Positions 1 to 64,000 of a DNA stretch of 64,000 nucleotides are shown here, piece after piece. The translations under genes and the position numbers were made by a program. Origin of the DNA: Talaromyces rugulosus (lineage: Eukaryota > Ascomycota > Eurotiomycetes > Eurotiales > Trichocomaceae); contig NC_049565.1 of the NCBI RefSeq assembly GCF_013368755.1, positions 4,774,001 through 4,838,000 on the forward strand, read 5' to 3'. Positions within the stretch are counted from its first letter, which is position 1, and each line of letters starts with the position of its first letter. Under the pieces are notes generated by a model. The model ran no database searches and was not told the DNA's origin. It was given only the letters and a program-made list of their open reading frames with translations.

Positions 1-569
1 TCGTCACTGATGACGTTGTGCCCACGCCCGAATCGTCGTACGGCGCGGAGAAGATCATCTGCGAGACGTTGATCAACGACTACTCGCGCAGGGGGTTCAT
101 CACTGGGTTCACATTACGCTTTCCGACGATTTCTGTGCGTCCTGGCAAACCGACTGCGGCTGCGTCCTCGTTTCTGTCCGGCATGATTCGCGAGCCACTC
201 AACGGGGAAGAGGCGATTATTCCTCTGGAAGATAGGTCGTTTGAGTCGTGGCTTTGTTCGCCGCGCATCCTAGTCCAGAATCTGATCCTGACCCTGTCGC
301 TGCCAGCCGACGCTGTCCCCCTACATATACGGCAAATCAACGTTCCGGGAATCTGCGTGACCATACAGGAGATGATGGATGCGCTGGAGAAAGTTGGAGG
401 CAAGGAGAAACTGGCATTGTTAAAGGAGCGTGAAGATCCTGTAGTCAAGAAGATTGTCCATTCGTGGCCCACGAGGTTTGATAATAGCCAGGCTTTGCGA
501 CTGGGCTTTGTGAGGGACAATTCGTTTGAGCAGGCCGTGAGGGACTTTAGGGATAGTTTGCAGAAGTAG
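1..569 (+). CDS. NAD-dependent epimerase/dehydratase-family protein, 3' part
   Basis: The frame is open from the window edge (first full codon at 3) to the stop at 567-569, so the N-terminal Rossmann fold lies outside. The visible 189 residues begin just before an S-S-Y-G-A-E-K stretch, the YxxxK catalytic pair of extended short-chain dehydrogenases. LRFPTISVRPGKP follows, typical of the substrate-binding half of NAD-dependent epimerases, especially the D-erythronate dehydrogenase (DenD)-like group. Such enzymes oxidise sugar acids or epimerise nucleotide sugars; the substrate cannot be told from this half. It is co-directional with the MUS81 gene 190 bp downstream, with no sign that they work together. 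No intron is seen in the visible part. Confidence 0.8.
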   Translation, partial: VTDDVVPTPESSYGAEKIICETLINDYSRRGFITGFTLRFPTISVRPGKPTAAASSFLSGMIREPLNGEEAIIPLEDRSFESWLCSPRILVQNLILTLSLPADAVPLHIRQINVPGICVTIQEMMDALEKVGGKEKLALLKEREDPVVKKIVHSWPTRFDNSQALRLGFVRDNSFEQAVRDFRDSLQK

Positions 570-760
570 AAGTGTTTTGAAGAATAGAGAATAAGGGCAT
601 TGAATGCATGACATCATTATCATGTGATCTCCCGTCTTAGCGCGTCGGCAAAAGTCGCGTTTGCGGGGAACACTTTACTGTTTACAGTCACTTCCAACCT
701 CAATTAATGCCTGTTATTATGTACCTAATACTCATGCCAGGCCGCCGCTGAAACAAATCG

Positions 761-2732
761 ATGGCTGAGACGTGTGCCAACCCGCTGCTGCTGGGCTGGA
801 TCAAGGAATGGCTTGACCAGGCCCGAGAGCGCAATTCCAAGGGCTTCACCATGTATGCCATTTTAATCGTTAATCGTATTTCTTCCCAGTGACTGATATC
901 TACCGTAGCTACAAAAAGGCATACGAGTCTATGAAGGCGTGTCCTCTAGAATTCAGCCATCCCTCAGAAGCCATCCAGCTGAGCGGCCTGGGTCCGAAGC
1001 TATGCGATCGACTTACAGACAAACTCAAGGAACACTGCGACAAGAATGGCCTGCCCATGCCAGAACTGCCCAGCAGTAAACGCGGCGGCCAGAAACGAAA
1101 CTCGGGCGATGATGTCCCAGACGCCGAGCAACAGCCAGCAAAGAAAACTCGCAAGCCCAAGCCATATATCCCTGCCTTGCGATCCGGCGCATACGCATTG
1201 ATCTTGGGGCTTTCTACGATAAACGAGAACTCTTCGCAGACAATGACCAAAGCGCAGCTGATCGATGTGGCCCAGCCCCATTCAGACACGTCTTTCACGG
1301 CCCCGAGCGATCCGACCAAATTCTACACGGCTTGGAATTCGATGAAGACGCTGATTCAGAAAGAGCTTGTTTATGAGCATGGCCGGCCGCTTAGAAAGTA
1401 TGCCCTCACGGAAGAGGGGTGGGAATGTGCAAAGAGGATTAGAGGCGCGGGCGCTGCTGGACAGCTGCCACAGGGTCAATCGGTATGTTATTGTCAAAAA
1501 GGAAACTAGTTTGTTTGGTCTACGATATCTAACCCCACTAGACATTAAACTCTACATCTGCTACAGCCATATTACAACCAGCTACAAGTACAAATACTGC
1601 CTCATCTCGGCGCACCCCACGCACTATTGACTTGGATGATTTTGAAGTCGATGTATTAGACGACGTGGAACCAGCACCAGCGCCGAGGGCACGATCACGT
1701 AATAACAACGCCGAGTCAATTATATTGCCACCCGGAAGCTTCACAATCGAGCTCCTGCTAGATTCACGAGAAGTGCGTGCAAAAAACGACAGAGACTATA
1801 TTGCCAAAGAGCTAGAAACAAAAGGCATTGCTCCCCACGTGCGCGCCCTCGAGCTCGGTGATGCCATGTGGGTAGCCAAATGCAAAGACCCCAATTACCT
1901 CGCCCAGTATGGCGAAGAAGGTGACGAAGTGATGCTGGACTGGATCGTCGAACGCAAACGCCTAGATGACTTGATCGGATCGATCAAAGATGGCCGCTTC
2001 CACGAACAAAAATTCCGTCTTCGTCGCTCGGGCATCAAAAACGTCGTCTATCTCATTGAAGAATTCGCCGTGTCCCACCCTTCATCCACAGGCACACAGG
2101 CACCACAAAACTACCACGACGCTGTTGCATCAGCAATTGCATCCACACAAGTCGTCAACGGGTATTTCGTCAAAAAGACCAAAAACTTAGACGACACTAT
2201 CCGCTACCTAGCACGTATGACATTTCTTTTGAAGAAAATGTACGAGCCATCCATCCCAACCTCGTCCAGTCAGGTCAGCAGCAGCGCAGCAAAAAGCACA
2301 TCGGTGGCACTGATCCCCAGCTCCAACCTTTCGTCCTCAGAATCCTACCTCAAAAAAATCCGAGCCCTGCGCGCTGCAAACGACAGCTCCTCCTCCTCCT
2401 CGACGACATTTGGCGTATCTTTCGCTAGTTTTTCGGCCCTATCGTCCAAATCTGATATCCTCACACTGCGAGACGTATTTTTGAAAATGCTCATGTGCAC
2501 GCGAGGCATCACGGGTGACAAGGCGCTGGAAATCCAGCGTCACTGGCACACGCCACGCCAGTTTATCGAAGCCTTTGAGGCTGCCGAGCAGGCTGCGCCG
2601 GGTCGAGGCGAAACCGCAGTCAAAGCAAAAGAAAAGCTGCTCACGGACAAACTTGGCAACCTGGTCGCTAAGAAAAAAGTTGCCGGCGTGCTTAGTAGAA
2701 AGGTAGCTGAGATATGGGGTGAAGAGGGCTGA
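761..2732 (+). CDS. mus81: Crossover junction endonuclease MUS81 catalytic subunit
   Basis: Exons are 761-852, 909-1482 and 1542-2732, giving 618 aa. The start is the ATG at 761, which opens the conserved N-terminal helix-hairpin-helix region (NPLLLGWIKEWLDQA, then YKKAYESMKACP across intron 1). A winged-helix segment lies at about residues 120-220. The ERCC4/XPF nuclease domain follows, with its metal-binding core DWIVERKRLDDLIGS (the ERKxxxD signature) and GRFHEQKFRLRRSG. A C-terminal helix-hairpin-helix lies around residues 520-610. With its partner Eme1/Mms4 (not in the window) it cleaves stalled forks and joint molecules in the nucleus. Intron 2 was set at 1483-1541 because only this acceptor keeps the frame. 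The gene converges on the copper ATPase, with about 70 bp between stop codons. Confidence 0.93.
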
Positions 2733-2804
2733 TTAAATCGATAGGACTTGTATAATATTTTAGCCATAACTTCATAATTCATTCATGTATATAGATACTT
2801 TTAA

Positions 2805-5800
2805 CTAGTTCTTTCTCAGCATCTTATTAATCAAATTTCGTAAACCCTTCCACTCGATCCTCAGTGCCAGACTGCTGGCGACTACACTGACACTACTCAA
2901 CGCCATCGCCAAAGACGCCCAAACCGGGTCCAACCTCCAATGGCCATCAACACTGACTGTTCCATGCCCAGCACTGCTAACCTCCTTGGTCCCATTAGCA
3001 ATCGGATAAAACACGCCAGCCGCAACAGGCACCAAAATGACGTTGTACACCGCAGCCCAGACGAAGTTCATCTTGATACGGTTAAACACGCGCTTCGACA
3101 ACAGCACAAGTTCAAAGATAGTGTTTAGGTTTGAATTAAGCAGGATAAACGACGACGAGGAAATGGCCACGTCGGAGCCAGAGGCCATGGCGATGCTCAC
3201 ATCACACGCGGCCAGCGCGGGCGAGTCGTTTGTGCCGTCGCCAACAAAGGCAACTACTTTTCTTTTTGGGTTTTTGCTTGAAGAGGATAGCGATGTTTGG
3301 GCCTGGATGGTGTGAATAAACTCTGCCTTTTGCGCAGGCATCACGTTGGCGACGACATTGGAAGATGGGATTCCCAGTCCTGATGCTACCGCGTGTGCAG
3401 TCTTTTCGTTGTCGCCTGTGCACATGTACACGGCGATATTGCGTTTTTGGAGTTCGGAAATCACATGGGGCGATTCAGGACGGATGGGATCGGATGTTGC
3501 GAAGATGACAACCGGGGAAAATGGGTTGTTGTCTTCTGTCGACAGCTTGCGGAGGAGGAGTATGGCGGTGGACTTTCCAGAGGACTGGTATGAGGATAGC
3601 AGGTTGGAAAACCAGTAAGAGGATGATGAGGCTTGATCTAAGCCCAAGCCCAGGCCTGATGGTTGCTGTTGGGTGACGGTACTCGCAAGACGCTCGTTGC
3701 CAATGGCAGCTTCATACGAGACAGGTTGGCCCCCGTCGATGGATAGCTCAAATGTGCCTTTCATTCCCTGGCCCGGTATTTCGATGATATCAGAAGACAT
3801 CACCGACAAACGACTCGAGTCAGAAGACTGCGAGGCGCAAAACTCTACAATCGCTCTCGCAATTGGATGGCTGCTGGTCTGTTCCAACTCGCGCGCCAGA
3901 GCCCAGGCTACCAGAAGCTTTTCCGGATCGCTGTCAAGAACATCGTGATCAGAGACCTTGAGGCTTCCACCCTCGGTCAGAGTGCCGGTCTTGTCAAAGA
4001 CGATTGCATCGAGCCGTGTTGCTTCTTGGAAAGCCTCGCCGCCGCCTCGCACCAGAATACCGCGTTGCGCAGCGAGCCCGATGCCGACAAAGAGTGCTGT
4101 AGGTGCAGCTAGAGCCAGTCCGCAAGGGCACGCTACGACAAAGACTGCAATGGCAAATTGCAAGCTCCAGAATGCCCAGCTCCCCAGAGAGTTGTCGTCT
4201 AGATATCCAAGCGGAAGTGACCCAGACTGGCCGAGTGAGAGCCAGATGAGAAATGTGAGAATGGCAATGAACGTGATGATGGGGACAAAGTAAGCCACGA
4301 TCATATCTGCAACGCGCTCCATGGGCGCCCGTTTGCCCTGGCCCTCTCGGACAACACTGATGATTTTATCGAGCATAGAGGCACCCCCTAAACCGGTCAC
4401 TTTGACCGAGACCTGCTGGCCGACATTGACAGAACCAGAGTACACCTGATCACCGGCCAATTTTGAGATTGGTTTTGATTCTCCAGTCAAGGAGCTCTCG
4501 TCGAATTGATACTTGCCAGAACTCATGACCAAGCCGTCTGCTGGGGGAGAAGCGCCATGCGGGATGTTGACTATATCGCCGACTTCTAATAAATCAACGG
4601 AAATTCGCTCGATCGAGTTGGAGCCTTCGCGGTCTGAAGAATCCACGGTTGCTGGTTTCACTAGCAAAGCTTCATTTGGTCGAAGCATACCCAAGGCCGA
4701 CACAGCGTCGCCGGTCCTCGACTTGCTGTATGCCTCGAGAGACCGACCAGCAAGGATGAACAATGTCAGAAACGTAACAGTGTCAAAGTAGGTCGGCACG
4801 TTCTCAGTTCCGGATGATTTCACCGTGGCGCCGGCAATCAGTACAGCCAACGATGCCAAGTACGCAACCAGCGTCCCCGCAGATATCAATAGATTCATGC
4901 TACCAAACCTGACAAACCGACGCAGAATCGGCACCTTGCTACCCGGACGCCATAGAGCTCGAATCTCTTTCAAGGCCCGAATATGAAAAAGATCTGCGCC
5001 GTAAAACATCACAGGCGTGGTCATGATTAACATAGCCCATTCCATCCGCGACACTTTTCCGCCCCGGATAGGTCTAGACAAGTACCGTCGAACAGGGTCC
5101 GTCGCGGGGACAAGAGACATGAAGACGATACCGATAATAAAGGTTGGAATGGCGACGATAAACACAAAGAGCAAACGAGAAAGAAACCGACGTCTCTCGC
5201 GGAGCTGGATCTCCCTGGAGCGATCCTCGATAGATGGAGGGTGGTAGATGGTCGCTTTGAAAGCGTGGTGGGACGAATCAATAGTGGAGATGATTGTTCG
5301 AATTGTTAGTTTCGGTGCATTGGGCATGTATGTCACTTTGACTATTGGATCATTTTGCGAAGGGCCCTGGACTATCTCGATACTCTCGTCGAGTTCATGA
5401 AGCGACAACAAGACTTTCTCGGGACAGTGGTGGCAGAACATGCCGTCAACGCGAATCATCACGGTACGAGCTTGAGGTTGTGCTGATAAGTCTTGCTTGA
5501 GAAGATTGCAATCAATAGCTCTTGCTTCGTAACCGAAATCCTCAATCTCCTCCAGAATCATAGCCAGGTTGTCTTTTCCGTCAAAAGTCACTGTCGCGCT
5601 GTTGGAAAGTAATTCCACAACGACATCCTTGACGCAAGGTAGCTCTTTCAAACCCTGTGTGATTTTGCCGACGCAGGCGCCGCAGCTCATGCCGCCGATG
5701 CTGATATTTGCAATGTATTGGTCGAAAACAGGACGTCGATCATTACGATCATTATTTTTGGGTGTAATATCCTCAAGAGAAGCCTCAAAGCCGAGATCCT

Positions 5801-6761
5801 CGATTTCACCACGAATAGTTCCGGTGTACGACTCCTCGCCGACGAAAAGAACACTGGCGCTGTTGGTGACCAGACTCACGGTGGCCTCTTTAACTGGCTC
5901 AAGCTGCTTGAGCTGACGGGTAATCGAATTCACGCAAGAGGCACAGCTCATGCCGGAAATGCTGAAGTGAGCTTCAAACTCTGAACAAGCTTCAGCCTCT
6001 GCCCCTGACGACACTTGGACGACGCTCTCAACGGCCGCTTCAAACCCCGTGCTCTCAATCTCGTCAATGATCTTGTCCGCATTTTCCTTTGGACCGTAAA
6101 AAGTCAGCACGCCACTATTCGTCAACAGCGTAACCGACGCATCCTTGACAAAGTCCAGTTTATTCACCGTCTCCGTCACCGAATTCGCACACGCGGCACA
6201 TGTCATGCCAGAAATACTGATCTGCGCGCTGAACAGGTCTGGTTTTCTCGGCCGCTGCTCCACATAAACCGAGTTCAACGTGTGATGATTCGATTTCTTG
6301 TCGAGCTCTCCCATCTTCGGATGGTCATCCCATTTCTCGTCGGACTGCTCGTGTTGACACGCCTCGCAGTTCTCAATGTGCTTTCGGCGCTGCAGGTCGT
6401 ACATTCCTCGCTCGCGGGCCGCCGTCTTGCCGGCGCTTCCACCCGGCGAGAGCAGCAAGGGCGAGACCACGTCCCTGGGGTATGTGATCCAGGAAGACGT
6501 GTCGATGACTTCCAGCACAGCGCCAGATTCGTTTCTGGTTGTGGCCAGCTGGACTTCGAAGGCGGCATCGATCAGCATTCTGGCGAGCTCCGAGGCGGTC
6601 ATCTCGGGCGCATGGACGACACGGATTTCTTGGTGTAGGATGGTGACATCGACGCTCTGGATCGAGCGACAAGACGCGAGCGTCTCCTTGACAAAGGTGA
6701 CGCATGATGCGCAGTGGATGTTGGTGGCTAGGAGGACGGTGACACATAGTGGTGCTTCCAT
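2805..6761 (-). CDS. ccc2: Copper-transporting P1B-type ATPase (Ccc2/ATP7-like)
   Basis: This single-exon gene encodes 1318 aa from the ATG at 6761. An in-frame ATG at 6839 would add 26 residues with no homology-like content. Five heavy-metal-associated motifs precede the membrane core: CASC (about residue 16), CAAC (188), CASC (273), CGAC (360) and a diverged CHHC (443). The core has the TGES actuator loop (about 759), the ACPC membrane metal site of Cu+ pumps (about 878), the phosphorylated Asp in DKTGT (about 923), an SHP nucleotide motif, and GDGTNDSPA near the C-terminus. The family moves Cu+ into the late Golgi to load multicopper oxidases and laccases. It is transcribed away from the spacer at 6762-7299. 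The specific assignment to copper rests on the CPC and CxxC motifs. Confidence 0.94.
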   Translation of the reverse strand: MEAPLCVTVLLATNIHCASCVTFVKETLASCRSIQSVDVTILHQEIRVVHAPEMTASELARMLIDAAFEVQLATTRNESGAVLEVIDTSSWITYPRDVVSPLLLSPGGSAGKTAARERGMYDLQRRKHIENCEACQHEQSDEKWDDHPKMGELDKKSNHHTLNSVYVEQRPRKPDLFSAQISISGMTCAACANSVTETVNKLDFVKDASVTLLTNSGVLTFYGPKENADKIIDEIESTGFEAAVESVVQVSSGAEAEACSEFEAHFSISGMSCASCVNSITRQLKQLEPVKEATVSLVTNSASVLFVGEESYTGTIRGEIEDLGFEASLEDITPKNNDRNDRRPVFDQYIANISIGGMSCGACVGKITQGLKELPCVKDVVVELLSNSATVTFDGKDNLAMILEEIEDFGYEARAIDCNLLKQDLSAQPQARTVMIRVDGMFCHHCPEKVLLSLHELDESIEIVQGPSQNDPIVKVTYMPNAPKLTIRTIISTIDSSHHAFKATIYHPPSIEDRSREIQLRERRRFLSRLLFVFIVAIPTFIIGIVFMSLVPATDPVRRYLSRPIRGGKVSRMEWAMLIMTTPVMFYGADLFHIRALKEIRALWRPGSKVPILRRFVRFGSMNLLISAGTLVAYLASLAVLIAGATVKSSGTENVPTYFDTVTFLTLFILAGRSLEAYSKSRTGDAVSALGMLRPNEALLVKPATVDSSDREGSNSIERISVDLLEVGDIVNIPHGASPPADGLVMSSGKYQFDESSLTGESKPISKLAGDQVYSGSVNVGQQVSVKVTGLGGASMLDKIISVVREGQGKRAPMERVADMIVAYFVPIITFIAILTFLIWLSLGQSGSLPLGYLDDNSLGSWAFWSLQFAIAVFVVACPCGLALAAPTALFVGIGLAAQRGILVRGGGEAFQEATRLDAIVFDKTGTLTEGGSLKVSDHDVLDSDPEKLLVAWALARELEQTSSHPIARAIVEFCASQSSDSSRLSVMSSDIIEIPGQGMKGTFELSIDGGQPVSYEAAIGNERLASTVTQQQPSGLGLGLDQASSSSYWFSNLLSSYQSSGKSTAILLLRKLSTEDNNPFSPVVIFATSDPIRPESPHVISELQKRNIAVYMCTGDNEKTAHAVASGLGIPSSNVVANVMPAQKAEFIHTIQAQTSLSSSSKNPKRKVVAFVGDGTNDSPALAACDVSIAMASGSDVAISSSSFILLNSNLNTIFELVLLSKRVFNRIKMNFVWAAVYNVILVPVAAGVFYPIANGTKEVSSAGHGTVSVDGHWRLDPVWASLAMALSSVSVVASSLALRIEWKGLRNLINKMLRKN

Positions 6762-7299
6762 ATTCAAGTAGTAGTCCGCAAGGTAAATGACTATTGGATA
6801 TTTATAGATATTCACATCAAGTGGGTGGCAAGCAAGCAAATATCCATCCTAACGTCTAACGTCTGAAAAAAAGTCGACGGAGAAGTTGCGACGTTATATA
6901 TCGCCTCGCCGTCAGTCTGCGCGCATTGTGCCATTGGCTGAACCCAAAACGGCAATCGCGCCGCACAAAAACCGCATACGCCAAGTGGGCCCCGCGGTAT
7001 TCGCAGCCGATTGGCCACTGTCGGTCTTGGCGTGTTACGGCCTTGCGACGTCAAGTCCAATCACTCCATAAAGTCACATAGTAGTATAGGATCAGTTTCA
7101 TGTGTCATGTGTGTACGTTTTCTAGCAATTTGCACTGGAAGATCAAACGTTAAGCACATCATCACATGTACATCTCATCACACTGAAGCATTTATTGATT
7201 CATCTCTTGATTCTCAGGGCAACTATCAATAGCAAGTAATAAATACTAGTACAAGTCGAAAAAATTCAACGAAACAACACGCAGTCTGATAATCTAACA
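6762..7299. other. Intergenic: ATPase promoter and BRF1 3' region
   Basis: This 538-bp spacer lies upstream of the copper ATPase and downstream of the BRF1 stop. It contains a TATATA stretch near 6893-6899 and GC-rich patches around 6960-7060. No coding or RNA gene is seen. Confidence 0.5.
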
Positions 7300-9582
7300 T
7301 TAGTCGCCATAATCACTTGCTTGATCGTAATAATCCTCTTCGGCATCGTCATAACCCCCTGCAAACGCAGTCTCAATGTCCTGGCCATCGTCATACCCTT
7401 TGGCGCTGGCCACGTCGTCCACTTCGTCCTCTTCTTCGTCGTCGTCATAGTCTGCCTCGTTGAATCCTCCTGTCTTTTCTTTCTCTGTCGAGGAAGCACC
7501 AGGTTTGGTAATCTCCTCTCCGGCTGTGCCAGACGAGAGACCCTCTTCAACGCTCTGGCTGCGACTGCTCTTTTCGGCTTCTGCCTTTCCGTCGTCTCCG
7601 TATAGATCCAGTAGCGTTTTGTAGTTGATCTTTTTACTATGTGCGCGTTGTTCAAGCATCATTCGCATTGCTTCCACAGGGGTAGATGCCCGGCTGTTGG
7701 CCCCGCCTTGCCCTTCCAGATACGCGACATCTCCGATGCGGCCCTTTCGAGGTTTGCGAGGCCTCTTGACAGTTCCATCACCGCCTTCGCCCTCCTGTAA
7801 TGCCCGTTTCAGCGCCTTGGCTTGCTGGGTACGCAGGTAGTCCCTGTTCTCGTGCACCCAGATACGCTCCTTGATCTCGACCTCGGCGGTCGAGAGAAGG
7901 CAGTTGGCCACTTCGGGGTCTGACTCGAACTCGGCGGCGTCGATTTCCGCGCTATCAGACACTGTCGTCGTCTTGACTACTGCCGGCGTCGCTACCGTCG
8001 CGCTGGGTGTGACCTTCATAGTAGCCGCTTCTACCATGTCGGAACCTTGTGCGAGGAACTGGTTCATCTCATTCTCGAGCGCTTCTTCAGAAGCAAGTTC
8101 TTCGGGGGTCGGTTCTGGTAATGGCTGCTTAGTGCGGCTTCGAGGTAGTTTCTGCCCGGTCGCATCGACGAAGGGTTGAGGTGTGCCGTCATCTGCAGAT
8201 GTATCCGTTGCCGAGGACGTCTCCGAATCAGCACGGGTCTTGATTAGTTGGTCGAGATTCTCATTATCCGAGGCCTTTCTTTTCAGCCCTCGATTGATCA
8301 TCGTAGTCATCGCAGTCAAGGCAGGATCAATAGGGATGTCCGGGATAGTGAAGCCGTCTGCATCAACGCGCTTTGGCTTAGTCGGCTGGATCGGCACAGG
8401 ATCAGGAGTGCTGGCATCATCGTCATCGTCATCATAATCTTCTTCTTCGATTTCTGCAGCAGTCACAGCAGCTTTTCGTCTGCGGTTTTTTGATTTGGAC
8501 TGGCTAAAGGATGGCGGGTCATGTGCGTTTTCCAATTGTACGGATCGGAACTGGTCGACAGTGAGATCACCACTATCGGTGGAACTGAATTCGTTCAGGC
8601 GCTGATTGATGGTGACTTCGGTCACTTTGACAACGTATACAACCTCCCGCACCGTGCGGCGAAAGTTGTTCATTCGCGCAGCGAGAATGAGTGCAGCGCC
8701 GCAGATTCCGGCCGGTCGACGACCGGTTGTCATCCAATCACGACTCATTCGTTGGACAATCAGGACAGCTTCTTTAGCCACATGCATGGTCCTCGGGCCA
8801 AACTCGAGCTGCTTGGCGAATCTCAGGATCAAATTCTCCGGGTCAACCGGGTTCATAGTAAAGATGGTTCCGCCGAGACGCAGTTCCTCTAGCAGCAATT
8901 TATATGCGCGACCGACCTTGAACACATTGATCATCAGGACATCGGACAAGTCAATGAGCATGACCGTGTTTCCTGCCTGGCGTCGACAAGCAATATACAA
9001 ACACACAGCGGCGACCGTCTTTGTGCGTCGACCCTGGATAAAGTTCAAGCCGACGGCCAGCTTGAACACTTGACCGGCAGCTTTCTGAGCGCTTTCGGGG
9101 ATATCCAGAGCGAGTGCCATCTGTTGGATGTATCGGTTCCCATTCTGCTCAGTGATTTCACGGCTTTCCATACCTCCGCCGCGATGAAAGCCCGGCCCCG
9201 AGCTCCGGGTATGGGTCTGATCAGCACCGACATAGGAGCCCTGGACAACGGCTGCTCCAGCCGATGTCTCGCCAAAGCTGATTTCCGAGACGAGCGTATC
9301 CTCGCTAACCACACTGCCACAGCTGGCACAGACCCGCATGGCTTCTTCCGAGACAATACGGGGATTTGTACAGTTCGGATTTGGACAAGTCTCTGCAGGC
9401 TTGTCTGGCGATCGGTTCTTGAACTTCTGTGGCTGTTGCTGAGGCTGTAGAGACGGTTGACGCTGCTGCTGTTGTCCCTGAGGACGTTTGATCGGTATGG
9501 CCCCGGGCTGCGGCGTCCTCAGACTGTGCAGCCTGCCAGCCGGAGGGGCTCTAGGCCGGATGATGGGCTTGGCCAGAGGCAT
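7300..9582 (-). CDS. brf1: Transcription factor TFIIIB subunit Brf1
   Basis: This intronless gene encodes 760 aa. The start is the ATG at 9582 (MPLAKPIIRP); the frame stays open upstream to 9765, but that extension looks like leader sequence. A TFIIB-type zinc ribbon uses Cys at about residues 66, 71, 85 and 88. Two cyclin-like repeats follow (RYIQQMALALDIPESAQ and a second copy ending near KVTEVTINQRLNEF). The C-terminal half is long, low in complexity and acidic, and contains the conserved Brf1 homology block around EVEIKERIWVHENRDYL, which contacts TBP and Bdp1. Brf1 recruits RNA polymerase III to tRNA and 5S genes in the nucleus. The extreme C-terminus is an Asp/Glu/Tyr-rich tail. An exact E-box palindrome sits about 440 bp upstream of the start. 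Confidence 0.93.
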   Translation of the reverse strand: MPLAKPIIRPRAPPAGRLHSLRTPQPGAIPIKRPQGQQQQRQPSLQPQQQPQKFKNRSPDKPAETCPNPNCTNPRIVSEEAMRVCASCGSVVSEDTLVSEISFGETSAGAAVVQGSYVGADQTHTRSSGPGFHRGGGMESREITEQNGNRYIQQMALALDIPESAQKAAGQVFKLAVGLNFIQGRRTKTVAAVCLYIACRRQAGNTVMLIDLSDVLMINVFKVGRAYKLLLEELRLGGTIFTMNPVDPENLILRFAKQLEFGPRTMHVAKEAVLIVQRMSRDWMTTGRRPAGICGAALILAARMNNFRRTVREVVYVVKVTEVTINQRLNEFSSTDSGDLTVDQFRSVQLENAHDPPSFSQSKSKNRRRKAAVTAAEIEEEDYDDDDDDASTPDPVPIQPTKPKRVDADGFTIPDIPIDPALTAMTTMINRGLKRKASDNENLDQLIKTRADSETSSATDTSADDGTPQPFVDATGQKLPRSRTKQPLPEPTPEELASEEALENEMNQFLAQGSDMVEAATMKVTPSATVATPAVVKTTTVSDSAEIDAAEFESDPEVANCLLSTAEVEIKERIWVHENRDYLRTQQAKALKRALQEGEGGDGTVKRPRKPRKGRIGDVAYLEGQGGANSRASTPVEAMRMMLEQRAHSKKINYKTLLDLYGDDGKAEAEKSSRSQSVEEGLSSGTAGEEITKPGASSTEKEKTGGFNEADYDDDEEEDEVDDVASAKGYDDGQDIETAFAGGYDDAEEDYYDQASDYGD

Positions 9583-10023
9583 GATGGATGATATAATTAA
9601 AAGGGTATATAGAAACGAGATGGAAGAATCAAAAGTATCCGTCAGTCCCCAGGTCGAAGTTATTACAAAAATTCGGTATAGTGGTGAGAAAGACGCGGCG
9701 GCGGTCACACGTCCAGGACGCGAAGTAAGCTTGCTACTCCGCCCTGTCTCCGACGCCGACTTCAATAGGGAAATTTTATAGAAACGAAGAAAAACAAAAA
9801 GAAAGTCGGCGGTGAATCAATAGTGGCATCAATAATAATATTGCATGTAGACCGAGAGTTGCCTAAACGGGGTTCGCTCCATGATTAATTATTATTGTCA
9901 TTGTCGGAGTCAGACGCGCGGACGAAGTTGGGAGAATTCTCGGCGGGGCGAGGCGATGGCTGAGGGGAATTTTTTTTCCAAAAAAAAGGCATTTTCCGGT
10001 TCCGGTTGCCTGTTCAGAGGCGT

Positions 10024-10035
10024 CATCACGTGATG
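10024..10035. promoter_or_regulatory. 12-bp palindrome CATCACGTGATG (E-box/Cbf1-like)
   Basis: CATCACGTGATG is a perfect palindrome built on CACGTG. It contains the RTCACRTG core known for Cbf1/USF-type bHLH factors. It lies about 440 bp upstream of the BRF1 start and about 500 bp beyond the 3' end of the next gene. It is therefore most likely a BRF1 promoter element, but this is inferred from position and sequence only. Confidence 0.45.
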
Positions 10036-10537
10036 CACCCCGACTCCCCTTTGGGGCTATGGTGCCTGCTGTCTCGGCGTTCGAGTCCCGGCGGGGTCGA
10101 GGTTGTCTTTTGTGGTAGGTATGTCTCTTTGACTCATCGCCTTTCTTTGTTTCTTTTCTTTTGCAGTATAATAAAATTGTAGCATGTCTTTTCATGACGG
10201 ATTGTGAGTCATCGATTTACTTACATAGAACTTGGGCATACGTAACGCAAGCATCATCTAAACTAAGTTTCCACTACAACCAGTCATTCGATGCTTCAGG
10301 TAGAAATGTCTTCATAATGTTTTCATTGTTTCAACTATAAATATAGTTCTTTTGCTCAGCTAAATGACTTACTGTGTCAGCTCAAGATAGGCTAGGCGAG
10401 CAAGCTGTAAATAACGAATCCCCGTATCCTGCGCCAATAAGAAGAAAAAAGAACCAGGCGTTAAATGATGTACAAATGTCGAAAATCGAAATAATAAAAT
10501 GCGAGAAGAAAATAAGAAGCAAATGGTCGTAATAATT

Positions 10538-11695
10538 TTAAAAGTCGAGGTCCATCCCCGTTCCCATCGCCATGTCATGCTTCAACCCGTTTCCGACTAC
10601 GTTGCTGTCGTTCATTGACTCGTTCATAACGCGTTCCGGTGATCGTTCAGAAGCGCGAAGGATTTCGCTGCCTTCGAAGTTGATGGGTGCAGATCGGAGG
10701 TTTTGCAGGCAGGTGTCGACAGTGGAGCCAACAAGCTGGCCTTCGGTCAAGTCCTCCTTGAACAGGAAGAAATAAGAGCGTGGATCAAACTCTAGAGCAG
10801 CTGACATAGGGGACGTAGCAGTTCCAAAAGTCGAGGTTGCAGCCATAGGTTCGGTGACGGGCAGGGCAGCAACGAGATAGGCATTGAGGCTGCGGTTTTT
10901 TAGAAGAATGCGGGCGCTGTGCAGATACCGGCCGAAGTGGTTATTGATGTATTTTTCCCACCCGCAAATCGCAGGCGCCAGGTCATCGCGGTTGACTCGC
11001 TGCCAGCTGATCCCGAGCAAGAGGGTGACATCGTCGACACGAGGTTCGTCAATCGAAGTAAAAACGCCCGAGTTTCCGAAAGAGCGGCGGTCATCGTCGT
11101 GGGTGGTCGATTGAAGTCTTTGCTGCATACAAGCAAGCGACACGTCGTCTAATCCGGGAGCAGAGACGTCGAGACGCTGGGATTTGCGACTGGGAGCAAT
11201 AGAGGATCCAGCATCCTGGTGTCTGGATGAGACCGGAGGCGCCAAGGCAGCCTGTTTCTCCGCGGTTTCTTCGAACCACGTGCCTGTCTGACTATCTGCA
11301 GACAATGCCATGCCAGTCCGAGGGTTCAGCAAGACCATGCCTTCACCGTAAATTGGCTCCTCCACGACAGGTTTAGGAGGCGCTGCCTTGGTAGCGGCAG
11401 CAAGGGGCTCACGACGCTGCTCGTTGGAATCATCACTGTCATCACGGGATCTCTTTCGTGACTGGTTCGTGAATGCAGGCCTTGGATTTGCCATGGGTTT
11501 CCATGAGGGGGAATACCGCGCGGATGCTTTGGAGGAGCTCGCAAAAGGCGCGTTGTCCAAGGACCACGAGCCGGAGTCGAAGGCCTGCAGGCCCTGGACG
11601 GACTGGGAAGGGAATTGAAAGGACGGATGGTTCTGGGAATGGGGAAGGACCATGGCCGGACCTTGGGAGACGCGGTCAAAGAGGAGTGGACTCAT
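10538..11695 (-). CDS. Conserved fungal protein of unknown function
   Basis: This intronless gene encodes 385 aa from the ATG at 11695 (MSPLLFDRVSQGP). The open frame continues to 11791, but that part overlaps promoter-like sequence. Features include a basic KRSRDDSDDSNEQRRE patch near residue 85, which could be a nuclear signal, and a YGEGMVLLNPRTGMAL block near residue 120. A folded-looking second half has WQRVNRDDLAPAICGWEKYIN and HFGRYLHSARILLKNRSLNAYLVA. No named domain is recognised. The upstream region has a long pyrimidine-rich tract on the coding strand, typical of constitutively expressed fungal genes. I infer a regulatory or nuclear role weakly. Confidence 0.75.
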   Translation of the reverse strand: MSPLLFDRVSQGPAMVLPHSQNHPSFQFPSQSVQGLQAFDSGSWSLDNAPFASSSKASARYSPSWKPMANPRPAFTNQSRKRSRDDSDDSNEQRREPLAAATKAAPPKPVVEEPIYGEGMVLLNPRTGMALSADSQTGTWFEETAEKQAALAPPVSSRHQDAGSSIAPSRKSQRLDVSAPGLDDVSLACMQQRLQSTTHDDDRRSFGNSGVFTSIDEPRVDDVTLLLGISWQRVNRDDLAPAICGWEKYINNHFGRYLHSARILLKNRSLNAYLVAALPVTEPMAATSTFGTATSPMSAALEFDPRSYFFLFKEDLTEGQLVGSTVDTCLQNLRSAPINFEGSEILRASERSPERVMNESMNDSNVVGNGLKHDMAMGTGMDLDF

Positions 11696-11989
11696 GGTGG
11701 CAGCGTGGTTGTATATATATGCTGAGGGAACCTGTTTATCTAGAGGTGAGTCTAAGGAACAGTTAGAGCAACCTTTGGGATCAGAGGCCACGACAAATCA
11801 AATCAAAAATCAAGCACGTGGGACGCGAAAGTGCAAGTCGGGCGCGTGGGAGGTATAGTCGACAGTGTGGTGTAGGACGGCGCAGACAGCAAGAGGACGA
11901 GCGCAATTGGCGACGCGAGGTATATAGTAGTAGCAAAGTAGTATGGTAGTAGTGGGAAGAATTGGTTTGAGTAGACCGAGGGGGAGCGG

Positions 11990-12062
11990 TGAGGCGAAGA
12001 AAGAGAGAGGGGGAGAGGGAGGAGAGAAGAGAAGAGAGAGGAGAGTTGAAAGACGAGGAAAG
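11990..12062. promoter_or_regulatory. Purine-rich tract (CT-rich on the coding strand)
   Basis: About 70 bp of almost pure GA on the plus strand lies roughly 300-370 bp upstream of the unknown gene ending at 10538. Read on that gene's strand it is a CT-rich box of the kind found near transcription starts in filamentous fungi. No other element is recognised in this leader. Confidence 0.4.
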
Positions 12063-14322
12063 GGTCAGGCGAGAGCCCGGCACATCTGGGGGGTTCCAGC
12101 GATGCGTCGCGAGAGGTCGAGGCCGCTGACGGAGGCTGCGATGCAATGCGGAGAGCCCGCCGGCCAATAGCGCCGCGAGCTCCTGGCCGGTGGGGCAGCA
12201 GCCAGCCACCGCCAGCCAGTGACAGCGCGTTCCCGCCGGGCCAATAGGAGGCCGGCACCGGGGCGCGCTAGGCCCGATGGGGCCGCCACCCGTGCCCTCC
12301 GCTGCTGCCGGGCTCGGAGCTACGCAAGCCTTTGCGTAGTCTTGGCGCCCCGCTTCTCGGCGAAGACGGGCCTTTCTATTGGGCAGCGGCGAGGCGGCCC
12401 CACTGGCTATTCCGACTCGCATGCCTCAGGTAGGATTAGCAGGAACTAGCCGGCTTCGGACTAGCGCATGGCCAGCCTCACTTTCCCTCCTTGGACCTTG
12501 CCATGTTGACTCCAGCTGAATCTGTTGGTGCATGTTTGGCCGCCACAGCCTAATGCGAGTTGCACACAAACCATGCGTGGTGTGGAACGAGGCTCCGAGG
12601 GATGTATGCGTCTCAACTGTGTCGGTGAGTGCCAGTATCGGGGAATATTGCCATTGGAGCGGTTTTTGCTCACTGAAAGCCCATCATCAAGCCACTATAG
12701 TACTAAGCCCTCTAGAAATAAAGATTCCGCTTACATCTCACCAAGTGGTTCTGGCTGGTACAAATACCTTTTAATTGAATAATTTCCGTTATCATGTCAG
12801 TTCCCCTGGATTTTCGATCCGCAGGAATTATCCTTACTATCCACCCCGGATTCGCGAGGTCTAGGATCTCGACCAGTACATAAGAATGAGGTCCAAACAC
12901 CAGTAAGAGTACAACTCGGACAATAATTATACACTCTCACAGGTTGTGTGGCTGGCTCCGCCGAATATCGCCGCTTTAGCTGCAACTTCCTACCGTGGAA
13001 CTGTGAAGCGACGAGGCAGTATTTATCAGGACTATCTTAATCGAGGAATTGATTCAATGGTATCGCGAGAATGGAGAGTATTGCAAACGTCCATTTAAAA
13101 AAACACTGGTTCATGAATTGAAGGAAAATGGGATTCTCATGTATTCTGAATCGCTGGACGAGTGGGAACTATGGCATCACTTTGAATGGGAATTGGAGGC
13201 CGATGAGGACGATGAGGATGATGATCCAAGATATTATGTGGATTCCGATCACGAATGTCCCCCCGATGATGAGGATCTGCGCCGTGAATATGCCGGGGAA
13301 GAATACTTTGATTATTTAGAGTATCCCGATGATTAACCGATGCTCGATAAGTAGAGCCCTGTGAAGAACGAGTCATGATTGTCCCTCTAGACTTGACAAT
13401 ATACGTGACCCACACTCATCATCAGCTTATCGTAAACCCAAATAATTATGGATCAGTAAAAGTGTCTCTAATTGTGTTGGATTATATGATTCTGGGATTG
13501 GCCTCGGTTAGTTAGTCCATCCCCACGACCAGCGCTACCTTGGGGAGATCACGTACACACTACAAATTGTATAAATACTATATTTGACGCTGAGTTGACC
13601 AGGAATCTTCCTATTTGTTCGCAATTACCAGAATTCTCCAATTTTCCGTCAAATAGCCGGCTCAAGCCAGCATACCATTTACTATAGAACACCGTAGCGA
13701 ATGACGTGAATTTGCCGCTCACATGTGATAAATTGCTTCTAAATTGCTTCAGCAGTTGTTGTTTACCATTCATATTTCTTTTCATTGTAATTTCGACGCC
13801 GTACATGCGAACTCCTGAGTACAAGTACCCGGTCTAATAGCCGAAGCAGCATTCTAGTTGCAAAAAAACCCACTTCTATGATGATGTAGAGATTGCTCTA
13901 CGACTTCATTCTGGAATCAAGCTCCCTGGACCATCTTCCATTTGCTAGGATACTGCTACTTAATCTATCGTGTTACGTGCCCTGCACAGAGCATGGTCGA
14001 AGCTAATGCACTTTATAAAAGTAGCTCTCCATAATAAGGTTACCCCGCGTCGATCATCCTTGCCTTCGATGTTATGTAGTATAGGATGAATATAAAAATC
14101 GCCCTGGTAAAATAAAATTACCCTATTGGTCGAAATAGCAGCAGGAACAGCAAACACGGAGGAGTTTGTGGGTATAAAACCTGGGAATATAATCGTGAGA
14201 CTGATGAGAGATCGATTAAATTGTTATACAGCTTATAAGCACACCAGTGGCTTATAAACATTGATATAAACATTCAGTCGCGCTCATCAGGTGGTTCAAT
14301 ATCATTGTCTTAATTAGCCGCC
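12063..14322. other. Gene-poor spacer with one possible acidic exon
   Basis: About 2.3 kb separates the unknown gene from the fucosidase. A frame open from 13007 to a stop at 13336 encodes a strongly acidic segment (ADEDDEDDDP and CPPDDEDLRREY). It lacks an ATG of its own and could be the last exon of a small gene whose first exons lie between 12790 and 13000, or a gene remnant. No domain is recognised. The rest looks non-coding. Confidence 0.3.
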
Positions 14323-16364
14323 ATGAAGTTTGTGCGTTCCGTCATTCTTTCCATACTGTTCACATTGGCCAGCGCTTCCTTCAAAGGTAAGTTTTTCAGA
14401 TGGACAGCGCAAATTAGCCAATCTAAGACTGAAAAAACTATTTGCAAATAGATTCTGCACAGCTAAAGATCACCTCGGCCAAATCGAGTCCAAGATGGGC
14501 CGAATGCGGCAAAAGCTGTGTTGGGCGAATGCAACTTGTTGATGTCACTTTGAACAATACAGGAACTTCTGTCTGGATAACCTCAGATGACAGCCTTCAG
14601 GTCAGGATCGAATCAGACAAGCTCCATACGATTCAACCGGCAACTGTGAAGCGGCTTCGACCTGGTGATTCTGCAATTGTAGAGATCGGTGTTCAAAATA
14701 CAGCTGGTGTCGCCCAGGGCTCGACAGGACCAGCTACGGCCGTCGCTCAATGGAGCAATAATAATGCATCTGTGGCGCTAACTTTTAATGCCACCTATGG
14801 TCTGCCATCATATTCACCAAATCCAGAATCAGTGAACGCCCACGAGTCTCCAGATTGGTTCAAGGGTGCCAAGTATGGAATATTCATTCACTGGGGAGTC
14901 TACTCTGTCCCTGCATATGGGAATACGGGCAAGAACGAAAGTTATGCCGAATGGTAAGGTCCTCGTTTCATATATTGGCATACAACATTACTAAAAGTGG
15001 AGCCTGCTAGGTACTGGGATCACCAGATTAACCCCGAGGACCCAACTATGACATACCAATATCATCTAGAAAAGTATGGCGCCGATGTCGTGTACGATGA
15101 CTTCATTGCCAACTTTACCGTGTCAAACTGGGACCCGAAGGAATGGGTTGATCTGATCAACGATGCTGGAGCGCGCTATTTTGTGCCCACGACCAAGCAC
15201 CATGAGGGCTTTGCGCTTTTTGACATGCCATCCAACGTGTCCGAGCGAAATTCTATTAAACAAGTGCCACATCGTGATCTTATCAAGGTGAGCGCTGTCT
15301 TATCTCCTGATATATATCAATAACAAACATCCAATAACCGTCTGTAACGTCTAGGAACTTTTTGACGCGGCCAAGAAGTACCAGCCCCAACTACACCGAG
15401 GCACCTATTTCAGCCTGCCAGAATGGTTCAACCCGGCGTACTCAAAGTACGCTAATGGACAGTTTGGCGTGGGTGCGTTTAAAATACTATAGTCTTTTTC
15501 TACATGTAATCTCGCTGATAAAAAAAAACACGACTAGGCCCTCCGAGAAATCCCTACACAAACAAGACGGTGCCGTACACCGGGTTTGTTGAAGTAGACG
15601 ACTTTCTCACCGATATTCAACTTCCACAAATGAATATACTTGCATACGACTACGATACTGACATCATGTGGTGTGATATCGGAGGCCCGTCTCTTTCGGA
15701 TGATTTTGCGGCATCATGGTTGAACCATGCCCTTCAACAGAACAGACAAGTAACCTTTAATGACCGTTGTGGCTCTGTTAATGGCGTCGCCATTAATGGT
15801 GATTACGCGACACCTGAATACGCCAGCACAACATCGCTATCCCCCCAGCACTGGGAGGCTTGCCGAGGCATGGATCCGTTTTCGTTCGGTTATAACTACA
15901 TGACCCCAGACTCAGATTATCTCAATGCAAGTTCAATCGTGACTACGCTTGTCGATATTATATCGAAGAATGGGAATTTATTGCTCGATATCGGACCAAA
16001 AGCCGATGGAACAATTGCCAGTATTATGCAGACAAATCTTCGCGCTGCGGGCGAGTGGATCAGAGCGCATGGTGAGAGTATCTTTGATACCAAATACTGG
16101 CCGAATGGACCAGGCAGTGGCAATTTTCGCTATACCACGACCAATGACGCATTCTATATTCACTATTTGGTGAAGCCAGGTGACTCTCTTACAGTACCTG
16201 ATGCAGTCCCGTATCTTCCAGGCGACAAGGTTACGGTGGTTGGTGGCTCCGAGAATGGAGTTGTGGTTGATTCGAGACTTGTTGGCCAGAACCTAGTGCT
16301 GTCTATCCCCGAGGACATATCCTCGGCAGACAATTATACGTGGACGTTTAAAATTAGCTATTAA
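14323..16364 (+). CDS. Secreted alpha-L-fucosidase, GH29
   Basis: Exons are 14323-14386, 14452-14953, 15011-15287, 15355-15472 and 15538-16364, encoding 595 aa. The first ~20 residues form a signal peptide (MKFVRSVILSILFTLASA), so the enzyme should be extracellular. A beta-rich N-terminal segment of about 130 residues precedes the GH29 barrel, which opens with KYGIFIHWGVYSVP and SYAEWYWDHQ. KHHEGFALFD follows. The catalytic nucleophile is expected at Asp367 in MWCDIGGP. GH29 enzymes remove alpha-linked L-fucose from glycans and xyloglucan by a retaining mechanism. All five exons join in frame at consensus sites, and the gene looks intact. The N-terminal extension before the barrel is unusual for minimal GH29 proteins and may be an accessory domain. 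The spacer upstream is AT-rich, and no operator was recognised. Confidence 0.92.
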
Positions 16365-17214
16365 AACGGGCTTGCTAAGGTTGAAAGAAGAAGCTTGGAT
16401 ATATCATTGAATATGCTGAGTAATGTTGATAGCTTAATACATATGACTTTTTACAAATTCGAAATACTAGGCCCCGATGAGAAATTCTGCACATACCACT
16501 ATTACAATAAAAATAAATTTTTAATTTCTAGGTTATTTTTGGAATTCCTTTTGTTTAATAGTTTCGTTAGATGTGTATGATCTTTCCGTTTGCGGTGATG
16601 ACTGTTGGCTGCCCGTTTACGTCGCCTAATGTCACCATAAAAATATGAAGAATATGGCCAAGATACTATAATCTCCCTTTTTTTCAGCGTGGTAATTTTC
16701 AAGTCGATACTCAACAAGTTGTCCAACCACAGCGCGACATTCCAGCCACATCACCAAAGACAAGCAAAGTCATACAATTGACCGCAGCTGAAACATGACA
16801 TCTGATGACAGCATCAACTCCCGCATTGAGTAGCTTAACCCAAAAAGTCTCAGCCACGAAAGTCTAGACCCTGGACCTAGTTTTAACTTCTCGATACCGG
16901 TCCGGGTTCATTGACTTTCGGCTTTGCCTACAATGCTTCCATGGTTGACGGATTCCAGACATTACAATGGAGATTCAAAGATCCTGACTCGAGCAAGGCG
17001 ATTGGTTTATTGAACAAGAGCTCTCGATAATGGCATTGTCGGAGAAGGAGAGTCATGACGTGCGATATTCTTTTTACAGAATGCAACGAGGACGGATATA
17101 AAACCCCAATATGCTAAACTCAAGGGCTTCTGGTGGTTTTGTCGCCATTTATATTACATATTAACAGATTTTAGAGAACTTTCTCGCCTGAAACCCCGTC
17201 CTCAAGCCGCAAAA
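16365..17214. other. Intergenic: fucosidase 3' end and aquaporin promoter
   Basis: About 850 bp. The proximal part is AT-rich. The distal part carries a TATAAA at 17097-17102, about 115 bp before the aquaporin start. No gene is seen, and no copy of the CGG-N5-CCG motif found further downstream was noticed here. Confidence 0.5.
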
Positions 17215-18429
17215 ATGCGTTTTGGATCACGAAACCCCCGGCAAACTGGCGATGGACTCGCTTCGATATCTCAGAGTCGCAACGCCATGCAGCTTCCCAT
17301 GCTTCATCTCCCCGATTCCACCCGCAACAATGCCGTAGCCACTTTGGGGGAGTTCGTCGGGACATTCCTGTTTCTTTTTTGGTCCTTTGCAGGAACCCAG
17401 ATCTCCAACACTCCAAAGCCGCCTGATGGAGCAAATCCTAATACGTCAAACTTGCTGTTTGCGTCTCTGGCCTTTGGCTTTTCGTTGACTGTGAATGTGT
17501 GGGCCTTCTTTCGGATTACGGGGGGACTCTTTAACCCTTCGGTATGACTACCCGGTACATGTATCTCCTAGTAATTACCGGACTGACGATTGAATCTACA
17601 GGTGACAATGGCACTGTTTCTGGTTGGCGGTCTTCCCGCGATACGCAGTGTCCTCGTCATCATCGCCCAGATCCTGGGCGGTATATGCGCGGCAGCTGTA
17701 GTATCAGCTTTGTTCCCAGGAGACCTCAACGTCGAGACTACTCTTGGTGGTGGTGCAAACGTAGCCCAGGGGCTTTTCATTGAGATGTTCCTCACCTCCC
17801 AGCTAGTCTTCGTTGTCATCATGCTCGCTGTTGTCAAGCACAAGTCTACATTCCTAGCTCCCGTTGGCATTGGGCTTACGTTCTTCCTCACCGAGCTCTG
17901 CGGTATGTACAATATGTTTCTTTTTTGCGCTTCACGTTCCAACAAAATATCTGAGATAAAAATAGGTATCTACTACACTGGTGGCTCACTCAACTTCGCC
18001 CGCTCCCTCGGTCCCGCCATCGTGAACCGTCATTTCCCACACTATTTTTGGATCTACTTTCTAGGCCCGGTCCTTGGCTCAGGCCTCGCATCTTGCTTCT
18101 ACGCCCTTTTAAATACGATGCGGTATCAGACTTGTAATCCCGGCCAAGACGGCGATGGCTCCGAGACAGCGACCCTTATTCCTTCTAACAGCGTGTCGAA
18201 TCATAATACTGAAACTGGTGGTGCTGGCACGGCGGCATATAACGGAGCCCCGAAGCATCGACGAAATGAGTCTGAGGCTACGGCCGTGAGTCCTTCGAAC
18301 GACTATGGGAGTCGCTTGAGCGAGGAACCGCAAAGGAGTACTCACCATGACAATCATGTTACGCCGGTAGTGCCGACTACGCCGCAAGGACCCCTGGGTT
18401 CAGTTTACGACAAGCAGGAGAGGGTATAA
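17215..18429 (+). CDS. Aquaporin (MIP family) with atypical NPA boxes
   Basis: Exons are 17215-17541, 17602-17902 and 17966-18429, giving 363 aa. Six hydrophobic helices are arranged as in MIP channels, beginning with LGEFVGTFLFLFWSFAGT. The two pore boxes, normally Asn-Pro-Ala, read NPS (GGLFNPSVTMALF, across intron 1) and NFA (GGSLNFARSLGP, exon 3). The arginine after the second box, which lines the selectivity filter, is kept. A C-terminal hydrophilic tail of about 110 residues is rich in Ser, Asn and Gly. The family passes water or small solutes such as glycerol through membranes. The altered boxes make substrate prediction unsafe. Introns were set by consensus donors GTATGA and GTATGT and by frame. 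Confidence 0.9.
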
Positions 18430-19154
18430 CATGTTTTATGTCACACTCAGAGGGACTCCTGTCCAATAGATGGGCCCTCGATGTAGTTATATTAAGCCTT
18501 AATAAGAAACAATACCTGTTGAGTAAAAATAAATTCTAGACTAAAGTACATTTTGTTCAATAGATATATTCAAGAACCCGTGAGAGACAGTTGACTGAAA
18601 TACGGAAATGACTTGCAATCTCTTGAACATGAATAGCATAATCGTTCCTGGTGGCATGTGTACAACTTTCAAGAAGAGGAACCGTATGGCGGAAACAAAG
18701 ACGATGCGCGATTCGCCGTCGACTTTGAATTTGCCATTTCTGGATGTATGAGTATGATATCACGGGCATTGTTCCGGTGAACGATGTTGATGTTTTGGGG
18801 ATGCGGAGGCCGTGAGATTAGATCAATAGATTTCATAGACAATGCACTAGCAAGTAATTGAAGTAATTGAAAAGAAATCGTAGACAGCTCTTCATATATA
18901 ATTAAGAAGTTATAATATTTTTGAATTATCAATTGATTACTATTGATAATATTCCTCTCACTTCTTAATTTGAACAGCACAGAAAAATATAAGCCTTAAA
19001 TGATGCCCCCTGTAGACCATTGCGTTAATCCTATGTTATATTGCCATCAGTTAACATCTTCTTACCCTGCTTGGTTACAGGGATTGTCTCTGTGTTTTTC
19101 TGGTCTCTAGCACCAAGTTAGCCTCGACAAGAATATAAATATCGGTGTGGTATC
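18430..19154. other. Convergent intergenic region, AT-rich
   Basis: This spacer of about 725 bp lies between the 3' ends of the aquaporin and the sugar-type transporter. It is AT-rich. One partial match to the cluster motif (CGGAAATGACT, 18605-18615) lacks the second half-site and lies at gene ends, so it is not counted. No gene is seen. Confidence 0.5.
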
Positions 19155-20851
19155 TTACAATCCGTCATCTGAATCCTGCCCTTCCAGTAATGAAGGGCTG
19201 TCTCGTTTCCAAGGCATCTTAGAGGCGGAAATCCACGGCCCACTGAAGATACGTTCGATTTCTTCCACGCTGCATCCTGCAATTTCAGGAACAAGAAGGT
19301 ACACGTATAAAAGAGCCACAACGCACCAGGCCGCGAAAAAAATAAACGCGCCCCAGTTATCAGTCCGCGACAGCAGCGATGGCAACCCAAAGGTCATGGC
19401 GTAATGGAACAGCCAGTGGAAAGTCGAAGACAATGCGGCGCCAAAGGATCTAATGCGGTTTGGCCATAGCTCTCCACCAAAGACATACGGAAGAGTGAGA
19501 AGACCTTTTTAAGACATTAAAAAAAAATGACCTGTGGTAATAGAGTGATTGACTTACCAATAGTATATCCAAAGGCGTGTAGGAATATCGATGCAAGTGC
19601 TGCCTCTCCGGCAGCATGGGATGCACCATTCTCTTGTTGGAACTTGAGGTATATCCCAAGATACAAATCCGATATCATCTGAATTGAAATACCGAGAAAC
19701 AAAGAATTTCGGCGTCCAAGGGCGTCGATGAAGAAAAACGACGTGAATATCGCAAAGAAAAACTTGGACATAGCGTACATGCCGTTAAGAAACAGGTTTC
19801 GAGTAGAGCTTCCGGCCAGGCCGAGAACCTGCAGGATAGGTATGAAATAATTTGTTATTGAGTTTCCGCCTGATAGCTGTGGGAATGCGTATAGTATCAA
19901 GGCCTGTTGAACGCGACGTAGGTTCGACGGTACTGTAAACGTTTCCTTGATACAGCCGACAATCTTGAAAGAAGAGCCTTGACCAAACTCGGAAGTCTCG
20001 TTCTCCGACCGGATAGATTCAGTGATACTCTGAATCTCTTCGTGGAGCAGAGGATGATCAGCTTGCAGGCATCGAAGCCTGACGAGGGATTCGACGGCCT
20101 TTTCATGCTGATCAGACATGATAAGCCACCGGGGCGACTCGCAAAGAAAGAAACTAGCCACTACCCAAAGGAACATAAACACACAAGGGGCAAGCCACAC
20201 AACCTGGTATTGTAGTCTGCTTGATTCAATGTGTAATTCCACACCGTACACGCAAAATGTCGACACCATCAAGCCTACAGTCATTGATACTGAATACCAT
20301 GCAGTCAGCAGCCCGCGGATTTCCGTCGGGGCGATCTCGACAATTGAAATAGGGCCGGTGACGCCTAATGCCCCAATTCCGAGACCAGATATAATTCGAG
20401 CGGCATACAATCCGGCCAACCCGGGGCTGAACATGGAAACAAGTTGCCCAATAATCCAGACGGCGCTATACAGACGAAACGACCACAGGCGGCCAATGCG
20501 GTCATTGATAAAGAATGACAGAGCAGCACCGGCTGCGTCGCCAAGATAGACGAGAGAAACAATATTCCTGACTGCACCTGCGTCGGATCCGGAGCTAACA
20601 CCAAAGTGGTCTTGGAAACCTGCAAGCGATGCCACTGTGGATGCCGAGCCTTGATCCCATGCTGTAGATATCGTCAATAAGTTTGTTGATGAGACGATAG
20701 ACCTTGACTCACTCAAAGGCACGGCGGTGGCCGCGTACATCAACGACGAAACCAGCAGACTCGGGTTGAGGATAACCTCCCTCGGTAATGATTTAATCTT
20801 CCTCCCATAGGTGGCCACGGTACTCCTACTGAGGATTTCTTTGACGCCCAT
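19155..20851 (-). CDS. MFS sugar-porter family transporter
   Basis: Exons on the minus strand are 20851-20713, 20661-19558 and 19504-19155, giving 530 aa. Sugar-porter signatures are present: WDQGSASTV after helix 1, FFINDRIGRLWSF for the loop 2-3 motif, CESPRWL at the central loop, IDALGRRNSLF in loop 8-9, and a degenerate PETKG end (LLVPEIAGCSVEEIERIF). Twelve hydrophobic segments fit a plasma-membrane importer. The 51-bp intron at 20662-20712 is a multiple of three without a stop, so retention would insert 17 residues; the GTGAGT donor and the fit to the family argue that it is spliced. Two CGG-N5-CCG sites lie about 200 and 415 bp upstream, matching those of the oxidase, dehydrogenase and regulator genes. 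The substrate is unknown. Confidence 0.9.
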
Positions 20852-21048
20852 ACTCGATACTATCTTTCTTCTGGGACTGCAGTGACTCTAGTGTCAGAGC
20901 TCGAAAAAACAATGTACTTAGAGGAATCCATCGGTAGAGAAAAGACCCCCAAAAGCTACCTTTAAAGAGTTCCTTATCAAAGTGTCTTCCGCACTTGTCC
21001 CCGTTCTTCGTTGTGCGGAGAGGTCATGAATGTGGAGAAATTAAATTT

Positions 21049-21059
21049 CGGTAATTCCG
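21049..21059 (-). promoter_or_regulatory. CGG-N5-CCG site 1 (transporter promoter)
   Basis: The plus strand reads CGGTAATTCCG; on the minus strand it is CGGAATTACCG. It fits the consensus CGGAAWTRCCG shared by six sites between 21 and 28 kb. It lies about 200 bp upstream of the sugar-type transporter start. Inverted CGG triplets with a fixed spacer are the known binding geometry of Zn2Cys6 dimers. Confidence 0.6.
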
Positions 21060-21264
21060 AAAAAGCTTCACGATAAACTGGATTGCCCCTATTGGCTGTA
21101 TATACCAGCTTGTTAGCCACGAGGCACCACTTTGATTAACAGTGGAGAGCCCTTATCGAATAAATACAAATGCCATGAGATCATAAAGTTTGTGGTGCCG
21201 GGCTCGTTCCCCTGCTTTTCGTGGACGGCATCTCGACTTTCTCGGCTTTATCATGCACCTCTTT

Positions 21265-21275
21265 CGGAAATACCG
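21265..21275 (+). promoter_or_regulatory. CGG-N5-CCG site 2 (transporter promoter)
   Basis: CGGAAATACCG differs by one base from the identical triplet of sites near the oxidase, dehydrogenase and regulator. It lies about 415 bp upstream of the transporter start. The other flank of this spacer is the 3' end of the membrane-protein gene, so the transporter is the only plausible target here. Confidence 0.6.
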
Positions 21276-21708
21276 GCTGATATACTTAGTTTATCACCTT
21301 TGCATTGGGCAGATTCGATTCTTTTCCAAGGCTGGAAAAGTTCCGCATATTTTACTTGGGGGCAAGTACATGTATAATATATCGACCTGGAAACATTTTA
21401 CTATATAATTTCTTACTGAGCGAGCTATTCCTGCTTTTCTGATAATTCTGAATATCACTGGGCTCTTAGCTACATAATTTCTTAGCGATATTATGTAGCT
21501 ATTTATATGTGCCATTTCTACCTAACTCTGAATTGTTTCAGAGCCAAGTCGTCTCTGATTGTAAAGGATAGAAGCACGCCCTCACAAAATTTATTAAGAT
21601 CTTAGTTATTATTTGTTTGAACACTGAAGACCGTGTTTTTTTTGTCAAAATGGACATTTGTTAGAGAAACATGTGTGTGCGTGCATGGTGTTCAATAAAC
21701 TAGGGAAA

Positions 21709-23310
21709 TTATTTATCCCTACAGTTCCACATGACCGTTATCTTCGAAAGAACAAGAGCCACTTCCAGTGTGTATTTTGTAAAGAAAGCCCAGCTAGTAG
21801 TGAGGCAGAGCAGACAGCCAATCGATAGTAGCATAACAACGGCCAATGCAGAAATTGCCACCAACACACGCTTTCCTAATACGTAATCCTCGTCCACATA
21901 GTGTGGAATCAGTATAGCAGATCCAGAAATAGAAGCGAGCGTACAGATCCGCCATGCCTGTCTCTCAGCAGGTGTAGGGAAAGGAAAATTCCAAGCCGCA
22001 ATATGAATGCCACAGTACGCAAGAGCTGCAAATAAGCCAAGTAAATTGGCAAACCGATAGCGACGATCCTCTTGCTCGCTAGACGACCCTGCGATCGTTA
22101 TGTCAAACCCTTTGAAATTATTGCTTTTGCGAGGCAAAATCTCATCAAGGTAGTATTTCAGAGTCGAATCTTCATTCTTGGTTTTATCTGACGACGACGA
22201 TGGTGGTGGTGATGATGGTGGTGGTGATGATGGTGGTGGTGATGATGGTGGTGGTGATGATGGTGGTGGTGATGATGGTGGTGGTGATGATGGTGGTGGT
22301 GATGATGGTGGTGGTGATGATGGTGGTGGTGATGATGGTGGTGGTGATGATGGTGGTGGTGATGATGGTGGTGGTGATGATTGTAATGCTGATGATGGTG
22401 GTAATGATGGGACATTGATAACAATCGGTATTGTCACATCTTTAGGTTTATACCACCATAATGCATAGGTAAGAAGTGCACATAAAACATATGCCACTGA
22501 CGCCAGTTCAATAGGTGTCACATGAAGACCATAAGCAGGTCGTGTGACCACGTTAATCGCAAACCAGGTAGTTTGGCAAACGGCAACAAATTTGGCAAAG
22601 CTATCTGCTTTGCTTCGACGTTTGATATCTTCTATTTTGATTCGAGGAAAGTTTACTCGACCACTTTCAAGTAGCTTCACTGGACTGTCGTTTCTTAGGA
22701 TTGAGTATTCCTTTTCATCTTCTGTTTGAATTGCGAGGCCACCCATTGTAGTGAAGAACCCATGGGCAAGCGTCCAGTCCTCGGCATATGCACTTTCTTT
22801 TATTGAGCTTTGCTGGGATGCCTCGGGTTTTTGTTCTGGTTCAACTGCAACACTGCAAAGCTGTGTAACGTCATTTCCCAAAGTTTCCTCTTCACGTTCG
22901 ATTTTCTGGCTCTCTGATGGTGGATCCTGGATCGAGTGTTGCGACTCAACATCACTATCAGCTGACAGGTTCAAGTTATCCAGTTTAGACTTTTTAAAGC
23001 TTTTGACACAAAACCGAGCTTCGAAGTACTGGTCTGTGGCTATAGCTAATGTCCACTCTGGAAGAAGAATAGACAAAATAAAATGTTTAACTTGTCGCCA
23101 GAAGATGCGCGACTCGGAATCCTTTGGGTGCGCTACATTCAAATGAAGGACAGTCCAGGTGCAGGCGAAGATAGTCGAAAAACAGGCCCATAGGATGTCA
23201 AATGATGACCTGTCGTTTCCTCCGGACTGCCAGCCTTCTTGTGTTGTGTTTTGTGAGAGTGCAACAGCGGGGAGTACCGAGAGAAGAAAACCAAGTAAAA
23301 ATAAAGACAT
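21709..23310 (-). CDS. Predicted membrane protein with tandem PPSSP repeat
   Basis: This is a single open frame of 533 aa. The N-terminus is a signal peptide (MSLFLLGFLLSVLPAVALS), followed by ILWACFSTIFACTWTVLHLNV. That block marks a large family of fungal membrane proteins of unknown function. Several more hydrophobic segments follow (for example LASVAYVLCALLTYALWWYKP), and there are three to four near the C-terminus. Between them lies a Pro/Ser repeat encoded by 12 copies of a 15-bp unit. The protein has no recognised catalytic residues. Its start lies 329 bp from CGG-N5-CCG site 3, which sits in the divergent promoter shared with the FAD oxidase, so co-regulation is possible. The repeat length probably varies between strains. 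Confidence 0.75.
   Translation of the reverse strand: MSLFLLGFLLSVLPAVALSQNTTQEGWQSGGNDRSSFDILWACFSTIFACTWTVLHLNVAHPKDSESRIFWRQVKHFILSILLPEWTLAIATDQYFEARFCVKSFKKSKLDNLNLSADSDVESQHSIQDPPSESQKIEREEETLGNDVTQLCSVAVEPEQKPEASQQSSIKESAYAEDWTLAHGFFTTMGGLAIQTEDEKEYSILRNDSPVKLLESGRVNFPRIKIEDIKRRSKADSFAKFVAVCQTTWFAINVVTRPAYGLHVTPIELASVAYVLCALLTYALWWYKPKDVTIPIVINVPSLPPSSALQSSPPPSSPPPSSPPPSSPPPSSPPPSSPPPSSPPPSSPPPSSPPPSSPPPSSPPPSSPPPSSSSDKTKNEDSTLKYYLDEILPRKSNNFKGFDITIAGSSSEQEDRRYRFANLLGLFAALAYCGIHIAAWNFPFPTPAERQAWRICTLASISGSAILIPHYVDEDYVLGKRVLVAISALAVVMLLSIGCLLCLTTSWAFFTKYTLEVALVLSKITVMWNCRDK
22201..22380. repeat. 15-bp minisatellite, 12 copies, coding for PPSSP units
   Basis: The unit TGGTGGTGGTGATGA (plus strand) repeats perfectly over 180 bp and stays in frame in the membrane-protein gene as PPSSP. 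Degenerate copies flank it on the distal side. Because the unit is a multiple of three and lacks stop codons on either strand, it also creates spurious open frames (poly-His, Val/Met and Asp/Gly). Confidence 0.95.
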
Positions 23311-23638
23311 CGCTACATGTATGGCAGTGTGGTCACCTCATGTGCTGGGCCAGATGGAAAAAATAAACACTGAACAATTTGTACATATCAACGTGGTCAC
23401 CTTTCGAGTCTCAGCTCGTCAAAGCGCTACCTTCGGCTGAGAGATCGTCGAGCAGAGCAGCCAATTAAAAGACCTACTGACCAGAATCGCGCCTGCTATT
23501 ATTAGTATCAGGCTGTTGGTTTTAAATGTTTAGGTAATACTAGATTAGGCAGTGAGCCCAACGCTAGAACAGATTGAGTATAGATAAAATATAACTTCTC
23601 CTTATTTTCAACAGTGGGCCCGGGATCCGCATGGTTCA

Positions 23639-23649
23639 CGGAAATGCCG
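23639..23649 (+). promoter_or_regulatory. CGG-N5-CCG site 3 (oxidase / membrane-protein promoter)
   Basis: CGGAAATGCCG lies 177 bp upstream of the FAD oxidase start and 329 bp upstream of the divergent membrane-protein start. The same 11 bases recur exactly upstream of the dehydrogenase (inverted) and upstream of the Zn2Cys6 regulator. Confidence 0.65.
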
Positions 23650-23825
23650 TGCAATAATACCATTTAGACATCGCCATCACGGCAAATCCGTATTCTCTCC
23701 GAGAATTTAATAATGTAATAGAGTTATCGCAGATATAATCTCGGCTCGTAGAACTTATTTTAAACGCATTTCTGCTTATCACAACTTGCGATTGATGCAA
23801 CATTGAACCATTACGCCTGGCGAAA

Positions 23826-26006
23826 ATGGCTAACCCTGAGACTGACGTGATTATCATTGGCGCCGGGGTGTTTGGGCTAAGCACTGCCCTTTGGCTCGCT
23901 CGCAGTGGCTACAAAAATGTTACTGTATTCGATCGATGCGCCTTTGATAAGAACTACTATAACCCTGCAGATGGGTGTGACGGGGCGTCGGCCGACATCA
24001 ATAAGATTTTTCGAGCAACGTACGGGGAGCAACTGCAGTAAGTAGATGACCAAAAAAGTATTTGTAATCATTTGGGTAAGATGAATAACTCATCACGCTC
24101 CTTAGCTCCCAAGACCTGGCTCTTGAAGCCAGAGATATATGGCTTGAGTGGAATCAGTCCATTAAAGAGAGCGATCCGGCCAACTTACCCAAACCGCTCA
24201 CTCCTGAAGATGAGCTTTTGACAATCTGCGGTGTCTATCACCTCGCAGATGGCCCTGAAATGATCCCCCGTTATGTGGACAATCTGAAAGCAATGGAAAA
24301 GACTGCTCCGAGCTTTCGTGACCTACAGTTCCTCAAGGTACGAATAGCGCCCAGAAATTATGGATGTTGGTTTTAACTCTCTTTTAGGGAAATTCTTATG
24401 ATGAATGGCGGGCTAGTAGGCTAGGCTCGGAATGGGCTAAAAAGTATCACCTTTTTGACAAGTTCAAGGGTGGTGCTACGAACGGATTTCTGGACGCGGG
24501 TTCCGGAATCACCTTGGCTGACAAAGTGAGATTGAAACATAATTTCTTATTTCCAAATACTAACTTGTCAATGTAGGCCTGTGTATATGCTCGGTATCTA
24601 TGTGAACAGGCCGGGGTGAAGTTCGTCTTGGGGCGACCTCATGGTGAACTTGAGGAATTGATCACAGAACAAGCTGGTTCTCAAAAGCGAGTGACAGGAA
24701 TTCGAACAAAGGACGGCCTGAGTCACTCGGCCGGACTCGTTGTTGTTGCGTGTGAGTATATTTGTGTCCTAACATTTTATAACTTTAAAAATCTAACGCA
24801 TGTAACCAGGCGGACCTTGGACATCATCTGTTCTTCCGGAAGCTCACCGTTCCGTGGAAGCCACGATGGGAACGGTGATGTTTGTGGACATTCCAAAGGA
24901 CAGAAAAGACCTCAGAGAAAAATTTCACCCAGACAACTTTCCAGTCTGGCGGTTTATACAAGGGGATGGAGAGGGGCAAGTGACATTTCCCGTCTCTGTT
25001 GTGCTTATACTAACCAATCCATTTCATTTAGATCGTATGAAGGAGGTGGATTTCCTATCACGAAAGAAGGGCGATTGAAATTCGGATTTCGTGCCCGCAA
25101 GGTATTAATTATCTTTTCCCGGTTGGAAAATAATGCTAACATTCTCTACCAGTTTACAAACTTTCAAGACCACCCCACACAAAAGGATATGTAAGTTCAA
25201 TTTGACAGTGTACCAGACTGGATAAGCCTGCTAAGCTGCATTTCTAAACCATTAGCCGCATCTCAACCCCGCGAACAAAGTACAGTCCACAGCCGATCGA
25301 CACAGTGCCTTCGTATGGACTGGAGCTCATGAAAAACGTCATCGGAGGGTTGTTTCCGGAATTGAGGGAGATTGGCTTTACAGATAGCCGAGTGCGTTTA
25401 CCATATCTGAAATGCTATGTGTTTTACTAACGTACATTCAAGTTGTGCTGGTACACAGACAGCATTGATAATGAAGTGAGTATATTCTATCCTGAAGATA
25501 TGGAGGTAGCACTAACTTTCTAGTTCGTGGTCGACTATGTTCCTGGCTACTCTGATTCGCTGTTCATTTGCTCTGGTGGCTCGTAAGTTATTGTAACATT
25601 GAAATTGCCGTCGAACCTCTTCTAACTCGTCGTGCTTAGTGGTCACGGATTTAAATTCCTTCCAATCCTTGGAAAGGTAAGTTCATGCCATCAGCCTGTG
25701 GATTGTTGAGCATATGCTAATCTGGGTCTTTTCTAGTACGTCAAAAACCAGCTAGAGCGCGTTCCTGATCAGTTCACGTCACTTTGGAAGTGGCGTACTG
25801 TTGAGGAAGGCCAGAAATGCAACGGCCTCGAGGAAGGAGAAGCCGGTCCTCGCGAGATGTCGAAACTCCGCTTGGCAAAGTGTAAGTAAACCGTATTATT
25901 TTCTCGGGGATTGCGTTAATAAGGAATTATAGCCGAGGACTTTAAATTTGTGGATAGAGAGAATACCTTTTACAACCTTTCTTCAGGGCCACGATCGCGC
26001 CTGTGA
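23826..26006 (+). CDS. FAD-dependent amine oxidase (MSOX/amadoriase/saccharopine-oxidase family), peroxisomal
   Basis: Thirteen exons: 23826-24037, 24106-24337, 24388-24525, 24577-24751, 24810-24975, 25032-25101, 25153-25190, 25256-25391, 25443-25475, 25524-25582, 25640-25676, 25737-25881 and 25933-26006; 504 aa. The N-terminus has a DAO-type FAD fold (DVIIIGAGVFGLSTALWLA). Later come IFRATYGEQL, the LCWYTDS segment (Cys about 391, where this family attaches FAD covalently) and SGGSGHGFKFLPILGKY. The last three residues are SRL, a type 1 peroxisomal signal. Relatives oxidise secondary amines (sarcosine, saccharopine, pipecolate, fructosyl amino acids), making hydrogen peroxide, which suits the peroxisome. 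Intron 5 (24976-25031) appears to use a GC donor. The gene is followed by the dehydrogenase on the same strand and shares its promoter motif. The substrate is not determined. Confidence 0.88.
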
Positions 26007-26318
26007 GAGGGTGGTAAGATGTTGAGATGGGAATGATTGATTAGGTGGGCAGATCATGCCTTTAGTGGCTTGTTTATTGCTCTTTTAAAACTACTTTAGA
26101 CTGCAAAAATAGTCGGAATTGATTTAATTATATAACATTGATTTGGTTTCAACATAAGTATACCTTTAAAAAAATATCCGGTTTTGTCTCGTCAACTTGT
26201 CCATTGTAAATCGATTCTACTCAATATTATTATGAAACAAAGACACTACAAAGACTTCGGAATTACCCGAACACAAATAAACTCGGAATCCATTTACATA
26301 CATATTCAAACAGTTATA

Positions 26319-26329
26319 CGGCATTTCCG
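26319..26329 (-). promoter_or_regulatory. CGG-N5-CCG site 4 (dehydrogenase promoter)
   Basis: The plus strand reads CGGCATTTCCG, the exact reverse complement of sites 3 and 5. It lies 155 bp upstream of the dehydrogenase start. A near copy, CGGAATTACCC at 26258-26268, lacks only the last base of the consensus, and a lone half-site TCGGAATT lies at 26113-26120. Confidence 0.65.
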
Positions 26330-26483
26330 AAGAATTGCGTTTGTGGACATTCAATGCTGTCAATAAACACTGCACATACTTTACATAAACGTACGGGTTT
26401 CCTGCAAAGCATGGCTTGGATAAAACTTGATCTATCGTCGTCTTGAAAACATATTGGAACAGACCCAAGGTGCAAAGCTGAAG

Positions 26484-27572
26484 ATGACTCAAAATCCCTC
26501 CAAAGTTGCAATTCTAGGAGCCGGTGCAATTGCCTACGCAACCGCAGCTATATTGTGTCGCGATGGTCACGATGTGACCCTATGGTCCCCTTCCGGACGG
26601 CGTACAGAAAAAATAGCAACCGGCGAACGACTGATAGCCAAAGGGGCTCTCGTCGGCCAATTCCATCCACGCATTTCTACAAGCTGCGCAGAAGCCCTGG
26701 CCGGTGTAGACGCAGTCGTGATCGCAGTGCCGGGCTACGCCCATCGTCATGTTCTTGATGCTGCCGCGCCTCACCTCCGTCGTGAGCAAGTGGTGATTTT
26801 CAGCTCCCACATATCCCTTTCTGCGCTCTACCTCGACAAATTACTACGCGAAAGAGGTGTTGTGCTGCCTATATGTGCCCTCGGAACGACTCTTGCCACT
26901 GGGCGGCAGCAGCCAGACCTCAACTCAGTCACCATCGGCTCTATTCGAGCACGCGTTGACGTGGCCATTGTACCAGAACAAGAAACTGCTCGAGGACTGA
27001 GGGTCTGTCGCAGTTTATTCGGTGATCGGTTTGTGCTACGACCCAATATCCTGGCCGTATCTCTCAGCAACATCAACCCGGAAACACATCTGGCCATGGT
27101 CTTGTGCAACCTCACGCGCATGGAGATAGGCGAGAACTGGGGCCAGTGGAAGCACGTTACGCCTGCGGTGTCCCGGCTGCTCGAAGAGCTTGATGCCGAG
27201 CGTCTTGCCATTGCCAAATCGTTTGGTCTTACGGTGCGCACGATACACGAGCATTTCCACTTGTCGTACAACTTGCCCATGGGTCCACTCTCCGAGATGC
27301 TGAAACCGCTGCAACAAGAAACAAAAGATGTAAAGGGTCCAACCACACTGGACGCACGCTACGTCACGGAGGACGTGCCCTTTGGACTTGTACCGATAGT
27401 TCGTTTGGCGGAACTTGCCGGTGTTGCGGCGCCTCTCCATGAGAATGGCGTGCGGTTACTGTCGGCGCTCTATGGTAGAAACTTTGTGGAGGAGAATGAT
27501 ATTTTGCCAGAGCTTGGTGCGTTATCAGTGCCGATGTTGGTCGGCGAGTCTGCGCGGGACTCGAGGTTGTAG
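26484..27572 (+). CDS. NAD(P) octopine/nopaline dehydrogenase-family enzyme, peroxisomal
   Basis: This intronless gene encodes 362 aa from the ATG at 26484 (MTQNPSKVAILGAGAIAYAT). The N-terminal Rossmann fold carries GAGAIA and HDVTLWSPSGRR. The C-terminal half is the opine dehydrogenase helical domain, with a candidate catalytic His at residue 202 (NPETHLAMVLCN) and a second His-rich stretch, TIHEHFHLSYN. Known members reductively join a 2-oxo acid to an amino acid to make opines, or run in reverse. The protein ends in DSRL, so it has the same SRL peroxisomal signal as the amine oxidase 478 bp upstream. Both enzyme families act on secondary-amine C-N bonds, which suggests one pathway. The direction of reaction and the substrates are inferred only at family level. 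Confidence 0.87.
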   Translation: MTQNPSKVAILGAGAIAYATAAILCRDGHDVTLWSPSGRRTEKIATGERLIAKGALVGQFHPRISTSCAEALAGVDAVVIAVPGYAHRHVLDAAAPHLRREQVVIFSSHISLSALYLDKLLRERGVVLPICALGTTLATGRQQPDLNSVTIGSIRARVDVAIVPEQETARGLRVCRSLFGDRFVLRPNILAVSLSNINPETHLAMVLCNLTRMEIGENWGQWKHVTPAVSRLLEELDAERLAIAKSFGLTVRTIHEHFHLSYNLPMGPLSEMLKPLQQETKDVKGPTTLDARYVTEDVPFGLVPIVRLAELAGVAAPLHENGVRLLSALYGRNFVEENDILPELGALSVPMLVGESARDSRL

Positions 27573-27826
27573 CTATGCATGAGATTATCTAGCAGGTTAT
27601 AAGAGAAATAATGCAGATAACTTTAACGTTCCAATGGTCTTAGCATTAATACATGTTCCTATACCCATGAACTTTACATGTTGGTTCAGGTTTGGGGTTA
27701 TCCAGGCCGGGATTAAACCCAGCATTATACCTATGGTGAATCTGAACTTCAATTTCTTGACATTATCATATTTATCTGCTATCATGATTAATTATCTCTA
27801 TCTCTATCGTGGATACAGACCGGTTG

Positions 27827-27837
27827 CGGAAATGCCG
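27827..27837 (+). promoter_or_regulatory. CGG-N5-CCG site 5 (regulator promoter)
   Basis: CGGAAATGCCG is identical to site 3 and inverted relative to site 4. It lies about 255 bp beyond the dehydrogenase stop and about 550 bp upstream of the first ATG of the Zn2Cys6 regulator. Confidence 0.6.
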
Positions 27838-27883
27838 AAGAGAGATCGGCATTGCTCCGTTTCTCGGGGCATCTCCGTGGGTC

Positions 27884-27894
27884 CGGCAATTCCG
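27884..27894 (-). promoter_or_regulatory. CGG-N5-CCG site 6 (regulator promoter)
   Basis: The plus strand reads CGGCAATTCCG; the minus strand is CGGAATTGCCG, fitting CGGAAWTRCCG. It is 47 bp beyond site 5. Further CGG and CCG triplets lie between the two, making a dense cluster at 27821-27894 that would suit autoregulation by a Zn2Cys6 protein. Confidence 0.6.
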
Positions 27895-28388
27895 TCGTCT
27901 TGTATGCCCCTCTTGCTGGAAATGATTGGATTTGGCCCAGTGTCTTTGGTTTGTCTTATGTGTCCTAGAAATGACTATGACTTGTGTTTTCCTCACTATT
28001 TTATGCTCTGTCATGGCCAAGTCAAGCAGCTTATAGTGGGAGCTGTAGCAGACGAAGTGAGCATTCACTTTATCCAGGCAGGCAATGCAATATGCAATAT
28101 ACATATGCTCTTCCACCTTAAATCTTTACCCATGGACACAAAAGCTTCAGCAATGTAGTGCGTTCATGCAGCACCATGTACTCTAAATGGCCGCCAAATC
28201 ATGAAACGTCGAACCTACAGCGAACAAAAAGCATGTTGACACGCAATGCACATAAATATTTGACATAAATCCGCCGAGAAAAAGCGTTATCTAACGCCAA
28301 ATTGTGCGGGGTAGCTAGTGGCAATACCAGTGGGTCACTCAGATAGCATTCAACATGCAGGTCCATCTCAATTGCAAACCATGCACCA

Positions 28389-31300
28389 ATGCACCTTCAG
28401 TCTATCAAGATGGAAGAATCAAGCCCAATGGAAGAAGTTATCATGGAGCATGAGCGCAGTATTCCTAGACAACCCCGATCTCGCCCGGCCAGCACCGGAC
28501 TCCGGCGAAGCACCAATGCTTGTACCTTTTCTGTCCCTTAAGAAATTAAAACACTTGGGTTAATTTGTTCAAGGTCGACGCTGCAAACGCAAAAAGATCA
28601 AATGCTACTACAATGGCGAAACCAATCAGTGTGCTGCGTGTTCCAAGTCATGTTCAGGTAAACACTTATTACGTGTCTGGTTTATTTATTTTCTGTGTCG
28701 CTAATGAGATTGACAATCCAGATTGTCTTTTTGACGTCCCCCCAGACGGTGTTTTTAGGGGCCATGCGTAGGTTTTGACTACTTGAATACTTGTCTGTGC
28801 CAAAGTTAAGATTGTTTTGCTACAGATACGTTACAACCTTGGAAGCACGAGTGCAGAGCCTGGAACTCCAGCTTCGCGCTACCAAGACTCGACGAGCTGA
28901 ATCGCAAATGAGGGACAGTTTGCGGAATTCCAATGCTCATGGTACGACAAATATTGAGCCAAACCCTACCACAAACACTGCACGCTCCCATGCTCACCAG
29001 GATCAGCGAAATGCACAACAACCAGTGGATTGGTCTGGGCAGAACCGGCGGCCAGTGAGACAAGAAAGTTCATTTCAAAATAATGTAAGGCAGTCATTGC
29101 ATCAATATTACGAGCGACAGATCCTAAAATCGAGTAGGATGTTGGAAATACGACAGATGACTTTTCAGGAAATTTATCAGGAAATCTCATCGAACCCTCC
29201 GGCGAGCCGCAAAGATCAAGCTCCGAACTCGTCGTTCTTAACATGCTCTACAACAGCGCTGTTCCTTCAGACCCGGACATTGACAGCTTGCCCAGCCTTC
29301 CATCCAGTAAAACCGCCAGGAAACTTGTGGATGCGGTTTTTCTGTATGTTCAAGCACGGTACTGCATCGTCGACTGGGCACAAGTGCGCGAATGGCATCG
29401 AGATCGAGAGTCTCTCGCATACCTATCCAATGACGCTCCAATCGCATCGCAAACTGGTGAATACCAAACTTCAATTCTTTCAATCTATGCTCTTGCAGAG
29501 ACACTGATGTCTATACAGGAGCCTATTTCATCTGGATTATCTACGCTATCGGCGCCCGTTTCGTGGCAAATCCCGAGCATTCGTCAGAGGTACTTGAAAT
29601 AACCATGATTTAGCAAAAACAAGTTTCTAATTGCCAGGCTTATTTTGCTCGTGCTCGATGTTACCTGTCAGCGGTCATGTCTTTGCAGAATCTGGAAACA
29701 GTGCAAGCCTTGCTCTGTCTTGTACAGTACTATTTCCGAGCTTCAGTAAGCAGCACCAACACTGAATCTTTTTCGAGATTTACTAACAAATCCCAAGGAA
29801 CCTCCAATCTGGTTTGTTCTTTTCTTTCTTACGTACGCCAGCTACTTATACCTAGACAGGCATCTGGTAGGCTTTGTCTTGCGACTCTGCGTTAAACTTC
29901 GATACCATCGCAAAGATACATCACAAAACCTAGATGCGTACACTATTGAGCTTCAAAAGCGGTTTTTCTGGTGTGCATATTGTTTTGACCGGTTTGTCTA
30001 TTTTTATTGAGATATTTGTATGTATCAAGTTGACGGAACGGAATAGATGTGCCTCGATGCTATCGAAGCTGCCGTTTGGAATTAGCGATTTGGATATCGA
30101 TGTAGAGGTTGGTCATTCTTTTGTGTCTTGCTTTGTGTCTTGCTTTTGTGTGCTGCATATTGCTAACAAATGTAGACGCCGGTTGATATTGAGGTTACAT
30201 GTACAGATCAAGAAAAGATCCGTGAACTTCAAGTCAAGCAGGCAAATGGCGAGTCCAGCAGTGACGAGGGAGCAATCACGACGGTATTTTCTTTTCTGAT
30301 CAACACAGAAACATAAAAACTAACTGACTAGATGACTGCCGCTCTCCACCACTTGCAAGTATACCGTATCAGATCGAGAATCACGTAACAATAAATCCAA
30401 CCCAAACAATCTTGATATACATAGTATATAGACTAACAACGAGCAGGACAACCTTCATGGGCCCCAACGCGCGAGTACCCTCGTCCAGCGACGTCGCCAG
30501 TCTTCTCTCCGAACTCGACGAATGGAAACAGCAAGAACCGCACCAGGACTCCCGGCCTCTACCTCACCAGGGCGCCGACAGAGTGCGCGCAAACTACCTG
30601 CAAGCAGTCCTCCTCTTGATCCGGCCGGTGCTGATGAGCGACACGGTCGACCCGGATCTCGTCGAGCTCTGCGTGAACTTTGCGGTAGACGCCTGCGAAG
30701 TATGCCGCCGTTTCCTTCTAACCAATTAATAGTATCTGCTAATAAAAAGGATACGTGATATAGAGCGCAAAAACACTCAGCCTCAACCCGCAAACCCACG
30801 CGGACCGCATCACAACCTACCACGTCTTCTACTTTGGCATGACCCTACTGCAATGCCTCGCCATCCAGCCCACAGCCCTAACGCCGCGCCGCGCCCACCA
30901 CGCCATCAGCTCGTGTCTGAGTGCATTAGCTATCTACGCACGCATGCTGCCCAGCGTGGCGCCGTTCTTGCATCTTTTTGAAATGCTCTCTGATCTGTTT
31001 GTGCGGAATGACCATGCCTCTGGGGAGTATCCCGTGGGCGAGGTGAGGAGGGTTTTGAATAAGATTGTGTCGAGCGATCCGTCCGAGACGTCGGGGTGTG
31101 TATTTTTTTTTTCCTTTCTATCTTTGTCTTTGCAGAATCAATCAATGGATGCTGAATGTTAGGGCTATGTAGGTTTTTACGGTCTCTTTCCGATCCCGAG
31201 ACTCGTCAGGGTATGTTTGATCCGGAAGACACATTCAGAACGGTACGTACATACACATACACATATACATACATACATACATATTATGCACATGTTTCAA

Positions 31301-31543
31301 TGTTATATCAACTGACAAACATACATGTTACAGACAATCCGCTACGACTCCATCCTCGACGGCCAGTCCTCCTCGGCCACCACGCTCGGCGCCGACCTGG
31401 ACCAGCGATGCCCGCTCGACATGTTCCTGGACGTGTCACCGCTGTACGCGCCAGACGCAGAAATGACGAATCTGTGGACGGGGCCGTGGCTGGATCCGTC
31501 GTCGGCCGAGTATGCCGAGTTGGCTGCTGCGGGGGTTATCTAG
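28389..31543 (+). CDS. Zn2Cys6 transcription factor with fungal_trans domain (candidate cluster regulator)
   Basis: Sixteen exons: 28389-28521, 28574-28657, 28722-28767, 28826-29133, 29181-29456, 29519-29589, 29638-29745, 29798-29811, 29860-29991, 30047-30107, 30176-30283, 30332-30384, 30447-30699, 30764-31095, 31173-31242 and 31334-31543; about 752 aa. A second in-frame ATG is at 28410. The zinc cluster spans intron 1 and reads ACRRCKRKKIKC, followed by CAAC and a final Cys. A short coiled segment (YVTTLEARVQSLELQL) could support dimerisation. The middle domain has the fungal_trans blocks WHLVGFVLRLCVKL and ELQKRFFWCAYCFDR. Such proteins bind paired CGG triplets, and six CGG-N5-CCG sites occur in this neighbourhood. 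Intron 4 (29134-29180, 47 bp) is the least certain junction; all others join in frame. Confidence 0.87.
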
Positions 31544-32363
31544 CAGTTTACTTACTATATAGTAGTTATACTGTACATGTGTACATTCAAAATGTTTGGA
31601 ATAGGTCATACTTAGTTAATATATCAATTGTAATTCATATGTACTTCAAAATGTTGTAGACAACTACATGTAGTGACTCATGTGTCAACATCAAGTAAAG
31701 CTCCCAACGTCAGCCGTTCCAGATGTCAACTCGTTCATGGACAAACTTCATCCATGGAACGACCTATAAACGACTCAATCATGACCACACAATTACACGT
31801 AGTCGGAAATTCAATCCTACTCGCAGCATGACAAGTGTAATGTATCTGATTTTGGTACAAGCTATGAATCCGAACCCCAGTGCACCTTTTCTATTCTAAA
31901 CATCAACAAGGCACGCAGAAGAAAAATGTGACAGGCACAAGTCCAAAAACGCGGTAACAAAGGGTGAAAAGAGAAATAAAAAGTATTTGGCTATCCCCTT
32001 CCTTTCAAAAGAAGACGAAAAAGAGGAAGAAGATCATAAAGATGAAGTGGGAAAAAAAAAAAAAAAATCATGTCAGGGGAATAATACTTTAGGATTGGCT
32101 ACACTTTCCAGCGGATCCAACCGTTGTAGGCAATATGGTCAAAAGAAGCCGCCGCCTTGGTATTGCAACTCATCCAAGCCCGTGCACTCATCACACGGGC
32201 TGACATCAAGGCTAAGAGAGCCGTATACATACAAGCTGTTCCAAGGCTAACAGCGTAGAGAAATGGGTAGTCCACTATCTGAGACATTGTTCACAATCTT
32301 AAGAAACCAAATAGATTGCATCCATAAGGACAGGCAAATAGGACTCCCGACGCAGGCAAGCGT
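31544..32363. other. Convergent intergenic region
   Basis: About 820 bp lies between the 3' ends of the regulator and the TPT-type transporter. It contains an A-rich run near 32050-32067. No gene or RNA is recognised. Confidence 0.5.
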
Positions 32364-33788
32364 TTAAGCATTGCCGGCGGTGGCACCGCCCAGAGCACCG
32401 CGAACACGGTCAACCGACTCGGGAGCGTAGCTAGGGGCAAGAGCTCCAACAAAGAGGAAGAAACCGAGAACAACAGCAGCAATGACAACGACACGGCGTT
32501 GGCCAGGGTTGGTAGATCCGTACTCAGCCCAAGAGCGGTTGGCATGGCTGGTGTACTCCTTGATCTTGTCGCCACCAAGCTTGTAGTAGACAAGTCCACC
32601 GAGAGCAATCGAGTAGCCGAAGAACTGGAGAGGGGTGACGGGGGTGTGCCAGATGGCCATGGAGGCGGCAACCAGAAGGATATCCTTCAGGACACCACAG
32701 AGGGTCATGACCAGGGAGGAAGTCTTGCCAATCTGATAGGAATTAGTAATTGCGCGTTATCTTTTGAAAAAAAAAAAAAAAAAAACCTACCAAGAACACA
32801 ACAGAGACGTTGAGCAAGAATGCAACCACGGCGTTGGCGAGGAGAGTGATGAGACCGACGTTGTAGATATCAGTCATGGACATCTTGGGGGCCTCGATGA
32901 ACAGGGTGGTGACTCCGTTCATGACAGCACAGACAGGGGCAAAGTAGTAGAGGGAGACGAGGGGGTCCATCTTAAATTCGGCAGAGCTCAACAAGCGCTG
33001 GACCATGACCAAGCGAATGGCCTCGAAGATGATACCACCGATCTGGAAGAGGAAACCGATCAAGACAAACCTGATCTCACCAAAGGAAGCAATGACGACA
33101 CCGACGACGATGGCAGAGACGTTCATGAGGACCTTCAGGTTGACGGGAGAGATTCCGAGACCCCAGGTGGCGAGCAAGACGGCAACGGGGGTGGTAGCCT
33201 TGAGCATTTGGATAAAGGCGACACTCAGGTACAGGTAGGTAACGTTACCGCAGATCAGAGACAAACTGAAGAAGAGACCGATGGGGACAATGGCACGCAG
33301 GTAGACGCGGCCAGTCATCTTGACAGTCTTGCGGCCGTCGAGCAGGGTGGTGGTGCGAGCGAGGATCTGGGTCATGATGGTGGCGAAGGTCAAGTGCCAT
33401 GTTGTCAAGAAAATAGCTGTTGCTGGTTAGTTTATTATTCAACGGGTCATGCGGGATCACATACGGTAGGCTATCAGGTCACACGAATTAGTATTTGCGC
33501 AATGAACGGATGAGACAGCAAAAACTTACCAAACGGAGCAGCCTCGTTCGCCAAGATCTGCTTGTTGAACAGAATGACGCTGGAACTGAGGGCGATCCAG
33601 GCACTGCAGCAGACACGTTAGCAGGTAGCAAGAGGGCGTCGTCAAGAAGATTCTCACGTCACGTAAAAGGCCGGGTGCAGGGAAGCCTTGGGAGGCTCAG
33701 CCTTCTCAGCGGCCGGGTTGACGGTGGGCAAGGTCTGCTCTGGGCGCGGGACCTCGCCAGAGGTACGGGCTTTCTCTCCATCAGACAT
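32364..33788 (-). CDS. TPT/DMT-family nucleotide-sugar or phosphate-sugar transporter
   Basis: Exons on the minus strand are 33788-33658, 33603-33530, 33416-32791 and 32732-32364, encoding 399 aa from MSDGEKARTSGEVP. About ten hydrophobic helices span the protein. Family marks include ALSSSVILFNKQIL in helix 1, AFIQMLKATTPVAVLL, and the last helices PLQFFGYSIALGGLVYYKLG. These are typical of the triose-phosphate-transporter (TPT) branch of the drug/metabolite superfamily, whose fungal members sit in the Golgi or ER and exchange nucleotide sugars or phosphorylated sugars. The cargo cannot be read from the sequence. Intron 3 begins GTAGG followed by about 20 T. The gene lies near UDP-galactopyranose mutase, but this may be chance. 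The codon use suggests strong expression. Confidence 0.9.
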
Positions 33789-35844
33789 GGTGGCAGAAAA
33801 CGCACGAGCTTGTTCACGGAAGAAGTTGTGGAATTCAAAGGGGCGCTGCCGGAGGAGGCTGCTGGTGCCGAACGACGAGGAGGCCACGGGGAGCGGTGGT
33901 GGTGGTGGTGGTGGTTGAGGGTGTTGTTGTTGTCGTGTTAAGTTCGGGACAGGGGCAGGAGAGAAAATTAATTAACGGGGGGAAGGAAGGGTAGGTAAGG
34001 TGGTCGGCGACAAAGACGAAGACGACGGAAGAGGAAGACGACGAAGAAGAGAAGACGAGAAGGCTTAACGAGTGGCTGTGGTCAACTGCAAGAGGGCAAC
34101 AAGGACGAAAAGAGACGAAGGGAGGCTGGTGGTGGGAGAAGCACGTTCGCGGGCGTTGGGGAGAGGAAGTAATGATGATGGCAGCCGGAAGCGGGCTGAG
34201 CCAAGGGATGGAAATGGCATGGATTATGGGTGCAGACTCTGCGCGCGCTAGGCCGCATGCGGGCTAGCGGGCGGGCGCGGGCGGTGGCCGCTGGTTGGCC
34301 AGGTGGCGCCGAGTGGGGCGGGCTGATAAGCGGGCGGTGGGCCGATCGCCGGGCAAGTGACCGCCCGCAAGCAGCCAACGTGGGCGGCCGGAAAAGGGGC
34401 TGAGACTGTTTCACTGTGTATACACATCTGGAGCAAGTATCCTGTATAACATTATGGTTTGTTGTTCATTGTTCCATGGGACTCTGCGATCTATTCGGTA
34501 TAATCGATACAGCCATCTGGAATTGATATAGTCATCGTCTATAATCGTGTGTACTATTAATAGATGGCCGCATGAACCTCCTGCCTATACCCCGTACAAC
34601 TGCAGAGCCATACTGCAGAGCCATACTGCAGAGCCGTACAACGGTTGTGACTGCTGTGACTGTCGCACTGCAGATACAACTCCAGACGGGCTCACGGAGT
34701 AACAAACACCTGCATTTGCGATCTTCAACGGAGTATCACTCGGACGGGAGACAGACGGTGGACCGTTGCCGATCTAGATGTGATGGAAGGAGGAGAAGAC
34801 ACGTAAGTTGCAAGCTGGAACAATCGACATCAAAGGCCATGGCCGCCCCACATGGCGTCCGCGCCTAGCTCCAAGGTTGGCCAGGGCTGCCCGCCCCATG
34901 GACCGGGTCCACCCTCTGCATCCAATGGCATGTTTCAAATGGGCACATGCCCCACCACAACTAACGGACAACGTGGGTCCCGATGGAGCCACGCTGCCCC
35001 ACGCAGCCTACCAGGGCCCGCCACTGCAGCCCAGGCCTCGCGCTGGCCGCGAATCACGCTGCGATCTCGTGCAGGCGCCCAGAGCTTATTTCATGTGCCT
35101 TGTCCCTGTCCCGGTGCTGTTTCCGGCATTTCCAATCCTCATATCACGACTGTGCCTGTGTGCCTGTGTGTACCGGTCTCCGTACAAGTGGCCGCAGAGG
35201 GACAGAAGCACCATGGGTCCCGATCCAGCCCAGAGGAGCAGCCGTATCGCCATGATGATCGCCCTGGTGGACCCCCTCATTTCAGTCTTCAACCACTGGC
35301 CGCCCAAAACGGTATTTCTGTGCAGCGATCCAGCAGATCGCCTCCTGAGCGTATCCCCTTGAATCCGTCCCGGTGGCCAATGTAACCATTATTCTTATTC
35401 TTTCATTTATTTGCCATCCCCAGCGAGTCAACGATCGATAGCACGCCGTACCACCGCCACCATCAACATAATTTGCATTGGGCCGTTTCCGGCGCCGCGG
35501 TAACGCTTATCGCTGTCGCCTGTTAGTGACACCGACTTAGTGCCCGGCGGTGACAGCGACCAGACCAAGAACAACAATGGAAGAAATAATTATAGTATCC
35601 ATCCACCGTCGTAATCGTAATAAATAGGATAATTGACGAGATGGAGGGTCCAAGCTGTCGTCATTTGCCATCGCTGGAATTAATGGCACGCAGCTCAGGG
35701 GGTGGAAATTGCACGAGGCTGTCAGACCCATTGGGGCTGGCTCTCTTGATGGCGATGCCAGTAATAATGCTAACCAAAGTCAAAGCTAATCTCGCCCCCT
35801 TTCCCATGCTCCACTGCTATCGTGTGTGAGACTGAGAGCAGCAG

Positions 35845-35877
<33 letters not shown>

Positions 35878-36089
35878 GGGATCCGGATTTGAAACGAAAC
35901 AGGCACGCACGCTCACCGCCCTACCTAGTGCCAACTGACTCCTGACCGCCCACCACCCCCACAGCGTCCCAAGAACAGCTCACTCACAACAAAACTTCTC
36001 TCCTCGTCCCTCTCCCCAAGTGTCCTCTTGACCCCAATCGCTCTTGCTTTACTCCTTGCTGCTGTCGCCAGCAACATCCATCGTCGTCT
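33789..36089. other. Divergent promoter region of transporter and UGM genes
   Basis: About 2.3 kb. The transporter-proximal part is GA-rich (33960-34070) and then GC-rich with repeated GGGCGG-like blocks (34250-34350). A 13-bp unit, ACTGCAGAGCCAT, occurs three times at 34599-34637, the last copy with one change. Overlapping open frames at 34800-35390 lack domain-like content and lie in different frames, so I treat them as non-coding. A 31-bp poly(A) run lies at 35845-35875. Confidence 0.5.
35845..35875. promoter_or_regulatory. Poly(dA:dT) tract upstream of UGM
   Basis: Thirty-one consecutive A bases lie about 215 bp upstream of the UDP-galactopyranose mutase start. Such tracts are known to exclude nucleosomes from fungal promoters. 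The role here is inferred. Confidence 0.5.
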
Positions 36090-38005
<1,916 letters not shown>

Positions 38006-38507
38006 ACGAATTGAGGGGAAAGAACATAGTGTTTTGACTATTTTAGACCCGTCTTAATTTTTTTTCTTTTTTTCTTTTTTTTTCTTTTGTCTTTCTTTTG
38101 TGTGACGAAGGTACATGGAACGGAGCATTAAAGTATTTATAAACAAGAGTTCATAACGTGGGATATACCTTTTTTTTAGTTTCTCAAGTTCCTTGGAAGA
38201 AATCAATGATTGGCATGCATATCGGCTTGAATAGTGTGTGTATCAAATTGATCTTGCGATTCACCGTTTGTCCCGGATTTGCGGGCATGGTTTATCTTAG
38301 CATAGAGTGTTTTAGACTGAATCTATTGCTTCTACACGATTTTGGTTGTACATGTAGTCCATTGAGAGTAAACATGATGTACATATTAATGCATGGTTCA
38401 AGCCAAGGGTCATTCTCATAAGAAATATAATACACGCCGACCCCCATTTACACCATCGAATCTCTCATTCCTCTTTTCCAACGTTGTATAGATAGATACC
38501 CTCCAGC

Positions 38508-38882
38508 TCATAAAAAAGCCCCATGATGACCCGACCCAACCACACGTCGAATCCGATACCGCGGACTAGGCAGCGTCTGCGCCAAAGCACCCTGCTCTAG
38601 CGGCGGCGAGTCATCACCACCAATATCATCTTCCTCGTTTTCAAGAAGTGAGCCTGTCGATTCTTGTCTTCCTCGACGGTTCACAGCCAGTCTGGCGCGG
38701 GCCAATCTCGCGGGGATGATCTGGTGGTATGTAGTAGCATGCTCGTCCGAGAGGAGAGACAGCGGCGGTGACGAATCTTCCTCCTCCCTGGAGCTAGGGC
38801 TTGGAGATGACGCTGCGAGCAGACAGACGTTGTCATCAAACATATCCACTGCTTCAGTATCGCTCGGCGTGCAAATGATCCC

Positions 38883-38926
<44 letters not shown>

Positions 38927-39125
38927 TTGGAGTCGAAGGTGAAGATGGCGGGGACCACGGCGACGTCGCCCGCAGATGGCAGTAGCGTAGATCATCACTT
39001 GTAATGTCGTTCATTCGCAAGTTCTGGAGTTGCTGGCGCACGGCGCGCTCGACGATGACTTGCTGCAGGGTCTGATAGACCTCTCGCTCAGAGAGCTGGA
39101 TGCGACTGGGCAGCGAGCGGAACAT
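38508..39125 (-). CDS. Small Ser-rich protein of unknown function
   Basis: This is a single open frame of 205 aa starting MFRSLPSRIQLSEREVYQT. The first 45 residues look like an amphipathic helix (LQQVIVERAVRQQLQNLRM). A poly-Ser run encoded by a (GAT)14 microsatellite on the opposite strand follows, and then an acidic Ser/Pro region. The C-terminus is basic (RYRIRRVVGSGHHG). No domain is recognised. It converges with UGM across about 500 bp and diverges from the PDK1-type kinase across 1.1 kb. The N-terminal helix suggests a real gene, but similarity evidence is missing. Confidence 0.55.
38884..38925. repeat. (GAT)14 microsatellite coding for poly-Ser
   Basis: Fourteen perfect GAT units on the plus strand encode a Ser run in the minus-strand unknown gene. 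Length variation between strains is likely. Confidence 0.95.
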
Positions 39126-40236
39126 TGTGTGGGCGAGACGAGACGAGCTCAGTTCAGCTCAGTTCACTTCACTTCAAGGTGGGCTCGGCTGAGGTCAATG
39201 GTGAGTGTCAAGGAAGATGCATATCGATGTCGTCAGGGCTGTGGGTGCAGCGTCACCTGGACACGCGGCTGGCGCTCCGGTCGTGCCTTCCTGTCTGCCT
39301 TTGGGCGGCCGAGGAAGGTGCGTCTGTATACACACTGCATCTGGCATACCGGCATACTACACTAGTATAACAGTATGTCTTCATCCATGTATTAATTAAT
39401 AGCACTGACTGCTGACAAAAAAAAGTCACAATAAAATAGTCGGTTAAGCATGGATAAGCGTCTCGCTTCGTCTACTATAATAAGCTTATTATGACAGGTG
39501 AAACAAACACGTCCCCCAAGTCACAATGAGGCCGTTCTGTGCGCTCAGCAAGACAAGATCCACCGGATCAGTACATACTATACAGTGAATAAAACAGTAG
39601 AAAATAGAAAATAGTAAACACAACACTAAACAGGAAATAACAATATTTATATATAGCATTCCTCGATTCACCCGCTCCGCCCGGCGTGCGTGTCGAGCCC
39701 CCCTTTTGAGGCGCGGTTAATCGTGCCAAGGGAGCCGCCCGTCTCGCCTGCTTACTTGACCCTCCACCACGCCATGACAGCACACCACACGCCATTGTTC
39801 GTCCCTCTCTCCCTCTCTCTATCTCTATCGCTGTCTAGCATCGCTGCTCCTGTCCTCCCCGTCGCCGGCGCCATCGTCTTCGCATCACCGCCAGCGTCTC
39901 GTCAGGTTCCTCCGTCCGAGCGCGTTAATTAACTCACCTCACGACTAGGCACCGACCAACCATCCTCTCGCTCGCTCCCTGTCGAGTAAATACCATGCAT
40001 CCGTTGTCGATGCGATCGCCGCCGCCATAATAAGCCCGACTATACGCTCGCTTGCTCGAATCTACTGTCTATTGGTCTATTTGATGTCTCCCTAACTTAC
40101 CTTCATAAGCGTCTGGATTTCTTCCTGTCGTTCGGCATCCATTCAGCCTTTCAACCCGCCCCTGTGTTGAACTCGCCAGCAACCGATCTTAGGGTTATCT
40201 CTCGTGCCCTTGCGTGTGCTCCCGATTCCTCTCACC
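39126..40236. other. Divergent intergenic region upstream of the PDK1-type kinase
   Basis: About 1.1 kb. A CT-rich leader (39800-39840, repeated CTCTCT and CTATCT) suggests a kinase transcription start zone. The sequence from 39840 to 40236 is probably a long 5' leader. No separate gene is recognised. Confidence 0.45.
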
Positions 40237-42781
40237 ATGGAAGGTGACCTGAGCCTCTCCCAGTCGCTGGGCGGATTGAGGATCGCAAACCCAGACGACT
40301 CCCTCCCTCATGAAGAACCACGGCTCCCGGCTCAGCAACAATCCAGTCTGCCCGAACCCCAACAACAGCCAACTTACTCGCTTCCGCCTCTGCCCGCGCT
40401 CGACGCTCTGGAACCGGACTCTACCACCGACACGCTGGGCGACCTGGCCAGCTCGTACAAATCCCAGGCCTCGGCCATCGATCTGGCTCCGTCGGCTCGC
40501 CGCCCAAACAATCGCTCGTCCGTAGCGTATTTGCCAGACCACCCGCCCTCTTCGAGCCAGCATCATCAAACCATCCCGCGATCCGCCTCAACCCACGTAC
40601 AGGGCAGTCATTATGCCAATGGCTCGTCCGCCGCTAGGGAGCTGAATAATTACCGAATTCGGACTGATTCTAGTGCATCTGGTGGGCCAGAGCTGATGTA
40701 TCGCTCCGACTCGCGAGGCGGTTCCGCCGCTCTTCAGGCCGGTGTGCCCTCGAGAGACAACAGCCACAGTGACCGCTCGTACAAAAAGAGCCAATTCATG
40801 CCCGGGAACGGCCAGCTGCCCCTGCGGCAGGGCTCGCGCCTCGGACACAACGTCACCTCCTCTCCCAGCTCGCCGTATTCCCTGGAAAACGGGCCTCCGA
40901 CCAGCAGCGAAGAATGGCAAGATCGCGGTGCCGCCGTCGGCATCAGACAAGAAGTAGATGCCAACGGCCGGACCGTCTCTCGCTACATCAAAAAGGGCGT
41001 CCGGGATTTTTCTTTCGGGCAGACGTTGGGCGAGGGCTCTTATAGTACTGTATGTCTGGCCACTGACCGCCAGACTCTCAATGAATACGCCATCAAGATC
41101 TTGGACAAACGGCATATCATCAAGGAGAAAAAGGTCAAATACGTCAACATTGAGAAAGATACGCTAAATCGGCTCACCGATCACCCGGGTATAGTCCGAC
41201 TATACTATACCTTTCAGGATGAGCGTTCACTATATTTTGTTCTTGATCTGTGCAAGAACGGAGAATTGCTTGGCGTTTTGAAACGCATGGTCACGTTTGA
41301 TGAAGAATGTGCCCAGTTTTATTGTGCCCAGATTCTTGATACTATCGACTACATGCACAAACGAGGAGTAATTCACCGTGACTTGAAACCAGAGAATATC
41401 CTGCTAGACAGCCAAATGTACACCAAGATCACCGATTTTGGCACGGCCAAGATCCTCAACACTCCCAAGAAGGACGACAACAGCTTTAGTGATCCGTCTC
41501 CGTTGGACTCGGCAGACCTTCAGGAAGAAGAGCGTGCGAGCTCTTTTGTAGGGACTGCAGAATACGTGAGCCCCGAATTGCTCACCGATAAAAACGCATG
41601 CAAAGCCAGCGATCTCTGGGCCTTTGGGTGCATCGTCTTTCAGCTTCTGGCCGGTCGTCCGCCATTCAAAGCTGCCAACGAATATCTGACCTTTCAGAAA
41701 ATCGTTGCTCTCGAATATGAATTCCCCAGCGGCTTTCCTCCTGTCGCGCGCGACCTTGTTGAACGACTTCTCGTTCTCGACCCTGCCCGTCGTTTGCCAA
41801 TTGAGCATATCAAGAACCACGAGTTTTTCGACGGGGTGGCCTGGGGACGAGCTCTTTGGAAACAAAAGGCCCCTCGATTAAAACCGTACAGCCCCCCAGC
41901 GCGAGAACCGATCAAGCTGAATGGCGGCGCCGGTGCCGACGCCGATAGTGTCCCACCAAACATTTCCGCTACACCTTCTTCTGCCAACGTGGCGACGAGC
42001 TCCAAGAGCTACCCACGTGTTATCACTGAACTACCTCCTCCCAGCCAACTAGACATTGAATGGTCTCCGGTTCTCTCGAGAAACAACGAGCGCATTCTAA
42101 AACTAGGGAACTTGTCCGTTTCGGTCTCCCATGCCGCGCACAGCCCTGCCGGCCGCAATGGGCTTGCAGAGGCGGAACCACCAAAGAAGTTCTCTCGTTT
42201 CTTCGGTAGTAGTACGCCCAAAAAGAAGCAGCGGTTAGTCATGATCACGTCTTCGGCTCGCATTATACTCGCTGCTGCAGGGGGTGACGACAAGAGAGTC
42301 AAGATTGAGATTTCCCTCTTGGCTCCTGAGACTAGCTATAGAAGCACCGTAGATTCAAAGGGTGCTTCTTCATGGATTGTCGACACGGTATGTCTTTTTT
42401 TTTGGTGTTTGTGTTTTTGCTTCAGCTAACGGTATACAGCGAGATAAACACTACGTCTTTGAAGAGGTCAAGACAGCCTCCAGCTCGCAGCCGAATGCAA
42501 CTTCGACGCAAGAATGGATCGACACTCTTGACCGGGCCAAAGAATTTGCCATGTCACAGCAAAGCAATTCGTACTCGGCGGATGACTACCGAGACTTGTC
42601 ATCTGCCTTTTCCAGCCAGACAAACACCATCGACCATTCTTCCGAGTTCCAAGGTGAACTTGCATCGGCCGGGAGAACGACTCTTCATAAAAACCAGGCC
42701 AATGACTCGGATTCCATAAAAGGAAAGAAAAACCGGTTCAGCAAGCGACATTCAAAGAACGGGCTGGCTGCGGTTTTTTAG
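40237..42781 (+). CDS. PDK1-type AGC serine/threonine kinase (Pkh1/2, Ksg1-like)
   Basis: Exons are 40237-42387 and 42440-42781, giving 830 aa. The ATG at 40237 (MEGDLSLSQSLGG) is preferred to an in-frame non-ATG extension. A disordered N-terminal 250 residues, rich in Ser and Pro, precedes the kinase domain (about 254-535). The domain has GEGSYSTV, the catalytic Lys in YAIKIL, HRDLKPEN (about 380), DFG (about 400) and an activation segment SFVGTAEYVSPELL. The insert between DFG and the activation segment is about 30 residues. A C-terminal PH-like domain starts near residue 667 (RLVMITSSARIILA) and spans the intron. PDK1 kinases phosphorylate AGC kinases such as Ypk1, Pkc1 and Sch9 in sphingolipid and cell-wall signalling. 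The last residues are Lys-rich. Confidence 0.92.
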
Positions 42782-43454
42782 TTTTCTTTCTATTATCGAA
42801 TCGTCCGATCTTCCTTTTATACCCTTCTTCTGCGAATCACATGATTTCGACTTGTCATCGAGCGTTCCTCATGGTGCATATTAGTTTTGCAAGCATGCCT
42901 TGTTTTTTCCCCGTCTGTTGCGTTTTTGGGATATCATATCCTAACCCGAGCTATCACTTGCATTACCAATAATATTTGGTGGCGTTTTGTTTTCAATCTG
43001 TTTCTTTTTTGGAATTTTCCCTGTCGGGCATATTACGAAGATGTTAGATGTTTTGTGTTGAAAAATGAACATTCCTGCATTTAGACCCCTTTTTTTTTCT
43101 TTTCCTTTTTTGGTGCTGTCTATGCAGACTATTCAATCGAACGACTTTCTGTTTAGAGTTTTACTTTGAGTATCTATATTACTTTCATTCTTTTGTTCCT
43201 TTCGTTCCCTTTCAATGGTGTATTTCCAATAATCTCCTCTTTTCTTTTCTTCCCATAGTATTACATATTTCTTGTCTACGGTTGGATAACATGGTTCTCA
43301 ATGGGTTACTGGTTTTATTATTACATGTAGTCTAAGCTGTTAAAAAAAAAAATCAACAAATGCATACATGTCCATCAATCGATGCAACATCAGAAAACCA
43401 CCCATGCATATTCGCATATTCGCATATTCAAACGTTATCAATAGCTCGTTACAA
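42782..43454. other. Convergent intergenic region, T-rich
   Basis: About 670 bp between the 3' ends of the kinase and a Zn2Cys6 gene. T-rich stretches are typical of fungal 3' untranslated regions. GCATATTC occurs three times in tandem-like fashion near 43407-43430. No gene is seen. Confidence 0.45.
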
Positions 43455-45321
43455 TCATATAAACAGCCAGTCAGTGCGCGACTGATCCAGCTCCTGAATC
43501 CAATCAAACTCGCCTCCACCCAAAGAAGAAGACCCTGACTGACTCCGCTCCTCCTGCTTCTGCCACATCATCTTCAACACACACGCCGCATTGTGCAGAT
43601 TAACACTACAGAAATCGTTCCACAACATATACAAATGCTGCAGCGTAAACACGCGTTGTTCCCGGTTCGAGCTCTCGGCGCCCGCGATGAACGTCGGCCA
43701 AATGGTGCATTTGAAATGCTCGTCGTCGGACCGGATCAGCGAGATATTGTGCACGAGCTCCTTTTCGACCGTGTCGCGGTCTTTCCAAATCTCGGCAGAA
43801 GAAGAATCTTCTCGGTCGAATCCAAACACGGACACGACCCGTCGCGCGTACAGGTATACAGCGGCCTTGTAGGCGCATGCCAGAGCCACTCGCTGGGATA
43901 TATCGGATAGCAGGAGATACGACTGCATCTCGCCAGCCCAGGCCACCGGGTCAAACGCGTCAATGTGTCGCAGAATTGCAAGCGGGGAGTCAGTAGTACA
44001 TGTCGTCGCTGTTGGCGAAGAAGGCGGGAAAGATAGCGAGTAGGCATAGCAGCCCGATGGTGTGTTGTTGTTGTTGCCGTAATTCGAAAAGCGCTGTGCG
44101 TGCACAAAGAACATTGCATCCAAAAGGTATGCCGGGCAGCCCACCCAGGCGGTTTTCTCAAGACGCTGGAGGACCGCCGCACCCATGCTTTGGGAATAAA
44201 AAGGTCTGGAGAGCACGCCCGGACGGGCCAGTGTCGAGCCCATGATTTCGGTGATTAGACAAGAGTCGATGACGAATGTGTCGATGCCTTCGGTCGTCGC
44301 CGAGTGGTGGTTGGCGGCGGTTAGCAGCAGTCTGTCTCGCAGAATGCTCTTTGCGCCCTCGAGATGGTACTTCCACGCCCCGTTGCCGGATTCAATCGCG
44401 TCCAGCAAGATCAAGACGAAAATGGCTGCAACTGTCCTGTCGTCGTTGCGCGTGGATGCGTGCGACACGTCTATGGATAGCTGGCGCAATGCACGTTGTT
44501 TCAGGCTCAAGAAGTGCGAGAATGCCTTGGCATTGACGGGCTGCGCTGAGAAGGAGGAGATAGCAGGCCGGCCAAGGGACATGATACACCCGGGGGTCTC
44601 TGTGGCTTCGATGGTGGATGACTGCGGGAATTGAAGGCCATTGTTGAACATGTATGCTTGATGAATCGCGCCGATCGCAGCCAGGGAGTCGGTCAATACG
44701 GCTGATTCGCCTATGTAGGGAATGAGCTCGCGGTAAGGATTGCGGACTTTGTCGTAAAGACAGAGTGCTTGGACACAGTGCAGGTTGACTAGTTGTTTGG
44801 CCGAGTCAATTTAGGGGTACTTTTAGGAATATCCATTCTTTATATAAAAAAGGCGTCTTACAGTGTGAGATGTACAACCTCGACAGTTTATCCATATCTC
44901 GAAAGAGCGGATCCACCAACGAGAACGAGGGAGACTCTGGAGGAAGCCGACGAACATGTACAAGCGCTCCATTATTGTTGTAGTATTTGGCCAGCGTTGC
45001 TTTAGGTAGTGCCTGGACCTGGACCTGCAGACCTCCATCGCCCGACAGCGCTGTGCTTTCGCACTGGGCCTGCTGCTCTGTCTGCTCTGAAGAACAATAG
45101 CCCATGCTCGCGCTACCCGGAGATTCCTGGTTTGTAGTAGTCACATCATCAAAGCTCAGTCCCATCATCTTCCCACGACTAGCCACGCCGCCCTTAACCC
45201 AGACCAACGGCTTCTGGTAGCCCAGACACTCCTTCCCAGCATCGCGGCATTTGCGGCAGGTCGGGCGACCGTTGTCGCAGACAATGCGGCGTCGGCGACA
45301 AGTGTAGCATCCTTTGGACAT
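43455..45321 (-). CDS. Zn2Cys6 transcription factor (second, unrelated)
   Basis: Minus-strand exons are 45321-44862 and 44788-43455, giving 597 aa. The zinc cluster is at the very N-terminus: GCYTCRRRRIVCDNGRPTC followed by KCRDAGKEC. A Gln- and Thr-rich linker leads to a fungal-specific regulatory domain that begins LFRDMDKLSRLYISHF across the intron and continues ESAVLTDSLAAIGAIHQA. This layout (cluster at residue 5-30, then the DUF3468-type domain) is common among pathway-specific regulators. It is divergent from the P450 across 2.6 kb. No paired CGG motif was recognised in its own promoter. A 12-bp inverted repeat lies about 280-360 bp upstream of its start. Confidence 0.88.
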
Positions 45322-47898
45322 TGTTCGATTAACGCTCCTGATTGTTTTTTTACCACAATCAGGACCGTGTCCTTATCGGGAACTGCAATGAAGCTGCTGC
45401 AACGTGACCGTCCACATTGGATGGCACAAATCTGCCGCCATCACCTAAATCGTCTATTTGACAAGAAGCCGTCTGCGATGGTGATGTTGAAGTCGGCGAG
45501 AAGTTGTCGTGGGCCAAAAAACGGTGCGGCTTGATTTAGTCCGCCACTGATGACTAAGATAATACCAGCCACATACATCTCAGCCACAGATATTGCCTTT
45601 TTAGGAAATTTGCCTGACACAATCAGATTAGTATCTTGATAAGACCATATGAGATGATCTGCTGCCTTTCCTAAAAAGCCACAATTTCTCCTCCTTCACG
45701 TAAGCACATCCTTCATCCTCTCAACTAGGGTGCCTCCAGATGTCGACACGCGAGATATCAGTTGACATCTATACATTGATGTAACCGTGCTGCAAGTTAC
45801 ACACACAAACCCTATTTATATAAAGATCAATTGTCATGGTTTCTGGATATAAGAGCTGGCCAATATTCTAGTGTCTTTTTGGTTAGTAGTTGTTAGTAGC
45901 TAGCATGGTAAGAATAGTATCACAAAACGAGTGGTGCGTGCTGTAAAAAATTTAATTCCGGACGAAAAAGGCCGGGCGAGGAGTTACTGGCTCGAAACAA
46001 CTTGAGAAAACAACAGAGAGGCTAGCATGCACCGCCATTCCTACAGTTCATGCAGACTAATATTAAACTTTGACGCCAATTGATCACGTATAGACAGGAA
46101 TTGTGCATGACGTGGTTCCGCTCGCATAGGATTCTTTTAAGGCATAGTCAAAGCCCCCAGTAAGCTGGTTTACGGGCTAGCGTTTGCAAGAAGGCCGCCG
46201 CGGATCTAGGACTCCGATTTTAGCGTTTAAATACGGCGTACGTACGGAAACTTACTCCGTAGTAAAGAACTTACTATTAACTATTATGTAGTGGCAGCTG
46301 CAATGTAGGACCCGTTTTGGCCCGGCGCAAGTTGACCGACATACAACGGCGATCTGCGGTGGAAGCTAAAAATGACCCTGGGCTTACATCTCAACTTCCT
46401 AATACTTCGAACAATGCCTGTACGGAACATTAGAAATAATTGCGCATGTAACCGTATTGGGTATACTTTGTGCGGCCTGAGGGATGAACTACCGGTACGG
46501 TGAATGCGTTAATGGTCCAACGGAACATTGAAGCAAATAGACTAAAATATCATATTGTTCTTTCTAAGAGGCTATTCTTACTACTTACATGACTTAAAAT
46601 AGGCAACACTTTGCGAGATGTGGTATATTCATCAGTCAATGTTACACAGCATTTAGTTTATATCAAACCAGAGTGGGTGGCACTGAATCCTTCCGTTTCA
46701 CCGGAGGATCGACGTTGTGAGACGAAGGAATCGCCTTCGGAATCACCTTCGAAACCGCGTATTGATTAGCGTATAGCCAAATATTGCATCCCCACGCCGA
46801 GGCTGTTTCACGACTCGGCCAATTATTCACATACAATGCCAAGGGAGCATCAATAATCGGTTCTCGGCAACAAAAAGTAAAATGTACCGTATGTAGCTGT
46901 TACGTACTCCGACTGGTACGTATATTAGTTTAATGCTGGAAAGCTAACAGGCACTAACAAAGTACAGGAAATCTCAGCAATACGAGGACGGGGCAAAGAG
47001 TTTTGATTCCCAGAGAAGATTGGCACAAAGTCTGTTATCCAGGTAACTTGTTGAAATCTTCCTGTTTTCGCAATTCCTCTCTTATAACGAGGTACCAAGG
47101 GTTACTTGTAGCGTAGAATCATACTTTAGATAAGGGATAGCGTTTCTTGGAGATCTTCTTCTAGCCTTCGCTAGATCCTTTTTTAAACTTTGTGGTATCA
47201 TTCTAAATCTATAAGATCTGACGGTCCGTGAAAATCTTAATTTCAAATTTATTATTTTTATTTTCTTTAATATTTAAATGTGCCAGAAGGGTCTGTCGAT
47301 GTTATTGATCGATGTATATATGGACGCCCAAATACGAGTAACCCTTTGTCGACATTGATCAAGTAAGCAGCATTTTAAGCTTGAGGACCTCTTATATAAT
47401 CGTTTATAGCTAGGGGTTACTATAAATCCGTGAGCTGCAGCTGTAACAAATTCATCTTTTCAGTTTCTCTTTCTCATGTAATAATAAGCTACACGAGCTC
47501 TAGACCGTGTCATACCACTTTCTGCTTACATCTCGTATCATTCCATAACTGGCAAACAATTGGAATAGCCCCTAGGGCTAGTGTATACCTTTCTTTTCAA
47601 GCTAAGAAATCCCCGCAGAATACTGATAACTCCGCTATTGATCTGAGTAAGCTCGTAATGTAAGCCATTCTTTTTCCTAATATTGTTTCCAACATCATGC
47701 ATCAAGTGGAGAGATCTCCTGGTCAAGGCTTGCAAATATTTGCACTAAGGTTGACTGTTTTGTTCTTAAATTGAATACTTTCCCTGTCCTCAACACTAAT
47801 AAAGGAACTTTGGTTTGAAATACACGAAATCCTCAATTTAACCCATAAAGGCTTTTTTTTTTTTTCAACCTGAGAGTTACAGTAATCAAACCTTCGTC
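45322..47898. other. 2.6-kb gene-free divergent spacer
   Basis: The spacer between the Zn2Cys6 gene and the P450 gene is AT-rich, especially 47200-47450. It has many short frames, none with domain-like content. A perfect 12-bp inverted repeat (CTTTTTAGGAAA at 45597-45608 and TTTCCTAAAAAG at 45667-45678) lies near the regulator. The size is large for this window. It could hide a degraded gene or mobile element, but I cannot identify one. Confidence 0.4.
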
Positions 47899-49795
47899 AT
47901 GGCTCAAGGCTTGGTTCAGTCCCTCCTGAGTCCAGATAGCCAAAATGTCCCATTCACTTGGATCATCGGGCTGGGCTTGATAATTATTTTCTTGTTCATT
48001 CGTATCCGTGATCCGCTAAAAAACATCCCAGGTCCATTCTGGGCTAGATGGACTCCTTGGTGGAATGTTTACTATGCTCGCAAGGGAAACATGCATCGGA
48101 ATATGATGGCCATGCACAAGAAGTATGGAACGTTGGTCAGAACTGCACCCAATGAAGTCAGCACAGCAAACCCGGATGCGCTCACTATCATCTATGGTTA
48201 GTGGTTTGGAGATAGACATAGAGAAATATTCTAATGACTTTAGGCGCTGGAACCGCGTTTCGCAAAAGCGACTGGTACAGTGTCTGGCAGGGCACCCGCA
48301 AGTGGGATTTGTTCTCTGAACGAAGCGAAGAAATCCACCGAAACCAAAGACGCCTCGTTAGCAATATTTATTCCCTATCCAATATGAAGAAGCTGGAGCC
48401 ATATGTCAACAAAGCGGTTTCAACTTTCATCAACAAGATGTCCGAGATGAAAGATCAACAAATTAATATGAGTTACTGGATCCAGCTATTTGGTTTTGGT
48501 GGGTCATTTCTCGCAATCACCTCTATAAGTAGTCGGGATCAAAATTTAACCAAGCCTAGATGTCATCGGAGAAGTGACATTTTCCAAGCAGTTCGGCTTC
48601 ATGGAATCCGGCAAGGATGATGGTGCATTCAGCATGATTGACAACTCTCTGCGATCTGCAGCTTGGTCCGGCTATGTACCCTGGCTGTACTGGATTAATG
48701 CCAAACTCACTCCCATTATTGGAAATCACCTGGCTGTTACTGCTCGCCAAGGCAGCCTATTGACAATGGCCGCCAAATCAATTTCCGAGCGCAAGGAGCG
48801 CGGTAGCGCCCACGCAGACATTCTCGGACAGTTGTTTGATATCCAAAAGGAAAAGCCTATTTTGGACGACATTTCCGTCACCTCTATGGTAGCCAGCAAC
48901 ATTTTTGCAGGCAGTGATTCAACTGCTATTTCTATTTCGTCGGTCGTCTATTACGTGATTAAGAGCGCCGAAAGCAAGAGGAAGCTTCTGGCGGAGGTAG
49001 ATGCGACTGCAAAAGAAAACAATCTTGAACATGGAGGTATTTTCAATTTGGAAATGGCCAACAGTATGCCGTACCTACAGGCAGTCATGTGGGAAGCAAT
49101 GCGCCTTCACCCTGCGATTGGTATGAATCTCGGACGACGAGTTCCCGAGGGAGGTGTCACTATTGACGGTCAATATTTCCCTGGCGGAGTAAGACTTATC
49201 TCCCTTCTTGTTGATAGGCGGTGCCCCATACTGACGTGAAGCAGATGAACCTGAGTATTAACGGATGGGTAATCAATCGAGACAAGAAGACCTTTGGCGA
49301 GGATGCGGACGAATTCCGCCCAGAGCGCTGGATGGAAGACGCCGAGCGCGTAGGCCAGATGAGTACGCTTGATAGGACTGCCTCGTAAACCTTGGTCTTT
49401 TTCTTCTTACACTGCATAGGACGTATCTTTTTCAGCTTTGGTGCCGGATCACGGTACTGCCTTGGAAGAAGTACTATATCCCCCATTTTTGAATACTACC
49501 GAGCATGACTGACAATGAAACTCTAGATATTGCATGGCTTGAGATGTCCAAGGTGAGTATTGCACACTTAAATATTTCTGAATCATAACTGACTGTTTAG
49601 CTTGTTCCAACCCTTTTCCACAACTTTGACATTGACCTTGTCGACCCGAGCACAACCATGAAGGAGCGCACTATGTAAGGAAACTGTTTCACGAGAAAAA
49701 GAATGATATACTAATTACAATCATCTAGCTCGTTTGTCAAAGTCGACCACCTCTTGGTGACGATGAAGGCAAGAAACAAGGCAGCAACAAACTAG
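47899..49795 (+). CDS. Cytochrome P450 monooxygenase
   Basis: Exons are 47899-48196, 48244-48498, 48560-49188, 49245-49362, 49420-49470, 49527-49552, 49601-49674 and 49729-49795, giving 505 aa. A membrane anchor (WIIGLGLIIIFLFIRI) is followed by the Pro-rich hinge NIPGPFWARW. The I-helix reads ASNIFAGSDSTAIS, the K-helix ExxR is EAMR, and the PERF-like motif is FRPERW. The heme loop FSFGAGSRYCLGR has the ligand Cys at about residue 447. All key elements are present, so it should be active at the ER membrane with a reductase partner. The sequence looks like the pisatin-demethylase-like or secondary-metabolite group of fungal P450s. The substrate is unknown. The divergent Zn2Cys6 gene is the nearest possible regulator. 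Confidence 0.92.
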
Positions 49796-52562
49796 TGTGA
49801 TCCATTGCCACTCTATGCTTACTAGCTAAGCAGTTTCTGCAAGTGGAAATATGCCACTCACTTTTTTTTACGTACGATAATAGACATATGACCATTGGCT
49901 CTTCATTATTAACGCACTGGCTCTGAAAAAATTAAGACTTTTTATTTGAAGTTCCTACATAACTAATTCATGTGATTCCTAAATAACCCGGGTATGGAAA
50001 ATACAAAATCGGCTGATTAGCTGCATCCCTGCTCCTTGCAACATGCACAGTTCGTGAGACACCAAGATGTTAAGATCTTACGGCACGGCTAGGCTGTCAC
50101 ACACACTAGTACTGGTCAGCACTATTATGCTGATCCTGGTGACATATGTCGGCTTTAAAAAATAAGACCAACAAAACTGAAAAGCCCCGGTGGTTGATCA
50201 CTGGTCATAAAATCTTCCATTTGGTTTCCCTGTGCCAGTGTCGTACGTACGGAAAGTACATACGTGGATGATTCTAATGGTGGATCTCGACTCTGTACTA
50301 GTACTCTGTGGTAAGCAGTACGTAGTTGCGGAATACCATATGAAACCACCAGGAACGACAACAAGAACTACCGGCCATAAGACATCTGGACTCTAGTGCT
50401 CGTTTTGAGTATCTCCGAACACAATTAATATAGACCGCCGGGTCTCCAGTTATTCGTATTCGTAATGTCAAAAATTTTATACGTCGTATTTCGGCCAGGC
50501 CTAGACTAAACGCCGATCGCTCTTCGTATCCGTAACATTTACAAAACCAAACCTTAAACATGCCCCAAAGCCACAATATGTATAGTATTATCGTTTTATC
50601 TAACAATATCTACTAGGTCTGTAAGACTAGGCTGTGTAATAGCGGGGTCTGGGGACTGTCGTTATGCATCCGAGTGCTCCGTAATTGTACTGATAAGCTG
50701 GGGAGCCTGTGGAACCTTGTACTACGTACGTAGTACTCTCTTCATTAATAATATTCCTCCCATTATTAAGCGCAATACTTCGTAATTCGTCATTTAAAGC
50801 TAATAAAGGATCTACCACGTCCCTCTCGCTCAGCGAGTCGGGGATCTCGTGTTGCGGAGTGCCTTTTCTAGCTAGGGGACGTGTGATTTTCACATTACGG
50901 TGTATTACATTACGTATTACGATCCTTATACGTAGTTACTTGGGAATTTAACCCGAAAGACTAATACTTTCCTCTCGATCTTCCTTCTATTTTCATCATT
51001 GACTTTTCTCTAACAGCCTGAAACCCCCTGACTATGACTTATTAATGCTTCGGATCTGGCGGTCCTTTCAGATGCAGGAACCTCCGAATCCATGAGAGGA
51101 TGGCTCTTTCACTATATAAAAGAAGATAACCTGGCTATGTTGTTTTAATAGCGTTATTAGCCATGTCAACCCTTTGCTGACATCGTTTTAGCCCCCGTCT
51201 CCCCACGATCAGGGGTATCCGACCTGTCTAGGTTATTTTAATAACGTTATTAGCCATGCCAACCCTCCACTATGTTCTAGGTCGTTTGCTCTAGAGTATT
51301 AGGGGCCAGCATCATATCCAAGGGAAACAACACTGCCAGCACAGGAAGCTCTCTCAATGAAGGTACATGTATCTTGGTAAACACTTTTATTTTTCCATTC
51401 ATGGAGGGCTTACATACATGTATCATTGATTTTATCAGTTCCTTTCCATTTTGAAAATATTGAGTGCTCAATGTTCTCTAGAGTCGTTGGCGACACCATT
51501 GGTACTTTCAACCCTTAGAAAAGTCACGTCTAGTCGAAAACTGATGATGGCTTTCCGCAACATGGAAAGTATCAAGTCATTGTTTTCTCTTACCCTCCGG
51601 AATAAGGTATTTGATCTGGCCTGCAATACTGCCTACATTAGCACACTGGGCCGCGATGGATTCTCGGTCTAAACACCAAGCCTTCAGTAAATCTGCTCCT
51701 AATGCATTTTCGCGGAGAATTAGCCCCCTGCAAAGAATTTTCTTAAACCCTAGATTTGGTCACCATGTCGTCAAAGCGAGCCATTCACGGGACGGGAGGG
51801 CCGAACCTTAATGTTTTAATTGCTTTGATTCTGTTCTAGAATGCACACGTACATATTCTGTACTTGGACTACACGTGTTCCAGATAGAAGAACAATACGG
51901 ACTCCAGATGTGATCATACGACCAATTTATAGTGGTATATGTAGTTACACTATATGCATACTCACGCGCCAGTGCTGTGATATAATTTTCAATTGATCGA
52001 GACTCTATACCACTGATCTTAGGGAATATATAAAACCCAATCAATATATATACTAAATAACAATGTTGAGCGTAGAAAATAATAAAATATCTATATGAGA
52101 ATGTTGAATATTCAATATTCATGTGATAGTTGTCCTGCATTCAGCGTGGCGATGGTGGCGGTCTTTTGGTGTGGAGTACGAGCTGGCCCTTCCATTGGCC
52201 CATGTATTCAGCTAGTACTAATCGGGACTCACTAAGCCAGTCACCTGCCGGCTGAGATAAGAAGGTTGTTTGCATCAGCCAAGCCACAATCCTCGATACT
52301 CAGCCTCCTTGTCCTTGTCCTCGACTGGAAACCGGTCTCTTTCCTCGGTACACCAAATTCTCTGGTGTGTTGGTTTGATCTGCAAAATTCGCTTCTCGTC
52401 CGATCGTGCACAAAAGATAGATCGCGGTGGTGAAAGAGCGCTCTGCCGCATCCCGATTTTCCGTCGCGACTATCGACAACAACAACTCGACCCCCTCCAA
52501 TCGACAATAATGAACTGAGCAAGGAGGTGGCTTTCCTTGCTTAGACATTATTTTCCACGGCC
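49796..52562. other. 2.8-kb gene-free region with an imperfect direct repeat
   Basis: The spacer between the P450 and the BTB-like gene has only short frames (up to about 90 codons) without recognisable domains. A 45-bp unit at 51129-51173 recurs at 51222-51266 with five differences. The region may contain remnants of a gene or element, but none can be named. Confidence 0.4.
51129..51266. repeat. Imperfect 45-bp direct repeat (two copies)
   Basis: Copies at 51129-51173 and 51222-51266 start 93 bp apart and match at 40 of 45 positions. Both contain CGTTATTAGCCATG and end CAACCCT. Three of the five differences are transitions. Confidence 0.8.
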
Positions 52563-54233
52563 ATGGTTTCGTACCCCGAAAAAGTTGATCACTCCGCTCC
52601 TCCTCCTCCACCAACCTCGAGTACGTCGCGTCTGTCGCAGTCCGGTCGCCGGCACCGACACGGTCGTTCTCACCATGGCGGTTCATCCTATCAACCGCAA
52701 AACGATTTCCCTATTTTTGCCCACACTGGCGACGTTGAAATAGTCATTTCTGCCAATCGCCAGGTGCAGCGCTACCTACTACATCGTTTAATCTTGTCCC
52801 AATGCTCGGGGTTTTTCGAAGCAGGCACAAGCGAGGAATGGTCGCCAATTCAAACGCAGAAGGATATCCCCGGCGTTATTGATTCGGACCCAAGCCTACA
52901 GAGCGTGCCAGAGGATGGATCGTCTATTTTGTCCGGGAGGGGCAGCAGTCTACATGGCGCTCCAGCACCACCAAAGCAGAGATGGCGATATGAGTTGGAT
53001 TGGCAGCATAGAGAGGAGGATGAGGAGCCTATTCTAGTACAAAAGGTGTGTTTCTGATCATTAGTACCGCAGAAGATGTCCTTGCTAAGATTGGAAAAGC
53101 CTCCTACGTCTGAGCCCATGCTCGCCGGAACAAACTTTGCGCATCCTCCACCTCAGTCAATAACGAAACCTACAGCACCGCGGGCGGGCTTCTTTCGATC
53201 GGTCGTTAATCTAACAGCCATGCACTCTACCGTACATATGCCTTCCAGTGGCGGCGTTCCAGATGCTGAAATGGACCCCCTCCTCCGCGACTATGATAAC
53301 CTTTTCCGAATCTTCTACAATTTCACTCCGATCCTAAACAGTGTGAACATTGCAACTGCATACGCCGAATCGAAGTCTCTTCTCAATTTAGCAGACATGT
53401 ACGATGCGCTTCCGGTGGTTGGGTCGCGTGTCGATCACCACCTGCTGCGGTTTTCCTCTCGACTATTCAAGCAAATCGCTAAATATCCGCCCAGCTACCT
53501 AAAACTGGGCTACTTGGCTCACAGCCGAGTCATATTTTCCGAAGCTCTAATTCATGTGGTTGGACAATGGCCTGCAGCACAGACTCAGTTACGGAACGCC
53601 TCCTTTTCGCCTCTACCCAACTCCGTCTTGGAATTGATCGAAGACAAGGTGGATGATCTCGAAGATCTGAAAGCCCGAGTTGATGCCAAGCTCTTCCGCC
53701 TCACATTAACGACCTCACGGGGTGAGAGAGTGAGCCCGTCTAATGCATACCTGGACTGGCTTGCTGTTTCTCTTTTCCGACAGTGGTTCGTCGAGAATAC
53801 AACCCCTCCGCCGGCGCCGATATTGAAAAACACCTCCAGTGGTGCTGCGTCAAGCAACGGTGCTTCTTCGCGACACTCGCCCGGAACGGCTGTTCCCTCA
53901 GGCCGTGTCTATCGACTGATTGGTTCATCATCGTCGGAAGCATATCTGCCACGCGACGAGCTGAAACGGTTTCTCAAACTACGGGCATCGTCTTCGGCAG
54001 AGCCTCTTTATACTCGTGACGGGTTCAAGCGCTTCGAACGCAAGATGGATGAAATCAAACGTCTCGCGAGAGAGATCGTCAAGCCACTGATGCGGAACTT
54101 TCTTGAGCTGGATCTCAAAGGGAGCGACGGCGGTGGAGGATCGGGAGGAAGCGGTGTTGGCGACGGCGGCATTGGAGGATTGCCCTATCTAACCTGCACC
54201 AGGGTGGAAGAAGTCGACCTCCCGTGGAGGTGA
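52563..54233 (+). CDS. BTB/POZ-like conserved fungal protein
   Basis: Exons are 52563-53045 and 53100-54233, giving 538 aa from MVSYPEKVDHSAPPP. After a Pro/Ser/His-rich start comes FAHTGDVEIVISANRQVQRYLLHRLILSQCSGFFEAG, which has the order of a BTB fold. It is interrupted by a disordered insert and continues with FRIFYNFTPILNSVNIATAYAESKSLLNLADMYDALPVV. Such proteins usually act as adaptors or transcription cofactors. The C-terminus ends in a Gly-rich stretch and EEVDLPWR. The intron is best placed at 53046-53099 (54 bp, with a CTAAG branch-like site 10-14 nt before the acceptor). The nearer AG would leave an implausible 27-bp intron. Confidence 0.75.
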
Positions 54234-54578
54234 AAGTGAAGATGGAATATCGCTTTAATATGCACCCATGCGTTGAACGCCTCTTTTTTCTCTTTTTTTT
54301 TATTTGGTCTACGGGTTGGACCATGCATCGATTCCCTTTTTCTGGCGTCTGAAAGTATTATGACTGATGAGAAGATGATATCCTGATCGCAAGTATTATG
54401 AAGTTGATATGAGTTTTTATATCTCTCTTGTGTACGAGGAGGAAGTACAAGCACGAAAGTCATGACATCCTTTATTTATTCGATATTACATCTATACCCT
54501 TAAACGCAGGTGTTTTTAGCATAACATGAGATTTCCATAAGTGCTACCTAATAAATACCGTTGAATAATCATAACCTA

Positions 54579-56390
54579 CTAATAAACATACCGGAAATTG
54601 ACATTTTCCCTATCCGTACGATCCTCAAAGGCATGCACCATATTCGGATCCCAGGCCTCGGGCATGTCGGTCCGCAGCAGCGCATCCTTCTTTGCATTCT
54701 CCCGTTTAAGCCACCATCTGAGGAAGAAGATAGCAATAAGCATGAGGGAATAGCACACTAAATGTACGCTAAACGCGATAAAGTATCGCGGGGCATCTCT
54801 TTTCAAAAACACCTGCGGGCCCACGGCGTTGCCAGCAGCCCAGGCGATGAATGTGGCAGCAACCACCGTGGCCTTCTTCGTTTGGCCGGCGATATTGCGC
54901 GAGACCATGCTCAGGGTTAGGGTCTGGGCGGACCAGAATGAAACGGTAAGATAGTAGCTGATCAGCATACCGACTTGGGTGGATTTGTTGCGATTGACGA
55001 CGGTCATAAGAACAATGGTGCCGGCAAAGGATCTATATTGAAATGTTTGTCAGTGGAAATGTGCCAGTAGGAATTAGCGATAAATTCATAATGGGGCTTA
55101 CGGGATCAAATATATGGCCATGACGAGAAGGTTTTGTCCAGTTCGGTTGACGATCCAGGTTGAGGTTAGAAGCACAATGATAATATAAAACCCGAGCACC
55201 ATGGCAAGCAGCTGAGTTTGCAAAACGGTGAAATTTAACGACGTGATAATGAGGTTTGCGAATGCGCCCAAACCGCTAGTTGGCAAGGTAGTGAATACCT
55301 GAATAGCGCAATAACACCAAGTTTGCGGGTCGAGAAGCGCCTCCTTGAGTTGATAAGCGCGGAATTGCTTATTCTGTAGACCAGTTTGATTGCTTCGGAC
55401 GCGCTCGACCATGAGGTGTTTCTCTTCCTCTGTGAAGCACTTGGCGCGCATTGGCGAGTCGGGCATTACAATTATGAGGACGATGCCGTAGAGAACTGAT
55501 ATGCAGCCGTAGGCCAGGAAAATGGCTTGCCACGATTTGAGAGACTTGTCTCTCCCAATAAGGCTAAAGCAGTATGCAAGAAGACCTCCTACAACCTGCT
55601 GCGCACCGTTCATCATGTACCTAACATGATCACGTTAGGTTCTGCACAGCTCCTTCGTTGTCAAAGGGGAACATACCAGTACGACACTCTCGCGGCCTGC
55701 TCTTCACGTTTGTACCACATACCCGACAAAATGACAAAAGACGGCTGACAGCAGGCCTCAAAAATACCAAGCAGAGTTCGAACGGTAACCAGTCCGACAA
55801 AGTTGTGGCAAGCCGCATGACATGCAAGCACAATTCCCCAGCAAATGACGTTGAAGCCAAGGTATTTTGCAATCGGCACTCTCTGGATAACCCAGTTTGT
55901 TGGGTATTCAACAATCAAGACGGCGATGTAGATGCAAGTGGTAAGCCATGAGTACTTGGATTATCAGCCAGTAAGCAATGCAAATGATGTATGTGTATGT
56001 GTATGTGTGACCAACCTGTTGACCAACCAGACCCGTATCCTCTGGCAAGTACATGATGGATGTAAATGCCAAAGTTCCCTTGTCAATAGCCTGGAGGAAA
56101 TACGTCATGATCATAAACGACAAAACACGGCGATCAATCTTTCTCAGAAGCTTTTTGCTGGTCTCGGAGTCGACTTCGATGTGGCCGGCGGCGGCATATT
56201 GCTGGACCTCCTTGTCAACGCGCGACAGATCGATGTTATTCTTTTCAATTGCATCGTCGGCGTCTGGAGACAGCACCCTCTCAATGTGGGATGTTTCTTT
56301 GTCGTTGCGCTTAACAAGGTCGGGCGCAACAGAGGTCAGGGGTTGAGAGCCCGTGAACTCGATGGTATCGGATGTGTTGTGTTCTGCCAT
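54579..56390 (-). CDS. MFS permease, anion:cation symporter (Dal5/Tna1-like) family
   Basis: Minus-strand exons are 56390-56016, 55954-55677, 55620-55102 and 55032-54579, giving 541 aa. A soluble N-terminus of about 85 residues precedes the first membrane helix, which ends DKGTLAFTSIMYLPEDTGL. Further marks are EYPTNWVIQRVP, GIFEACCQPSFVILSGMWYKREEQ and MPDSPMRAKCFTEEEKHLMVERVR, the central-loop signature of allantoate/nicotinate-type permeases. Twelve helices are expected in the plasma membrane. Its start faces the GH105 gene across 468 bp, and fungal members of this family can carry sugar acids. I infer import of pectin-derived unsaturated oligosaccharides or uronates for that enzyme. Allantoate is an alternative, since allantoicase lies 5 kb away. 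Confidence 0.9.
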
Positions 56391-56858
56391 GGCTGTAGGT
56401 TAAGCATAGTACAAGTCGAAGAGGTAGGCGATAGAGTCGTCCGATGATGGTGCTACATAATCGGATATAAAGCACCAAGAACGAGAGAGCCTGAGAAAAG
56501 GCCCTGGGGGCGAGGGCCAGTCCCTTCGGCCATCACTACCCCGGACTCAACGACAACACGCGGCAATTTAGCCAGAACACCAGCTCACATAGTGCCTCAG
56601 TAAGCCAGACGACTTGCATAGCAGGTTGGAAGGGCGCATCCACTGTCTATTATTGGCGGAAATATCATGGCCGTAAGTCCGGCCGGAGAGAAAGTAGAGG
56701 AGAACAGAGCCGGCTTGGCATGCGGGGGACGGCCGGGGTAGGCGTGCGGGGAGGGCAAGTCGGCGGGCAATGGCCCGAGACATGGTGCACATCTATATCA
56801 ACATTCTGCCAGTATATTCACCTCACACTCTGATATCTACCTATTACCTCTCTTAGCC
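56391..56858. promoter_or_regulatory. Divergent promoter of permease and GH105 hydrolase
   Basis: This spacer of 468 bp lies between two start codons. It contains the palindrome TCCGGCCGGA at 56678-56687 and a further CGGCCGG at 56729-56735, either of which could bind a shared Zn2Cys6 factor. No copy of the CGGAAWTRCCG motif of the 20-28 kb cluster was seen. Confidence 0.5.
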
Positions 56859-57968
56859 ATGGTATCTACTAGGCCACAGGCCGCCGACGTCCACAAGGCG
56901 ATCAGGCTGTTGATTGACAACCTCATCAACATCAAAGACGAGTCCGGCAAGTTTCTCCTGCGCCTCGATGATGGGCGGGTCATCGACACAAAGTGTTGGG
57001 CAGGCTGGGAATGGACGCATGGCATCGGGCTGTACGGGGTCTGGAAGTACTACGAAATGACAGGAGACGAATCGCTATTGAAGATCATTGAGGACTGGTT
57101 CGCCGCTAGGTTCGCCGAGGGAGGCACAACCAAGAATATCAACACAATGGCTGTCTTCCTCACACTCGCCTATGTGTACGAGAAGACTGGAAACGTCACT
57201 TATCTCCCTTGGCTTGATACCTGGGCAGAATGGGCTATGTACGATCTGCAGCGGACCGAATACGGTGGCATGCAACATGCAACATATGTCACGGATAATC
57301 ACCAACAGCTATGGGACGACACTTTGATGATGACGGTATTGCCGTTGGCCAAGATTGGCAAGTTGCTGGGACGACCAGAATATATTGCGGAAGCGAAAAA
57401 GCAGTTTCTCATACATATTCAATACCTGTTCGACCCTCAATCGGGGCTCTTCTTCCACGGATGGACCTTTGAAGACGGGGGACATAATTTCGCCAAGGCC
57501 CGATGGGCGCGAGGAAATAGCTGGTTGACCATTGTGATACCTGAAATCCTCGAGCTGCTCGAATTTGACGCCAGTGATCCGATCCGATGGCACTTGATTA
57601 ATACTTTAGAAGCGCAATGCTCGGCCTTGAAGAAATATCAAGACCCGTCCGGCTATTGGCATACATTAATTGATCACGCAGACCAGGGATCATATGTTGA
57701 AGCCTCTGCCACGGCGGGGTTTGCGTTCGGAATACTTAAATCCCAGCGCAAGCGATATATAAATAATCAGTACCGCCAAGTTGCCGAGAAGGCGATAGGC
57801 GCTGTCTTGGGGTCGATTGACCAGCATGGCGAGCTCCAAAATACTAGTTTTGGAACACCAATGGGTGATACCTTGGACTTTTACCGTGAAATACCGATTA
57901 CATCCATGCCTTATGGACAGGCAATGGCTATGATGGCGTTGGTTGAGTATCTGAGGACTTATATTTGA
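56859..57968 (+). CDS. GH105 unsaturated rhamnogalacturonyl/uronyl hydrolase, intracellular
   Basis: This intronless gene encodes 369 aa. It has no signal peptide, so the enzyme should be cytosolic. GH105 (YteR-like) marks include CWAGWEWTHGIGLYG, the WDDTLMMTV motif with the catalytic Asp near residue 153, HGWTFEDGGHNFAKARWARGNSW, and the late GSYVEASATAGFAFG. The length agrees with the family's (alpha/alpha)6 barrel. These enzymes hydrate the double bond of unsaturated uronic acids left by pectate or rhamnogalacturonan lyases, releasing rhamnose or neutral sugars plus a keto-uronate. The divergent permease next door would provide uptake. The 3' end converges with the b561 gene, with about 150 bp between stops. 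Confidence 0.93.
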   Translation: MVSTRPQAADVHKAIRLLIDNLINIKDESGKFLLRLDDGRVIDTKCWAGWEWTHGIGLYGVWKYYEMTGDESLLKIIEDWFAARFAEGGTTKNINTMAVFLTLAYVYEKTGNVTYLPWLDTWAEWAMYDLQRTEYGGMQHATYVTDNHQQLWDDTLMMTVLPLAKIGKLLGRPEYIAEAKKQFLIHIQYLFDPQSGLFFHGWTFEDGGHNFAKARWARGNSWLTIVIPEILELLEFDASDPIRWHLINTLEAQCSALKKYQDPSGYWHTLIDHADQGSYVEASATAGFAFGILKSQRKRYINNQYRQVAEKAIGAVLGSIDQHGELQNTSFGTPMGDTLDFYREIPITSMPYGQAMAMMALVEYLRTYI

Positions 57969-58117
57969 TAGATGGGCGGTCATTACATAGATAACTAGAG
58001 ATTAATCAATCATTTAATAAACAACAGCAGCAAGACATTTGTAACGCTCTTAATATCTAAGCGTAGAAAACAACAAGGAGATGGTGTAGTCTGCGTAACC
58101 GAATATGTCGTCTACCA

Positions 58118-58995
58118 TCACAAGCCTAGCTTGTGCTTTTTGAGGCGAGCTCCCACGCTAAGAATAATGATGATAGCCGTAACGAGAGCCACCCACAGCC
58201 GGATATGTAGCACTTCCTGGTTAAAAGTAGTTTGAGTAGCAGCCGAGACAGTGGCAAGCTCAAGCACAAGCAGAATATACCCGGAGCCACGGTGGTACTT
58301 GTAAATCTTCTTGCCGTTTTCAACACTGCCAAAAACCCATACCGGAAGCCAAAACTGAGCCACGCCGACAAATGCTTGCAGGATAATAAGTATGTATGTA
58401 ATGAGGCCGAGAATTCCGTGGGGAGATGTTAGTCGCTGGTGGTCTCCCTTGTTGATCTCGATGATGATGAAAGCAGAGATGAAGGCGCCGAGGCTGAGAG
58501 TCAAGAGAGCCGCATGTATATATGTTCCTATGGTCTTTTGGCGGGCGGTTGAAGCTGGCTGAAGCACAAGGATGGCTTGGACTTGCAGTAAAATGGCCGC
58601 AGAATTGAGAAGCTGCTGGTGAATTAGTACGCACATCACAGTATACCACGCAAAGGATCTTACCGGATGCGCCGAGAAGAAGATTAAATCATGGGAAAAG
58701 ATCGCTGACCAGACAACGGCAGTGAGCTAGAAGTTTTGAGTGAGCGCGAGCATGATTATGAGGACGAAGAAGCTGCTTACCACCCACACGCCAGCCTGGG
58801 CGACAATAGCGCTTCCTGCAGTGAACAATCAGCGAGACGGACGCAGCCTTTATTCTTCAGCTGAAACTTACCAGTGATGAAATTATGGTAAATGGGCTCA
58901 GTTTGCCTCTGCTGGACGCCTCCAGCAGAGCCCAAAAGAGGTTCTTCTTCTGAGGCTGCATGAACATTCTCTGGGATGCCTGTTGCAGACGCCAT
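58118..58995 (-). CDS. Cytochrome b561-domain membrane protein
   Basis: Minus-strand exons are 58995-58872, 58815-58781, 58726-58664 and 58612-58118, giving 238 aa. The start is MASATGIPENVHAAS. Five to six helices carry the b561 histidines in FFSAHPLLNSAAIL, TSPHGILGLI and YKYHRGSGYIL. The family binds two hemes b and moves electrons across internal or plasma membranes, often using ascorbate or other small donors; the donor here is unknown. The last acceptor is a CAGCAG tandem, so a one-residue (Gln) longer form is possible. I chose the form that leaves the usual HPLLNSA. The 3' end is close to that of GH105, and the 5' end faces seryl-tRNA synthetase across 677 bp. Confidence 0.85.
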
Positions 58996-59672
58996 TTTGT
59001 GTGACGTCACCGAAAAGATCAAAGTATTCAAAGTTGACACACGAGTATCAATCGATGCTAGCACTGCTCCGTATAGATACGAAAAAGAAGAGAAACCCTG
59101 GGCCAGCGAGGAGCGTGTGATTTATAATAGCAGACCGGTGAGGGGCTGACCGTTACTAGCAATTAGGTACATGTGTGGTCGATGACGAGTCCGTAACCCT
59201 GGATTGCTAATCGCGCCCATCGCAATGGTGGGGAACACATCATTCTCGTGACGCATTTGTGCATGTATTTTTGGCAGATGAGAAATTATGTGAAAATATT
59301 TAACGTTTCCTACATAATCTCCTTGAATATAAATAGATAATCTATATTGTCTGGGGATCATTCTACCCTAGGGTTGATCTAAACGAAACAGCCCCGTGCA
59401 ACTTAAAATGTTGGCTTTTTGCCTGCAATAATTACTTAAAAACCACCCTATGACTAATAATGTACCTCTGACCTCAACATATATTTGAAGCATTTCCTAG
59501 ATCTTGAAAGTTGAAGCCATTCGACGAGGCAACTAAATAAGCGACAGGTGATTGGCTTCGGGGGGGATCAAGTGGGGCCCGTCTCGGTCCAACCCGACTT
59601 CTAGTCTCAAGCTTCAATTCAACGACCTTCTTTTTCATCCTTTGCAACGCCAAACACGCATCTGCGATCTCA
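58996..59672. other. Divergent spacer, b561 and seryl-tRNA synthetase
   Basis: About 680 bp; the central part (59260-59480) is AT-rich. It should contain both promoters. No gene or RNA is seen. Confidence 0.45.
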
Positions 59673-61232
59673 ATGGCCATAGCGAGACTGGCGCGGCCAG
59701 CTCCCCAATGGAGCAGCTGCATCCGACGCAGCTTCAGCTTATCGTATCGCCACAACAGTGAAGTGTTTCGACCTCCGACTGCGCCGAAGCCCGTTCCAGA
59801 CGTCAAGCTGATCAAGGAAAACACCGACGTCTTCTCGCAGAATTGCGTTGACCGCAACTATGCTGCTTACAAGGGGTATCCGCACCGCATCCGAGAGCTG
59901 TCCGACGACGCTGCCAGGCTGGTAGAGGAGCTGAAAATCCCGCGCAAGCAAATAAAAGAGGTGGAAAATGCTATTGCGCAGCTGGCTTCACGGGGACTCG
60001 GGAGCGACGAAAGCAAACAGAAACTAGCCGCATTACGAGAAGACGCGCACAAGCTCAAGAATGCATCCGAAGAGGCATCATCGAGAAAAGATCGTATAGA
60101 CGAGGAAATCCGACGACTTGCCCTTGCACTACCTAACCTAACCTCTCTCACAACGCCGGTGGGCAACGAACCCCGACTGGTCCAGTACATCAATTATGAC
60201 CCAGAACGACCCCCGTCTTGGATGACAAAGCACGATGCAAGTCGCTCTCATGTGGAGATTGGAACGTCGCTCGATTTAATGGATTTTACTAGCTCCGCGA
60301 CATCGACTGGCTGGGGCTGGTACTATCTTACCAACGAAGGAGCCTTATTAGAACAAGCCCTCATCCAGTATTCATTAAGCGTCGCACTACGTCGGGGATG
60401 GAAGGCAGTCTCGCCACCTTCGATCGTTTATTCATATCTTCAGGAAGCATGTGGCTATCAGCCACGGGATCAGCACAACGAGCAGCAAGTTTGGCACATT
60501 GAGCAGAGCGAAAAGGACAAAGCGAAACCCCAGCGGTCACTGGCTGGTACTGCCGAAATTCCATTGGCCGCCATGTACGCGGGGCGTGAGATTGATGAGG
60601 CCCTTCTGCCTTTGAAATTCGTCGGATCCAGTCGATGCTACCGCGCCGAAGCTGGGGCGCGCGGAGTCGATACCAAGGGTCTGTACCGCGTTCACGAATT
60701 CACCAAGGTAGAACTGTTTGCCTGGTCAGACAACGTGAAGACAGATCCAGCAGACATCACGCATGCCAAATCCGTCCCCTTGAATGATCTGTTCAACGAG
60801 CTGCTAGACATCCAGCTCGAGGTTTTAACCTCACTCGGCCTGCCATGCCGAGTGTTGGAGATGCCTACAGGCGATCTGGGGGCGAGTGCTACGAGAAAAC
60901 GCGACATCGAGGCTCTGTTCCCCTCTCGTCTTCGGGCGACTGAACAACAGTCCGGGGCAGACGGAAAGCTTGATCTGGAGACTGCATGGGGCGAGGTCAC
61001 ATCTGCCTCGATCTGCACAGACTACCAGAGCCGTCGCTTGGGCACGAGAATCCGTGGTCGAGACGGAAAGAAGCCTCGCTACCCTCATACTGTCAACGGG
61101 ACCGCAATAGCTATTCCCCGAGTCCTGGCAGCTATACTTGAGAACAGCTGGGACGAGACGCGCAACGTGGTTGTGATCCCGGAGGTACTCCGACCGTGGA
61201 TGGGAGGCATAGAGACGATTGGGAAGAATTGA
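59673..61232 (+). CDS. dia4: Mitochondrial seryl-tRNA synthetase
   Basis: This intronless gene encodes 519 aa. The N-terminal ~40 residues are basic and lack acidic residues (MAIARLARPAPQWSSCIRR), a mitochondrial presequence. A long coiled-coil arm (about residues 75-150) is typical of SerRS and grips tRNA-Ser. Class II motif 2 is GSSRCYRAEAGARGVDTKGL with VHEFTKVE, and motif 3 is NGTAIAIPRVLAAILEN. A TAEIPL block sets the serine pocket. It charges tRNA-Ser for mitochondrial translation. Length and motif order are normal. The assignment to the organellar form rests on the presequence and bacterial-type motif wording. It is divergent from the b561 gene. Confidence 0.94.
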   Translation: MAIARLARPAPQWSSCIRRSFSLSYRHNSEVFRPPTAPKPVPDVKLIKENTDVFSQNCVDRNYAAYKGYPHRIRELSDDAARLVEELKIPRKQIKEVENAIAQLASRGLGSDESKQKLAALREDAHKLKNASEEASSRKDRIDEEIRRLALALPNLTSLTTPVGNEPRLVQYINYDPERPPSWMTKHDASRSHVEIGTSLDLMDFTSSATSTGWGWYYLTNEGALLEQALIQYSLSVALRRGWKAVSPPSIVYSYLQEACGYQPRDQHNEQQVWHIEQSEKDKAKPQRSLAGTAEIPLAAMYAGREIDEALLPLKFVGSSRCYRAEAGARGVDTKGLYRVHEFTKVELFAWSDNVKTDPADITHAKSVPLNDLFNELLDIQLEVLTSLGLPCRVLEMPTGDLGASATRKRDIEALFPSRLRATEQQSGADGKLDLETAWGEVTSASICTDYQSRRLGTRIRGRDGKKPRYPHTVNGTAIAIPRVLAAILENSWDETRNVVVIPEVLRPWMGGIETIGKN

Positions 61233-61726
61233 CGTGTTAGGCCGTATAGACTGTACACTACTGTATATTATGTAAATTATACCCAGGATATCACTGCAAA
61301 CTGTTTTTGTTCTCCTCTTCTTACGTGTTTTCTATAAAGTCGAGTCATAGAGGCTCGGCGGCTGTTCCGAGGTGGCTGTCGGCGATCTCCGATCACAGAG
61401 GTATAGAGAAAGATGCTCTGGGACACTGGACAGTGGGCCTTCCAGCACACTAAGTAACTCACTGAGTTTTCAGTACCACTGGTGATTGTATAGGCGATTA
61501 GCCCGGCAGCAATCGGGGTCACATCCAATTTCTATCGAGTAATAGCATACTCAATCAGCTCCGATGGTGACCGATGCGACCCGATAAGATAAGAAGTTCC
61601 CCTCATCGCCACATTCGCCTTTGTCGCGAGAGGGAAATTAACATTTAAAAAAAAACAACAACAAATTTATTTCCTATTCTTGAAAGTACCCAACCTATCA
61701 AGAGACAATCAATAAACTCAACGGCC
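61233..61726. other. Intergenic: allantoicase promoter
   Basis: This spacer of 494 bp has GATAAGATAAGA at 61583-61594, about 130-145 bp before the allantoicase start. That is two tandem GATAAG elements, the known binding site of AreA-type GATA factors that activate nitrogen catabolism genes. It is a good candidate for nitrogen control of allantoicase. Confidence 0.6.
61583..61594 (+). promoter_or_regulatory. Tandem GATAAG pair (AreA-type GATA site)
   Basis: GATAAGATAAGA contains two overlapping-phase HGATAR elements about 135 bp upstream of the allantoicase start codon. Purine catabolism genes are known targets of the nitrogen regulator AreA. Function here is inferred from position and target. 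Confidence 0.6.
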
Positions 61727-62896
61727 ATGGAAGTCCCCGCGATCCCCTCCGACGCAGCGTCGCAACTCCCCGCCTCAACTACCCTCGCAACAACAACGCC
61801 TTCCCCCGTCACGCGAGTGCCCAACGACCAGATTGACCAGGTCTTCGCGCGTACCACGAACCTGGCCTCGTCTGCGCTGAATGCCACCGTGCTCGCCTGC
61901 TCAAACGACTACTTTGCCGGCGCCGCGAACCTGCTGACGCCCACCGCGCCGATCCACAAACCAGGCGTGTTCGTGCACACGGGGGCCTGGTACGATGGCT
62001 GGGAGACGCGCAGACACAACCCAGAGCCGTACGACTGGGTAGTCATCAAACTCGGTGTCGCCGGTGGGGCTATCGAGGGCGTCGAGGTTGACACTGCCTA
62101 TTTCGTGGGCAACTATGGTGAAAAAGCCGAACTGCAGGGCGCATATGTGCCTGGCGGCCAGGGAGGAGTCAGCGATGAAGACATCGCCAGCCCAGATTAT
62201 AAAGGATGGAGCACAATTCTGCCTGTGGTTGAGTGTGGCCCGAGCCAGCGACGGGCATGGAAGATTGATTCCTACGACCCTGCCAACCCTAAGCCATATA
62301 CCCATGTTCGTCTGCTGATGTACCCGGATGGAGGATTTGCGCGTCTTCGACTGTACGGCCACGCCATCCCTCCTCCCCCGCCTTCATCGGCAGCTGCACA
62401 AGGCCAAGAAAAAGAAGAAGAACTGTCCTCTGCGCTCTTGGGTGGCCTTGCCCTGTCCGCCTCTGACCAGCACTACACGCCAGCCTCCAACACAATCCTG
62501 CCCGGCCGCGGCAAAGACATGGGCGATGGTTGGGAGACGGCACGATCACGCACTCTAGGCCACGTCGACTGGGCAATTTTCCGCCTCGGTGTGTCCGGAA
62601 CAGTCAGCAAAGTCGTCGTCGATACAAAGGACTTTCGCGGTAACTTCCCTCGCGAGGTTCGGGTGCATGGATTGGTCAAGTCTGATAGCACCGAGGAACC
62701 GGGCCATGATCACCCCGGTTGGGTAGAATTGTTGAGTGGGGATAAGAAGACACAAGCCGATACAGAACATGTTTTTGAGGGAGCTGATCTCGCAGCAGGC
62801 GGGGAAGATAAACGAGTGTTTACTCATGCGAAACTGACATTGGTGCCGGACGGCGGCGTGAAGAGATTCCGGATCTTTGGGCAAAGAACGGTGTAA
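61727..62896 (+). CDS. dal2: Allantoicase
   Basis: This intronless gene encodes 389 aa. It has two allantoicase repeats: the first around HTGAWYDGWETRRHN and YDWVVIKLGVAGG, the second around GRGKDMGDGWETARSR and HVDWAIFRLGVSG. VDTAYFVGNYGE and VDTKDFRGNFPRE are the matching later blocks. Both copies keep the D-G-W-E-T-R/A-R-S pattern. The enzyme (EC 3.5.3.4) hydrolyses allantoate to ureidoglycolate and urea in purine breakdown, usually in the cytosol. Length is a little above yeast Dal2. No other purine-pathway gene is in the window, except possibly the Dal5-like permease 5 kb away. Tandem GATA sites upstream suggest nitrogen control. Confidence 0.95.
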   Translation: MEVPAIPSDAASQLPASTTLATTTPSPVTRVPNDQIDQVFARTTNLASSALNATVLACSNDYFAGAANLLTPTAPIHKPGVFVHTGAWYDGWETRRHNPEPYDWVVIKLGVAGGAIEGVEVDTAYFVGNYGEKAELQGAYVPGGQGGVSDEDIASPDYKGWSTILPVVECGPSQRRAWKIDSYDPANPKPYTHVRLLMYPDGGFARLRLYGHAIPPPPPSSAAAQGQEKEEELSSALLGGLALSASDQHYTPASNTILPGRGKDMGDGWETARSRTLGHVDWAIFRLGVSGTVSKVVVDTKDFRGNFPREVRVHGLVKSDSTEEPGHDHPGWVELLSGDKKTQADTEHVFEGADLAAGGEDKRVFTHAKLTLVPDGGVKRFRIFGQRTV

Positions 62897-63459
62897 AAAT
62901 GAATTTAAAAAAAGACTTAGATAATATTAACATAACATTTATATCATTTTGACTTGATAAGAAAGCAAAATAAGTAATCGATAGATTGTGAACAGGGCTT
63001 TTCGGATCCTATTAGTCCATTCCGTCTCCATAAGGATCTCTATCAACAGAAAAATGCTCATAATAATATAAAGGCGCAGAGGAAACAATCACAAATTGAG
63101 CTTCGTTCCTCCGCTATGCCCTTGTAACGAACCCATAAAATCTATATAAAGGCGAATTATACAAAATAAAGCTATATAACGAAGAAAGATCACCTGAAGA
63201 AGAAAAGAAGAAGAAGAAAATGAAAACCAAGGGACGCCATCATAATTCATAGTTGGAGGATATCACAAGGACACAAATATAATTGCCATATATCATGGCG
63301 CTGAAAAGAAATCGAGCCCTAGACAACTCGAGTATTGAAAAGAGTCATTCACGGATCGCAAGGTATATATTTCATGAAAAAATGGGTGTTAATTTGTACA
63401 AGAAGCGTGTGTCGACATCTTGCAAAGCTCGCCAAAAAGGAATTCCAGGGGGAAAAAGA
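62897..63459. other. Convergent intergenic region, A-rich
   Basis: About 560 bp lies between the allantoicase stop and the 3' end of the histidine kinase gene. GAA-rich runs lie near 63182-63224. No gene is seen. Confidence 0.45.
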
Positions 63460-64000
63460 TTAATTTCTCCCCGCCAAGGACGATGCTGAGCTTTGGTTTT
63501 GTTTGGAGGATGGTGGAAGTTTGGGACGTTCTGGAATCTGTTTGTTATCGACAGCCTGGCGCTCTAATCGACGCTGCCGTTCGTCTTCCGGTGTAAGTGC
63601 AATAACCTGACTGGCAGAAGACGAAGACGTGTTGCTTCCTGGAGTCACAGCGTCCTCCTTATTGCGAACGCTATTACTGGTTTGGCGAGAAATGTCCCGT
63701 CGACGTACTTTGGGTTTTGTAGGCGCAAGATATTGGTCCAGCATGTCGCTGAGAACAGACGATCGTACTGGTTTCGCCAGGTAGTTGTTCATCCCGGCAT
63801 CTAAACATTTTTCGCGATCGCCTTCGATAGCGCTAGCGGTCATGGCTATGACCAGTACTTGGTTCACACTTGGGTCGGACTGTTTGCGAATCATGCGGGT
63901 GGCATCATAGCCATCGAGGACGGGCATCTGCACATCCATGAGGACAACATGAAACGGCTTTCCTTGTCTAGCATGATTACATAGCGCCTCGACCGTCTGT
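63460..64000 (-). CDS. Hybrid histidine kinase, C-terminal receiver domain (5' part outside the window)
   Basis: The frame is open from the window edge down to the stop at 63460-63462. The visible ~180 residues start inside a receiver domain: HVVLMDVQMPVLDGYDATRMIRK holds the phospho-acceptor Asp, VIAMTASAIEGDREKCLDAG the switch Thr, and NNYLAKPVR the conserved Lys. A basic and Ser/Gln-rich tail of about 90 residues follows (KPKVRRRDISRQTSN). This is the last module of a fungal hybrid two-component kinase, which passes phosphate from a His through this Asp to a Ypd1-type protein. The sensor type cannot be assigned because the kinase and input domains lie outside the window. Confidence 0.88.
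   Translation of the reverse strand, partial: QTVEALCNHARQGKPFHVVLMDVQMPVLDGYDATRMIRKQSDPSVNQVLVIAMTASAIEGDREKCLDAGMNNYLAKPVRSSVLSDMLDQYLAPTKPKVRRRDISRQTSNSVRNKEDAVTPGSNTSSSSASQVIALTPEDERQRRLERQAVDNKQIPERPKLPPSSKQNQSSASSLAGRN

What the first reader, a model, noticed from the sequence alone, without database searches (positions are those of the whole stretch)
21049..27894. Six copies of an 11-bp palindrome, CGGAAWTRCCG, mark a local regulon
CGG-N5-CCG sites lie at 21049, 21265, 23639, 26319, 27827 and 27884. Written on one strand they are CGGAATTACCG, CGGAAATACCG, CGGAAATGCCG (three identical), and CGGAATTGCCG; all six fit CGGAAWTRCCG. They sit only in the spacers upstream of the MFS transporter, the FAD oxidase (divergent with the membrane protein), the octopine-dehydrogenase-family gene and the Zn2Cys6 gene. 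A Zn2Cys6 dimer recognises exactly this type of inverted CGG pair, and the cluster encodes such a protein. Three identical 11-mers within 4.2 kb in promoters are very unlikely by chance.
Basis: partly seen in the sequence, partly recalled or inferred. Interest (0 to 1): 0.88.

Follow-up and report, generated by a model that had tools for sequence, protein, structure and literature searches.

The report
Local switch for fungal amine-oxidation genes
In a soil mould, a small gene cluster that seems to take up and oxidise an amino-acid-like compound carries seven near-identical DNA sites in its promoters, probably bound by the cluster's own regulator, and one of the genes under these sites looks as if it came from a bacterium.

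Summary
All six CGGAAWTRCCG sites are where stated (0.12 expected in the window); a seventh, CGGATTTGCCG, lies at 23680. In the four promoter spacers inverted CGG pairs occur seven times at spacing 5; in 3,000 dinucleotide shuffles no class of 42 (inverted or everted, spacing 0-20) exceeded three. The 35.8-Mb genome holds 70 sites; outside this cluster the closest two are 10.8 kb apart. The genome is Talaromyces rugulosus. The cluster encodes an MFS transporter, a FAD amine oxidase, an opine-dehydrogenase-family enzyme and an intact Zn2Cys6 regulator whose linker length is constant in 12 of 12 readable relatives, itself included. Regulator and oxidase are one or two gene tags apart in 8 of 9 comparable tag series. 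Best reading: an autoregulated pathway-specific regulon. Two additions: the dehydrogenase groups with fungal proteins inside mostly bacterial relatives, so is probably horizontally acquired, and has an operator; it and the oxidase both end in the peroxisomal signal SRL. Binding, expression and conservation of the sites in other species could not be tested. A solid new member of a known kind.

The parts
19155..20851 (-). MFS transporter, sugar-porter type, two exons, 547 aa
   Evidence: model; PF00083 1.6e-52 on exon 1; NCBIfam sugar porter below its cut-off; 58% identical to the MFS part of a Cladobotryum protein that also holds a relative of the regulator
21049..21059 (-). site 1 CGGAATTACCG, 198 bp upstream of the MFS start
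21265..21275 (+). site 2 CGGAAATACCG, 414 bp upstream of the MFS start
21712..23310 (-). membrane-protein-like ORF, divergent to the oxidase; membership of the regulon uncertain
   Evidence: open frame; no Pfam or NCBIfam family at E 0.001
23639..23649 (+). site 3 CGGAAATGCCG, 177 bp upstream of the FAD oxidase start, 329 bp from the divergent ORF
23826..26006 (+). FAD amine oxidase (DAO family), multi-exon, C-terminus SRL (peroxisomal type)
   Evidence: exons, last exon from the public model P0174 read on the DNA; PF01266 1e-31; nearest solved relatives fructosyl amine/peptide oxidases, then sarcosine oxidase; TRUGW13939_10185
26319..26329 (-). site 4 CGGAAATGCCG, 155 bp upstream of the opine dehydrogenase start
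26484..27572 (+). opine-dehydrogenase-family enzyme, single exon, only match in the genome, C-terminus SRL, probably of bacterial origin
   Evidence: PF02317 7.1e-36; 1bg6 1.4e-39; one match in own genome; tree
27827..27837 (+). site 5 CGGAAATGCCG, 552 bp upstream of the regulator start
27884..27894 (-). site 6 CGGAATTGCCG, 495 bp upstream of the regulator start
28389..31543 (+). Zn2Cys6 regulator, 16 coding exons modelled from the ATG at 28410 (749 aa); the public model starts 7 codons earlier at 28389

Best explanation
The seven CGG-N5-CCG palindromes are operators of the cluster's own Zn2Cys6 protein, which binds each as a dimer, one zinc cluster per CGG half-site, and switches on the MFS transporter, the FAD amine oxidase and the opine-dehydrogenase-family enzyme when a substrate is present. 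Two sites upstream of its own gene imply autoregulation. Shown: the sites, their placement, the intact regulator with CGG-contact lysines and a linker of constant length, and the conserved linkage of regulator and oxidase. Inferred: binding, activation, the inducer, and the pathway, most likely uptake and peroxisomal oxidation of an N-substituted (secondary-amine) amino acid, opine- or Amadori-like. The opine dehydrogenase is most likely a bacterial gene captured by this older fungal unit.
For: Sites. Each of the three structural genes has a site 136-198 bp upstream. Regulator: zinc cluster plus linker aligns with PPR1 and Gal4; the lysine pair between the second and third cysteines is present; that these lysines contact CGG and that the linker sets the spacing is stated in PMC4245848 (passages seen). 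From the sixth cysteine to the LE of the following LExR/K helix there are 18 residues in 12 of 12 rows with a readable cluster, the T. rugulosus protein included (31 rows looked at, 19 had no readable cluster, many being shortened models). Linkage: nearest regulator and oxidase tags one or two apart in 8 of 9 sequential tag series found in both lists. MFS and regulator in one Cladobotryum record, 58% identity of the MFS part. No second promoter set: tblastn of the five cluster proteins to 3-kb loci of all 64 outside sites found only two distant MFS genes (about 30% identical), with the site inside them.
Against: No binding or expression data. The nearest solved relative by sequence, PPR1, uses spacing 6 (recalled), not 5. 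Conservation of the sites in orthologous promoters could not be tested. Pfam's zinc-cluster model PF00172 was not reported for this protein. The regulator's sites lie about 0.5 kb from its start codon, further than in the other genes. Outside the cluster too the pattern is commoner than its reversed control (64 against 41); base composition may explain this but I did not separate it further.
Confidence: 0.8

Rival explanations
1. The sites are operators, but of another zinc-cluster protein encoded elsewhere; the cluster's own regulator uses other sites.
For: Filamentous fungi have many Zn2Cys6 proteins with CGG half-sites (general knowledge); a second Zn2Cys6-type gene lies about 12 kb beyond the regulator, ORFs at 43458-45372.
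Against: The sites cluster only here in the genome and include the regulator's own promoter; no exact site lies near the second gene.
Confidence: 0.13
2. Chance or repeat-derived motif.
Against: The consensus-free spacing test gives 7 against a shuffle maximum of 3; the flanks of the sites differ; all sites lie in spacers.
Confidence: 0.01
3. About the pathway, not the sites (so not exclusive with the above): the cluster is biosynthetic. The dehydrogenase makes an opine-like metabolite, as proposed for PCA4 of Trichoderma harzianum, and the oxidase tailors it.
For: PMC12855858 (passages and section 11 seen) describes an opine-dehydrogenase-family gene in a plant-induced cluster with a palindromic promoter motif.
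Against: No synthetase or synthase among the genes next to the sites; a sugar-porter-type transporter and a peroxisomal-type oxidase suggest uptake and breakdown. Several Penicillium species with the oxidase and regulator show no opine dehydrogenase among the best 120 of 457 hits, a capped list reaching down to about 53% identity.
Confidence: 0.25

Closest known systems
Pathway-specific Gal4/PPR1-type Zn2Cys6 regulators of fungal catabolism (e.g. RhaR, PMC4245848, passages seen)
   Same: Zinc cluster, CGG-contact lysines, Fungal_trans domain, inverted CGG pair in a target promoter
   Different: Spacing 5 with an A/T-rich centre; RhaR and Gal4 use 11, PPR1 6 (recalled); no description of this gene set met in my searches
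PCA cluster of Trichoderma harzianum (PMC12855858, passages and section 11 seen)
   Same: Opine-dehydrogenase-family gene in a small fungal cluster with repeated promoter palindromes
   Different: Its motif is YGHGSAADHTTSCDCR; no transcription factor identified; whether PCA4 and this dehydrogenase are close relatives was not tested
MSOX/pipecolate/fructosyl amino acid oxidases of the DAO family
   Same: PF01266; sequence relation to 6a6v and, over 390-435, to monomeric sarcosine oxidase; S-x-L tails in 13 of the 22 closest listed relatives, itself included
   Different: Substrate unknown; the closest T. rugulosus paralogue in the list is 62% identical
CENDH-type opine dehydrogenase (1bg6)
   Same: PF02317; Asn198, His202 and Asp297 of 1bg6 align with identical residues (numbering counted by me, catalytic role recalled)
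   Different: In a fungus, with an SRL tail and a CGG-N5-CCG site in its promoter

Membership tests
Gal4-type Zn2Cys6 regulator | Six-cysteine binuclear zinc cluster | tested here: met
   CRRCKRKKIKCYYNGETNQCAACSKSCSDC, CX2CX6CX8CX2CX6C; aligns with PPR1 and Gal4. PF00172 was not reported at E 0.001, though relatives P0003, P0014, P0017 and P0042 carry it
Gal4-type Zn2Cys6 regulator | CGG-contacting lysine pair between Cys2 and Cys3 | tested here: met
   KK in CKRKKIKC; role from PMC4245848
Gal4-type Zn2Cys6 regulator | Fungal_trans regulatory domain | tested here: met
   PF04082 1.6e-23
Gal4-type Zn2Cys6 regulator | Binds CGG half-sites as a dimer | not testable with these tools
   only the sites and the domain were seen
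Local autoregulated cluster regulon | Common site in the cluster's promoters including the regulator's, rare elsewhere | tested here: met
Local autoregulated cluster regulon | Sites conserved at orthologous loci | not testable with these tools
   no collection of fungal DNA open to me; one viral-contig scan for stray fungal sequence found nothing
Local autoregulated cluster regulon | Cluster genes respond to the regulator | not testable with these tools
   no expression data
Opine dehydrogenase | PF02317 with the catalytic Asn/His/Asp of 1bg6 | tested here: met
Opine dehydrogenase | Opine-forming or -cleaving activity | not testable with these tools
   no assay
Peroxisomal protein | C-terminal PTS1 tripeptide | tested here: met
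   SRL on the oxidase (public model P0174) and on the opine dehydrogenase; that SRL is a canonical signal is general knowledge; localisation not tested

The most novel reading that the evidence does not exclude
A bacterial opine dehydrogenase was captured by an existing fungal catabolic unit and domesticated twice over: it gained an operator of the unit's zinc-cluster regulator in its new promoter and a peroxisomal tail that puts it beside the FAD oxidase, giving a fungal pathway for opine-like compounds controlled through an unusual CGG-N5-CCG site.
Probability: 0.45. Interest if true: 0.65.

Novelty: new member of a known kind. Interest (0 to 1): 0.5.

Why it matters
It gives a complete, testable regulon (one regulator, seven sites, three or four targets) for an uncharacterised fungal amine-oxidation pathway whose oxidase and regulator occur together in several Penicillium, Aspergillus and black-yeast genomes. 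It also offers a candidate case in which a horizontally acquired bacterial gene has been wired into a fungal promoter code and sent to the partner enzyme's organelle, which can be tested directly.

Tried and rejected
Chance was set aside by the consensus-free spacing tests. A wider regulon was looked for at the 64 outside sites: 50 of 64 lie in open frames of at least 100 aa (control positions 257 of 384); tblastn of the five cluster proteins to the 64 loci found only two distant MFS genes, with the site inside the matched stretch. Two paralogues of the oxidase (C1:4120255, about 60% by exon; C4:4154836, 38%) were fetched with surroundings: of 11 CGG-N5-CCG sites there none fits CGGAWWTRCCG. 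Bacterial neighbourhoods of the opine dehydrogenase were read for two of the 80 loci (L040, L063), as ORF lists judged by eye without a family search; they showed no shared partner. A viral-contig scan for stray fungal DNA found none.

Papers: CGG-N5-CCG in four spellings gave one paper, an incidental predicted site in the cdr1B promoter; bracketed spellings cannot be searched. Five exact 11-mers gave 19 papers, none about zinc-cluster regulation by title; none was read. The listings (15 of 601 shown) showed no paper on this cluster; that is not proof that none exists. PMC4575208 was seen as outline and abstract only.

Tree: window protein plus 118 of the 120 listed homologues (two of at most 320 aa dropped); the list was the best 120 of 457, from 7,998 candidates kept by the search; quick method, SH-aLRT only, midpoint root. 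Of the nine rows in the branch called fungal, the window, P0055 and P0080 are fungal by record and P0054 by 96% identity; P0069 lies on an unnamed 2.95-Mb contig; P0061, P0083, P0091 and P0109 come from unnamed metagenomes and were put in the group beforehand for tail or likeness, so they are fungal by assumption. The K/R-L tail comparison was made after seeing the SRL tails: 7 of 8 listed members of that branch end in K/R-L (P0061 does not) against 2 of 112 others; since the tail was among the reasons for grouping three or four of them, this is not an independent test, and only SRL is canonical.

Locus-tag count: the nearest regulator/oxidase pair was taken in each series; oxidase paralogues elsewhere in the same genomes exist (e.g. 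NUU61_004455, N7470_009944). Cladophialophora's regulator is only 26% identical. Two JGI-type series (A. versicolor, Zasmidium) were left out because their numbers are not positional.
Full report
Observation. The window is G000:C5:4774001-4838000 of a 35.76-Mb, six-contig genome. The regulator and oxidase match TRUGW13939_10187 and _10185 of Talaromyces rugulosus at 97-98%, on a contig of 5,343,016 bases, the length of C5. The six sites are exact and are the only exact ones in the window. A seventh CGG-N5-CCG site, CGGATTTGCCG at 23680, fits the slightly wider CGGAWWTRCCG, which has 7 matches in the window and 136 in the genome, against 76 for its reversed control.

Chance. Because the consensus was fitted to the sites, I tested spacings instead. 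In the four promoter spacers inverted CGG pairs occur 7 times at spacing 5 and at most twice at any other spacing from 0 to 20. With dinucleotide shuffles the mean at spacing 5 is 0.14, and the largest count over 42 classes in 3,000 shuffles was 3. Genome-wide, 70 matches exist; six fall in 6.85 kb here, and outside this cluster the closest two are 10.8 kb apart. The other 64 agree with the number expected from the window's dinucleotides (about 67) but exceed the reversed control (41). Of the 64, 50 lie in open frames of at least 100 aa (control positions 257 of 384).

Anatomy. From left to right: an MFS transporter (-), a membrane-protein-like ORF with a 15-bp repeat (-), a FAD oxidase (+), an opine-dehydrogenase-family gene (+), and the Zn2Cys6 gene (+). 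Sites lie 198 and 414 bp upstream of the MFS start, 177 and 136 bp upstream of the oxidase, 155 bp upstream of the dehydrogenase, and 552 and 495 bp upstream of the regulator's public start.

The regulator. My 16-exon model gives 749 aa with an intact zinc cluster; the public model is shorter (660 aa), but an Aspergillus glaucus relative of 741 aa matches 99% of mine. Zinc cluster and linker align with PPR1 and Gal4. The lysine pair that contacts CGG is present, and the linker is said to set the spacing (PMC4245848, passages seen). The stretch from the sixth cysteine to the following LE is 18 residues in 12 of 12 readable rows, its own public record included; its sequence is close in Aspergillus, Penicillium and Exophiala and looser in Lecanicillium and Akanthomyces. 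A constant linker suggests a constant spacing; that is inference.

Conserved unit. In 8 of 9 sequential locus-tag series found in both searches the nearest regulator and oxidase tags are one or two apart: T. rugulosus, Penicillium alfredii, hispanicum, argentinense, nucicola, chermesinum N7470, Exophiala spinifera, Cladophialophora chaetospira (whose regulator is only 26% identical). In the ninth, P. chermesinum N7468, only a 65% identical oxidase elsewhere is listed. In Cladobotryum the MFS (58% identical) and the regulator's relative are in one record. I infer that MFS, oxidase and regulator form an old unit; whether MFS lies there in the other species was not seen.

The newcomer. The opine dehydrogenase is single-exon and has one match in its genome. 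Among the 120 homologues listed of 457, the named fungi are P. angulare (81%) and P. capsulatum (66%); the other named ones are bacteria and most are unnamed. Nine rows, four of them fungal by record or near-identity and five so called by contig or likeness, form one branch (100) among the other rows. In P. capsulatum it lies three tags from the oxidase (N7492_002161 and _002158). Its promoter here carries site 4. The simplest story is transfer from an alphaproteobacterium-like donor, insertion next to the oxidase, and gain of the operator; whether the operator was already there or arose afterwards is unknown.

Function. The oxidase is nearest, among solved proteins, to fructosyl amine/peptide oxidases, then sarcosine oxidase; the dehydrogenase keeps the residues that align with Asn198, His202 and Asp297 of 1bg6 (role recalled). 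Both enzyme classes act on N-substituted amino acids (general knowledge). Both proteins end in SRL, a canonical peroxisomal tail (general knowledge); 13 of the 22 closest listed oxidases, itself included, end in S-x-L. I therefore think the cluster imports and oxidises an N-substituted amino acid in peroxisomes. The substrate is not known, and a biosynthetic role, as proposed for PCA4 of Trichoderma harzianum (PMC12855858, passages and one section seen), is not excluded.

Verdict. It is an ordinary kind of system with an unusual spacing and an interesting evolutionary addition. What is missing is direct binding and phylogenetic footprinting, both easy to do elsewhere.

Noticed in passing
22199-22402: 15-bp tandem repeat GATGGTGGTGGTGAT, 13.6 copies, in frame in the membrane-protein-like ORF, coding a PPPSS-type repeat.
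   Followed up: partly
26484-27572: Opine-dehydrogenase-family gene of probable bacterial origin with an SRL tail.
   Followed up: yes
26257-26270: TCGGAATTACCCGA, a palindrome of the CGG-N6-CCG type (PPR1/UaY-like, recalled), 62 bp from site 4; could be a decayed or alternative site.
   Followed up: no
43458-45372: A second Zn2Cys6-type gene (- strand; CYTCRRRRIVCDNGRPTCRKCRDAGKEC in the ORF at 44809-45372) without any exact site near it.
   Followed up: no
P0024 (Cladobotryum mycophilum): Public protein of 1265 aa named quinate permease-like joins a relative of the regulator and an MFS; probably a merged gene model.
   Followed up: partly
28389-31543: The public model TRUGW13939_10187 (660 aa) ends earlier than the 749-aa model read here.
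   Followed up: partly
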